Origin: Methanobacteriaceae archaeon
GTDB taxonomy: Archaea; Methanobacteriota; Methanobacteria; Methanobacteriales; Methanobacteriaceae
DNA: 49,224 bases
Direction of reading: 5' to 3'
Assembly: GCA_030539615.1 (NCBI GenBank)
Contig: JAUNXU010000005.1
Location: forward strand, 1 to 49,224
Below, one piece after another: positions 1 through 49,224 of this stretch; within the stretch, counting starts at the first letter, position 1, and each line of letters begins with the position of its first letter. The notes under the pieces were generated by a model that was given only the letters and a program-made list of their open reading frames with translations, was not told where the DNA came from and searched no databases. The translations under genes and the position numbers were made by a program.

Positions 1-23
1 TCTTTTGTGAACTACTTTTTTAT

Positions 24-159
24 TTTTTTGTTCTTATTTTGTTTTCTAAAAATTTATTTTTGTTCTTACTTTGCACATTTTTTTTAGTTTTTTTGTTCTT
101 ATTTTGTGATCCTACAATAGTATTTATTCCTAAAAAGTGAAAAAATGTACACAAAATAA
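24..159. promoter_or_regulatory. Spaced T-rich repeats upstream of the pst operon
   Basis: Three near-identical copies of a T-run followed by GTTCTTAYTTTG lie at about 24-42, 57-73 and 88-106, spaced 32-33 bp apart, roughly three helical turns. The end of the third copy (TTATTTTGTG, 99-108) is repeated in inverted orientation as CACAAAATAA at 150-159. A TATA-like TTTTATATATT follows at about 164-173, and the pstS start is at 265. This layout fits an upstream operator array controlling phosphate uptake, but no binding protein is identifiable here and the left edge may cut off further copies. Confidence 0.4.
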
Positions 160-264
160 TTAATTTTATATATTAATAATTACTACCTAAAAATAAGAGT
201 CATAAAAAAAAACTCTTATTATCCAAAAAAAAAAAATTATTTATATAGAGGTAAAATATAAAAA

Positions 265-1074
265 ATGAAAAGTAAATACAAATTAAGCATAATAATATGT
301 ATAACTTTAATAATAGCCGGATATATGATATTTGCACCAGGAACAGAAAAACACCAAAATATAGCAATAGCAGGATCAACATCAGTTCAACCTAGTGCAG
401 AAAAACTATCTGAAAAATTCATGGAAGAAAATCCCCTTACCAAAATAACAGTACAAGGTGGAGGATCATCAACAGGATTAAACAGTGTTAAAAAGAAAAC
501 AGCACAGATAGGAACGTACTCTACCAAACTTAAAGAAGATTCAAAAGTTAAACAAACAAAAATAGCTAGTGATGGAATAACAATTATTGTAAATCCATCA
601 AATAAAGTAACAGATCTAACTAAAGAACAAGTTAAAGGTATATTCACAGGAGAAATAACAGACTGGAGTCAAGTTGGTGGAACACCAGGAAAAATAAATG
701 TAGTTTCAAGAGAAGATGGATCAGGAACAAGAGATGCAGTAACTAAAGTAGCACTTGATGATAAAGATATAGTAAAAACAGCAATCATACAAAGTTCAAC
801 AGGATCATTAATGCAAACCGTGTCAAGTGATCCAAATGCAATAGGATATGCTTCATTATCAGATTTACGAGAAAATGAAGTAAAAACATTAAGCATAAAC
901 AAAGTACCTGCAACAAAAGAAACAATAAAAGATGGATCATATGTAATACAAAGACCATTTTTATTTTTAACATCCCCCAATCCAGATACATCCACACAAC
1001 AATTTATTGATTGGGTTTTAGGTCCTGAAGGTCAAAAAATAATTGAAGATGAAGGATTAGTACCTGTAAACTAA
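265..1074 (+). CDS. pstS: Phosphate ABC transporter substrate-binding protein PstS
   Basis: This is the extracellular phosphate-binding component of the high-affinity Pst transporter. The protein has 269 residues. A hydrophobic segment at about 7-24 would anchor it to the membrane; there is no lipobox cysteine. The mature part begins with the phosphate-contact stretch IAGSTSVQP. The later [11 protein letters not shown] stretch is the second typical phosphate-binding loop of the PstS family. It is first in a five-gene operon (pstSCAB-phoU) and has a GAGGT ribosome binding site at about 248. The assignment is secure from both motifs and operon context. Expression is probably phosphate-controlled through the repeats upstream, which is inference. 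Confidence 0.95.
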
Positions 1075-1106
1075 AAAAAAATAAAAAAAAATTCCAAGAG
1101 GATAAA

Positions 1107-1985
1107 ATGGATAAAAACAAAATACAAGAAAAAATAATGGAAAAAACATTATTAATAATAGCTTTACTATCAATTTTAGCCATAGTTCTTATTATAGGGT
1201 TTATATTCCTAGAAGGATTTCCAGCAATTCAAGAAATTGGTTTCTTCCAATTTATGTTAGGAATGGATTGGTCACCTAAAAAGGATATTTTTGGAGTATT
1301 TCCAATGATTATTGGAACATTACTTACAACAATAATTGCATTAATAATAGCTATTCCATTATCAATAGGTTGTGCAATCTTTTTAACAGAATATGCACCA
1401 GAAAATATGAAAAAAATACTAAAACCAACAATACAAAGTCTTGCAGGAATACCATCAGTTATCTATGGATTTGTAGGATTAGTATTATTAGTACCATTTC
1501 TTAGATCAACTTTTGGTGGAACTGGATTTAATGTATTAGGTGCTTCAATTATACTTGCAATAATGATTTTACCAACAATCATAAGCATATCTGAAGATGC
1601 ATTACTAGCCATACCAAAATCTTTCACAGAAGCATCTTATGGATTAGGAGCAACAAAATGGCAAACAATATATAAAATATTATTACCTGCAGCACTACCT
1701 GGATTAATAACAGCAATAATTTTAGGAATGGGAAGAGCTATAGGTGAAACCATGGCTGTAATAATGATTGCAGGAAATGTAGTAGAAATACCAGGATCAA
1801 TCTTTGAACCAGTACGAACATTAACAGCAAATATAGCTATAGAAATGGGATATGCAATAAATTTACATTACAATGCATTATTTGCAACAGGAATCATATT
1901 ACTAATAATCATTATGATACTATTAGTTATAGCTAATTACATAGAACATAAAAAGAAACTTAGTGTAGGTGGTGGAGAATTATGA
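1107..1985 (+). CDS. pstC: Phosphate ABC transporter permease PstC
   Basis: One of the two membrane permeases of the Pst transporter. The 292-residue protein has about six hydrophobic segments. Its EAA-type loop, which docks the ATPase, reads [20 protein letters not shown] (about residues 184-203) and is followed by the family stretch [14 protein letters not shown] ribosome binding site lies 5 bp before the ATG. The stop overlaps the pstA start by four bases (ATGA), consistent with translational coupling. It is distinguished from PstA by gene order and by the RAIGET sequence after the EAA loop. Confidence 0.95.
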
Positions 1986-2827
1986 GTATAATAACACCAA
2001 AGAAAACAAACGATATAGCAAAAAGCATATTTTGGTTAATTGGAATTATAACCATAGTTATCTTAATAATAATTATTGGATATATTGTAGTAAAAGGACT
2101 ACCTGTAATATCACTTGAATTTCTTTTAAGTTCACCAAAAGAATCAGGAGCAGCAGGTGGAATATTCCCAATGATAATCTCCACAATATATGTTACATTC
2201 TTTGCAGTTTTAATAGCAACACCATTAGGAGTAGGATCAGCAATATATCTTACAGAATATGCTGGAGATAATATTGTAGTAAGAATAATAAAATTTGCAT
2301 CTGAAGCATTAGCATCATTACCATCCATAATTTTTGGATTATTTGGTCTAGCATTTTTTGTAGTATTTCTTAATTTAGGATGGTGTGTACTATCTGCATC
2401 ATTAACATTAGCACTAATGGCTATGCCAACAATAATGAGAACAGCTGAAAATTCAATAAATGCAGTTCCACAATCATATAAAGAAGGTAGTTATGGAATG
2501 GGAGCTAGTAAATGGCAAACAATAATTAATGTAACATTACCAGCAGCATTACCAGGAATTGTAACCGGAATTATCCTAGGAATGGCAAGAGCAATAGAAG
2601 AAACTGCAGCAATTATGTATACTGTAGGAGCATCTATTGCAGCACCTATAACAATTTTTGATCCAGCAAGACCATTACCATTACATCTATATATTTTAGC
2701 AACAGAAGGAATATCTATAGATAATGCATTTGGAACTGCACTCGTACTTATAGTTATAATATTAATAATAACAATCTCAACTAATGTTATAGTTGAAAGA
2801 TACCAGAAAAAAATGATGGGTGAATAA
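1982..2827 (+). CDS. pstA: Phosphate ABC transporter permease PstA
   Basis: The second membrane permease of the Pst system, 281 residues with about six membrane spans. The EAA loop ([20 protein letters not shown]) is intact. The following conserved stretch, usually RAIGETAPI in the family, reads RAIEETAAI here, so a normally conserved glycine is glutamate; its effect is unknown. The start overlaps the end of pstC by four bases, and pstB follows six bases after the stop. Together PstC and PstA form the phosphate channel driven by PstB. Confidence 0.95.
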
Positions 2828-2833
2828 TAAAAA

Positions 2834-3595
2834 ATGAATATTGAAAATGTAATTGAAACCAAAAATTTAAATACATATTTTGGAGATCACCATATACTAA
2901 AAGATCTAAATACACAAATACCAAGAAATGCTGTTACTGCATTAATAGGACCATCAGGATGTGGAAAATCCACATTCTTAAGAACATTAAATAGAATGAA
3001 TGATTTAATACCCATATTTCGTAAAGAAGGAGATATATTACTTGATGGAAAAGATATATATTCTAAAAAAACAGATATTGTAGAATTAAGAAAAAGAGTA
3101 GGAATGGTATTTCAGAAAGCCAACCCATTTCCTAAATCCATATATGATAATGTTGCATATGGACTAAGAATACATGGAGAAACTGATGAAAACAAAATAG
3201 ATAAAATTGTTGAAAAAAGTTTAAAAGCAGCTGCATTATGGGATGAAATTGAAGATAAAATACATGAATCAGCACTAGGATTATCCGGAGGACAACAACA
3301 AAGATTATGTATTGCAAGAACAATAGCAGTATCCCCAGAAATAATTCTTATGGATGAACCATGTTCAGCATTAGATCCCATATCAACAACTAAAATAGAA
3401 GATCTTATACATAAACTAAAAGATAAGTACACCATAATTATAGTCACACACAATATGCAACAAGCAACAAGAGTATCTAAATACACATCATTTTTCTTAA
3501 ATGGAGAAATAATAGAAAATAATAAAACATCAAAATTATTTGTAGATCCTGAAAATAAAAAAACAGAAGATTACATAACAGGAAGATTTGGATAA
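2834..3595 (+). CDS. pstB: Phosphate ABC transporter ATP-binding protein PstB
   Basis: The cytoplasmic ATPase that powers phosphate import. It has 253 residues, the usual PstB length. Walker A is GPSGCGKS (39-46), the ABC signature is LSGGQQQR (150-157) and Walker B is ILMDEP (about 171-176), followed by the D-loop SALD. The C-terminus GRFG is typical of PstB. It lies directly after pstA in the operon and its ribosome binding site falls within the end of pstA. Confidence 0.97.
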
Positions 3596-3613
3596 AAAGA
3601 GGATATAGAAAAT

Positions 3614-4267
3614 ATGCCAGAATATAGACGAAGATTTAGAAGAAAAATGGATAACTTACATGATGAAATTGAACAAGCAGGAAACTTAACAAAAGAAAGC
3701 TATGAATTATCAATAAGCTTATTCAATGATTATAAAAAAGAAAATTATGAAAAAGTAATTGAAAATACAACCCAAATTACAAAAACTTGCGATCAAGTAG
3801 AAAAAGATTGTATAAAATTATTAGCAACACAACAACCTGTAGCAAGCGACCTTAGATTTATTGAAGCATGCATTAAAGTATCAAGCCATCTAAAAAGAAT
3901 GGGAAAACTATCAAGAAACATAGCAGAAATTACTGATGAAATAAAAGTTACTGCAATACCATCACAACCATTAGAAATAATGAATAAAATGGCTAAAGAA
4001 GTAAACAGTATGCTAAAAAGAAGTATTAGATCATTTTTAGAACTAAATATTGATGAAGCATCAGAATTAGAAGAAGATGATGACTGCGTAGATGAACTAT
4101 TTGATGAATTTATCATAGTAGTTACAGAATCTATGAAGAAAAATAAAGATAATATTGAGCTTCTTGTTCATTTCTTATTAATTGGAAGATATCTTGAAAG
4201 ATTAGCTGATAGATCTGAAAATATTGGAGGAAGAACAATTTTAACTGCAGGACACTTAAAAAATTAG
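3614..4267 (+). CDS. phoU: Phosphate uptake regulator PhoU
   Basis: The 217-residue protein is all-helical and contains two PhoU repeats of about 100 residues each. Each repeat carries the acidic/metal-binding helical signature of the family (DQVEKDCIKLL in the first, ERLADRSENIGG near residues 197-208 in the second). PhoU proteins modulate Pst transport and phosphate signalling. It closes the pst operon, 18 bp after pstB, with GAGG upstream of its ATG. No histidine-kinase partner is nearby, as is usual in methanogens. Confidence 0.93.
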   Translation: MPEYRRRFRRKMDNLHDEIEQAGNLTKESYELSISLFNDYKKENYEKVIENTTQITKTCDQVEKDCIKLLATQQPVASDLRFIEACIKVSSHLKRMGKLSRNIAEITDEIKVTAIPSQPLEIMNKMAKEVNSMLKRSIRSFLELNIDEASELEEDDDCVDELFDEFIIVVTESMKKNKDNIELLVHFLLIGRYLERLADRSENIGGRTILTAGHLKN

Positions 4268-4505
4268 AATCTAAAAAAAAAACATAAATCCATATATTTT
4301 ATATAATTAACACGCAATTTACACACACATATATAATAACTTTTCACCTCCATTTTTAACCTTTTTTTATTATTAATTTCTTATATTTGATTAATATTTC
4401 CATTTATTCATTTAAAAAAAAAGAAAGTTAAAAGAAACTCATTAAACAAATGAATTTATATTTAATTAATGTTTCTTTCTAGAAAAGTATATTTTAAATT
4501 TTTTT

Positions 4506-5345
4506 TTATTCAGTTATTTTTTTTGTTGTTTTTCTTGCAGCCCAACATTGTACACAAATACCAACAGGTAGTCCTGCTGTATGTGTATCTGCTTCTTCAA
4601 TTTTCACACCAAGGCATGTTGTTTTTCCACCAAGACCCATTGGTCCAATATTGGTATTATTTGCTATTTTTAATAGATCTTCTTCTAATTGTGCTAATTG
4701 TTCATCAGGATTTTTTTCATCAATTGATTTTAATAATGCTTTTTTAGCTAATTTCATAGCCATGTCAGATGATCCACCTATTCCCACACCAATTACTGTT
4801 GGAGGGCATGGTTTTCCACCTGCTGATATTATTACTTCTTTGAAAAATTCTTTTATTCCTTCAATTCCATCCCCAGGTAGTAACATTCTTAATTGATTAT
4901 TATTTTCTGATCCAAAGCCTTTTGGAAATATTGTTATTTCTATAGCTTTTTCTTCCATAAGTTCTACATTTATTTGTGGTATTTGATTTCCAATATTGTT
5001 TCCAGTATTTTTTCTTGTTAATGGATTTACTACATTTGTTCTTAATGGAATTTCTTTTGTTGCTTTTTGTACCCCGTTTCTTATTGCTTGTTCTAGATTT
5101 TCTACTTGAATATTTCCTAATTTAATAAATATTATTGGTAATCCTGTATCTTGACACATTGGAATATTCTTTTTTTCAGCTATGTCTATATTTTTTAGTA
5201 TAGTTTCTATGTTTAATTTTGCTATATCATCTTCTTCATCATTATAAGCTTTTTTTAATGATTTTTTTATATCTTCAGGTAATTTTATCACAGCTTCTTT
5301 ATATAATTCTGCTACTGTGTCTTCTATTGTTTTTTGTGTTATCAT
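4506..5345 (-). CDS. fumA: Fumarate hydratase (class I), alpha subunit
   Basis: The 279-residue protein corresponds to the N-terminal catalytic half of class I Fe-S fumarases (alpha chain of the two-subunit fumarate/L(+)-tartrate dehydratase type). It interconverts malate and fumarate in the incomplete reductive TCA branch of methanogens. Three cysteines sit where the [4Fe-4S] ligands are expected: C64 in MCQDTG, C180 in GGKPCPP and C244 in GGKTTCLG. The beta subunit is not adjacent and must be elsewhere. The gene converges with phoU across a T-rich 238-bp gap and is transcribed alone. The tartrate dehydratase alternative cannot be excluded by sequence alone, but fumarase is expected in this lineage. 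Confidence 0.9.
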
Positions 5346-5659
5346 TATTTTTTTGTCCTTTTTGATTATTAGTTGTTATTTTGTTTTTTGTGATTATTAT
5401 TTTTTATTCTTTTTTTAGTTTTAGGCTATTTTTAATTTTATTAATATATAAGTCTTAATTAAAATTATAATTTTTTTTATATGCTAGTTAATATTTTTAA
5501 TTTTATGACAATTAATTTATTAAAAATTATAATTTAGTCTGTATTTAATAAAGTGTTATTATATTTATTTTAAAGATATTTTTTTGTCTATTTTATAAAT
5601 TTATTTATTATAAAAATAATATATAATATTAATTATTTAAAAATGAGGTGTAAATTAAA
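5346..5659. other. Divergent intergenic region with two copies of a 12-bp palindrome
   Basis: No gene is visible. The perfect palindrome AAATTATAATTT occurs at 5462-5473 and again at 5524-5535. TATA-like sequences are present for both flanking genes: TTAATATATAAG around 5438-5449 for the leftward fumarase gene and AATAATATATAATA near 5615-5630 for the rightward gene. In DNA this AT-rich the palindromes could be chance. Confidence 0.3.
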
Positions 5660-6028
5660 ATGGTTGTTAATGAAGTTTCTGCAGGAAAATTAAAAATTAA
5701 AAAATCTAAATTTTTTGCTCATTTATATCATATTGATACTATAGATGATATTAATGAAATTAAAAAAATTCATAATAAAAAATATAAAAAAGCTGCTCAC
5801 CATTGTTATGCAGCCATTATTAATAATGATGAAATTCAAAAAGCTGATGGTGAAGTTGGTTCTCCAGGGCGTGTATTATTAGAATTATTACATGAATATA
5901 ATCTTGAAAATTATGTTATTATAGTTTCTCGTATTTTTGGCGGTATTAAATTAGGTCAAGGTGGTGTTGCTCGTGCATTTCGTGATTCAGGACGAGGTAC
6001 TATCAAATCATTTGTTGATAGTCAATAA
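5660..6028 (+). CDS. IMPACT/YigZ (UPF0029) family protein
   Basis: A 122-residue protein matching the N-terminal domain of the UPF0029/IMPACT/YigZ family. Family signatures are visible: the HHCYA stretch near residue 47, GEVGSPGRVLLELL near 65-78, and SRIFGGIKLGQGGVARAF near 89-106. Eukaryotic IMPACT regulates GCN2, while the bacterial YigZ role is unclear. No archaeal function is established to my knowledge. The C-terminal ferredoxin-like domain of bacterial YigZ is missing, so this is a single-domain version. The start follows a GAGGTG ribosome binding site. It is apparently monocistronic and converges with porB. Confidence 0.85.
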   Translation: MVVNEVSAGKLKIKKSKFFAHLYHIDTIDDINEIKKIHNKKYKKAAHHCYAAIINNDEIQKADGEVGSPGRVLLELLHEYNLENYVIIVSRIFGGIKLGQGGVARAFRDSGRGTIKSFVDSQ

Positions 6029-6056
6029 ATTATAAAAAAAAATAAGATAATATGAA

Positions 6057-6929
6057 TTAGTCTGTTAATCCTAATTCTTTACTTTGTGAATCTACATATG
6101 CTTGGATATTTGCTTTATGTTGATCATCTAAATGTTTAAATCTTTTTTGCATGTTTAAATAATCTGTTACTGGTATTTTTTTTGCTGGTTTTACAGTTAC
6201 TTTAAATTCTCCATGATCTATTTCATATAATACCCATAAATGTGATTGTACTGCTAATCGTCCTAATTTTACTGTATCAGATGTTTTAAATCCCCATCCT
6301 GTTGCACATGGTTGTAATAAATGTATGTATGCAGGACCTTTTGTTTCTGCTGCTTTTTTAACTTTATTCATTAAATCTGTTGGATGAGATATGGATGCTG
6401 TTGCTACATATGGTATTCCATGTGATGCCATGATCATTGCCATATTTTTTTTATGTCTTGTTTCTCCAAAACTATTTTTTCCGGCAGGTGATGTTGTTGT
6501 TGATGCACCATATGGTGTTGAACTACTTCTTTGTATACCTGTGTTCATGTATGCTTCATTATCATAACATAAATAAATTATATTTTGTCCTCTTTCCATT
6601 GCTCCTGATAAAGATTGCATTCCTATATCGGTTGTTCCACCATCACCACCAATTACAAGTATATTTGTATCTTCTTTTCCTTGTGCTTTTAATGCTTCTT
6701 CTACTCCTGAAGCTACTGCTGAGGCATTTTCAAATGCTACATGTATCCATGGTATTTCCCATGCTGTTTCAGGATATGGTGTTGTTACAACTTCTAAACA
6801 TCCTGTTGCTGATACTGCAACTGTATTTTCACCTAAAGCTTTTAGAGCTAATCGTACACCTATTGTTGCCCCACAACCGGCACATGCTCTATGTCCTGGT
6901 GCTAGATATTCTTTTTCATCTATATCCAT
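6057..6929 (-). CDS. porB: Pyruvate:ferredoxin oxidoreductase beta subunit (PorB)
   Basis: This subunit binds thiamine diphosphate and a [4Fe-4S] cluster in the enzyme that reversibly converts pyruvate and CoA into acetyl-CoA and CO2. It has 290 residues. The N-terminal [10 protein letters not shown] supplies cluster cysteines. The ThDP/Mg motif is GDGGTTDIG (about 93-101) followed by the [10 protein letters not shown] loop. It is the last gene of porCDAB, seven bases after porA. In a methanogen with little acetate oxidation the enzyme works mainly in the biosynthetic direction. The [13 protein letters not shown]-type loop supports pyruvate rather than 2-oxoglutarate or indolepyruvate specificity; this is from family knowledge. 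Confidence 0.95.
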
Positions 6930-6936
6930 TTTTGAT

Positions 6937-8079
6937 CTACTCCTTTAATCCTATCCATTCTACATCTTTTGTTGGATTTTTGGTTTTTTCTATGATTTCT
7001 CTTATTTGTTCTGGTGTTATGTCTCTTCCTCCAAGTCCGACAATATATCCGTATGTAGGATTATTTATTATTGCTTTTATTTCATTGTAAAGAGCCCCAC
7101 CTATACTGAAAGATACATTTTTATCTAATATTGCTATTTTTGCATCTGTTTTTAAAGCTTGTTTTATTGCTTCTATTGGTAATGGTCTATATACTCTTAC
7201 TCTTAATAAACCTATTTTTTGACCGTTTGATCTTTCTGTATCTATAACATCTTTTATTGTTCCACAGATTGACCCCATAGCCACTAAGATTATTTCTGCA
7301 TCTTCAGTTTTATATTCTTCTATTAAACCATAACCTCTTCCAAATTGATCTTTAAATTCATTATCAACATCAGAAATTACTTTTAATGCTTTTTGTTGTG
7401 CTTTTTCAATATCGTGTCTTGTTTCCATATAGTATTCAGTATCTGCTAATGTTCCTATAGACATTGGATCTTTAGGATCTAAAAATGCATGTTCTGGTTC
7501 ATATTGGGGTAAGAATTTATCTACTTGTTCTTGTGTTGGTATTTCCACCACATCTACTGTGTGAGTTAATATAAATCCATCTATACATACCATTGTTGGT
7601 AATAATATATCTTTATTTTCAGATATTTTATATGCTTGTAATGTTGTATCTAATGCTTCTTGTCCTGTTTCAGCATATATTTGTAACCATCCAGCATCTC
7701 TTTCTGCAATTGAATCTTGTTGATCGTTCCAAATATTGATTGGTGCAGATAATGCCCGATTAGCATTAGCCATTACTATAGGCATTCTCATTCCTGCTGC
7801 TGCATATACTACTTCATGCATGTATGCTAATCCTTGTGATGATGTTGCTGTAAATACTCTTACACCAGTACCTGATGCTCCTATTGAAGCACTCATTGCA
7901 CTATGTTCTGATTCTACTTTTATGTAATGTGCATTTAATTCTCCATTTGCAACATATTCAGCTAATTTTTCAGAGATTTTTGTTTGAGGTGTTATTGGGT
8001 ACACCGGTATTACATCAGGTTTAGCAAGTTTTACTGCTTCTGATATTGCTTCTGCTGATGATATTACTTTTTTAACCAT
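6937..8079 (-). CDS. porA: Pyruvate:ferredoxin oxidoreductase alpha subunit (PorA)
   Basis: The 380-residue alpha chain contributes the pyrimidine-binding and transketolase C-terminal domains of the pyruvate:ferredoxin oxidoreductase. The N-terminal [14 protein letters not shown] is the family signature, and [12 protein letters not shown] and [18 protein letters not shown] follow. The reading frame is open further upstream to 8139, but that extension lies inside porD. The ATG at 8079 overlaps the porD stop by one base (TAATG) and has GAGGGAAG upstream, so it was chosen. Position third in porCDAB supports the identification. Confidence 0.95.
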
Positions 8080-8324
8080 TATTCTTCCCTCACCATTTTT
8101 ATTGCATTTACTGGACATTCTTCTGCACATATACCACAACCTTTACAGTAATCATAATCTGGGTCGTATTCTTTATTTATACATCCTTCCGGACAGTACA
8201 TGTAACAAAAATTACATTTTATACATTTTTCTTTATCAGATACTGGTTTGAATGTTCTCCAACTACCAGTTTTATTATTTTTTGTACTACCTGGATTTTT
8301 TATTGCTGCTCCTATTGATACCAT
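8079..8324 (-). CDS. porD: Pyruvate:ferredoxin oxidoreductase delta subunit (PorD, 2x[4Fe-4S])
   Basis: An 81-residue ferredoxin-like subunit that passes electrons from PorB to free ferredoxin. Two CxxCxxCxxxCP cluster motifs are visible: [12 protein letters not shown] near residues 35-46 and [12 protein letters not shown] near 60-71. The N-terminal stretch [10 protein letters not shown] is typical of Por/Vor delta subunits and separates it from ordinary ferredoxins. Its stop overlaps the porA start. Confidence 0.95.
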
Positions 8325-8354
8325 CTAATCACCTTGTATTTAATTTTATTGTTA

Positions 8355-8885
8355 TTAGTTTCCTTTTACTTTATCATAGATTAATTTTGTAGCTTCTATG
8401 TTCTTTTCTGCAATTTTTCCTTTAAATGTTTCATCTATTACTTTAAGTAATGAATCTATGGATATGATACCTGTTTTTGCTGATAAAAATCCTAACATTA
8501 TTGTATTTACTACATTTACACCTATAACATCTAATGCTGTTTTTGTAGCATCAATTTTATGGAACTTGTATGGTTTATCAAATGTTTCTTTAGTTGTATT
8601 TATGAATATTTCACCATCATCTTTTAACCCTGATGTTAAATTAACTACATTTGCTAATCCATCATCTAATACAACCACATATTCCGGAGAATATACTTGG
8701 AATCTTCTTCGTATTGGTTTATCATCTATACGTGTAAATGCCATTACTGGTGCTCCTCTACGTTCTACCCCAAAGAAAGGGAATGCTTGAGTGTACTGAC
8801 CATCTTCGAATGCTGCTTTAGCTAGTATTTCTGCTGCCGTTACAGCTCCTTGACCTCCACGTCCATGAAAACGTATTTCAATCAT
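8355..8885 (-). CDS. porC: Pyruvate:ferredoxin oxidoreductase gamma subunit (PorC)
   Basis: The 176-residue gamma chain, first gene of porCDAB. The start [18 protein letters not shown] is the classic gamma-subunit N-terminus. A TTG codon six residues upstream (8903) is in frame, but it overlaps the GGAGG ribosome binding site that lies about 11 bp before the ATG at 8885, so the ATG was chosen. The order C-D-A-B matches other methanogens. The gene diverges from the dihydropteroate synthase-related gene across about 180 bp that hold both promoters. Confidence 0.94.
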
Positions 8886-9067
8886 TGTTTTTATTGCCTC
8901 CAATTGTTTTTACTTTTTGAATTCTTTTTTTCAATAATGCTTAAAAAAAATAATTGTCATGTTTAATCATTATGAAATTTTTAATATTTATATGTATGGT
9001 TATGAATAAAATTAAACATATAAAAAAGATTGGAAATTTAAGATAAAAAATAGGAAAATAAAAGAAA

Positions 9068-10642
9068 ATGAAAATACTAATAATAACCGGATTACTTGCT
9101 AAAGAAACAATAATACAAAATATTAAAACCTATAAAAAACATGAAATTTACTTAAAAAGTATAAATACACCTATTGCAGCATTCATTACAAATAATATGA
9201 TTATTAACACCTTAAAAAAAGAAGAAACATTATACTCAATAAATACTAATAAAACAACCAATATTAATTATATTGACCTTATTCTCACACCTGGATTAAC
9301 AAGACAAGATACAAAAAAAATCAAAAATACCATAAAAAAACAAACATATAAAGGTCCAAGTAATGCAGCAGATATAAAAATAACATTAGATATAATTGAA
9401 AAAACAGAATTATCCACAACAAAACCTGCAGACAAATACATTATAGAACAACAAGAAAAACAAGCATTAAAAACAATTACAGAATATGAAGAAGATAACA
9501 AACCATTACAAAAACCAAATAATACACTAATTGGAAATTGTAAGATAGGTTCTGATTATCCTATGAGAATACTATCTGAAATTCCAAATGCCCCACAACT
9601 AAATGAAAAAGAACTTCACAATAAAATTCAACATTATATAAATAGTGGAGCAGACATGATTGATATTGGAATGTATGCTGGAGAAAATCATCCAAAAGAA
9701 GCATATTCACTCATAAAAACTGTTAAAGAAAACTACGATATACCTGTAAGTATTGATACTTTAAATCCTGAAGAAATAAAAGAAGCAATAAAAGCAGAAG
9801 TTGATTTAGTACTTAGTTTAGATCATGGAAATTACAAAAAAACATTACCCCTATTAGAAGATACACAAACTAGTGCAGTAATACTACCTACTAATTATAA
9901 AAAAGGGATTATTCCCCAAACACCTAAAGAAAAAATAATATCACTTGAAAAATTAGAAAATAAATGTAAAAATATTACTGTAATTGCAGATCCAATACTT
10001 GATCCAATAAATAGTAATTCTACAACAGAATCAATTATAACTTGTTTCAATTATAAAAAAAGAAATCCTAATACATTATTATTTTTTGGAGTGGGAAATG
10101 TTACTGAATTATTAGATTCTGATTCAAATGGTGTAAATGCAGTATTATCTGGAATTGGTATGGAAATAGGAGTTAATATTTTATTTACACCTGAAGCAAG
10201 TAAAAAAACATACAATAGTGTAAAAGAACTAAAAACTGCATCTAATATGATGTTTTTATCTAAAATAAAAAATACAATTCCTAAAAATTTAGGACTAAAT
10301 CTTATCACATTAAAAGATTCATTTAATAAAGAAGATATTCATATAGATACATCAAATATTTCACATATAACTGCAAAATCTGATGGATTTTTTTTACCAG
10401 ATCGTAAAGGAAGTTTTAAAATAATAGTAGAAGATAATAAAATAAAAGCTATTCAATATAATAAATTTACTCCAATACTAGTAATTGAATCTAAAACTGC
10501 AAGAGCAATGTATGAAGAATTAATAAGAAGAAATCTTGTATCTAGATTAGAACATGCTGCTTATCTTGGAATGGAACTTGAAAAAGCAGAAATAGCTTTG
10601 AAATTAGGGAAAAAATATATGCAAGATTTTGAAATATTCTAA
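9068..10642 (+). CDS. Dihydropteroate synthase-related protein (archaeal long form)
   Basis: A 524-residue protein with three parts. The first 150 residues are a methanogen-type N-terminal domain I do not otherwise recognise. A pterin-binding TIM-barrel follows at about 155-380, recognisable by GADMIDIGMYAGENHP, VSIDT and VIADPILDP. A C-terminal region ends in RLEHAAYLGMELEKAE, a helix also seen attached to other pterin/corrinoid-linked archaeal proteins. It is the long 'DHPS-like' family of methanogens, suspected to act in tetrahydromethanopterin metabolism; a true folate DHPS role is unlikely in an H4MPT user. It leads a probable three-gene run with ncsA and a small sulfur carrier, although the 54-bp gap may hold a separate promoter. 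Confidence 0.85.
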   Translation: MKILIITGLLAKETIIQNIKTYKKHEIYLKSINTPIAAFITNNMIINTLKKEETLYSINTNKTTNINYIDLILTPGLTRQDTKKIKNTIKKQTYKGPSNAADIKITLDIIEKTELSTTKPADKYIIEQQEKQALKTITEYEEDNKPLQKPNNTLIGNCKIGSDYPMRILSEIPNAPQLNEKELHNKIQHYINSGADMIDIGMYAGENHPKEAYSLIKTVKENYDIPVSIDTLNPEEIKEAIKAEVDLVLSLDHGNYKKTLPLLEDTQTSAVILPTNYKKGIIPQTPKEKIISLEKLENKCKNITVIADPILDPINSNSTTESIITCFNYKKRNPNTLLFFGVGNVTELLDSDSNGVNAVLSGIGMEIGVNILFTPEASKKTYNSVKELKTASNMMFLSKIKNTIPKNLGLNLITLKDSFNKEDIHIDTSNISHITAKSDGFFLPDRKGSFKIIVEDNKIKAIQYNKFTPILVIESKTARAMYEELIRRNLVSRLEHAAYLGMELEKAEIALKLGKKYMQDFEIF

Positions 10643-10696
10643 TAGAATAATAAAAGTTAATTGTTAATAAAAAAATAAATAAATAATATAGGAGAA

Positions 10697-11656
10697 GTGA
10701 TATTTATCACAACAAAATGTTCAATATGTAATAAAACACCAGTTATTATAAATTGTAAGTATAATGGACAAAAATTGTGCCATACTTGTTTTAATAACTC
10801 AATAGAAAAAAAAGTATTACAAACAATAAAAAAACAAAAACTTATTACAAAAGGTGATAAAGTACTTGTAGCACTATCTGGAGGAAAAGATAGTGTAGCA
10901 CTAATTAAAATACTTAATATCCTTAAAGAACGTAGAATAATAGAATTAGAAGCATTAACTATAGATGAAGGAATATCTGGTTATAGAAAAGAAGGTGTTC
11001 GAATTGCAAAAGAAACTACTGAAAAATTAGGTATAAAACATCATATAGTTTCTTTTAAAGAAAAATATAATTTTACAATAGACAGTTTAATGGAAAAAGA
11101 ATCTAAAAAAGAATATCCAAGACATGCATGTACTTATTGTGGTGTATTTCGTAGACAAATATTCAATCAAGTTGCAAGAGATATTAATGCTACAAAATTA
11201 GCAACAGGTCATAATCTTGATGATGAAACACAAAGTATAATGATGAATTATATGGAAGGAAATATTAATAATATGGTACGAATTGGTTATAAAACTCAAT
11301 CAAGTGATGAAAAATTTACAGTAAAAATAAAACCTTTACGAGAAATTCCTGAAAAAGAATTAGGATTATATGTTCTTGAAAACAATTTTGAAGTTCATTT
11401 TGATGGATGTCCATATGCAAGACATTCTTTTCGTATGGAAATAGGTGATTTTATAAGAGAAATTAATCAAAAACATCCTACAATAATGTATTCTACTCTT
11501 AATGGTTTTGAAAAAATTAAGCCAGCAATTAAGGAAGAATTTATTAAAAAAGAAAATATTAATAAAACACATCAAACATGTTCTATATGTGGTGAACCAT
11601 CATCTGATACTAAATGTAAAGCTTGTAAATTTTTAGATGAAATATATGATAATTAA
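10697..11656 (+). CDS. ncsA: tRNA 2-thiolation ATP pyrophosphatase NcsA/TtuA family
   Basis: This PP-loop enzyme adenylates tRNA uridine and inserts sulfur, making 2-thiouridine. The N-terminal zinc site uses Cys 8, 11, 28 and 31. The PP-loop is SGGKDS (61-66). Cys145 and Cys148 (CTYCG) and Cys238 (GCPY) are where TtuA-type enzymes bind a [4Fe-4S] cluster. HNLDDETQ follows near 172-179, and a C-terminal zinc finger uses Cys 295, 298, 307 and 310. The start is uncertain. The GTG given here is only two bases after GGAG (10691-10694), while a normally spaced start would fall on ATA (10700) or ATC (10706). A start at 10706 would give the typical short lead MTTKCSIC. The downstream ubiquitin-like carrier is its probable sulfur donor. 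Confidence 0.9.
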
Positions 11657-11674
11657 AGGAGTGTGAAATTTTTT

Positions 11675-11875
11675 ATGAATATAACATTAAAACAAGATAA
11701 TAATAAAAAAGAGATAAATATTGAAAAATCTATTACTATAAAAGAATTACTTAAAAAAGAGGAAATTCCACTTGAAACAGTAGTTGTCAAAAAAAATAAT
11801 ATTACTGTAACTGAAGATGAATTAATTAATGATAAAGATACTATTGAAGTAATACGTGTAATATTTGGAGGATAA
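11675..11875 (+). CDS. Ubiquitin-like small sulfur carrier (ThiS/MoaD/SAMP type)
   Basis: A 66-residue beta-grasp protein ending in the diglycine tail VIFGG, the mark of sulfur carriers that are activated as C-terminal thiocarboxylates. The stretch ITIKELLKKEEIPLETVVVKKNN matches the ThiS/Urm1-like fold. The gene starts 18 bp after ncsA, which suggests it supplies sulfur for tRNA 2-thiolation, as SAMP2 does in haloarchaea; this is inference. A GTG at 11663 is in frame but sits one base after the GGAG ribosome binding site, so the ATG at 11675 was chosen. ThiS for thiamine synthesis is an alternative. Confidence 0.85.
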   Translation: MNITLKQDNNKKEINIEKSITIKELLKKEEIPLETVVVKKNNITVTEDELINDKDTIEVIRVIFGG

Positions 11876-11903
11876 TTTTAATAGTTTTTATCATTACCAC
11901 CTA

Positions 11904-13061
11904 TTATATATTATCTAAAATTAATTTAAGGTCACTAACAAAATTATCAATATGTTCTTTTTTGACATGAGGCATGACCACTATTCGAATAGATTCTGGA
12001 TGAATGGAAGTTGAAACTTTCCAACCACAATCATCTAAACTTTTTTTAAGATCATTAACACTAATTAAAGATGATTTAAATGCTACAATATTAAGTTTTG
12101 GTTTAACAATAATATCCAATGATAATTCATTTAATTTACCATATAAATAATTTGTATTTTTCATAACATTATTTGTTTCTTTAATATAACCTTTTTTTCC
12201 AAGATAATTTAGTAATGCCCAAGTTGCAGCTACTGAAGCTCCTGTACGTGTTCCACTAATAGTTGATTGTTCATTAATTGTAAGATAAGGTGTTTTTATT
12301 TTTAATTCTTTTAAATAATCTTCATTTCTAAATAATATACCACCAGAAGGTATTGGTGCTCGACCCATTTTATGAGGATCAATAGTAATTGAAGAAACAC
12401 CTTTATTTATAAAATCAAAATCAGGTATAGAATCATCATCTAAAAAAGGTAATATAAACCCACCAAATGCTGCATCAACGTGTAAATAAATATTTTCATC
12501 ATAAGCAATATCCGATATTTCAGGTATAGGATCAATTAATCCTAATTCTGTAGTACCAGCAACAGATACAATAGCCATTGTATTATTTGTTATGTTTTGT
12601 TTTAGATCTTCAATATTTAAAGTGTAATCTTTATTTAATTTAATACGTTTTATTTTCAATGAAAGTAATTTCCCTATTTTTTCAAATGAAAAATGTGCTG
12701 ATTCAGGTATAATCATCTCAGGAACATTATTATTTTCTTTTTGAAACATGAACTTTGCAGCAGCCATTGCAGTAATATTTGCTTCTGTTCCACCAGTTAC
12801 AATATAACCACAAGCAGTATCATTATGTAATAAATTCCCAAGAATATGAATTACTTCTTTTTCCATTTGAGATGTTCCTTTAAATAGGCCAGGATCCCCT
12901 AAATTTGTTTCTAAAAACATTTTATATGCTTTAATACCAACAGGATGTGGTGTTGTACACATAGATCCTAAAATATGGCCAGATTTAAATGAATTATCTT
13001 GTTTCACATATTTGTTTAATTCTTTGAATGTCTCTTTATCGGTTAATTGTTTTTCTAACAT
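11904..13061 (-). CDS. mfnA: L-tyrosine decarboxylase MfnA (methanofuran synthesis)
   Basis: A PLP-dependent group II decarboxylase of 385 residues that makes tyramine for methanofuran. Some homologues also decarboxylate aspartate to beta-alanine for coenzyme A. The cofactor lysine is K231 in TIDPHKMGRAP. The TGGTEAN loop (about 89-95) and the HVDAAFGGF aspartate (about 194-202) are present. A TTG at 13076 is in frame, but the ATG at 13061 gives the usual N-terminus. It converges with the sulfur-carrier gene. Family length and motifs make the assignment firm; which amino acid it prefers cannot be read from the sequence. Confidence 0.92.
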   Translation of the reverse strand: MLEKQLTDKETFKELNKYVKQDNSFKSGHILGSMCTTPHPVGIKAYKMFLETNLGDPGLFKGTSQMEKEVIHILGNLLHNDTACGYIVTGGTEANITAMAAAKFMFQKENNNVPEMIIPESAHFSFEKIGKLLSLKIKRIKLNKDYTLNIEDLKQNITNNTMAIVSVAGTTELGLIDPIPEISDIAYDENIYLHVDAAFGGFILPFLDDDSIPDFDFINKGVSSITIDPHKMGRAPIPSGGILFRNEDYLKELKIKTPYLTINEQSTISGTRTGASVAATWALLNYLGKKGYIKETNNVMKNTNYLYGKLNELSLDIIVKPKLNIVAFKSSLISVNDLKKSLDDCGWKVSTSIHPESIRIVVMPHVKKEHIDNFVSDLKLILDNI

Positions 13062-13153
13062 GAATATTTTTCTCAAAAAAGTTTGTTTTATAAATAATTA
13101 AGTAACAAAAAGGAATTTAGAAAAAAAAGGAGGAGATTATTAATAAATAATTA

Positions 13154-15436
13154 TTATTGTTTTCTTGCTGCATCAAGAACTATTTTTTTCTCAATTTTAG
13201 CTACTAATCTTCTGATTGTTGCTACAGCATCAGTATTAGCAGATAAACTAGTTATTCCTGCTTCTACAAGTTTTTCTGCAATTTCAGGTTTACTTCCTGC
13301 TTGTCCACAGATACTTGTTTTTACTCCAGCTTCATTACATTTTTCTATTACATGAACTAATAATTTTATTATTGCTGGATGTGATTCAGTATAATGTTTA
13401 GATACTAATTCATTATTCCTATCTAATGCTAATGTATATTGTGTTAAATCATTTGTTCCAAAACTTACAAAGTCTAACCCTTCAGCTATGAAATCTTCTA
13501 TAATAATTGCTGAAGCTGGTGTTTCTACCATCATACCAAAATCAATATCTTTATGAGGTATTAATCCTACTTCTCTTGCTAATTCTTTTGCTCTTTTTAG
13601 TTCTTCTGGTGCTTGTAATAATGGAAGCATTATTCCGAGATTAGTATATCCTTGTTCTAATAATTTTTTCACTGCTTTAAACTCTGCTTTTAAAATTTCT
13701 GGTTGATCTAATTCTCTTCTGATACCTCTCCAACCAAGCATTGGATTTGCTTCATCAGGTTCAGATTCTCCACCCTCTAATGTTTTAAATTCATCTGTTG
13801 GTGCATCAAGTGTTCTGTACCATACTGTTTTTGGATAGAATAAATCAACTACTTTAAGTATATTATCTACTAATACTTGTATTAATTCATCTTCCCTTCC
13901 ATCTTCAATATATTTATTTGGATGCACACCTGTTGCTAACATCATATGTTCAGTTCTTAGTAATCCAACACCATCTGCTTGAGTTTCATATGCTCTTTGT
14001 GCTGCTTCAGGCATACTAACATTTACTTTTACATCAGTAACAGTTAATAATGGTTCTGTTGCTATTTGCACATTTTGTGCTATTTGATTTGCTTCTTCTT
14101 GACTTTCTTTTGCTACTTCTCCACCTTCAAATACTAATCCTTTTTTACCATCAATAGTTACTATTGAATTTTCTTTTAAAGTAGTTGTTGCTTTTCCAGT
14201 TCCTGATACACAAGGTATTCCTAATTCCCTAGATATAATTGCTGCATGGCATGTTACTCCACCTTCATTAGTTACAATTCCATTTGCTCTTTTCATTGCA
14301 GGAACCATATCAGGTGTTGTCATAGTTGTTACTAAAATATCCCCATCTTTTATTTTATCTAGTTCATCAATATCATTTATAATTTTTACTGTTCCTGCAA
14401 CTGTTCCAGGACTTGCACCAAGACCTTCTAATATTATGTTTCTTTCAATTGTTTCAGATTTTACTTCTTTTATATTTTTAAGTGTTGTTATTGGTCTTGA
14501 TTGTAACATATAAACATTATCGTTTTCTATTCCCCACTCAGTATCTTGTGGTTTTTTGTAATGTTTTTCAATTCTTCTTCCAAGTTGTGTGAGTTTTTTT
14601 AGTTCTTCTTCTGAAATTACTCGTTTATCTTTTAAATCATCAGGTACTTCTGTTTCTATTGTTTTTCCTGTTTTTTCATCTTTTTTGAACATGGTTTTTT
14701 TAGTGTTAATTATATATGATGCTTCTTTATCAGATTCTTTATCATATACACATGTATCTGGTGTTACTGTTCCTGATACTACACCTTCTCCTAATCCCCA
14801 AGCACCTTCAATTAACATTTGTTCTTCGCCTGTTGATGGATTTACTGTAAACATTACTCCAGCTTTTTCTGAGTTTACCATTTGTTGTATTACTACTGCT
14901 ATATATACTCTTGAGTGGTCAAAATCATTTTCTTCTCTGTAAAATATTGCTCTTGCTTCAAATAAAGATGCCCAACAACTTCTTACATTTTCTAATACAT
15001 CATCGATCCCTTTTATATTAAGAAAAGTATCTTGTTGTCCTGCAAAAGATGCGTCTGGAAGATCTTCTGCTGTTGCTGATGATCGTACTGCAACAGTGAC
15101 ATCATCTTCTGTTTTAACACATAATGCATTATATGCTTCTATTATAATTCTTTGTATATCATCTGGTATTGGTGTTTCTTTTATTAATTGTTTTATTTCA
15201 TCAGATACAGCTCTTAATTTGTTTGTATCATTTATATCGAGATTGTTTAGTAATTCATTTATTTTATCAATTATTTCTGTTTTTGTTACAAATTTACGAT
15301 ATGTTTCTGCAGTTATAACAAATCCGGGTGGTACAGGAATTCCTGCATTTGTTAATTCCCCTAAATTTGCTCCTTTTCCACCTGCTATGGGTATATCATC
15401 TTTACCTAATTGCTCAAAAAATTCTACATAATTCAT
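13154..15436 (-). CDS. ppsA: Phosphoenolpyruvate synthase (PpsA)
   Basis: The 760-residue enzyme converts pyruvate, ATP and water to PEP, AMP and phosphate for gluconeogenesis. The N-terminal ATP-grasp part covers about 1-320 (GGKGANLGEL at 19-28, AVRSSATAEDLPDASFAGQ at 116-134). The swivelling phosphohistidine domain has catalytic His397 in GGVTCHAAIISREL. The C-terminal PEP-binding barrel begins near 450 and includes VSFGTNDLTQY and the catalytic cysteine in SICGQAGS. It is complete and transcribed alone. With Por it forms the acetyl-CoA to PEP route. Confidence 0.96.
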   Translation of the reverse strand: MNYVEFFEQLGKDDIPIAGGKGANLGELTNAGIPVPPGFVITAETYRKFVTKTEIIDKINELLNNLDINDTNKLRAVSDEIKQLIKETPIPDDIQRIIIEAYNALCVKTEDDVTVAVRSSATAEDLPDASFAGQQDTFLNIKGIDDVLENVRSCWASLFEARAIFYREENDFDHSRVYIAVVIQQMVNSEKAGVMFTVNPSTGEEQMLIEGAWGLGEGVVSGTVTPDTCVYDKESDKEASYIINTKKTMFKKDEKTGKTIETEVPDDLKDKRVISEEELKKLTQLGRRIEKHYKKPQDTEWGIENDNVYMLQSRPITTLKNIKEVKSETIERNIILEGLGASPGTVAGTVKIINDIDELDKIKDGDILVTTMTTPDMVPAMKRANGIVTNEGGVTCHAAIISRELGIPCVSGTGKATTTLKENSIVTIDGKKGLVFEGGEVAKESQEEANQIAQNVQIATEPLLTVTDVKVNVSMPEAAQRAYETQADGVGLLRTEHMMLATGVHPNKYIEDGREDELIQVLVDNILKVVDLFYPKTVWYRTLDAPTDEFKTLEGGESEPDEANPMLGWRGIRRELDQPEILKAEFKAVKKLLEQGYTNLGIMLPLLQAPEELKRAKELAREVGLIPHKDIDFGMMVETPASAIIIEDFIAEGLDFVSFGTNDLTQYTLALDRNNELVSKHYTESHPAIIKLLVHVIEKCNEAGVKTSICGQAGSKPEIAEKLVEAGITSLSANTDAVATIRRLVAKIEKKIVLDAARKQ

Positions 15437-15547
15437 TTTGTTACACTCTTCTTATAATTTGTTAGTAATTAATAATATGTAATTTCTATAATAAAATGTT
15501 TTAAAAATAATAATAATTTATAAAGTAAAAAAAAAGTAATATAGGTT

Positions 15548-16030
15548 TTAGAGTATTAAATCTTCACCTTTTTCAACAACAATTCTGCATGATACTGGTA
15601 ATTTCATTGCTGCTCTTTTAAGAGCTGTTTTAGCACCAGTAAAATCTTTTTTATTAACATAAGCAGTCATAATTTTTTGATTTGCTTTAACTAAAGCTTC
15701 TGAACTTACTGCTTTTCCGAATGATCCTCTCATTCCACTTTGAACCCTATCTGCTCCTGCACCAGTAGCCATTGGATTTTCTCTCACAATGTGGTGTGGA
15801 TATACTCTTATTTTTAAATGATATCCTACTCTTCCTGCAGTTCTTTGTAAATACCTATTTGCAGATATCCTTCCAGCTTCTAATGCTGCATGTGATAAAT
15901 GTGCTTGTTCTTTAACTTCTAAAGTTACTTTAATTGGATAATCTTCAGTTATACTACCCATGTCATATTGTACTATTTTAGATGCTGGGATTTTTCTTAT
16001 ATATTCTTTTCTTGTGTATGGTCTTACCAT
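15548..16030 (-). CDS. rpl10e: 50S ribosomal protein L10e (uL16 family)
   Basis: A 160-residue archaeal/eukaryotic L10e protein, the counterpart of bacterial L16, which lies near the peptidyl transferase centre and A-site tRNA. The N-terminus [19 protein letters not shown] and the [11 protein letters not shown] and [16 protein letters not shown] stretches are diagnostic. A GGAGG ribosome binding site lies upstream of the ATG. It diverges from the Pcc1 gene over about 270 bp that include TATA-like sequence. Confidence 0.97.
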
Positions 16031-16299
16031 TTGTTATGTCCTCCGTTTTTAATTCCAATTAATTATGCAATGAAAATCTGATTATATTAATTAAATATGA
16101 TAAAATAAACATTTGCAATATTAATATACTATACTTTAGATATGTTGATCTTATTATATATAAATAGCGAAAAAAAACTAAATTAAATTCTTAAGTAAAA
16201 ACATTATTTTAAAAAAGTATAATATTTATATATTACTATATGTGTATTAGTTATATTAATAAATTTATTTATTAATTTTAAAGGAGATTGAATTTTTAA

Positions 16300-16527
16300 A
16301 TGAATATTGAAACAGAATTAATATTTGTATATGAAAATAATAATTATGCAACCATTGCTTATAATTCATTAAATCCTGATAATGAAGATTATGTTTATTC
16401 ATACATAAATAATAATAAATTAATTTGTAATATTAAAAGTTCTAAATTATCAACTACCCTTGCAACTATTGAAGATTTAATTCATTGCGAAGGAATAATT
16501 GAAAAAACTTTTAAAATAAAAAAATAG
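16300..16527 (+). CDS. pcc1: KEOPS complex subunit Pcc1
   Basis: A 75-residue protein of the Pcc1 family, the dimerisation subunit of the KEOPS complex that makes the universal t6A37 tRNA modification with Kae1, Bud32 and Cgi121. The family pattern of two beta-strands, then DNEDYVYSYINNNKLICNI, then a helix starting STTLATIEDLIHC is visible. An AAAGGAG ribosome binding site precedes the ATG. The remaining KEOPS genes are not in this window. It is short and diverged, so confidence is slightly lower. Confidence 0.85.
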   Translation: MNIETELIFVYENNNYATIAYNSLNPDNEDYVYSYINNNKLICNIKSSKLSTTLATIEDLIHCEGIIEKTFKIKK

Positions 16528-16546
16528 AATTTTAAAATAAATAAAA

Positions 16547-16568
16547 AAGAAAATAGATTTATTTTCTT
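16547..16568. terminator. Bidirectional hairpin terminator between pcc1 and FKBP genes
   Basis: AAGAAAATA and TATTTTCTT form a perfect 9-bp stem around a GATT loop. The hairpin lies in the 59-bp gap between two convergent genes, with A-rich sequence on the left arm and T-rich on the right, as expected for a shared transcription end point. Confidence 0.5.
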
Positions 16569-16586
16569 AAGATATTTTGAAAATAA

Positions 16587-17351
16587 CTATTCTTCTTCTT
16601 TTAATACTTCAGGTGCAACTTCTTCTTCGGAATCTTCTTCTTTTACAAGTTCTGGTTCAAAGGTTTCTATGAATTTAACTTGTTCAATTGAATCTATATT
16701 TTCCCATGCTTCTTTTGCAACTTTAAATTTAGCTAATGTTATTTCTTGAGCTGATCTTCTTTCAAATCCTGCTAATTTATCTAATTCAATTTCTGCTACA
16801 CAATCGTCAATTGTAATTTTTGTTTTTTCAATGTCCATTTGTGGATTTCCATAATAAACTTTTAATAATCCTTTAAGTTTATCAACATCATCTTCTATTA
16901 CATCAACTACTTCAATATCATATACTATATCTTTTCCAGCTAAAAAATGATTAAAATCTACTGTTATTCTTCCACCATTAACAGTTCTTATTACTCCATT
17001 TATTCCTTCTTGAGAAATAGGCATTCCAACTACTGGTTTAATTCCTTGTTTTTTAAATTCTTTCATTGGAATTAATTTTAGCATACTTGGATCTCTTGGA
17101 CCAAAAGCATCATCTGAAGATATTTCCACAGTTTTTTTATCTCCAATTTCCATACCTACAATTTCATCTTGTAATGCAGAAATTAATTGATCAGAACCTA
17201 CTGCTAAAACCATTGGTTCATATACTTTATTTTCATCATAATATCCTGATTCTTCAGCTTTTTCTGCTAATGTTGTATCAAAAATATCTCCTGTTTCTTT
17301 AACTGATCCAGTATAATTTAATTTTATGAATTCATTTTCATTAATTGCCAT
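16587..17351 (-). CDS. FKBP-type peptidyl-prolyl isomerase (archaeal long form)
   Basis: A 254-residue prolyl isomerase and chaperone. The FKBP core begins with FIKLNYTGSVKETGDIFDTT. The inserted flap domain sits between the core strands: GMEIGDKKTVEISSDDAFGPRD leads to the insert and VDFNHFLAGKDIVYDIEV closes the core. A C-terminal domain of about 100 residues follows and ends in an acidic Glu-rich tail (EEDSEEEVAPEVLKEEE). This is the SlyD-like long FKBP common in methanogens. Its start lies inside the 3' end of the nucleotidyltransferase gene (28-bp overlap), with a GGAG site 13 bp before the ATG. Confidence 0.93.
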   Translation of the reverse strand: MAINENEFIKLNYTGSVKETGDIFDTTLAEKAEESGYYDENKVYEPMVLAVGSDQLISALQDEIVGMEIGDKKTVEISSDDAFGPRDPSMLKLIPMKEFKKQGIKPVVGMPISQEGINGVIRTVNGGRITVDFNHFLAGKDIVYDIEVVDVIEDDVDKLKGLLKVYYGNPQMDIEKTKITIDDCVAEIELDKLAGFERRSAQEITLAKFKVAKEAWENIDSIEQVKFIETFEPELVKEEDSEEEVAPEVLKEEE

Positions 17352-18466
17352 ATGTTTCTATTGTCTCCTATTATGTTATGATTTAAATTATCTTTAAATT
17401 TAGTTAAGCTATCCCTATTTTTATAGTCAAGAATCCGAATAACTTGAGGATAATTATTTATGTATTTATGTATTTCATCTTTTAAAATACCAGCTTCAAG
17501 TACTGATAAAATTCGTAGCTTTTGATGTCTACTAAATCCATGTTCAATATTATTAATCACACTTTCAATATTAGAAAAAGGTCTATTAAAAATAATATTA
17601 TCCTTAGTCTTATTATCAAGTAGCGTTAAATTACGAATATGATTTTCTGAATAATTATTTGCATGATCTAATATAAAATCATTACATCTTGATTCATGTA
17701 AAGGTGCATGACCATTTTCAATCTCTTTTTTTAGTATTTTAAGAGTTGTATCAGGCACCATAGATGCTAATTTATCAAATTTACCTGTCACTGAATATTC
17801 CCTTATTTTTGTACCACTAACATTTTCAATTCGTGGTATAAATATAAAACGATCTTTAAAATTAAAATTAATTTTTGTAAGTGATTTTGATAAAGATACT
17901 ATTACATAATTATCTTCTTTTAATTTCCCATTTAATAGTATAGTATTATCTTCCATTGATACTATTTTATATGGTTTAGGTGCTACCCCTATACCATTAT
18001 TTATTTTACTTAGTATTATTTTAAATTTATGGTCATTATCAACATAACCCCTTGGAATATAATCAGCATTCAAAGCCTTGAACATTTTTGCAAGACATAA
18101 TGAATATTGACCAGAGCCCATAATACCCATTGGAGGACCTTCAACAACTATATCAGCTCCAGTTTCAATTGCTGTTTTAGCTCTCATATAACGAGACATA
18201 ATATATGGTTGACCTCGACCATTACGTTCAAATAAACCTGGAATGACAGCTACAAATAAAGCATCGCCATGTAATTTCTTAGCTTCAACCATACAATGTA
18301 AATGGCCATTATGTAATGGAGAATACTCAGTAAAATCAGCAAATAATGGATATAAATTATTAGAAGATTTAATATTTAATAAAGGTTTTTTAAGATCCTC
18401 ATAAAATGTATTTATATCATTACACATTAAATTTTCAATAAAAGATTGATCAACAGATACAACCAT
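17324..18466 (-). CDS. TmcAL-like nucleotidyltransferase
   Basis: A 380-residue protein of the HIGH-motif nucleotidyltransferase superfamily. The ATP-binding motif is HNGH (52-55) in EYSPLHNGHLH. NGRGQPYIMSRYMRAKTAIETGAD and VVEGPPMGIMGSGQ follow, and further on comes VSGTKIREYSVTGKF. The order and spacing resemble bacterial TmcAL, the tRNA(Met) cytidine acetate ligase, and I infer a related fold and possibly a tRNA- or nucleotide-modifying role. The true substrate is not known. The last 28 bp overlap the FKBP gene in another frame, so the two are probably co-transcribed. It diverges from pyrC. Confidence 0.7.
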   Translation of the reverse strand: MVVSVDQSFIENLMCNDINTFYEDLKKPLLNIKSSNNLYPLFADFTEYSPLHNGHLHCMVEAKKLHGDALFVAVIPGLFERNGRGQPYIMSRYMRAKTAIETGADIVVEGPPMGIMGSGQYSLCLAKMFKALNADYIPRGYVDNDHKFKIILSKINNGIGVAPKPYKIVSMEDNTILLNGKLKEDNYVIVSLSKSLTKINFNFKDRFIFIPRIENVSGTKIREYSVTGKFDKLASMVPDTTLKILKKEIENGHAPLHESRCNDFILDHANNYSENHIRNLTLLDNKTKDNIIFNRPFSNIESVINNIEHGFSRHQKLRILSVLEAGILKDEIHKYINNYPQVIRILDYKNRDSLTKFKDNLNHNIIGDNRNIWQLMKMNS

Positions 18467-18577
18467 AATTAAAAAACACCCCTATTTACCTATAAAAATT
18501 CAATAATAATAATTTATAACTAAAGATATATTTAATATTAGTATTAAATAAAAAAAAATAAAAGGAAAAATAAAAAA

Positions 18578-19861
18578 ATGACAAATTTACTACTAAAAAA
18601 TTGTAAAATAATACCTGAAAATACAATAGTTGACATACAAATAGAAGACAATAAAATAATAAAAATAAGTAAAACAACCCCTAAAACATTACAAGCAGAT
18701 AAAGTAATAGATCTTAAAGAAAAAATAGTACTACCCGGATTAATAGACACACATGTTCATTTTAGAGATCCTGGACAAACATATAAAGAATCTTGGAAAA
18801 CAGGATCACAATCAGCAGCACATGGGGGATATACAACCGTAATTGACATGCCAAATACCACACCTAATACTAATACTGCAAAAAGATTTAAAGAAAAACA
18901 AGAAATAGCAAATAAAAAAAGTATAATAGATTATGGATTACATGCTGGAATAAACACTTCTAAAGATATAAAAGAATTATCTAAACTAAAACCAGCTTCA
19001 TTTAAAATATTCATGGATTTATATACTGATGATAAATTAAAAGAGTTATTTAAAATTATATCAGATACTGGAAAAATATTAACATTACACTGTGAAGATA
19101 AAGAAATTATAGAACATAGCACAAAAAAACAAAAAGAAGTACAAAATGCCAAACCAATAGCATATACAAAAGCAAGACCTGCTCTTGCTGAAATTATATC
19201 TATTGAAAAAGCAATACAATTTGCTAAAGAAAATAAACAACAATTACATATTTGCCATGTAAGTACTCGAAAATCAGTAGAATTAATTAAAATAGCACAA
19301 AAACAAATTAAAATAACTATGGAAGTAACACCACACCACTTATTTTTAGATAGTACTAGTTATAATACATTTAAAACAAAAGCAAAAACTAATCCTCCAT
19401 TAAGAAGTTTATCAGATAATATTAAACTAGAACAATTAAATGAATTTAATTCAATAGCAACTGATCATGCCCCACATACAATTGAAGAAAAAACAGAAGG
19501 TACTTGGAATAGTGCAGCTGGAATTCCAGGACTTGAAACAACATTACCCTTATTATTAACAGAAGTTAATAAAGGGAATATTAAATTAGATCTTATTCAA
19601 GAAAAATTGTGTGAAAATCCTGCTAAAATATTTAATATACCAAATAAAGGATTTATAAAAGAAGGTTATGATGCAGATCTAATAGTATTAAATATGAAAT
19701 TAGAAGGAAAAATTAATTCTGATAATTTTTATACAAAAGGAAAATATACTCCATTCGAAAAACGAAATTATAAAGGAGATTCTATATTAACTATTCAAAA
19801 AGGTAATATTATAGTTGAAAATAATGAAGTTTATAAAAATAAGGGAAATTATATTTATTAA
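18578..19861 (+). CDS. pyrC: Dihydroorotase (PyrC)
   Basis: A 427-residue amidohydrolase that cyclises N-carbamoyl-aspartate to dihydroorotate in pyrimidine synthesis. The zinc ligands are visible in order: H59 and H61 in DTHVHFRDPG, HCED, HICHVST and the catalytic TDHAPHT. The segment NPPLRS before the last motif is typical of class I dihydroorotases and separates it from hydantoinases or allantoinases. It is a single gene with no other pyrimidine genes nearby. Confidence 0.95.
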   Translation: MTNLLLKNCKIIPENTIVDIQIEDNKIIKISKTTPKTLQADKVIDLKEKIVLPGLIDTHVHFRDPGQTYKESWKTGSQSAAHGGYTTVIDMPNTTPNTNTAKRFKEKQEIANKKSIIDYGLHAGINTSKDIKELSKLKPASFKIFMDLYTDDKLKELFKIISDTGKILTLHCEDKEIIEHSTKKQKEVQNAKPIAYTKARPALAEIISIEKAIQFAKENKQQLHICHVSTRKSVELIKIAQKQIKITMEVTPHHLFLDSTSYNTFKTKAKTNPPLRSLSDNIKLEQLNEFNSIATDHAPHTIEEKTEGTWNSAAGIPGLETTLPLLLTEVNKGNIKLDLIQEKLCENPAKIFNIPNKGFIKEGYDADLIVLNMKLEGKINSDNFYTKGKYTPFEKRNYKGDSILTIQKGNIIVENNEVYKNKGNYIY

Positions 19862-19891
19862 AATATTGTAACAGGGTTTTTTTTTTGAATT

Positions 19892-19911
19892 TATAGTAAT
19901 AACTTACTATA
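19892..19911. terminator. Hairpin between pyrC and the adhesin gene
   Basis: TATAGTAA and TTACTATA form a perfect 8-bp stem with a TAAC loop. A ten-base T run lies just before it (19877-19886). It sits in the 105-bp gap between two convergent genes and probably serves as a shared terminator. Confidence 0.4.
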
Positions 19912-19966
19912 ATATTTCATAAATCTTGTTTCATAATTTAAAAAAAAAGAATAGTGGAAAAAAGAA

Positions 19967-22900
19967 TTAAATTATATTAGTACTATTATCCACTAATAAA
20001 AGTACTTTTGTAGCAGTTGATAAGTCATATTGTTGATATCCAGCATATTTTATGTATACTGTAACATTATTTAGATTTGATGGTACTTTATACACTGTTT
20101 GTACTATACCATTTTGCACCACTAAATTAGTTGCTACTGTTTTATTATTTACTTTTATAACTGCTTTACCTTCATTAATAACATTTCCGTTTTCAGAAGT
20201 AATGTTACCTATGATGATAATTGTATCTCCTTTTACTGCTATTTCAGGACTTATTTTTATACTAGTTGGTGTATGTTTAAGAGTTAATGTGGCATTTACT
20301 CTAGCTTCCCCATAGTTTTCTGATTGTGTAAATACTTTTGTTATTGTATAATCTTTTGTAGCATAATTTTCTGGTATTGTATATCTGTATGTAGCCATAC
20401 CATTTATTACTGTTGCATTTCCTATTGTTTTTCCATTAAGTTTAAATACCACTATTCCTTCATTTATTATTTTATTGTCTTCACTTGTTAGGGTTGCAGT
20501 TATTACTATAGTATCCCCAGGTGTTGCTACTATATGGTCTTTACTAATATTCACACTTGTTTTTGATATAGTTAATATCCCATTTCCAGATGTTGCTTCA
20601 TAATTTCCATTTCCACCAAATACTGCTGTTATTATATAATCTTTTGAGGAGTAATCTGATGGTATGGTATATTCTTTTATAGCCCATCCATTGTTTATAA
20701 TTACTGTTCCATCTAATGTTATCCCATTAATTTTAAATGCTACTTTACCTGTTTGTAATGGATTATCATTTATATCTGTAAAGTATGCTTTTAATATTAC
20801 TGTTTTACCAGCTTTAGATACACTATCAAACACTTCAACTTTTGATCCAATTTTATCAGTTATAGTTAATATTCCCGTATTATTAGATGATTCATAATCA
20901 TTATTCTTAATGTATATTGCAAGTATTGTATAATTTCCACTTGATGTTTCTTCAGGTATTGAATATCTTATTGAAGCTGTACCATTTATTACTATACTTT
21001 GACCTATTGTTTGACCATTTAATTTAAATGATACTTGACCTGTTAAAACAGGATTATTTATTATATCATATACTTCTGCTTTAAATGTAACATTTGTTCC
21101 ACTTAATGCTTCAACTGAATTTACACTAGTATTTGTTTTATAACTGGACACTACTTTAAGTAAAGACTCATTTGAACTTGATTTATAAACTTTGTTTTCA
21201 GTATAATTTGCTATTACTGTATATCCACCTATAGGTTGAGTTATTGTATAATTATATGTAACAGTTCCATTTGTTACATTAATTGTTGCTATTTTTTGAT
21301 TTTCAATAAATAAATCAACAGATCCAGTATTTAATAGATTATTATTTAAATCTGTTACTGTTGCTGTTATTTTTATTGTATCATTTAGTTTTCCTATGTA
21401 ATTATCCATAATTATTTTTGTTTCTATCTTTTCTTGTACAGTAAGTGTTGCATTATTTTGGGAGCTATGATAACGATTATTTTCTCCATAAATTCCAGTT
21501 ATTGTGTAATTTTTTATTGAGTAATTTTGAGGTATAGTATACTTGTATGTGGCCATTCCTTCAATTACTGTAGCATTTCCTATTGTGTTACCATTGATTT
21601 TGAACACCACTATTCCCATATTTACTATTTTAATATCTGATGCTGTTATTAAAGCAGTTATTGTTTTAACATCACCTGTATTTGATATTATGTTACCTAT
21701 GTTTATAGATGTATTTAATTTATCTACAGTTAATATTCCATTACAACTTGTTGCTTCATAATTTCCATTTCCACCAAATACTGCTGTTATTATATAATCT
21801 TTTGAGGAGTAATCTGATGGTATGGTATATTCTTTTATAGCCCATCCATTGTTTATAATTACTATTCCATCTAATGTTACACCATTAATTTTAAATGCTA
21901 CTTTACCTGTTTGTAATAGATTATCATTTATATCTGTGAAATATGCTTTTAATTCAATAGTTTCACCTGCTTTATCAATAATATTAGATATATTTGATTT
22001 AGAAGCTATTTTAGTAGATATTATTAAGATACCTCCCCCAGTAGATGGTTCATAATCCTCATTTCCAACATATTCAACAGTTATATTATGATTTCCACTT
22101 GGTGTTTCTTCAGGTATTGAATATCCTATTAAAGCCACACCATCATTTACTATTGTCGTTCCTATAACATTACCATCTAATTTAAACATTACATTTCCAG
22201 TCATAACCGGATTATTTACAATATCAAATATTAATGCTTTAAAAGTAACATTTGATCCACTTAATGCTTCAAATGAGTTTACAATCGTATTTGTTTCATA
22301 ACTTGTCACTACTTTAAGTAATGCAGTATCAAAATTTGATTTATAAAGACTGTTTCCATTATAATTTGCTCTTAATACATACTCACCTATAGCTTGAGTT
22401 ATTGTATAATCATATATAACAGTTCCATTTATTACATTAATTGTTGCTATTTTTTGATTTTCAATAAATAAATCAACAGATCCAGTATTTAATGGATTAT
22501 TATTTAAATCTGTTACTGTTGCTGTTATTTTTATTGTATCATTTACTTTTCCCACACTATTTTCAATATTTACAATTGTATCTATTTGTTTTTCTATTGT
22601 AAGGTTGGCAATACTTGTTACTCCATAATATAAACTATTTTCTACATATACTCCTGTTAAAGTATATGTTCCTTCAGTATATCCTATTGGTAATGCATAT
22701 TCATAAAGTACCATTCCATCTTGAACTATTAAATCTTTTACTATGGTATTATTATTTAATTTAAATTCAACTTTTCCTGTTGTAACAGGTCTATTACTTT
22801 TATCAATTAAATATAATTCCAATGTTACATTAGTTTCAGGCAATGCTGTAATATTTTTTACCACCATAAATGTTTTTATTTTTCCTTGAATTGTTAGTAT

Positions 22901-25900
22901 TCCAATATTAGTTGATGGATTATTGTATTCATCACCTTCATAATTTACTTTTATTACATGATCTTGTACTTCAAAATTATTTGGTATTTGATAATTTATT
23001 TTTCCAGTTCCATTAACAACTATTGTTTTTCCTACTAAGTTATCATCAATATAAAATACTAAATTTCCACCATTAATTATTTCTTTATTGTTTGTTACTG
23101 TTGCTGTTAAATTTGTATTAGATCCTTGTAATGCTTTAATATCAGAAACGGTTACTTCAGTATTTCTTTTATTTATAGTTAAGTTTATGGTATTATTAGA
23201 TGAAATATATTGATTATTTCCATTATATATAGCTAAAATATCATAATTTCCAAGAGTATAACTTTTAGGTATTGTCCAATTAGTATAAATTGAACCATTT
23301 ATTAAGTTACCATTTCCAATTAATGTATTTCCAATATAGAAATTAACATTTCCAGATGGTATTCCATGATCACTAATTACATTAGCATATAATATAACCG
23401 TATCACCAATAGTACAGTTAATATCTTTAACAAGTACTGTTGAGTCACATTTTCTTAAATCCATTTTAATGTTTATATTAGAATGGAAATATCTTTCATT
23501 GGCTAAATATGATACTTCCACCTCATAAGTTCCCTCTGAATAATTTTCAGGTATAGTCCAATTAAGATTTGCAAAACCATTATTTAACTCATTAATACCA
23601 ATTAACTGTTCACCTATAGCAAAACTAACATTACCATAAGGAACATCAACATTACTGACAACCTGTGCATGTAATACAATATCCTCCCTTAATGTAGCAT
23701 TTATGTTATTACTAAATGTATGTGTAGGTATTTGTAATATAGTTAATATTCCATTACCTGATGACATATTATTATATTTATTTCCAGAATAATCTGCAGT
23801 TATTGTATAATTTCCTGTTTTAAAATTTTCAGGTATATTATATTTTAATTCAGATTTTCCATTGGAAACTGGAGTTATACCCACCAATTCTCCATTTACA
23901 TAAAATGTCATATTTCCATCAATAATTACTACATGTTTATTATTAGTTACTTCCGCCACCAATGTTATATTTCCATCTGGTATTGATTGACTATCAGTTA
24001 CTTGAACTATTGTATCTAATTTTTCAAGATTTAATATTATAGTTGTATTTGATGTTTCATATTCCGAATTTCCATGATACCATATTAATACATTATATGA
24101 TCCTGGAATAAACGATTCAGGTATTATTTCCCATTCAATTCTAGCTACACCATTTACTAACTCACCCACCCCAAGTATATCTTTATTTAATATGAATTCA
24201 ACAGTTCCTGTAGGTATTCCATAAGAACTTGATACCTGAGCAATTAATTCTATAGTCTCCATTATTTTTGCATTAATATTTGGACTAGTAATAGTAGTTG
24301 GTTTTATTTTAACTATTAAATCAGAATTTTCTTCAACTATTATTTTTCCAGATCCATTATACCCTGCAATTAAAGCATAAATTCCTCCAGGAAGATTAAA
24401 TGTATAGTTTATTTTTGCTACTCCATTTGTTACATTTGCAACACCTATTACACGTTCATCAATTTTGAAAATTACAACACCTGTTGTAATATTTTCTCCT
24501 TTATTATTTTGAACTGTTGATTTAACTTCTGCAGTTTCATTTACATATACATCTAAATCATTTATATGAACATGAACTGGCTCTAGTGTTATATTTAATA
24601 TTGCATTACCAGAACTTGATGCATAAAACTCATTTCCGTTATAAAATGCAGTTATAGTATATACTCCAGGAGTTTTAGTTTCAGTATACTTTAATCTAGC
24701 ATATCCTAAGTTATCAAGAGTTACATTTCCTATTTCTTTATTATCAATAAAGAATGTTACTATTCCTTTTACAACAACAAATGCATCACCATTAACTACA
24801 CCAGCTACTAAATATACTTCTTCACCAACATATCTAGTATTTTTTTCAACTGTTGTATATGTAGGATTTTTATTAACAGTTATATTTTTCAAAATACTAT
24901 TTGCATCATAATTAATTGTTTTTGGATATGATACATTGAAAGTATAAACACCAGCAGGTAATTGAACATGGTATAATACATTAGCAATTCCATTTGTTAC
25001 ATTAGCTTCACCAACAATAGTACCATTAACAGAAAGAATTATTACTCCTTCATTAATATTATTACCTTCAGAATCGGTTACTTTTACAGTTATATTTGTT
25101 ATTGTGTTAGCATATACCGATTCAGTTAAAACTACTATAGTAGGTTTTGAAACCATACCTATTTCTTGTGATACATCTGTTAAAACATTTGCTGTTTTTA
25201 TTTTTACAATTTCAAAACTACCAGTTGTAAATGTGAATTTAGATGAACTAAGACCATTTAAAGTTTGATTAATATTAGGATTAATTGTTCCAGCATTATT
25301 AGTTAAAACAAATTCAACATCAACCCCATCAAACATGTGTCCAGATTCATATCTTGGATCAACATTCCATTTTTTTAACCAATTGAAATCAGTTGTAATT
25401 AATTTCATTTTTTCATCAATATCATTTACTGTTAATTTTAAATAAATCCATTCAAATGGTGCATTAAATGGTTCATTTAATATTTCAGTAAAGTTAGGGT
25501 CATTACTTCCCCACCAATTAGTTTCCATCAAAGTAGTACCTAACCCTATATAAATCACATTTTTAGTTAGATTATTATCTAAGAATAATGAATCTTTTAC
25601 TGTTAAATTATCATTATTAAAAATTGCACTACCATTTCCATTATTTTTTACAAAGATAGAATTTGTAATTGTTGCATTACCATTATTATATATTGCTCCA
25701 CCTTGAGTTGCCATATTATTTATAAAAGTTACCTTATTTAAGGTTACATTTGATACACTAACTACTGATTTCTCATTATATATTGCTCCACCATAACCAA
25801 TTTTAGTTTCACTCCTATCAGTTACAGTGTTATTTTCAAATAAGGTATTTTCTATATATGCAATATTATTTTGTCTAAGATCTAATGCTCCTCCAGAACC

Positions 25901-28498
25901 TTTTGCTGTGTTATTTATAAAGTTTGTATTATTTATAATAACATTAGATAACACTTTTTGTCCTTGAATAAATACTGCAGCTCCTGTTTCACCATTATTA
26001 TTTGTTATATTTGAATTATTTATTATTAAATTATCACTTGTAAAAGCTATTGCTCCACCTTTAGCACCTGTAGCTACATTTTTATCAAATACAGTATTTT
26101 CTATAAGAAGTAAAGTTACAATACCTGTTGTATCATAAGTACTTATTGCTCCACCATGTGTTCCAACAGTATTTTCAATAAATTTAGAATTATTTATTTT
26201 AAATTCATCTTTAGCCACATATATTGCCCCACCATATACTCCTGCATAGTTTTTTATAAATATGGTATTATTTACTGTTGTATTACCATGACTATATATT
26301 GCCCCAGCACTAGGTTTTACTGCTTTATTTTCTTCAAAGATGGAATCATAAACTGTTAAATTACATCTATTATTTATTGCTCCACCTGAAGTAGTATCTC
26401 CTGCATTAGATGTTGCTTGGTTATTTGTAAAATTCCCTATTTTTATTATTAAATTACCATTATTATATATTGCTCCCCCACCATAGGTTCCTGTTGCATT
26501 ATTTCCTGCAAATTTAACATTAGTTAATAATACTGAAGAATTTTCAATAGTATATACAGCTCCACCCCATAATGCTTTATTATCTATAAATTCAGAATTT
26601 TCTACTGTGAAGTTAGAACCATATATTGCTCCACCAACTTTAGTTGCAGTATTATTTATAAATCTTGAATTTATAATTGTTAATTTACCATTATTATATA
26701 CTGCCCCACCATATGATGCAATATTATTTGCTATTGTCACATTATTTAAAATTACTTCACCAGTTGGTTTTTCAATTAATATTGCTCCCCCTTGACTTGG
26801 ATCTGTTCCTTTATCAATAATTGTATTATTTTCAAATACTGTATTTTCCACATATACTGCTGCATTTGATGTAATATCTATACATCCACCAGATCTATTT
26901 ATGTAACCATTTATTACTTTTGTATTGTTTATAGTTACATTTGAAAATGCTTTTTCACCTGTAATTAATATTGCAGCACCACTTGCACCAGTAATATTTG
27001 TTATAATTGTATTATCAATTAATAATTGAGATCCAGTAAAAGCTATGGCTCCACCTCGACTACCAGCCCATCCTTGATCAAAAATACAATTATCTATTAT
27101 AAGTGATTTTACTCCACTATTAGATTCATATGTTCCTACTGCACCACCATGTATTTTTGCAGTGTTTTTAGTAAAATTACAATTTGTTATCTTATTTATT
27201 CCAGTACCAGTGTGAACTGCTCCTGAATAATACCCTGATGTATTATTTTCAAAGAGAGTATTATCAATAATTAATTCTTCTCCAAAGAAACATATTGCCC
27301 CACCATTAGGATAATATACTGTATTATTTATGAATTTAGAATTATATATTGTTAAATTACCTTTTAAAATATAAATTGCTCCACCAGATCCACCCCTTGT
27401 ATTTCCAGGCATATTATTAAACTTAAAAATATTATTATCAATAATTATACTTCCACCATTACTATAAATAGCTCCACCACCATAGAAATTACCATTTGAT
27501 GTTCCATTATTATCAGTAAATAAAGTATCGTTTATAATTAAATTTTTACTATTATATATTGCCCCTCCAAGCACTGCTTTATTATCATTGAATGTTAATC
27601 CATCAATAGTTATGTTACCCCTATTAAATATTGCTCCACCACCACCAGTTGATTGAGGTTGAGTTGCATTATTTCCTTTAAATGTACTTTTAGTTATTTG
27701 TAAATTTCCAAGATTATATATTGCACCACCAGATATTGCAATATTATCTTGTAATATAGAATCTATTATTGTTAAATTCCCATTATTATATATTGCACCA
27801 CCACTACTTTGATTTCCTTGAGCAAAAGTTATATTTTTTATGTTTATTGTAAATCCAGAAGTTATTGTTAATATCTGTAATTTATTATTTCCATTAATAA
27901 TTGTATTAGTTGAACTTTCCCCTATTATATTTACAATTTTATTTGTTAAATTAGGATTATTCATATTATTAGTAGATAATGTTGTATAACCATCACCCAT
28001 GACATATGTTCCATTATTAAAATATAATGTGTTAACTGTGTCTGTTAATTCAGTTAATGCTGTTCCTGTTTGAGACCAATAATACGGATTATCTATAGAC
28101 CCAGTACCTGTTGTTCCATTTCCAGGTTGAATATATATCCTATTTTCTAAATTTGCTGTTTTTATATCTACTCTTTTTTGTTCATTTATTTGAGTTTTAT
28201 TTTCTAATTTTATTTCTTTATTTATATCACATTTTTCATTTATATTATCATTTATTTCTATTTGTGAAGCTTGTCCGCCACCTGATTCTACACTACTTTT
28301 TTGATAATTTGTTTCATAGTCATCCATTGCTATTTTAGGTGAACTTTTTGTTTCTATTTCTATTGGTGTTTCAACTGTTGTTTCTGATATTATTGTCTCA
28401 TTGTCGATTTCTGTCACTTGTACTGCATTTATTGTACTAAGTGTTGTAATCAAAAGTAATGTCCCCAGTATAATTAATAGTATATTACTATTTTTCAT
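19967..28498 (-). CDS. Giant adhesin-like surface protein (beta-helix plus 18 Ig-like repeats)
   Basis: A 2843-residue Asn/Thr-rich secreted protein of the methanogen adhesin-like family. Residues 1-26 form a signal peptide ending near INAVQ. A low-complexity segment reaches about 120. From about 125 to 1000 it is a right-handed beta-helix built from GGAIYNNGNLTI-type turns, closed by NWWGSNDPNF near 993. From about 1115 to the end I count 18 Ig-like repeats (Big_3 type) of about 96 residues, most ending with a pattern like YTITAxYxGNxxYxxSxxNxILTI. Repeats 10-13 and 14-17 are a recent tandem duplication. No C-terminal membrane anchor or pseudomurein-binding domain is visible, so retention at the surface must be by another means. 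A GGAGGA ribosome binding site lies before the ATG. Host or cell attachment is inferred, not shown. Confidence 0.9.
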   Translation of the reverse strand: MKNSNILLIILGTLLLITTLSTINAVQVTEIDNETIISETTVETPIEIETKSSPKIAMDDYETNYQKSSVESGGGQASQIEINDNINEKCDINKEIKLENKTQINEQKRVDIKTANLENRIYIQPGNGTTGTGSIDNPYYWSQTGTALTELTDTVNTLYFNNGTYVMGDGYTTLSTNNMNNPNLTNKIVNIIGESSTNTIINGNNKLQILTITSGFTINIKNITFAQGNQSSGGAIYNNGNLTIIDSILQDNIAISGGAIYNLGNLQITKSTFKGNNATQPQSTGGGGAIFNRGNITIDGLTFNDNKAVLGGAIYNSKNLIINDTLFTDNNGTSNGNFYGGGAIYSNGGSIIIDNNIFKFNNMPGNTRGGSGGAIYILKGNLTIYNSKFINNTVYYPNGGAICFFGEELIIDNTLFENNTSGYYSGAVHTGTGINKITNCNFTKNTAKIHGGAVGTYESNSGVKSLIIDNCIFDQGWAGSRGGAIAFTGSQLLIDNTIITNITGASGAAILITGEKAFSNVTINNTKVINGYINRSGGCIDITSNAAVYVENTVFENNTIIDKGTDPSQGGAILIEKPTGEVILNNVTIANNIASYGGAVYNNGKLTIINSRFINNTATKVGGAIYGSNFTVENSEFIDNKALWGGAVYTIENSSVLLTNVKFAGNNATGTYGGGAIYNNGNLIIKIGNFTNNQATSNAGDTTSGGAINNRCNLTVYDSIFEENKAVKPSAGAIYSHGNTTVNNTIFIKNYAGVYGGAIYVAKDEFKINNSKFIENTVGTHGGAISTYDTTGIVTLLLIENTVFDKNVATGAKGGAIAFTSDNLIINNSNITNNNGETGAAVFIQGQKVLSNVIINNTNFINNTAKGSGGALDLRQNNIAYIENTLFENNTVTDRSETKIGYGGAIYNEKSVVSVSNVTLNKVTFINNMATQGGAIYNNGNATITNSIFVKNNGNGSAIFNNDNLTVKDSLFLDNNLTKNVIYIGLGTTLMETNWWGSNDPNFTEILNEPFNAPFEWIYLKLTVNDIDEKMKLITTDFNWLKKWNVDPRYESGHMFDGVDVEFVLTNNAGTINPNINQTLNGLSSSKFTFTTGSFEIVKIKTANVLTDVSQEIGMVSKPTIVVLTESVYANTITNITVKVTDSEGNNINEGVIILSVNGTIVGEANVTNGIANVLYHVQLPAGVYTFNVSYPKTINYDANSILKNITVNKNPTYTTVEKNTRYVGEEVYLVAGVVNGDAFVVVKGIVTFFIDNKEIGNVTLDNLGYARLKYTETKTPGVYTITAFYNGNEFYASSSGNAILNITLEPVHVHINDLDVYVNETAEVKSTVQNNKGENITTGVVIFKIDERVIGVANVTNGVAKINYTFNLPGGIYALIAGYNGSGKIIVEENSDLIVKIKPTTITSPNINAKIMETIELIAQVSSSYGIPTGTVEFILNKDILGVGELVNGVARIEWEIIPESFIPGSYNVLIWYHGNSEYETSNTTIILNLEKLDTIVQVTDSQSIPDGNITLVAEVTNNKHVVIIDGNMTFYVNGELVGITPVSNGKSELKYNIPENFKTGNYTITADYSGNKYNNMSSGNGILTILQIPTHTFSNNINATLREDIVLHAQVVSNVDVPYGNVSFAIGEQLIGINELNNGFANLNWTIPENYSEGTYEVEVSYLANERYFHSNINIKMDLRKCDSTVLVKDINCTIGDTVILYANVISDHGIPSGNVNFYIGNTLIGNGNLINGSIYTNWTIPKSYTLGNYDILAIYNGNNQYISSNNTINLTINKRNTEVTVSDIKALQGSNTNLTATVTNNKEIINGGNLVFYIDDNLVGKTIVVNGTGKINYQIPNNFEVQDHVIKVNYEGDEYNNPSTNIGILTIQGKIKTFMVVKNITALPETNVTLELYLIDKSNRPVTTGKVEFKLNNNTIVKDLIVQDGMVLYEYALPIGYTEGTYTLTGVYVENSLYYGVTSIANLTIEKQIDTIVNIENSVGKVNDTIKITATVTDLNNNPLNTGSVDLFIENQKIATINVINGTVIYDYTITQAIGEYVLRANYNGNSLYKSNFDTALLKVVTSYETNTIVNSFEALSGSNVTFKALIFDIVNNPVMTGNVMFKLDGNVIGTTIVNDGVALIGYSIPEETPSGNHNITVEYVGNEDYEPSTGGGILIISTKIASKSNISNIIDKAGETIELKAYFTDINDNLLQTGKVAFKINGVTLDGIVIINNGWAIKEYTIPSDYSSKDYIITAVFGGNGNYEATSCNGILTVDKLNTSINIGNIISNTGDVKTITALITASDIKIVNMGIVVFKINGNTIGNATVIEGMATYKYTIPQNYSIKNYTITGIYGENNRYHSSQNNATLTVQEKIETKIIMDNYIGKLNDTIKITATVTDLNNNLLNTGSVDLFIENQKIATINVTNGTVTYNYTITQPIGGYTVIANYTENKVYKSSSNESLLKVVSSYKTNTSVNSVEALSGTNVTFKAEVYDIINNPVLTGQVSFKLNGQTIGQSIVINGTASIRYSIPEETSSGNYTILAIYIKNNDYESSNNTGILTITDKIGSKVEVFDSVSKAGKTVILKAYFTDINDNPLQTGKVAFKINGITLDGTVIINNGWAIKEYTIPSDYSSKDYIITAVFGGNGNYEATSGNGILTISKTSVNISKDHIVATPGDTIVITATLTSEDNKIINEGIVVFKLNGKTIGNATVINGMATYRYTIPENYATKDYTITKVFTQSENYGEARVNATLTLKHTPTSIKISPEIAVKGDTIIIIGNITSENGNVINEGKAVIKVNNKTVATNLVVQNGIVQTVYKVPSNLNNVTVYIKYAGYQQYDLSTATKVLLLVDNSTNII
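20284..22598. repeat. Tandem duplication, period 1158 bp, inside the adhesin gene
   Basis: Two consecutive units of 1158 bp (386 codons, four Ig-like domains) align without a gap. Exact matches include 115 bases at 20591-20705 and 21749-21863, and the stretch beginning TTGTTGCTATTTTTTGATTT at 21283 and 22441. All are offset by 1158. The outer limits are approximate. The length is a multiple of three, so gain or loss of a unit keeps the frame. Confidence 0.85.
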
Positions 28499-28624
28499 AC
28501 AAGGATTCCTCCTTTAATTTAAGTTTTTTTATTTTGGTGCTTCTAAAATAAAGAAAAAGAAGAAAGTTTAATTTAAATTAAGAAATTTATTTATTGATTA
28601 ATAATTTTTTAGAGCATTATTAAA

Positions 28625-28648
28625 AGATAGTTTCAGATCTAACTATCT
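28625..28648. promoter_or_regulatory. Inverted repeat upstream of the adhesin gene
   Basis: AGATAGTT and AACTATCT are perfect 8-bp arms around TCAGATCT, which itself contains the palindrome AGATCT. It lies about 125 bp before the adhesin ATG, in the probable promoter or leader region, and could be an operator or a leader hairpin. Confidence 0.35.
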
Positions 28649-29262
28649 AAATAAACTTCTTTAAACAACATGAGCGATATGACTTTTTTTTCTTTATTGT
28701 TATATTATTGATAAAAACTAATAATTAAAGGTAGTTTAAAATTTAGAATTTTTCATCTATTTTTTGTAGAACTTTTAAAAAGTTAAAATTCATTCAAAAA
28801 AAAATTTATTAAAATAGCATTTTTAGGAGAAAATATATATAATAAGTTTTTATATAAGTATTAGTGTTTTTTATTTTTTAATTTATTCATTGTAAAAAAG
28901 AGTTTACATTACTTATTTTATTATAATTATATTTTATAGAATAGATATGATTTTTTTGGAGATTAAATTTTAGTTTAAAGAAAAAATAAAGGAATATTTT
29001 GATGATTCCTTTTTCATAGCACTATATTAAGATATGATAAATAAGAAATAATTTTTTTAATCATCTGTAAAAAGAAAATTTTGATAATGTAGAAAGTCTT
29101 ACTTATCAGGATAATAATCAGCGCCTTAATTATTAAATGCGATATAGTAGACCATGAGTTTCTTACTTATCTTTTTCTTTTTTTTATGTGATTTTTTTAT
29201 TATTCCTTATTTATTTTTCTCTTATTATAGGTTGTTTTTTTCTATATATCGATTGTAGTTAT
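28649..29262. other. Long intergenic region between the mcr operon end and the adhesin promoter
   Basis: I see no gene of convincing length on either strand. The right part (about 29090-29180) is less AT-biased than its surroundings and carries an 11-base direct repeat TCTTACTTATC at 29097-29107 and 29161-29171. TAATAAT and ATTATTA at about 29111-29134 could pair. This part is transcribed past by the mcr operon unless it terminates before, so it may be a 3' untranslated region or a small RNA. A TATA-like run for leftward transcription lies near 28833-28858. Confidence 0.3.
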
Positions 29263-30918
29263 TTATAATGCTGGGTTTATAAGATCTCTTTCACCGCTAG
29301 GCATAAATTCTCTTATTGCACCTTTTGCTATGGATTTTCTTGGTGCAGTCCAGTCGAATAATAGGTTTTTGTCAGCAAATGCAACTTTTATTAGAGGGTT
29401 TGTACAGAATGCATCTCCTCTTGCTGCGTGTGGTGCTTGTGCAATACCTGCATATTCAGGTTGGTGACCTACGTTCATTGCATAGTTAGGGTAGTTAGGT
29501 CCTCTTAGTTCGTGAATAAGTCCTTCATCACTTCTTATTGAAAGTGAGTTAGATGATCCACATTGATCTTGAAGATCGTAACCATAGAATCCTAATCTGC
29601 TGTGTCCTTCTTTATGTAATAATTGGCTTAAGTACCATCCGTTTACTCCTGCATTTGAGTTTCCAGTTGCAAATGCACAGGAACATCCTGATGCTGCTGC
29701 TGCAACTGCTGCTCTTTGAGATCCACCAAAGTGGTCTTCAAGTAATGCTGGGGTTTCGTATTGTTCTAATGAGTATAAAGTTACTTCATTTGCAATATCT
29801 TTTACTACATCTGAGGATAAGTCTGCTTTACAAATTCCGTATTTGTTGTCCACATAATCTTTTCCGTAGTATACGAAGTCATCTAAGATTTCATCTGTGT
29901 ATGCTGCTGTTGCATATTGTGTAAATCCTACTCCACCTGACATGTATGAACCTAACCATACTTGGTCGTATAATGGTGATGCTGCTCCGATTACTTCTAA
30001 TGTTGATTTTACAGGGTCGTCAGTTACTCTGGAAGTTTGTACCATATCTGCAAATGCTCCAAACATTACTCCTCCAGGTTCATTAGGACCTCTTGCTCTT
30101 CTTGATGGCATTGCATTAGCCATTGAGATTACATCTGCGTGTTTTGCTGCGTATGAGAAATCAGCAATTGCTGCTTCTCCAGCACATAATTTGTATGCTG
30201 AAATGAAACTCATTCCAATCTGCATTGCAGACCATCTTGAAGTTGTTCCACCATCACATGCTCTTACAACTAATGTTGGTACACGACTTACTTGGTATGT
30301 TTTTTTACCTATGTATTTTTTAAGCATTGCTGCTTGATCTTCAGGGAACTCTTTGTTGATGTCTATTACAAATCTTTGATCTAATTGATCAAGTAAATCA
30401 TCGTCTCCGGTGAATATTTTTGCGTATGAATCAGCTACAAGTCCCGGATCAACTTCTACCATGTGTTCTTGTACAACTGCTCCTCCTGGGAGTGCGTGGT
30501 TGATTGTTTCCATGTATTCGTTGATTGTTTCTGGGGTTACTTCTACACCAAGTCTTTGTTCAAGTACTCCGTGAGCTGTATCCATTCCTACAATAACTGT
30601 TCTTTTAATATCATCAACTAATTGTTGAATTGCTGAATTATTACAGAAGTGAAGGTCGTCTCCTTCTACATATGTGTCGGTTCCAGATACTTGGTATGCC
30701 ATTAATTTTCTTTGTCCTAGTGGTACACCTACATCTGGATTATAAAATGGTAATCCTCCACGTTCTTCTTCTGCTTTTTCAGCTGCTTTCATAAATTCTT
30801 TTTTACGTGGTGATTGTTCCCATCCACCGTAGCAGTAATATTTTGTATGTTCTTCAGATGGATCTTCATCAAATTTTTCTTTTAATGCTTTTAAGAACAA
30901 TTTTTTCTCATTATCCAT
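29263..30918 (-). CDS. mcrA: Methyl-coenzyme M reductase alpha subunit (isoenzyme II-like)
   Basis: The catalytic subunit of the methane-forming enzyme, 551 residues. The F430 axial-ligand glutamine is in AVVQEHMVE. The stretches that carry methyl-His and methyl-Arg (YAAKHADV and [11 protein letters not shown]) are present. [12 protein letters not shown] (443-454) holds the thioglycine (G446) and S-methylcysteine (C453) positions, one higher than Methanothermobacter numbering, and the active-site [14 protein letters not shown] is intact. Sequence style and the operon order B-D-G-A without C suggest the mrt (MCR II) type. It is the last gene of the operon and its start overlaps the end of mcrG by one base. 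Expression should be very high. Confidence 0.98.
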
Positions 30919-31715
30919 TAGTTATCACCTAATTTACTTTTTAAATCGTCGTTGAATACTTCTAATCCATATCCTCCGTCGGTTCTTGCAGCGTGAATTT
31001 CGGATACTACTTCTATTACTTCTTCATCGTCTTTAAGACTGATGTTATCAAATCTGTAGATTGTAGTCATATTTTTAAGTTCTTCTTCTGCTATTGGTTC
31101 TCCTACATCAATTACTTCATCGAGTGGTCTTCCAATTTGGTCTTTTACATATTTTACGTGACCTGATTCTTCATCAAAGACGTATCTTTGTAAAGCATCG
31201 AACATAAGTCCGTTTTCATCTAATCTTAGGGAGTGTCCGTGTACTGTTGCTCCTCTTAGACCAGTTTTTGCTGTATCGAATAATTCGGATTCTATTAATG
31301 TTTTAGACATTTCTTCAAGGTCAGATTCTCTCATTTCTACTACTTGTCTTCCTGAGAGTGTACCTGTGTCTACACCTCTGTATCTTCTCATGTATGTTCT
31401 TGCTCTGTCATATGGATGAGCAGGTGCATTATACATTGAATCTGCGAATTGAACGTATCTTATACGTATTCCTTTTTTTGCTCCGTCGAGTGGTTCAACA
31501 AAGTCTTTTACTGCATCTTCTTCAAAGTCCATTTCATCAAGAGGTGGGTGTACTGTTTTGTAACCTTCCCCAGGAGTTCTGTGACTTAATAGTTTTACTA
31601 TATCATCATCTGCAATATTTCTCATTGTTTTAAGTTCATAATCCGGGTTCATGTGTTTTTTACGGTTTTCCGCAATTACAGAAGACCCAGGATAAAATTG
31701 TGCTTCATATGCCAT
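30918..31715 (-). CDS. mcrG: Methyl-coenzyme M reductase gamma subunit
   Basis: A 265-residue structural subunit of the (alpha-beta-gamma)2 enzyme that helps form the F430 channel. The N-terminus [21 protein letters not shown] and the stretches [17 protein letters not shown] and [23 protein letters not shown] are characteristic. It sits seven bases after mcrD and touches mcrA by one base. Length is normal for the family. Confidence 0.98.
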
Positions 31716-31721
31716 TTTTAA

Positions 31722-32231
31722 TCACCTAATATATTTTACAGTTTCGGATGATTTTGTTGTTGGATCTACTAAACCAATTACTCTTGAATCTACTTTATCT
31801 TCAAATCCTTCACCGTATTTCATATAATCTGTTACGGATGTTGCGGATTTTGTAAAGATTCCGACAGATACATCATAATTAAAATTTAATGTTTCTTCCA
31901 AAATTTCTTCTGTTTTTTCAACAAAATCTTCTAGATTATCTAAATTTACTGTTAAAATTATTTCACCTACAGACACAAGTAATTGCACTTCTTCATTCTT
32001 TATTTTGATAGATTTTCTATCTGAATGATTTGTAGGTAATCCTTTTGCAGGACCCATTGATACTAGTTTTGGCAATGATTCACCATTTACTAATACTCTT
32101 AATACTCCATCTAAAGCTAGAATTTCATTTAATATTTTTTCTGTAGTTTCTGGCTTAAGTATTCTTTCAGGAAATATTTTTACATCAGTTGCTTTTATTA
32201 CATTTGTTTCATCTGTAGTATTATTTGTCAT
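31722..32231 (-). CDS. mcrD: Methyl-coenzyme M reductase operon protein D
   Basis: A 169-residue accessory protein that is not part of the mature enzyme. McrD binds MCR during assembly and is thought to help with cofactor F430 delivery or maturation. The core VKIFPERILKPETTEKILNE and LVSMGPAKGLPTNHSDRK stretches identify it. It follows mcrB by 18 bp. Confidence 0.95.
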   Translation of the reverse strand: MTNNTTDETNVIKATDVKIFPERILKPETTEKILNEILALDGVLRVLVNGESLPKLVSMGPAKGLPTNHSDRKSIKIKNEEVQLLVSVGEIILTVNLDNLEDFVEKTEEILEETLNFNYDVSVGIFTKSATSVTDYMKYGEGFEDKVDSRVIGLVDPTTKSSETVKYIR

Positions 32232-32249
32232 AATTTTTTAACGTCCCAT

Positions 32250-33581
32250 TTAGATTTTATCTTTTATTTGACTAGCTCCTTCTGCAACGTATTTAATTGG
32301 TTCTCTTAAATTATCAACGTCACCGTATACTGCTCCTACTAATGAGGATGTTTTTTCTACAGAGAACATTTGTGTTCCTGCATCAAGGGACATTGCTGCT
32401 GCGTTACATGGTATAGCATATCCTTTACTATGTCTTGTTACTACGTGGTTTCCGTGGAATGCTCCAGGACCTCCTCCACCATAGATACCGTGTGAGAAGA
32501 AACTCATTCCTACACCAGTACCCATTACTTTACCGAAGTCTACTCCAGGTAATCCTGTTTCGTATTCGATAATATCGTTGAAGTATAAGATTGATGAAGC
32601 AATACCTTGTGCTGCTCTAGCAGCTCCAACGTTTACTATTACTGCAGTTACAAGTCCTGCTGCTGCATATGCATTCCATAAAGCCCAGTCAACTGGTTCA
32701 TATACTTTGTATCCAGAAGGTAATGTTTGTTTTACTCTGATTACACCATCATCTAATGCACGTTCAACTGTAGAGTTTACTACGTCTCCAAGGGTTCCTT
32801 TACCGTTTTCTTTTATTAAATCATATACCATATTGTTTGCATTTAAACCTTGGTATGCTAAACCTAATAAATGAGCCCGTTCAAAAGCACCTACTGCATC
32901 CCCCATTTCAAATGTTGCGGTTTGTTCAAGTATTGATGAAAGAGCCACAGCATTTAAAGTGTTTTTCTTAGTGATTGCTACAACGTGGTTTGCACTTATG
33001 TTTCTTAATCCGTATCCTAAACCTTCTAACATTACAGGTGGTCCTAATAATGTTGCCATATTAGCCCCAGCAAAGTTTACTGTTTGTGGGTATGATCCCA
33101 TAACTGCTGTTTTTACTGCTGATGCATCAAATTTGTTTACATCAAAAGTATCTAATATAGCTTGAACGATAGCTCCTCCGACTACTAGTGGTGCAACTGT
33201 ATAATCTGCTGCTACATCTACTCTTGTTTGTGGTAGTTGTACTAATAATTGTTTTCCACCGTTGATGGATCTGGATAAGTAATTATCGTCTGCACTTACT
33301 TGAATCATTTTTTGCATTTTTTCTGCAATTAATTCTGCATTATCGACAATATCTAATTTTAATTCTCTTCCTGGAATAAAATTAGCTTTTCCTCCATAAG
33401 CACCATTTGCTAATGCTTTTTCTATTCCTGCAAAGTTTACAGCAACAGAACGCTTAACTTCTTGTATAATATTTTTAATTGTTGGGTTTAACATTGGACT
33501 TACTGCTTCTAGTGGAACATTTTCATCTAAAAGTTTTCCATCCACCCCATACAGATCTATTCTATCTTCATATGTTGGCAT
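32250..33581 (-). CDS. mcrB: Methyl-coenzyme M reductase beta subunit
   Basis: The 443-residue beta subunit, first gene of the operon. Beta residues contribute to the coenzyme B binding channel; the C-terminal [20 protein letters not shown] contains the phenylalanine-rich active-site stretch. The N-terminus is [25 protein letters not shown] ribosome binding site is 9 bp before the ATG. No mcrC lies between mcrD and mcrG, as in mrt operons of related methanogens. Confidence 0.98.
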
Positions 33582-34495
33582 TTATATGTACACCTCTTAA
33601 ATATCATTCTATTAAGAAATGAAACTAAATTCATATTTATTTTCGGATTTAGCACTAATATAAGCTTTCATTATCTATTTAATACATGTATCGTTGGTAA
33701 ATACATTAATATTGTATTAAAAACATGATATAATAAAAAAAATTATTTATTATTTCATTCTAATGAATTTTTTTCATTTAAAACATAATTTTATTATTTC
33801 ACCAATCTTAATTTTAAGAATGGATTTAAATTATCCTTGCAAATATAGTAAATCATCCATCCAACTATTAAAATATATTTTCAATCATTTCTTGTGCTCA
33901 AATATTTATACAATATAACTACAATCTTAGAAAACTATTGGTTTCATCCTATAATATTTCTTTTACAAATTAACTCCTTAAATAAGTTTATTATTTAATT
34001 TATTAACATGTCTAAAGGATTGATTTGTATTTAAATTTTTATAGCATCTTATTTTTAATTTCCATCCATAACTACAAACCAATACATTTTCCTTTTAATT
34101 ACATTTGTAATACTATAATAGTATTTGTAACAATATTCTTACAATCATACTATTTTTAAAAATAAACATATAAATGTTTTTAATTAATTAACTAATTAGT
34201 CTTAATTTAAAACTTAAAAAGTAATACAATTGAATAATTTAAAAAGAGCATAAATTAATGAATTTTAGTTAAAAACACTAGTAAAATATTTAAAATAAAT
34301 AAATTCAAGTTATTTGTGGGTATAATCCAAATAAAAAAATTAGTACTCTTTTATATCCAAAATAAATTAATTATTATCAAGAAAAATATACTTATTAAAA
34401 ATTTTTTAAAAATAAAATGAACTAAGTAATAAATTTTAATTATCAACTAATATGAAAATATTAAATAAAAAAAAATATTATTATTACAATATTGA
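33582..34495. other. Long divergent intergenic region upstream of mcrB, with palindromes
   Basis: No gene is seen in about 900 bp of strongly AT-rich DNA. Structures noted: AGCTTATATTAG-type TATA element for mcrB around 33655-33667; palindrome ATACATGTAT at 33682-33691; AATACA/TGTATT arms at 33700-33718; and at 34103-34130 a perfect palindrome AATACTAT-A-ATAGTATT (34109-34125) bracketed by direct repeats ATTTGTAA (34103-34110 and 34123-34130). These are candidate operators; which gene they serve is uncertain. Confidence 0.35.
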
Positions 34496-34510
34496 ATAAA
34501 AGGATGTGGA

Positions 34511-35464
34511 ATTATTAATAAATATAAAATACACCCTGATTTAGCTAAAAATGAAGAATTTGGGAATATAAACTTAGATAGTAAAAAAGGAAATAAATTT
34601 ATAACTGAATATAATAATGAACTTAAATTAAATTTAAAAAACCTCCCACACATTATACCATCCAATATTAAAAAATCATCATTTAATATTAAAATGTCAG
34701 ATGGTGAAATTATTAAATGTTATCTCATTGAACCAAAGAATATTGATAATGATTTACCAGTTATATTTTATACCCATGGTGGTGGATTTTTTGCCCCAAT
34801 ATCCAAAAGCATGTTTGAAAATGCTTTTTTCTTTGCTAATAATTTGAATTGTAGAGTATTTATGCCTGAATATAGATTAACACCAAAATATACTGCACCA
34901 ACTCAAAGTAATGACTGTTATGAATCATTAATTTATATTTATGATCATTTTAAAGACTTTAAAATTGATATTAACAAAATTATCACATATGGTGAAAGTG
35001 CTGGAGGATGTTTAGCTACATTAGTTTGTCAAAGAGCTTATGATGAAAATAAATGTAAAATAATAGGTCAAGTATTAATTTATCCAGTAATTGATAATAA
35101 CATTGAAAATTATGATTCTATGAGTGAATATAATAAAGGTGTTTTTTCAAATGTTACTGCTGATTCAATGTGGAAATTATATCTTAAAAATTCTAAAAAA
35201 TTAAAATATTCTATCCCAATTAATAGAATTAATTTTAAAGATTTACCACCAGCTTATATTGAACCCCATGAAATTGATGTTTTTAGAGATGAAGCTATTT
35301 GTTATGGAAAAAAATTATGGGACGATAATGTATATGCTGAAATTAATTTAATCATTGGATCTTATCATGGAGTTGATAGCGAAAGATATGCAAATTATTT
35401 TCAAAAAATTTTAAAACATAGGTGTAAGATTATAAATAGTATGTTTAAAAAAGAATTTAACTAA
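34511..35464 (+). CDS. Alpha/beta hydrolase (HSL-type esterase), non-AUG or lost start
   Basis: An esterase/lipase of the hormone-sensitive lipase family. The oxyanion-hole motif HGGGF, the nucleophile GESAGG, the acid in the EPHEIDVF region and the catalytic histidine in GSYHGVD are present, so the catalytic core is intact. The first ATG is at 34694 (256 residues), which would drop the N-terminal cap. The same frame is open from 34496 and reads as protein (INKYKIHPDLAKNEEFGNIN), giving about 317 residues, normal for the family. There is no ATG, GTG or TTG in that stretch. AAGGATGTGG upstream would place translation at ATT 34511 or 34508. A one-base insertion after ATG 34504 is an alternative. 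Either the gene uses AUU or it is decaying. Its substrate is unknown. Confidence 0.7.
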   Translation: MINKYKIHPDLAKNEEFGNINLDSKKGNKFITEYNNELKLNLKNLPHIIPSNIKKSSFNIKMSDGEIIKCYLIEPKNIDNDLPVIFYTHGGGFFAPISKSMFENAFFFANNLNCRVFMPEYRLTPKYTAPTQSNDCYESLIYIYDHFKDFKIDINKIITYGESAGGCLATLVCQRAYDENKCKIIGQVLIYPVIDNNIENYDSMSEYNKGVFSNVTADSMWKLYLKNSKKLKYSIPINRINFKDLPPAYIEPHEIDVFRDEAICYGKKLWDDNVYAEINLIIGSYHGVDSERYANYFQKILKHRCKIINSMFKKEFN

Positions 35465-36204
35465 TTATTCAAAAAATAAGAATATACATTTAATTAATTA
35501 AATCTTAAATAATATTAATAGATAGGGGAAAACTATTGAAAATAATTGATCTTTAGAAGATAATTTTATAAAGATGACTTTTATTTTATTTTTTTATAGA
35601 ATAAGATGTAGATGCAACTAGTATTTTTAAAGAAATTATCTTAAAACAAGAAAAGTAATACTTTTTAACCGAAAAGTATTTACTATTATATTACCAATAT
35701 ATAATATGTAGATTATACAAGATTTACAAAAATTATTTCACAAAAAAGAATACTCGTACTAAAAAAAGGGCTTTTAGTAAAACTCCATAACTAAAAAAAA
35801 ATCATTTCTTAGATAAAAACTATAGCAATATAACTCAAAAAGGAACTTAATTATAACTAAGATTTTTTCATTAATGAAATATCTTAAAAAATACTTTTTT
35901 TTTAAAAATTAAATTAAAAATTATCAATATAAATAAAAAAAATAGCTTATTAAAAATAAAAAAAAATATAAGAAAAAAGATAGTCTAATTTTTTGAATAA
36001 CTAAAATTATTTCCTATTAATACTCCTTTTATACTTCTTATATTTCCCAGATTTAATTATTATTTTAGATACAATTAACATTGATTATTTAATCAAATAA
36101 TAATGTTTATTTTTTTAGAAAAAAATTAAAACTGTTGAAGAAAAATAACTGTTAAAGATTAAACTTTAAACAGAAATTATCTTCTAATTTAATAGTTAAT
36201 ATAA
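35465..36204. other. Intergenic region downstream of the hydrolase with two hairpins
   Basis: No gene is supported in about 740 bp. Two perfect inverted repeats are visible: AATACTTTT/AAAAGTATT at 35657-35680 (9-bp arms, loop TAACCG) and ACTAAAA/TTTTAGT at 35758-35778 (7-bp arms, 7-base loop). T-rich sequence on the minus strand just left of mvhA (about 36100-36180) probably ends the mvh transcript. The rest may be decayed sequence. Confidence 0.3.
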
Positions 36205-37617
36205 TTATACTTTACTTACTAAGTTACCTTCATGATCATATACTTCAATAGTGGATAATCTCATTTGAGTATCTAATTGGTGAGTTGCACAGGATAAACA
36301 TGGATCGTATGCTCGTATAACCATTTCCATTAAATTAAATATTTTGTCATCTACTTCTACACCAGGTTTGATGTAATCTTTTGCTACTTTTTGGATTCCC
36401 ATTTCCATGGAAGGATTGTTTTGTACTGTTGCAACTATAATGTTTGCTTTTGTTACTAATCCTTTTTCATCAGTTTCATAGTGGTGAGTTAATGTTCCTC
36501 TTGCAGCTTCTACTATTCCTACACCTTTTCCTGCTGTTTTTTCTAATGGTTCAGGGAATTTTTGACCGCTTAAATCTTGTTCTAATCCATCTACAGCCAT
36601 TTCTGCTGATGCTACAAGTTCTATGAGTCTTGCCCAGTGGAATAATAATGGTTCTTGTGCATATCCGAAGTTGTCTCTGAATTCTTTTAAGTAGTCTTGT
36701 GCTTTTTCAGATGGCATTTTATCACAAACATTAATTCTTGATAAAGGTGCTACTCTGTAGATTCCTTCAGGATATCCTAAGTCTTTTATGTAAGGGAATT
36801 TTAACCAGGAGTAAGGTTTAACTCCTTCTGCCATATAATCTAAGTAATCTTTACTTTCAAATTCAGCATAGGTTTTTCCTGATTTATCTTTCATTCTTAC
36901 ATTACCGTTGTAAACATCCCATACTCCGTCGTTTACTAAACCACAATGGTATGTTTCAACATTTCCTAATGTTTTTACTAAGTCTATGTTTTCTTCAAAT
37001 ATTGGTTTTGCTGCTTCAATTGTATCAACAGAAAGTTCTAATGCTCTTTTTGCATTTTTAAGTTGTTCTGCTTGTTCTTCATCAGTTAAACTTGTGGTGA
37101 TTCCACCAGGAGTGTTGGATACTTGGTGAATAGGTCTTCCACCCATAGCTGCAACTATTCCTTGTGATAATCTTCTTAATTCTAATGCTTTTGTTGCTAA
37201 TTCTGGATAATCTTTAATTACTTGGAACACATTTCTTGTTTTTCTGTCACTGCCACCTATGAAATCAGGTGCTGATAAGAAATAAAAACTTAATGTGTGT
37301 GAGTGCATGTAGGATCCCCAGTTCATGATTTCTCTCATTTTGTATGCTGTTGGGAGAATTTCATCGTCTTTGTATCCAAATATTTGATCACATGCTTTTG
37401 CTGCAGCTAAGTGATGTTGTACATCACAAATTCCACAGATTCTTGGTACAATTCTTGGTACTTCTTCGATTGGTCTTCCTTGTAAGAATTTTTCAAATCC
37501 TCTGAATTCCATTACATGTAATTTTGTATCTTTTACATTTCCTTCTTCATCAAGGTCTACTGTTATTTTTGCGTGACCTTCTATTCTTGTTACAGGTTCT
37601 AATGTTAATTCTACCAT
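36205..37617 (-). CDS. mvhA: F420-non-reducing hydrogenase large subunit MvhA
   Basis: The [NiFe] catalytic subunit, 470 residues, that oxidises H2 and passes electrons through MvhG and MvhD to heterodisulfide reductase. Both nickel-binding motifs are present: RICGIC (near 59-64) and DPCLSCATH near the C-terminus. The tail after the final histidine (about 24 residues) is the part removed by a maturation protease in this family. All four ligands are cysteine, so it is not a selenocysteine form. The start overlaps the mvhG stop (TAATG) and the GGAGG site lies in mvhG. The partner mvhB does not follow. Confidence 0.95.
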
Positions 37618-38543
37618 TAATTTGCCTCCTTATTGACTTTAAATGGGATTAATGCTGCTGGTAGTGTGAAAGTGTAGAATGTTCCTACAATATCATCTAA
37701 TTGATTTGCTACTTCTTCAGGATCTACAGCTTTATCATCTTCAACTCCAAAGTCAGATCCTATAGCACTTATCATTTTTGCTCCAGGGTCTTGTACTTTA
37801 TCTGTTGGTCCATAACATCCTCTACATGGTGTTCCTACTGAAGGACATTGTGCACCACATAATGGTCTTGTTGCAGGACCCATACAAACCACTCCTTGAG
37901 GAACTAGACATAATTCTGGATCTGGTTCTCCTATTTCGAATGGTCTTTTTATCATATCCATTGCCATTCCAGTAGGTGGTTTTTCTCTGTCACATACATC
38001 ACATAAGTTGTTATCAGGGATTTCTATTGGTTCACCTTTGAGTAATGCAAGTAATACTTCTGCAATTACTTCTGATTTTGGTGGACATCCAGGTAATACT
38101 GCATCTACTTTAATTACTTCAGATAACGGTCTTACTCTATTTTCTAGGTGAGGTACACCTTCATTAGGTATGATTTTATCTGGGTTTACAGTACTTGGTG
38201 AATTTAAGTATGCTTCTGTTGTTAAATCATCATTTGAGTGAAGGTTTCCTAATCCAGGTATTCCTCCAAATTCTGCACATGATCCTAAAGCTACAACTAA
38301 TCCAGCTTTTTCTCTTAATTTTAGAGCTAGTTCTCTGTTTTCTTCGTTTCTGATTCCACCTTCTATAATTACTACATCCATTTCTGGAATTTCATCATAT
38401 TTTGTATCCATTAAAACTGGACTGAATTGGAATTCTGCTAATTCTAATACGTCTAATAATAATTCGTGTAAATCAGTTACTGCTATATGACAACCTGAGC
38501 AAGCCCCTAACCACATTGTTCCTATTTTTGCTTTTTCTGCCAT
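37617..38543 (-). CDS. mvhG: F420-non-reducing hydrogenase small subunit MvhG
   Basis: A 308-residue small subunit that carries Fe-S clusters between the NiFe site and MvhD. The proximal-cluster cysteines are in GACSGCH near residue 14-19, LGSCAEFGG and GCPPKSE. Additional cysteine clusters occur in the C-terminal half ([28 protein letters not shown]). It starts six bases after mvhD ends. Confidence 0.95.
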
Positions 38544-38548
38544 GGAAA

Positions 38549-38977
38549 TTATGCCCCCTCTACTAGTTCATCTTTTATTGGTGATGGACCTAGTTCTTGT
38601 ATTGTTTTTGAGACTCTTCTCATTGTTGATGCGAATTTTTCTCCTTCTGATGCGGAGATCCAATCGTGTTGTACTCTACCTTTTTCGATTCCGAGATCGT
38701 CTAATAATCTGTATACTAATCTCATTCTTCTATCTAATTTGTAGTTACCTGCATCATAGTGGCAGTCTCCCATGTGGCATCCTGCGATGAATACTCCATC
38801 TGCTCCTTCTCTTAATGCTTTTAGGATGAATTGTGGTTCTATTCTTCCAGTACACATTACTCTTATAATTCTTATGTTCGGTGGGTATTGCATTCTTGAT
38901 GTACCTGCTGTATCTGCTCCTGCATAGGAACACCAGTTACAACAGAACAAGACTATTTTTACTTCTTCTTCAGCCAT
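38549..38977 (-). CDS. mvhD: F420-non-reducing hydrogenase subunit MvhD
   Basis: A 142-residue [2Fe-2S] protein that connects the hydrogenase to HdrA in the electron-bifurcating Mvh-Hdr complex. [14 protein letters not shown] near residues 12-25 and the later VMCTGR and [14 protein letters not shown] carry the conserved cysteines. It is the first gene of mvhDGA. A GGAGG ribosome binding site lies about 10 bp before the ATG. Confidence 0.95.
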
Positions 38978-39497
38978 GCTTTTTTTCCTCCATGCATTCC
39001 ATAATCGATTAATTTTTTTTCTATAATCATGTAATGCTTAAATTTAAAATTTATTATTCACAAATTTTTTTGTACTAAAATAATGTACATTATAAATTAT
39101 GGTTTAATATTTTTATAAATGTTGTTTACTCCAATACAACCATAATGTTTAAATATTAAAAACTTTTTTTTATTCTTTTTAGTCTTTTTTTTATTATAAA
39201 ATTTTTTCATTATACTGTGTTTTAGAGCTTATTTTGATTTTTAAAATTTTTTTAATGGTTTTTTAGATTTTAAATTTTTAATGAAAATTTAGTTTATTTT
39301 TTGGTACTCCTAAATTTAGTTTATTTTGGATCTGAAAACAAATTTAAATGAAAAAAAGAATAACAAAAGTATTAAATATAACAATTGTGAAATTATTAAG
39401 TACAAAAAACTTAACACATGTTAATAAAATATAAAAATAATAAACACATATATAAGAATAATAAAAATACAGAAAAAATAAAAAAATGTGGTGAAAA
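38978..39497. other. Divergent mvh-suf intergenic region with a 16-bp direct repeat
   Basis: No gene is seen in 520 bp. AAATTTAGTTTATTTT occurs exactly at 39285-39300 and 39312-39327, each followed by T-rich sequence and GG. A TATA-like ATATATAAG at about 39448-39456 lies roughly 45 bp before the sufC ATG and is the probable suf promoter. The repeat may be an operator shared by the Fe-S assembly genes or by the hydrogenase. Confidence 0.4.
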
Positions 39498-40247
39498 ATG
39501 TTACTAGAAATAACAGATTTAGCAGTAGAAATAAAAGGTAAAGAAATATTAAAAGACGTAGATCTATATATTGACAAAGGAGAAAATCACGTATTACTTG
39601 GACCCAATGGAGCTGGAAAAAGTACATTATTTAAATCAATCCTTGGACTTCCAAATTACAAAATAACTCGTGGAGAAATAATATATAAAGGTCAAAATAT
39701 AACAGACATGCCTACAGATGAAAGAATATCAAAAGGACTAGGAGTAACCTTCCAAAACCCACCATCAATTAGAGGAGTAAAACTAGAAAATTTACTAAAC
39801 ATTATAAGTAAAGAAGAAAAAGAAGAAGTAAAAGAACTAGAAATAAATGAATTAGGAAAAACAATGAACTTCGATAAAAGCTTCTTAGAACGAGATGTTA
39901 ATGTAGGTTTTTCAGGAGGAGAAGTAAAACGATCCGAACTTTTACAACTACTAGTACAAAAACCAGATTTCATAATGTTTGATGAACCAGACTCAGGTGT
40001 AGACATAGAAAATGTGGAATTAATTTCAAAAGAAATAAACAAATTATTAGAAAATGATAAAAAAGAAAAGAGCACAAAAGCAGGATTATTAATTACTCAT
40101 CTAGGATACATACTTAATTTTGTAAATGCAACACATGCACATGTATTATTAAATGGAAGAATAGCCTGTTCAGGAAAACCAAATGAAATAATAGATGACG
40201 TAAGAAAACAAGGATTTGGAGGATGTGCAACATGCAATCAAAAATAG
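39498..40247 (+). CDS. sufC: Fe-S cluster assembly ATPase SufC
   Basis: A 249-residue ABC-type ATPase of the SUF system. Walker A is GPNGAGKS (35-42), the signature is FSGGEVKR and Walker B is FIMFDEPDSG. SufC drives the SufB-containing scaffold in Fe-S cluster assembly. It is cytoplasmic and has no transporter partner. Its last 16 bp overlap sufB. GGTGA precedes the ATG. Confidence 0.95.
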   Translation: MLLEITDLAVEIKGKEILKDVDLYIDKGENHVLLGPNGAGKSTLFKSILGLPNYKITRGEIIYKGQNITDMPTDERISKGLGVTFQNPPSIRGVKLENLLNIISKEEKEEVKELEINELGKTMNFDKSFLERDVNVGFSGGEVKRSELLQLLVQKPDFIMFDEPDSGVDIENVELISKEINKLLENDKKEKSTKAGLLITHLGYILNFVNATHAHVLLNGRIACSGKPNEIIDDVRKQGFGGCATCNQK

Positions 40248-41452
40248 ATCGAGCAGAAAAATCAAAAAATAAAAAAGCTGCAATTGGAGACGATGTAGAT
40301 TTAACAGAATTTGAAAAAAGAGATGTTGAAGATTTTGAAGGAATAGATTCATTAGAAGATCTAAAAAAACAAGATCAAAAAACATTAACTACTGTTGGAG
40401 TAGAAACATCTGAAGAAGGAAGATCAGCATCATTTTTACAAATGGATCAATCACAAATATTCTGTAATAATCCTGATGATTCATCAATAGAATTAATGGG
40501 AACAGCACAAGCTCTTGAAAAATATGATTGGCTACCAAATTATATGTGGAATGCTGTACAAGTAGATGCAGATAAATATACAGCAAATACAGAACTTGGA
40601 CCAACAAGTGGATACTTCATAAGATCAAAACCAAATACCAAAGAAGTATTTCCAGTACAAGCCTGTATGTTTATTGGAGATCAAAATGTTCAACAAACAG
40701 CACATAATATAATCATAGCTGAAGAAAATTCAGAATTACATATAATAACAGGATGTTCTACAGGAGAAAGTGTAACTGATGCAGCACATATTGGTGTATC
40801 AGAATTTTACCTTAAAAAAGGAGCAAAAATAACTTTCACAATGATACATAATTGGGCAGAAAATGTACAAGTTAGACCAAGAACTGGGATAATAATGGAA
40901 GATAACAGTACATATATATCAAATTATATTCTTACAAAACCAGTAAAATCAATACAAGCATATCCAACAGCATATTGTAATGGAGATAACACAAAAGTAT
41001 TATTCCAATCTATACTTGCAGGTAAAAAAGACTCAAAAATAGATCAAGGATCAAGATCAATATTAAGAGGACAAAATTCAAATGCAGAAATGATAACAAG
41101 AGCAATATCTGAAGATCAATCACAAATATATACACGGGGAGATTTACAAGGATTATCTCCAAAAGTAAAAGGACATCTTGAATGTATGGGATTAGTATTA
41201 TCAGATGAATCAGCAATACATTCCATACCTGAATTAACTGGTGCATCAACCAATATGGAATTATCACATGAAGCAGCTGTAGGAAAAATAGCAGAAGAAG
41301 AAATTCAATACCTAATGGCAAGAGGATTAACAGAAGAACAAGCAGCATCCATGATTGTTAGAGGATTCTTAGATATGGATATCACAGGACTACCTGATAA
41401 ATTAGCAGAAGAAACTCAAAAAGTAATAGATCTAAGCTTAGAAGGAATGTAA
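40232..41452 (+). CDS. sufB: Fe-S cluster assembly scaffold SufB/SufD
   Basis: A 406-residue SufB/SufD family beta-helix protein, the scaffold that forms a complex with SufC and builds Fe-S clusters. The family C-terminal stretch IQYLMARGLTEEQAASMIVRGFL is clear. An ATG at 40223 is in frame but directly touches the GGAGG ribosome binding site (40218-40222), so the ATG at 40232, nine bases from it, is the better start. The gene overlaps the end of sufC. Minimal two-gene sufCB operons are the normal arrangement in methanogens. Confidence 0.95.
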   Translation: MQSKIDRAEKSKNKKAAIGDDVDLTEFEKRDVEDFEGIDSLEDLKKQDQKTLTTVGVETSEEGRSASFLQMDQSQIFCNNPDDSSIELMGTAQALEKYDWLPNYMWNAVQVDADKYTANTELGPTSGYFIRSKPNTKEVFPVQACMFIGDQNVQQTAHNIIIAEENSELHIITGCSTGESVTDAAHIGVSEFYLKKGAKITFTMIHNWAENVQVRPRTGIIMEDNSTYISNYILTKPVKSIQAYPTAYCNGDNTKVLFQSILAGKKDSKIDQGSRSILRGQNSNAEMITRAISEDQSQIYTRGDLQGLSPKVKGHLECMGLVLSDESAIHSIPELTGASTNMELSHEAAVGKIAEEEIQYLMARGLTEEQAASMIVRGFLDMDITGLPDKLAEETQKVIDLSLEGM

Positions 41453-41479
41453 AAAGAGAAATAATAATCTCTTTTTTTT
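41451..41479 (+). terminator. Terminator of the suf operon
   Basis: AAAAAGAGA and TCTCTTTTT form a perfect 9-bp stem around an 8-base loop, followed by more T residues and ATTTTT. It begins at the sufB stop codon and resembles an intrinsic terminator. Confidence 0.6.
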
Positions 41480-41522
41480 ATTTTTAATTAATAATTTAAT
41501 AAAAGAATCTATAAAAAATAAA

Positions 41523-42725
41523 TTAAGTTACAGACTCATTTTCAAAAAACTTTTTTTTTAAATTTTCCATTACAACACCACCTAAAGGTGAAGTAAATAA
41601 TATACAAATAACTGTTATAGCTAATATAATATGTCCTGAAGGAACTCCTGCAGCTAAAGGCATTGATCCAATTGCTGCTTGAACAGATGCTTTTGGTATA
41701 AATGACCCCATACAAAAAAATTTTTCATTATTATTTAAATCAGATCCCCACAATGAGAAATAAACACCCAAACTACGTGCTAATAATCCAATAATAATAA
41801 TTAATAAACCAATTGGAATATAATTTATTGCAGAAGATAAATTTACCTGAGCACCTACAAGAACAAATACAAATATTTCAACAAATATCCATATATCATC
41901 AAACATTGCTGAGATAGGAACTCCTAATTCTTTTTTCTTATCTATTATAAAGAAACTAATTACAATAACTCCAATTAATCCTGAAAATGGTATTAACAAT
42001 GAAGGTATATCACTTATACTTTTCATTAATAGTGCAGCAGCCAGTATAATAATAGTTTTTTCTACTAAATCCAAATCTAATTCTTTGAATAGTAATAATA
42101 CAACTACTGCTATAACTAATCCAGCAATAATTCCAAAAATTATAGATAATGGTATATCCAATATTAAACCATAAACATTACCTCCACTAGGACTACTAAA
42201 TATTGTTAAAATAGCTGAAAATATTGCTACAACTAAAACATCATCTAATGCACAGCTTGCCAGTATTATTTGAGGTATATTTTTGTCTGTTCCCAATTTA
42301 TCTTTTAACATATCCAACATATGTGGAACTATTATTGCAGGAGATATTGCTGTTAATATATAACCTAACATAAAACATTCTATTACAGGCCAATTAAAAA
42401 TTATTTTAGCTAAGATAGTTATTATTATTGCTTCAATTAAACTTGGAATAAAACCTAGTTTTAATACTGTAAATACTGATTCTTTTATTGCTTTTCTATT
42501 AATTCCAAATCCAGCACGAATAATTATTACCACTAATGCAATTACCATTATATCCGATGAACTTTGTAATAATTGTGCATTTATTAAATTTAAACAATAT
42601 GGACCAATTACCATTCCTAAAATTATCATTCCAAAAAAACCAGGCAAATTTATTTTTTTAGATAATTTTGAAAAAAATAATCCTAAAAGTAATATAACAG
42701 CCATTGATAATGCTAAATATTCCAT
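41523..42725 (-). CDS. Cation:proton antiporter (CPA family)
   Basis: A 400-residue integral membrane protein with about 12 hydrophobic segments, matching the Na+(K+)/H+ exchanger domain family. The stretch ILTAISPAIIVPHML followed by LASCALDDVLVVAIF, with the acidic pair LDD, is the membrane-buried ion-binding region seen in this family. It lacks the C-terminal nucleotide-binding (TrkA-N) domain of KefB/C-type members. The transported ion (Na+ or K+) cannot be told from sequence. It appears to be monocistronic. Confidence 0.88.
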   Translation of the reverse strand: MEYLALSMAVILLLGLFFSKLSKKINLPGFFGMIILGMVIGPYCLNLINAQLLQSSSDIMVIALVVIIIRAGFGINRKAIKESVFTVLKLGFIPSLIEAIIITILAKIIFNWPVIECFMLGYILTAISPAIIVPHMLDMLKDKLGTDKNIPQIILASCALDDVLVVAIFSAILTIFSSPSGGNVYGLILDIPLSIIFGIIAGLVIAVVVLLLFKELDLDLVEKTIIILAAALLMKSISDIPSLLIPFSGLIGVIVISFFIIDKKKELGVPISAMFDDIWIFVEIFVFVLVGAQVNLSSAINYIPIGLLIIIIGLLARSLGVYFSLWGSDLNNNEKFFCMGSFIPKASVQAAIGSMPLAAGVPSGHIILAITVICILFTSPLGGVVMENLKKKFFENESVT

Positions 42726-43040
42726 AATATTCTCCTTTTTAATATAATTTATTTTTTTAAATTAAATAGTAAGAAATTATTTATTTAGTTGAATTATAAA
42801 ATTATAAAAAAATAGTATTTAAATCTAGATATGCCTTATTTTTACTACCTTTATTAGTCCACTAAAAAATATCTTACATTATTTAATTTTTTTTTAGTAG
42901 ATGTCATTATCCTGTTAATAACAGGCAGTTTTTTATTTAGGTGAACATCATCACCTATACTTGAATGATAATAATCTTTTAAAAAAAATTCAAAAAGAGA
43001 ACTATCTTAGTAAATTTAAAAAATATAATAGTTATAATAA
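42726..43040. other. Intergenic region with two adjacent hairpins and a possible gene remnant
   Basis: A 7-bp stem CCTGTTA/TAACAGG with a single-base centre at 42911-42925 is followed by a T run (42929-42934). A second stem TAGGTGA/TCACCTA with a 6-base loop lies at 42938-42957. Immediately after, a rightward frame from a TTG at 42961 reads as about 30 plausible Lys/Asn/Tyr-rich residues before it runs into the antisense of the PRC-barrel gene. It may be a gene relic. No intact gene is supported. Confidence 0.35.
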
Positions 43041-43313
43041 TTATCCTGAAATAATTATAAATTCTCCAACTTTTTCAACTTTCCCAAATGGTATGGATAA
43101 CAAATCACCATTACGTTTTGCACCTTTAAGAACTACATTACGTCCTTCTTCTGTTTTTACTATAATATCAGTAATTTTACCTGTTCTTTCATCAATTAAC
43201 AATTCTTCAAGTTCGCCTAGAATTCTTGCATTGTTTGTTGCAACTTGATATCCTTTAATATCAGACCAAACTTTTTCTTCACCTTTAATTAGTTCTCTTT
43301 CTTTCCCATTCAT
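43041..43313 (-). CDS. PRC-barrel domain protein
   Basis: A 90-residue single-domain protein with the PRC-barrel fold. The stretch KGYQVATNNARILGELEELLIDERTGKITDIIV is the family signature. Such small PRC proteins are common in methanogens and their function is generally unknown; related domains bind RNA-processing or photosynthetic reaction-centre partners. A GTG at 43322 is in frame but overlaps the AGGTG ribosome binding site, so the ATG at 43313 was chosen. Confidence 0.85.
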   Translation of the reverse strand: MNGKERELIKGEEKVWSDIKGYQVATNNARILGELEELLIDERTGKITDIIVKTEEGRNVVLKGAKRNGDLLSIPFGKVEKVGEFIIISG

Positions 43314-43331
43314 AATTTTCACCTGAAAACT

Positions 43332-43359
43332 ATACTTAAAAAAAAATAATCTTAAGTAT
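43332..43359. promoter_or_regulatory. Inverted repeat just upstream of the PRC-barrel gene
   Basis: ATACTTAA and TTAAGTAT are perfect 8-bp arms around a 12-base AT-rich loop. It lies about 20 bp upstream of the PRC-barrel start and 90 bp downstream of cobY. It could be a promoter operator or a hairpin in the untranslated leader. Confidence 0.3.
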
Positions 43360-43449
43360 TTTATTTAATTTAAAGTTTCCTATTATATATAAAATTATTT
43401 AAATCACAATATATATAATTATGCAATATTATTTTTTAAAGTGTAACAT

Positions 43450-44055
43450 TTAAATATCTTCACTAAATTTTTGCATTGCTACTGATGATTTAAGATCACT
43501 AATGGTATTAACATTATAAACTAATTTACTATCATTTAAAATAAATATATTTTCATCTTGAGGTTTATCATTTGCAATTACAATATTTACACCTGATGGA
43601 ACAATATTATCCATAAAAAATGATGGTTGAACATTATTTTCTTTAAATAATTCAATAGGTAAATAAACACTTAATGCAGGTTTATCAGTACTATTATACT
43701 TTTCAAAAATAGTATCTAATATCTTTGAGGTTAAAAATGGTAAATCTGCCACTATAGTACATACTACTTCATCTTTATCAACATATTTTTCATTAGTTAA
43801 TATATTACCTAAATCTTCAATATATCCTTCACCTTTAGTATCTATTATTTCAACAGGAAAATCTAATAAAAATTTTCGTGTATTTGGTGTATTTGGACTT
43901 ACTGCTACTAATGTTCGTTCTATATATTTACATGATTGTGTTGCTTCTATTATTTTCTCAACCATTGTTTTATTATTTATTGTTATCATTGGCTTTTCTT
44001 GGGATAATTTCATCCTAGATCCTTTTCCCCCAGCCATTATCAATGCCACTACCAT
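43450..44055 (-). CDS. cobY: Adenosylcobinamide-phosphate guanylyltransferase CobY
   Basis: A 201-residue GTP-dependent nucleotidyltransferase that makes adenosylcobinamide-GDP in cobamide synthesis, the archaeal replacement for bacterial CobU. The nucleotide-binding motif MAGGKGSRM (7-15) is at the N-terminus, and ADLPFL holds a metal-binding aspartate. The length matches CobY better than MobA, and the FILNDSKLVYNVNT region near the C-terminus fits CobY. A GGGGAG ribosome binding site precedes the ATG. The product contributes to the corrinoid carried by MtrA and by methanol methyltransferases. Confidence 0.85.
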   Translation of the reverse strand: MVVALIMAGGKGSRMKLSQEKPMITINNKTMVEKIIEATQSCKYIERTLVAVSPNTPNTRKFLLDFPVEIIDTKGEGYIEDLGNILTNEKYVDKDEVVCTIVADLPFLTSKILDTIFEKYNSTDKPALSVYLPIELFKENNVQPSFFMDNIVPSGVNIVIANDKPQDENIFILNDSKLVYNVNTISDLKSSVAMQKFSEDI

Positions 44056-44246
44056 TTATTAAATTCTCCCCATTATTACATGCATATTTTTTTATTATAA
44101 TATTTTAATTTTCTAAAAAAATAAAATATATTATTAATGATATTTTTTATAATAATAGTTAATAAAAACTTTTATTAAAATAACAATTAATATATTATAC
44201 AAAATATAATAAATTAGTAATACAAAAAAGAGGAAATAAAAAAATT

Positions 44247-45119
44247 ATGAAAGAAACAATCAAAACTGTATTATTATTAACCATATTAACAGTAATATTA
44301 ATAGAATTATGTGGACTTATAGGATCATTATTCCATTTAGGCAGTTTAGGTTTTTTAATTGGATTTATTATTGCTATGGGATCTAATATAGCATCTTATT
44401 TCTATTCAGACACAATTGCTTTAAAATCTTGTGGGGCTCAGTTAGTTTCTGAAAATGAAGCTCCAGAGTTACACAGAATTGTTGGAGAACTTGCTAATAA
44501 TGCAGGTATTAAAAAACCACGTGTTGCTATTATGAATAACCAAGATCCTAATGCTTTTGCAACAGGACGAAACCAAGATCATGCAGTTGTAGCAGTAACA
44601 ACATCATTACTAAATTTATTAACTGAAAATGAACTTAAAGGAGTTTTAAGTCATGAATTAGGACATATTAAAAATAAAGATATTCTTATAAGTTCTGTTG
44701 TAGCAACAATTGCAGGAATAATTGTAATGATAGGAAATATGTTACAATATGGAGCAATGTTTTCAGGTATTGGAGGAAATGATTCTGAAGGAGTAGGAAA
44801 TATAATTGGAATGATAGCACTTAGTATTCTTGCACCGATAGCTGCTACAGTAGTTCAATTAGCTATTAGTAGATCAAGAGAATTTAAAGCTGATGAAACT
44901 GGTGCTAAAATATGTGGTCATCCTGAAGATCTTGCTAATGCACTTCGTAAAATTGATTTAGGAGTTCAAACTAACCCTATGGAAGAAGCTAAACAAACTA
45001 ATGCACATATGTTTATCATTAACCCATTTGGTAATGCAAGTTCTACTTTTAAAAAGTTATTTTCAACTCATCCACAAACTAGTGATAGAATTAAACGATT
45101 GAATAATATGACTATTTAA
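44247..45119 (+). CDS. htpX: Membrane zinc metalloprotease HtpX
   Basis: A 290-residue M48-family membrane protease used in quality control of membrane proteins. Two transmembrane segments occupy about 8-50. The zinc motif HELGH is at 136-140, and the third ligand lies in REFKADETGAK. Two more hydrophobic segments follow the HELGH helix. GAGG precedes the ATG. Transcribed alone, opposite to cobY. Confidence 0.95.
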   Translation: MKETIKTVLLLTILTVILIELCGLIGSLFHLGSLGFLIGFIIAMGSNIASYFYSDTIALKSCGAQLVSENEAPELHRIVGELANNAGIKKPRVAIMNNQDPNAFATGRNQDHAVVAVTTSLLNLLTENELKGVLSHELGHIKNKDILISSVVATIAGIIVMIGNMLQYGAMFSGIGGNDSEGVGNIIGMIALSILAPIAATVVQLAISRSREFKADETGAKICGHPEDLANALRKIDLGVQTNPMEEAKQTNAHMFIINPFGNASSTFKKLFSTHPQTSDRIKRLNNMTI

Positions 45120-45124
45120 TTAAT

Positions 45125-46504
45125 TCACTTTAATTTCTTTTTTTGTTCAAATATTCTTTGTTGCATTATACACATACTATGCTTTTTTCCACCAATTGGT
45201 TTTGTAGGTGTTCCTAATGAATTCATACATCTAACCATCATAGCAGCACCCATTGCTAAAGCATCTGGATAAAAAAGTATTTCTTTAAATTGTTTGGATA
45301 ATGTTTTTTTAATTATTTCTTGTTTTTTTCCTGTTGTTCCTGCTCTTCCTGTTATTCCTAATGTTGTTTCTGGTGAAATTATTTTTTTTTGATTTGCTAC
45401 TTCTATTAATCGTTCTATTATTTTTGCATTTACATGATCAATTATATTTAGTAACTGTGTTGTATCTTGTATTTCTTTTCCAATTTTTTGAAGTTGTTTC
45501 TTATTTTTTATATTACATCCTATTAATGTAATATTATGTTTTTTTGCATATTTTGTATTTACATTTATTCCAGCACAGTTTTTTGTATCTTGTGGTACTT
45601 CTTCTATTATAATGTTTTCATGTATTAATTTAGTATATTCTAATGATATTTTGCTATTTATTTTAGGATTACTTTTATTTTCTTTTATGTCAATCATAGA
45701 TATATCTTTTGTAGTATCATCATATCTATTAGACACTATTATATCAGATATTGCTCCAGCTAAACCACAAAAGTTTCCAACAACATCTGCATAAGGAGCA
45801 TTATCATCAATTATTCTCCCAGCAAGAGTTGTCCCCATATCTATCGAAATTACAGGATTTCTATAATCAATATTAGTCCAGTTAGATGCTAATTTTAATC
45901 CAGCTGTTACTAATTCACCTTCCATTTCATTAGCTACAATCATTTTTGTTTTTGGAGGCATGACACTTACAACACTACCATCAAATTGCACTTGAGTTAA
46001 ATAAGAATATTTTTGTATATGTTTAGGTAAATTTTCAATTTTTAAAGAAGGCGTCATTTTAGATGGAGGAATATTCATTTGTAAACATGCATCAGCCAAT
46101 GTTTTTATAATAATTCCTGTTTCAACACTATCTTTATTTGTTGCGGTTATTCCTGTTGAACGTACAACAAAATCCAAATCATTTATGACCATATTTGACT
46201 GTTTTAATGATTGATTTATTGTTTTTTGTATTATTTCTATTATTGATTCTTTAGTTAATGGTTGATCCCATAATGTTTTACATATAATCTCTTCATTCAA
46301 TTTTGGTTTTCGAATATCTCGTGTTAAATTTACTGTTTTATTTATTTGATAATTATTATTTGTTTTTAAATTTGTTGTTGTTATTATTGATTTTATAGTA
46401 GTGTTTCCAAGTTCTACTGATAATACTGTATAATAAGGTTTTTCTTTTATTTCCTGTATCGATATAGTTGGTGTTATATTATCTTTTTCAAACATGAAAT
46501 TCAT
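45125..46504 (-). CDS. Methanogenesis marker protein 14
   Basis: A 459-residue member of the methanogenesis marker 14 family, found essentially only in methanogens and of unknown function. SVELGNTTIKSI near the N-terminus and ISIDMGTTLAGRIID in the middle resemble the phosphate-binding loops of ASKHA-fold ATPases, which suggests an actin-like or reactivase-like ATPase (inference). Its ATG overlaps the mtrH stop by four bases, so it is translationally coupled to the mtr operon. This position hints at a role in maturation or repair of the methyltransferase. Confidence 0.85.
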   Translation of the reverse strand: MNFMFEKDNITPTISIQEIKEKPYYTVLSVELGNTTIKSIITTTNLKTNNNYQINKTVNLTRDIRKPKLNEEIICKTLWDQPLTKESIIEIIQKTINQSLKQSNMVINDLDFVVRSTGITATNKDSVETGIIIKTLADACLQMNIPPSKMTPSLKIENLPKHIQKYSYLTQVQFDGSVVSVMPPKTKMIVANEMEGELVTAGLKLASNWTNIDYRNPVISIDMGTTLAGRIIDDNAPYADVVGNFCGLAGAISDIIVSNRYDDTTKDISMIDIKENKSNPKINSKISLEYTKLIHENIIIEEVPQDTKNCAGINVNTKYAKKHNITLIGCNIKNKKQLQKIGKEIQDTTQLLNIIDHVNAKIIERLIEVANQKKIISPETTLGITGRAGTTGKKQEIIKKTLSKQFKEILFYPDALAMGAAMMVRCMNSLGTPTKPIGGKKHSMCIMQQRIFEQKKKLK

Positions 46505-47433
46505 AATAATTTATTATATGGATGATTTTCCACAGGTTTTATACCTATTTCTTCATTTGCTTCTGTTATAAACATGTCTGTCATTGCACATGCTGGAAAT
46601 GCCATTTTTGCATTTTCTATTGGTCCAAATAATATGAAATCTCCACCAACCATTTGTTGAATCATGTTTGCCCCACTATCACATACTTTCCATGAATCTG
46701 GATTTTCTTTTTTTTCTTTTCTAATCCAATCCCAAGCAGATGGAACATTATGTATTCCACTTCCTGCAGGATACCCCCATTTATTTTTCTCTTGGAATGT
46801 TGTTTTTACTGCTATACCTGCACCTTGTCCAATAGGTGTTACTGCTACATCCATTAATGGTTTAAGTATTCCAGTATCTTTAGCTATTTCCAATAATCCT
46901 TTATCTAAAATACCAGAACCATCTTCCCATATACTTATTTTTCCTTTAGTATCAGGTTGTGTTGGATTAAATCCTAATAGTATAGATGATGTTATATCTG
47001 ATTCTTTTAATGTTTTTATTTCTTCTTCAGTTATTGACATATTTATAGAATTATATATTGTTCGATCAGCTAACCCTGTCTCAGTTACATATTCTGCACC
47101 TTTTATTTTTGTTTCTGTTGTTGTTGAATCTATTAAAAATGGTGATTCAGTTATCTCTGAAACATAATCTATATATTTTGTTATAGCTTCTGGTGTTTTT
47201 GCAAATATTTGCACTATATTTGGATTTCCTGTTTTTTCTGTCATATCATCCATTGTATTTATTAATGATTCTGCTTTGTTTTTATTGAATGTTCCTTTAT
47301 TTTCATCTTCAATTATATTATGTCCTGCATAGAATATTGTTCCTGCAAGTACTGTAGGATATTCTCCAGGTTGTCCACCTATCTTAACCCCATATATATC
47401 ATATATTTCTTGTTTTGTTTCAAATTTAAACAT
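46501..47433 (-). CDS. mtrH: Tetrahydromethanopterin S-methyltransferase subunit MtrH
   Basis: A 310-residue TIM-barrel methyltransferase that moves the methyl group from methyl-H4MPT to the corrinoid of MtrA. The N-terminus MFKFETKQEIYDIYGVKIGGQPGEYPTVL is diagnostic if read in parts: FETKQEIYDI and GGQPGEYPT. SGANMIQQMVGGDFILFGP near the C-terminus also matches. A GGGAGG ribosome binding site lies before the ATG. It is complete, in contrast to the shortened MtrG and missing MtrF. Confidence 0.96.
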   Translation of the reverse strand: MFKFETKQEIYDIYGVKIGGQPGEYPTVLAGTIFYAGHNIIEDENKGTFNKNKAESLINTMDDMTEKTGNPNIVQIFAKTPEAITKYIDYVSEITESPFLIDSTTTETKIKGAEYVTETGLADRTIYNSINMSITEEEIKTLKESDITSSILLGFNPTQPDTKGKISIWEDGSGILDKGLLEIAKDTGILKPLMDVAVTPIGQGAGIAVKTTFQEKNKWGYPAGSGIHNVPSAWDWIRKEKKENPDSWKVCDSGANMIQQMVGGDFILFGPIENAKMAFPACAMTDMFITEANEEIGIKPVENHPYNKLL

Positions 47434-47448
47434 TGAATAATTACCTCC

Positions 47449-47616
47449 CTAAATTAATATTCTTATTAATAAAAATATTATTAAACCAACTATTATCCCA
47501 TACAGTATACCTATTTTTTGTCCATCTTTTTGTCCTGTTTTTTGATAAGTTTGTTCTTGTAATGTATTTACTTGTGATTCTAATTTATCTAATTTTTCTT
47601 CTATATTTTTTAACAT
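47449..47616 (-). CDS. mtrG: Tetrahydromethanopterin S-methyltransferase subunit MtrG (short)
   Basis: A 55-residue protein with one C-terminal membrane anchor (about 37-55). The segment KTGQKDGQKIGILYGIIVGL corresponds to the conserved core of MtrG. Typical MtrG is about 75-86 residues; here the N-terminal extension is missing. The ATG at 47616 lies seven bases after the mtrA stop, and AAGGTG overlapping that stop is its ribosome binding site. mtrF, which normally sits between mtrA and mtrG, is absent. Confidence 0.88.
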   Translation of the reverse strand: MLKNIEEKLDKLESQVNTLQEQTYQKTGQKDGQKIGILYGIIVGLIIFLLIRILI

Positions 47617-47623
47617 ACTTTAT

Positions 47624-48376
47624 TCACCTTAATACTAAAAGACAAAATATTACCATTATCAAAATTCCAGTTATAAATCCTTCAATTAATCCAATTTTAT
47701 ATCCAGCACCATATTTTTTTTGTAACTCAATTTGTTTTATTTGATTATTTAAATTCATAATTTTTGTTTGAATTAAAATTAAACTTTGATTCCCATTATT
47801 TATAACAGGTTCTGCATCCATAATTTCTTCACTATCTATACTTGTATCAGTTTCTTCATCACTTTTTGATTTAAGATCTATGTACATATTGTCTTCTTCA
47901 TATGCTCCAGGATCATTTTCTATACATTCTTGTATTTTTTCACCTATTTCATCAATATTTTCATTATTTATCATATTAATTAATGTAACTTGATTCCTAA
48001 ATCGATTAACTGATTCTATTGTTAAATTTTCCACAAAAGGTATTGCTCCAGGAGAATTTATTATACGTTTATTATTTTCATCTATCCCATTATCATATAA
48101 TGCTTGCATTGTTTCTCCAGTAATATGTCCTTGTACTTCTGCACCAGATACTATCATATATCGGATATTAGTATTAGATATTGTATTTACTATTACTTTT
48201 TCTATTCCTAAATTTTCTGTATGTAATGATCCAGCTATTCCTGCCCCTTTTTCTATTAGTTCTTTTGCCATATGGGATCCTAATGTTATTACTGCTACAG
48301 GACTTTCAGGATCCCCTAATTCATAATCTCCTGTTTCATGTGGCCAATTTTTCTTTATTTCATTTTTTGTTGGCAT
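47624..48376 (-). CDS. mtrA: Tetrahydromethanopterin S-methyltransferase subunit MtrA
   Basis: The 250-residue corrinoid protein of the Mtr complex. The cobalt-ligand histidine is H84 in GAEVQGHITGE, the same number as in Methanothermobacter. The cytoplasmic corrinoid domain occupies about 1-170. An acidic linker follows, and a single C-terminal transmembrane helix spans about 228-248. The C-terminal stretch before that helix corresponds to MtrA itself and not to a fused MtrF. It is preceded by mtrB with a 22-bp gap. Confidence 0.96.
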   Translation of the reverse strand: MPTKNEIKKNWPHETGDYELGDPESPVAVITLGSHMAKELIEKGAGIAGSLHTENLGIEKVIVNTISNTNIRYMIVSGAEVQGHITGETMQALYDNGIDENNKRIINSPGAIPFVENLTIESVNRFRNQVTLINMINNENIDEIGEKIQECIENDPGAYEEDNMYIDLKSKSDEETDTSIDSEEIMDAEPVINNGNQSLILIQTKIMNLNNQIKQIELQKKYGAGYKIGLIEGFITGILIMVIFCLLVLR

Positions 48377-48398
48377 TTTTTTATTCTCCCATTTAATT

Positions 48399-48647
48399 TT
48401 ATAATATGTTTATAATTATTAATACAAGTATAATTACAATAAGTATTATGATTATTCTTGTTATCAGTAGATTATTCTCAATTTTTGATTCTTCTTTTGT
48501 TAATTGATTTATTTTATCTTCTAATGATGTTATCATTTGATTTATTTCTGTTAAATCAACATTATTATTTGTTTTTTCTTTTTTTGTCCCGATTATTGAT
48601 GTTGTTGGATTTAATGTTAGTTTTTCATCTATGATTATTTGGTTCAT
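48399..48647 (-). CDS. mtrB: Tetrahydromethanopterin S-methyltransferase subunit MtrB
   Basis: An 82-residue protein identified by the N-terminal stretch IDEKLTLNPTTSIIGT, which matches the MtrB core, a central coiled helix (TEINQMITSLEDKINQL), and a single C-terminal membrane anchor of almost pure Ile/Val/Leu. It is somewhat shorter than the usual ~100 residues. The ATG overlaps the mtrC stop by four bases, and GGAG lies 11 bp upstream. Confidence 0.88.
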   Translation of the reverse strand: MNQIIIDEKLTLNPTTSIIGTKKEKTNNNVDLTEINQMITSLEDKINQLTKEESKIENNLLITRIIIILIVIILVLIIINIL

Positions 48648-49224
48648 GTATTTTTTTCTCCTAATTCTTTTTTCAGATCTTGAATAGTTTTTATTTTCGT
48701 TGCTTGTTTTTGGGATTGTTTTATATATTTAGTAATTGATATTATCCATCCAATTATTCCTATTATTAATGATATATACCAAGTTATAGTTGAAATAATA
48801 CTTAATAGTCCTATTAGTGATATTGTCATGAAACTTATTGTTAATGTTAATGTTAATGTTCTTATTTGATCTTCATTTGGTCCAGTACATGCTATATATG
48901 GATGTTGTATTATTAATGGAATGATTACTAATATTAATGCTATTAATCCTGTTTGTAGTGTATATTGAGTTATAAACATACTTTGATATGAATTTGACAA
49001 TAAAATTATTATTAGTTGTATTGTTAAGTTAATTGCTGTTACTAATTCTAATTGATTTAAAGATTCTTGTTCGGTTCTATTTTGTATTCTAAATACAATA
49101 TAGTTTATTATTAGTGTAATAATTAATATTAAATATGGTGTAAATAGTCCTGTATTTATTTTACTTGTTAATAATATAATTAAACTAATTATTGTTATTG
49201 CTGTATATTGATATGTTTGTATTA
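48644..49224 (-). CDS. mtrC: Tetrahydromethanopterin S-methyltransferase subunit MtrC, 3' part (cut by window edge)
   Basis: The reading frame is open from the right edge of the window to the stop at 48644, about 193 codons. A TTG at 49000 is inside the gene and is not its start. Segments matching MtrC are YTLQTGLIAL, IIQHPYIACTGPNEDQIRTL and the following hydrophobic helices. MtrC is a polytopic subunit of the sodium-pumping complex. The visible part has at least five hydrophobic segments rich in Ile/Leu/Thr. The N-terminal quarter and mtrD/E should lie to the right. Confidence 0.9.
   Translation of the reverse strand, partial: IQTYQYTAITIISLIILLTSKINTGLFTPYLILIITLIINYIVFRIQNRTEQESLNQLELVTAINLTIQLIIILLSNSYQSMFITQYTLQTGLIALILVIIPLIIQHPYIACTGPNEDQIRTLTLTLTISFMTISLIGLLSIISTITWYISLIIGIIGWIISITKYIKQSQKQATKIKTIQDLKKELGEKNT

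Follow-up and report, generated by a model that had tools for sequence, protein, structure and literature searches.

The locus raises two questions: whether an ORF with an HNGH motif in the window (the whole stretch of DNA analysed, 49,224 nucleotides from a Methanobacteriaceae archaeon) encodes an archaeal counterpart of bacterial TmcAL, as an earlier note on this DNA had proposed, and which product such a protein would make. The gene occupies 17324..18466 on the minus strand, starts with ATG and encodes 380 amino acids, according to the ORF list, profile and sequence matches and an AlphaFold model. Pfam profile search assigned the ORF to PF16581 (E 1.3e-72, 244.5 bits against a cut-off of 26.7) and to PF05636 (E 4.4e-25), and sequence search recovered MJ0951 of Methanocaldococcus jannaschii (PDB 3gmi; 6.1e-84) and the TmcAL of T. 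maritima (2.8e-13). Together with relatives across the phylum, these matches make the HNGH-bearing ORF real by homology, and the protein belongs to the archaeal UPF0348 branch within the TmcAL superfamily. This branch is already known as a family. Its novelty was ruled out by the 3gmi crystal structure, public since 2009 under a title naming a protein of unknown function, and by the accessible part of PMC12514573, which places TmcAL-type proteins in 'some archaea' too. Our literature search, based on titles and the start of abstracts and covering few subscription papers, found no work testing an archaeal TmcAL-like protein and no paper on MJ0951 by name. On the NCBIfam equivalog for TmcAL (NF010191) the ORF scored 83.7 bits against a cut-off of 360, while the B. 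velezensis TmcAL reached 484.4 bits.

The PF16581 profile had matches in 148 of the 151 genomes of the window's phylum. Strong homologues of the archaeal branch (best PF16581 row with E <1e-50, counted by hand) were present in 132/151 genomes, and 16 of the 148 matching genomes had weak matches only (best E 1.9e-9 to 3.4e-14), as the longer paralogue described below gives. The branch was also present in 32 out of 36 genomes of the phylum containing a Methanocaldococcus. A scan of named genomes retrieved 94 relatives, and the best 80 of the 94 were taken further; by title they were of Methanobacteriaceae type, plus three of Methanococci type, with five titled merely 'archaeon' or 'Euryarchaeota archaeon'. 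The three top-scoring named loci (L111, L100, L103) carry the title Methanosphaera, which makes a Methanosphaera host probable. The genome from which the window comes also encodes another UPF0348-like protein, which is longer (L003:618-1922, contig C93; 434 aa, relatives about 430). It is divergent, with PF16581 (44.1 bits), PF05636 (28.5 bits) and ATP-sulfurylase (27.7 bits) all above cut-off and sub-threshold FAD-synthase matches. Relatives of this protein, some of them weak, occurred in 119/150 genomes of the phylum at E <=0.001 and in 0/19 other genomes of the same genus, and its best full-length outside match had 56% identity; a contaminant contig, a retained gene and transfer are alternative origins.

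The AlphaFold model, built on 41 sequences, had a pLDDT of 93.3 and a pTM of 0.92. Using VIA-align, it matched 3gmi over nearly the full length (Z 37.2; 45% identity in the structural alignment) and the TmcAL structures of T. maritima (5y0r-t) and B. subtilis (5y0n-q) with Z 28.4-29.3 over 315-322 residues (model 39-379), at 16-20% identity. The best TmcAL alignment covered residues 1-367 of 5y0t (Z 29.3, rmsd 3.4, 322 residues) and stopped there in the 414-residue chain 5y0t_A. The next family, CoaD (phosphopantetheine adenylyltransferase, PPAT), shares the nucleotidyltransferase fold: it matched the catalytic domain only (156 residues within 37-253), had no match to the C-terminal domain and reached Z 13.6, about half that of TmcAL. 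Foldseek gave the same order (3gmi, then TmcAL at 7.1e-17, then CoaD, with NadD also below TmcAL), and a profile-profile comparison with six bacterial TmcALs gave a probability of 99.4 and E 7e-22 over 304 columns. The PF16581 region (residues 147-347; 17426..18028, minus strand) includes, by profile and structure, the C-terminal domain common to TmcAL. Thus, as far as the predicted model goes, the archaeal protein has both the nucleotidyltransferase domain and the TmcAL C-terminal domain. An ordinary single-domain HIGH nucleotidyltransferase (CoaD, NadD, RibF) was ruled out on the Z values of 29.3 for TmcAL and 13.6 for CoaD.

The likeness to TmcAL claimed in the earlier note was therefore borne out over both domains, by profile and by structure, and the structure prediction it had suggested gave a whole-protein match. 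The note had named as contrary evidence a better fit to a HIGH family lacking the C-terminal domain; none was found. What decides is the C-terminal domain common to TmcAL, the core taken alone being indecisive. A helix-hairpin-helix match (HHH_3) in the C-terminal part was rejected as too weak: 4/41 members matched at E <=0.001 (best 5.6e-5), and the top score among ten rescanned members was 20.6 bits, with the cut-off at 27.

An enzyme that adenylates or nucleotidylates a small molecule (a cofactor or thiol substrate) without acting on RNA would also fit a catalytic domain that matches PPAT. The IPRGY motif, unlike TmcAL, points the same way, as do weak matches, each below its cut-off, in a scan of ten members: the best reached 0.0011 for citrate lyase ligase and 1.8e-4 for ATP-sulfurylase. 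We regard this as rather unlikely: the C-terminal domain common to TmcAL is absent from the PPAT match, the citrate lyase ligase match also occurs in 4/5 bacterial TmcALs and hence is not archaeal-specific, and the neighbourhood of the gene is translational, as detailed below.

HNGH (residues 52-55; 18302..18313, minus strand), read from the sequence, is an ATP motif of the HIGH type. According to the alignment, IPRGY (residues 137-141; 18044..18058, minus strand) occupies the place of the bacterial xxFGSE, and SGTKIR (residues 217-222; 17801..17818, minus strand) is the counterpart of the bacterial SATxIR. In a joint alignment of 115 unique archaeal ORFs and six bacterial TmcALs, the counted positions of the motifs DFTEY..HxGH, GRG, EGPxMG, IPRGY and SGxxIR were kept in 113-115 of the 115 ORFs. 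The remaining motif positions of the archaeal branch were invariant or conserved in at least 90% of 41 sequences, the window included. In particular, H52, G54 and H55 were present in 114/115 ORFs, the remaining ORF being gapped in the alignment. Residues common to both groups were E47, P50, H52, G54, H55, R84, G85, G140, R212, S217, I221 and R222, each in 114 or 115 of the 115 archaeal ORFs, with one ORF gapped at some positions; the likeness to the crystallised TmcALs thus includes HxGH, SxTxIR, G140 and R212 besides both domains. MJ0951 carries the same motifs (DFTEY, ERSGRG, EGPPMGIMGSGQY, IPRGY and SGTKIR), except that the window protein reads ERNGRG. The idea of an invariant cysteine was dropped: C58 is A or N in 15/115 ORFs, and MJ0951 has A there.

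The window protein also has an N-terminal extension (residues 1-38; 18353..18466, minus strand), which was unaligned with the six bacterial TmcALs and forms in the AlphaFold model a helix at residues 7-25 that TmcAL lacks. Across 41 sequences, D17 of this extension was invariant and D24 nearly so.

Our direct results comprise the family, the two-domain fold, the core motif residues, the distribution and genomic setting, and a search that did not find TmcA. Given these, we consider it likely that the protein works, broadly stated, like TmcAL, as an ATP-dependent acid:tRNA ligase. Tentatively, and with clearly less confidence, we propose an ATP-dependent tRNA acyltransferase whose most likely product is ac4C34 on elongator tRNA-Met. 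ATP would be bound by the HNGH/SGTKIR nucleotidyltransferase site, and a small carboxylate, probably acetate, would be adenylated as in TmcAL, for which the accessible text of PMC7408541 and PMC12514573 describes ATP-dependent acetate adenylation. We infer that the acyl group would then be moved to a base of a tRNA gripped by the C-terminal domain, the most likely target being N4 of C34 in elongator tRNA-Met. The acylated elongator would then not read AUA.

The joint alignment also contained fixed differences. With bacterial numbers from B. velezensis, S38 (the S of MSG), Q43 (the Q of QRG), L70 (the L of ELP), F100 (the F of FGSE), N162 and A207 are replaced by P76, R81, G110, R139, D185 and G218, respectively, in 114-115 of the 115 archaeal ORFs, with a one-residue alignment shift possible at N162, where D185 adjoins N186 (N in 110/115). 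K52 is replaced by R92 in 114/115. R139 and G140 of IPRGY were found in 115/115 ORFs, while bacterial TmcALs had F and G in 6/6. From these residues, it looks as if the ATP site was kept and the substrate site re-tuned. Because several motif positions carry other fixed residues, caution is needed on ac4C as the product; these replacements and the missed NF010191 cut-off both count against ac4C on tRNA-Met. A loss of the basic residues K300, R301 and R306 of the bacterial C-terminal domain was also considered, and dropped because two joint alignments place that stretch differently.

The same fixed changes suggest an altered substrate, and the same chemistry could acylate another tRNA base, notably N6 of adenine (ac6A or its formyl analogue). 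According to the accessible part of a 2018 review (PMC6313347), Methanopyrus kandleri tRNA contains ac6A, a nucleoside whose biosynthesis is given as unknown and which has no enzyme assigned there. In the part of PMC7668247 accessible to us, one mass in M. maripaludis tRNAs fits ac6A at A7 and another f6A at A37. Both assignments have equal-mass alternatives and are the authors' preference rather than proof, the homologous tRNA of M. jannaschii has an unmodified A at the corresponding position (PMC7668247, same part), and no sequence feature of the protein indicates adenine. We judge this alternative unlikely, while giving it a real chance. Slightly less probable still is its strongest form, in which the branch would be an acid:tRNA ligase with altered specificity and the missing N6-acyladenosine enzyme (ac6A, perhaps f6A), with P76, R81, G110, R139 and D185 marking a new substrate site, and would not make ac4C.

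For ac4C34 as the product, the distribution of TmcA is relevant. TmcA, the GNAT/helicase ac4C enzyme, is an unrelated protein whose only likeness to the window protein is the proposed product. Its profile, PF13718, was not among the ORF's own matches at E <=1. Checking for TmcA had been suggested in the earlier note, and profile search found PF13718 neither in the own genome (94% complete) nor across the phylum (0/150 genomes), nor in the phylum of Methanocaldococcus (0/36). Among 14 control genomes, four had PF05636 (B. subtilis, T. maritima, L. lactis and M. jannaschii), three had PF13718 (E. coli, H. volcanii and S. acidocaldarius) and none had both; the other seven, Methanosarcina acetivorans among them, had neither. 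The two families are thus complementary, though not obligatory, and Methanosarcina acetivorans, with neither of them, counts against ac4C on tRNA-Met. With TmcA in 0/150 and 0/36 genomes and the gene in 132/151 and 32/36, the protein is a leading candidate for any tRNA acyl mark of these methanogens. If ac4C34 is its product, TmcA and TmcAL would replace each other in archaea as in bacteria; if another product is true, the enzyme would be supplied for an orphan methanogen nucleoside. The surprise is limited in either case, the family and a crystal structure having been public since 2009.

We surveyed tRNA genes in 20/21 stretches of the own genome (contig C93 left out), 20/21 stretches of a Methanocaldococcus genome and 16 stretches of a third genome. 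ARAGORN detected three CAU tRNAs in the own genome, all with the loop CTCATAA (the elongator read without its intron), which, from characteristic features of their sequences, we take to be tRNA-Ile2, initiator tRNA-Met and an intron-bearing elongator tRNA-Met. Within the anticodon loop of the elongator candidate (L200:48-157), an intron of 35 bases is predicted. In the third genome, the CAU tRNAs seen were initiator and elongator Met alone. The elongator genes of that genome and of Methanocaldococcus contained introns too; in the latter, the ARAGORN boundaries leave an abnormal arm and CTCATAA is obtained only with a hand-drawn intron, so we left it uncounted. TiaS, which makes agmatidine on tRNA-Ile2, was found in 20/21 genomes searched, the own genome included. 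In 16 hand-chosen ORFs of the window, AUA accounted for 359 of the 611 Ile codons, and with such AUA-rich codon use a guarded C34 on elongator Met would be useful. Bacterial TmcAL selects its tRNA through nucleotides 32 and 38, according to the accessible part of PMC12514573. Since all three CAU tRNAs share CTCATAA, this rule could not single out elongator Met here, a point that bears on discrimination and is silent on binding itself.

In the accessible table for H. volcanii (PMC2584109), the tRNAs with ac4C34 are those for Gln, Glu, Lys, Pro and Ser, and elongator Met has Cm34 instead. We hold ac4C34 on elongator Met lower because of this Cm34: Haloferax being a TmcA archaeon, a substitute for TmcA need not acetylate Met. 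The accessible part of PMC7668247 places 13 ac4C residues in thermophiles and none in M. maripaludis, reports Cm34 on the M. maripaludis initiator tRNA-Met, and gives no description of C34 in its elongator tRNA-Met; this too counts against ac4C on tRNA-Met.

The protein could also make ac4C34 on tRNAs other than Met, such as Gln (CUG), filling the role that TmcA has in Haloferax and Pyrococcus. In archaea with TmcA, tRNA-Gln bears ac4C34 or ac4Cm34 (accessible parts of PMC2584109 and PMC7668247), and the own genome holds further C34 tRNAs (Gln CTG, Arg CCT and Thr CGT). But the C34 tRNAs that PMC7668247 gives, in the accessible part, for M. maripaludis are Ile(CAU), Met, initiator Met and Trp, with no others, and the bacterial relatives with reported activity act on Met, which makes this an improbable alternative to ac4C34 on elongator tRNA-Met.

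Finally, we examined the genomic setting. The gene is the first of a pair whose second member (16587..17351, minus strand) encodes an FKBP26-type peptidyl-prolyl isomerase, identified by Pfam (PF22199, 3.1e-23; PF18046, 5.4e-22; PF00254, 3.8e-9). The 28-bp overlap with FKBP in the earlier note was confirmed by the ORF coordinates (17324..17351), and a putative Shine-Dalgarno of FKBP, AGGAG (17365..17369, minus strand), lies within the TmcAL-like reading frame, as it also does in seven relatives whose junctions were compared. In these seven, a stop codon (TAA, TAG or TGA) within the start of FKBP closes the TmcAL-like frame after WQ (after CQ in one), while the window has TTA at that position and six further residues on the protein. 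We infer from these junctions that the window may have lost this stop, extending a 10-bp overlap to 28 bp.

A same-strand FKBP ORF was present within the available stretch in 33 of the best 80 of the 94 named loci, a few of the other 47 stretches stopping 200-800 bases past the gene. It overlapped the TmcAL-like gene in 22 of the 33, and 20 of these 22 overlaps were of exactly 10 bp with script-chosen starts, so that 28 bp was ruled out as a conserved length. The four loci most like MJ0951 (L034-L037) had no same-strand FKBP ORF, L034 spanning only 410 bases downstream. Many Methanobrevibacter loci had L10e and Pcc1 near and no FKBP match, so that FKBP cannot be an obligatory partner. In the window, the overlap stated in the earlier note is real and the AGGAG lies inside the gene; the linkage to FKBP does not extend to all relatives. 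Overlap with FKBP in 22 of the best 80 of 94 loci and a prefoldin alpha gene upstream in one Methanocaldococcus (L036) would suit a protein that has lost enzyme activity and has a binding or chaperone-linked role alongside FKBP. In 114-115 of 115 ORFs the core motif residues are alike, which is unexpected for a dead enzyme, and we consider this reading very improbable.

Between the FKBP gene and the gene of ribosomal protein uL16/L10e (15548..16030, minus strand; profile matches) lies a convergent gene for Pcc1, a KEOPS subunit of 75 aa (16300..16527, plus strand; NF011470, 40.9 bits against a cut-off of 27). The KEOPS complex takes part in t6A37 synthesis, and Pcc1 recurs as a neighbour in many relatives. 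The gene neighbourhood is thus translational (L10e, Pcc1). The L036 locus of Methanocaldococcus also has a tRNA-Val gene upstream, beside prefoldin alpha, and an RNA-ligase partner protein downstream. Upstream of the TmcAL-like gene in the window is a divergent dihydroorotase of the pyrC type (18578..19861, plus strand; TIGR00857, 8.2e-120). In Monoglobus (L156:1-2713), pta and acetate kinase genes are neighbours of the TmcAL gene, which fits an acetate-using enzyme. Finally, the window contains an Asn-rich, repetitive ORF of 2843 aa with a signal-peptide-like start (19967-28498, minus strand), which is probably a surface adhesin-like protein.

Follow-up and report, generated by a model that had tools for sequence, protein, structure and literature searches.

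A mosaic in-frame tandem duplication of four Ig-like domains in a giant archaeal adhesin-like protein

The window analyzed here is a 49,224-nucleotide stretch of DNA that makes up an entire contig (C53) of genome G000, a 1.8-Mb assembly in 139 contigs that is 94% complete. Its GC content is 27.6%, and its source is very likely a relative of Methanosphaera, a gut-type methanogen, in keeping with its methanogen genes and low GC. A gene for a giant adhesin-like protein lies between methyl-coenzyme M reductase genes upstream and a convergent amidohydrolase gene downstream (Table 1). The reductase operon reads B-D-G-A and has no C gene, the arrangement of the mrt isoenzyme in other methanogens, and a single match to mcrA was found in G000. 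The amidohydrolase gene and mcrA are direct convergent neighbors, without an adhesin gene between them, in all 10 relatives that show both genes. The contigs of six further relatives stop shortly past the amidohydrolase gene and hence have no bearing on the locus, and the G002 assembly, chosen to compare the locus with that of a closer relative, was uninformative, since neither mcrA nor the nucleotidyltransferase had a match in it. In the present genome, the 8.5-kb adhesin gene splits the pair (positions 19862 to 29262). As none of the 10 relatives carries an adhesin gene at the locus, gain in the present lineage is more likely than loss in the others. Searched for repeats and for a mobile element, the ends of the adhesin gene yielded A/T-rich inverted repeats only.

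Table 1. Coordinates of the features discussed (positions in the window)
Feature	Coordinates	Strand	Basis
Methyl-coenzyme M reductase genes, mcr/mrt-type (B, D, G, A), upstream neighbor	29263..33581	-	
Amidohydrolase, convergent downstream neighbor	18578..19861	+	
Giant adhesin-like protein, 2843 aa	19967..28498	-	ORF, Pfam, and domain table
Copy 1 of the unit, Ig domains D10-D13, aa 1970-2355	21434..22591	-	Exact-run search, domain table, AlphaFold2 model
Copy 2 of the unit, Ig domains D14-D17, aa 2356-2740	20279..21433	-	Exact-run search, domain table
Tract A, copy 1 (D10, codons 1983-2038), all third positions as in copy 2	22385..22552	-	Codon comparison
Tract A, copy 2 (D14)	21227..21394	-	Codon comparison
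Tract C, copy 1 (D12, codons 2207-2251), contains identical run 21749-21863	21746..21880	-	Exact-run search, codon comparison
Tract C, copy 2 (D16), contains identical run 20591-20705	20588..20722	-	Exact-run search, codon comparison

The N terminus of the adhesin (MKNSNILLIILGTLLLITTLSTINA) is hydrophobic, compatible with a membrane anchor or a cleaved signal, and is adjoined by a right-handed beta-helix with Chlam_PMP/POMP repeats, which is followed by 18 Ig-like Big_3_5 domains. Pfam placed Beta_helix and Chlam_PMP matches in the N-terminal half and returned 18 Big_3_5 stretches. No C-terminal anchor was seen in the protein, of which the Ig array forms the end. An AlphaFold2 model of D10 to D13, built on a four-sequence alignment, predicts beta-strand Ig-like domains with a mean pLDDT of 92 but a pTM of 0.59, so that the single domains are modeled with confidence and their mutual placement is not. 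A fold search of the PDB gave merely generic tandem Ig matches (e.g., titin and complement proteins) with low TM-scores. When an orthologue of the adhesin was sought in relatives, the best matches were just 36 to 38% identical, and the duplication described below therefore cannot be dated on a tree.

Domains D10 to D13 occur again as D14 to D17, offset by 1158 bases (386 codons). This is a real in-frame tandem duplication of whole Ig domains, as the initial annotation had proposed. In per-domain comparisons, D10 to D13 pair with D14 to D17 and with no other domain: the DNA identities of D10/D14, D11/D15, D12/D16, and D13/D17 are 85, 74, 85, and 64%, respectively (69, 61, 80, and 53% in protein), against about 40 to 62% in DNA for the remaining domain pairs of the adhesin. 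The 115-base identical run reported earlier (20591 to 20705 and 21749 to 21863) is exact and ends where it was said to end, and further exact runs at the 1158-base spacing measure 62, 51, 36, 23, and 19 bases. Exact runs at other spacings within the gene reach at most 24 bases, in its beta-helix part. Sameness of the copies is confined to patches: large parts of the two units are as little as 60 to 65% identical, and 258 of 1152 aligned bases differ. The spacing is steady over D10 to D12 but slips by one codon where D13/D17 begins. Protein identity over the whole unit is only 66%, and the duplication is therefore old rather than fresh.

Contig ends elsewhere in G000 overlap by exactly 55 bases (two comparable cases), which suggests a short-read de Bruijn graph assembly with a k of 55. 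The exact repeats of 115 and 62 bases are both longer than this, as would suit an assembly artefact in which units were misjoined or more than two copies were collapsed to two. Such an artefact is unlikely to account for the duplication, however, as the 258 differences and the intact frame mean that two distinct copies must exist. In an assembly of this kind, two copies of the unit are a minimum, since extra identical copies could be collapsed. In addition, de Bruijn assemblers can flatten a few differences in tracts longer than k, so that low divergence is better secured than perfect identity in the 115-base run.

Divergence between the copies forms a mosaic. Third codon positions show no differences across the 56 codons of tract A and the 45 codons of tract C (Table 1), whereas 96 of the 290 third positions outside these tracts differ (33%). 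The Ks between copy 1 and copy 2 is 0 over codons 1984 to 2033, 0.08 over codons 2215 to 2256, and 0.75 to 1.3 over codons 2257 to 2353 (parts of D13/D17). In permutation tests, which treat codons as independent, the longest run and the variance of third-position differences were unmatched in 20,000 permutations (p<5e-5), and the longest synonymously identical codon tract had a p of 0.0001. The conserved parts encode regular Ig strands in the AlphaFold2 model, as would be expected had a single duplication been followed by purifying selection on some parts and by no later exchange. Selection on the protein nevertheless leaves unexplained why third positions are wholly unchanged over 56 and 45 codons when about 33 to 50% of them differ in adjoining segments, and this explanation is highly improbable. 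Furthermore, the tracts occupy different places within their domains (about residues 14 to 69 of D10 and 46 to 90 of D12), so that no single shared structural constraint explains them.

The segments might also have arrived as cassettes from other adhesin genes rather than from the partner unit, and potential donors are plentiful, with at least 150 matches to Big_3_5 in G000. No third gene that could have donated the tracts was found in the genus or in G000, although a donor is possible in the missing part of this 94%-complete genome. The best match to tract C outside the two copies is 71 to 74% identical (genus), and the best matches to the whole unit in G000 itself reach 74 to 79% in stretches of >100 bases. 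Moreover, all exact runs of more than 24 bases in the adhesin gene share the 1158-base spacing, which also argues against cassette exchange and makes it very unlikely.

The simplest account of the mosaic is that the copies recombined with each other once they had diverged, and we consider it likely that an old four-domain duplication was later overwritten patchwise by recombination between its copies. The duplication, its frame, and its mosaic character are observed, and we infer the mechanism and the order of events. D10 to D13 would have been duplicated in tandem and in frame within the Ig-like stalk long ago, and same-register recombination between the copies would then have overwritten at least two patches (A, in D10/D14, and C, in D12/D16), through either gene conversion or the gain of a third unit and the subsequent loss of one. 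The outcome would be near-identical patches A and C in an otherwise diverged pair. Both routes leave one footprint, and the mosaic is thus a sign of pairing between copies and not of a change in unit number. The recombination between copies put forward in the initial annotation is plausible and has left visible traces in the form of past exchange, while the gain or loss of units is not something that the mosaic demonstrates.

Comparable repeats are present in other adhesins of G000, including one-domain in-frame tandem repeats of 288 bases (94-base identical run) and 285 bases (74-base run), two-domain repeats of 582 bases (74-base run) and 591 bases (53-base run), and a three-domain repeat of 819 bases. 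In a relative of the same genus, adhesin L102 repeats at 597 bases and contains an identical run of 599 bases. Many adhesin repeats in relatives are equally patchy, and further adhesins of the genus contain repeats that are likewise mosaic and in frame and give similar statistics. The impression that the present case stands out was not supported, as other adhesins of the genome and genus are alike and some have longer identical runs. The duplication is real, yet ordinary for the adhesin family and the genus, and D10 to D17 are one case of a process across the adhesin-like proteins (ALPs) of the genus. A literature search on repeat turnover in archaeal adhesins found nothing specific.

L116 (G004 C4:113000-130000) encodes a 3521-aa adhesin with higher-order repeats of 1134 bases; its repeat spacings of 1134, 1701, 2268, and 2835 bases, each divisible by 567, extend along about 4 kb. 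Three adhesin-like genes of G000 (L136, L137, and L138, on C26, C32, and C137) are 87 to 90% identical over about 3 kb; two of them lie on contigs with a 55-base end overlap and are probably neighbors, and one ends in a motif resembling a papain-type peptidase. L100, L139, L140, and L141 (G000 C13, C5, C131, and C76) make up another subfamily of adhesins, whose Ig repeat measures 315 bases and reaches up to about 90% identity within and between genes.

Adhesin length was compared in ten complete orthologous pairs from two sister-species pairs, with one genome per species; nine pairs differ by no more than 13 codons and one differs by 467 codons. In the latter, the G008 and G018 adhesins (L122 8279-16921 and L123) measure 2881 and 2414 aa, an in-frame difference of 1401 bp that falls at 843- and 1404-base tandem repeats of the longer copy, and most of the remainder aligns at 96.7 to 97.9%. 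This pair and the past recombination between copies are consistent with a further reading, compatible with patchwise overwriting, in which the copies still recombine and strains differ in how many four-domain units they carry, altering the reach of the protein in the manner of Periscope Proteins. The shorter G018 adhesin, however, comes from a fragmented draft of 200 contigs in which repeats may be collapsed, nine of the ten pairs are nearly equal in length, and the units of the present adhesin are merely 66% identical in protein. In addition, if the N terminus anchors the protein, the Ig array is distal, and a change in unit number would not lift an N-terminal head. Continuing change of this kind in the present adhesin is therefore possible but doubtful.

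In the two human gut methanogens studied, ALPs occupy >10% of the genome (PMC11532034). Little is known about how they evolve. The adhesin gene, taken alone, is an ordinary example. Together with the 467-codon difference between sister species in another adhesin, its mosaic suggests a turnover of domain blocks through in-frame recombination, which, if it also holds among strains, would offer methanogens a means of varying their surface.

Periscope Proteins (Whelan et al. 2021, PMC8201768; reviewed in PMC9704523) and the adhesin are both surface proteins with tandem folded domains, in which DNA similarity between repeats permits in-frame change of unit number by recombination. Periscope Proteins are bacterial, have demonstrated strain-level length variation, and carry an N-terminal head on a stalk of variable length, whereas the adhesin is archaeal and its Ig array is C-terminal. 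The stalk would not project an N-terminal head here, as the array is terminal and the beta-helix lies by the N-terminal hydrophobic segment. Periscope Proteins were selected at a cutoff of ≥80% repeat identity (PMC8201768), which only D12/D16 reaches in the adhesin; with whole units below this cutoff, rapid change in copy number is less probable than one would judge from the 115-bp run by itself. Tentatively, Methanosphaera ALPs may be an archaeal counterpart of Periscope Proteins, in which blocks of one or several Ig domains are gained, lost, and overwritten in frame through recombination often enough to produce length differences between strains, with the present adhesin as one example.

The adhesin is also close to the ALPs that make up subgroup IA in Methanosphaera stadtmanae and Methanobrevibacter smithii (Gupta and Seedorf 2024, PMC11532034), whose architecture of a beta-helix followed by Ig-like repeats it has. 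As far as the accessible portion of that paper goes, it describes ALP repeats and domain number but not a mosaic within a gene. Both have an N-terminal hydrophobic segment (in the subgroup a membrane-anchoring helix), a right-handed beta-helix, and Ig-like "archaeal big domain" repeats in variable number. Both are also Asn/Thr-rich and lack a C-terminal anchor, and nothing essential differs between the adhesin and the subgroup.
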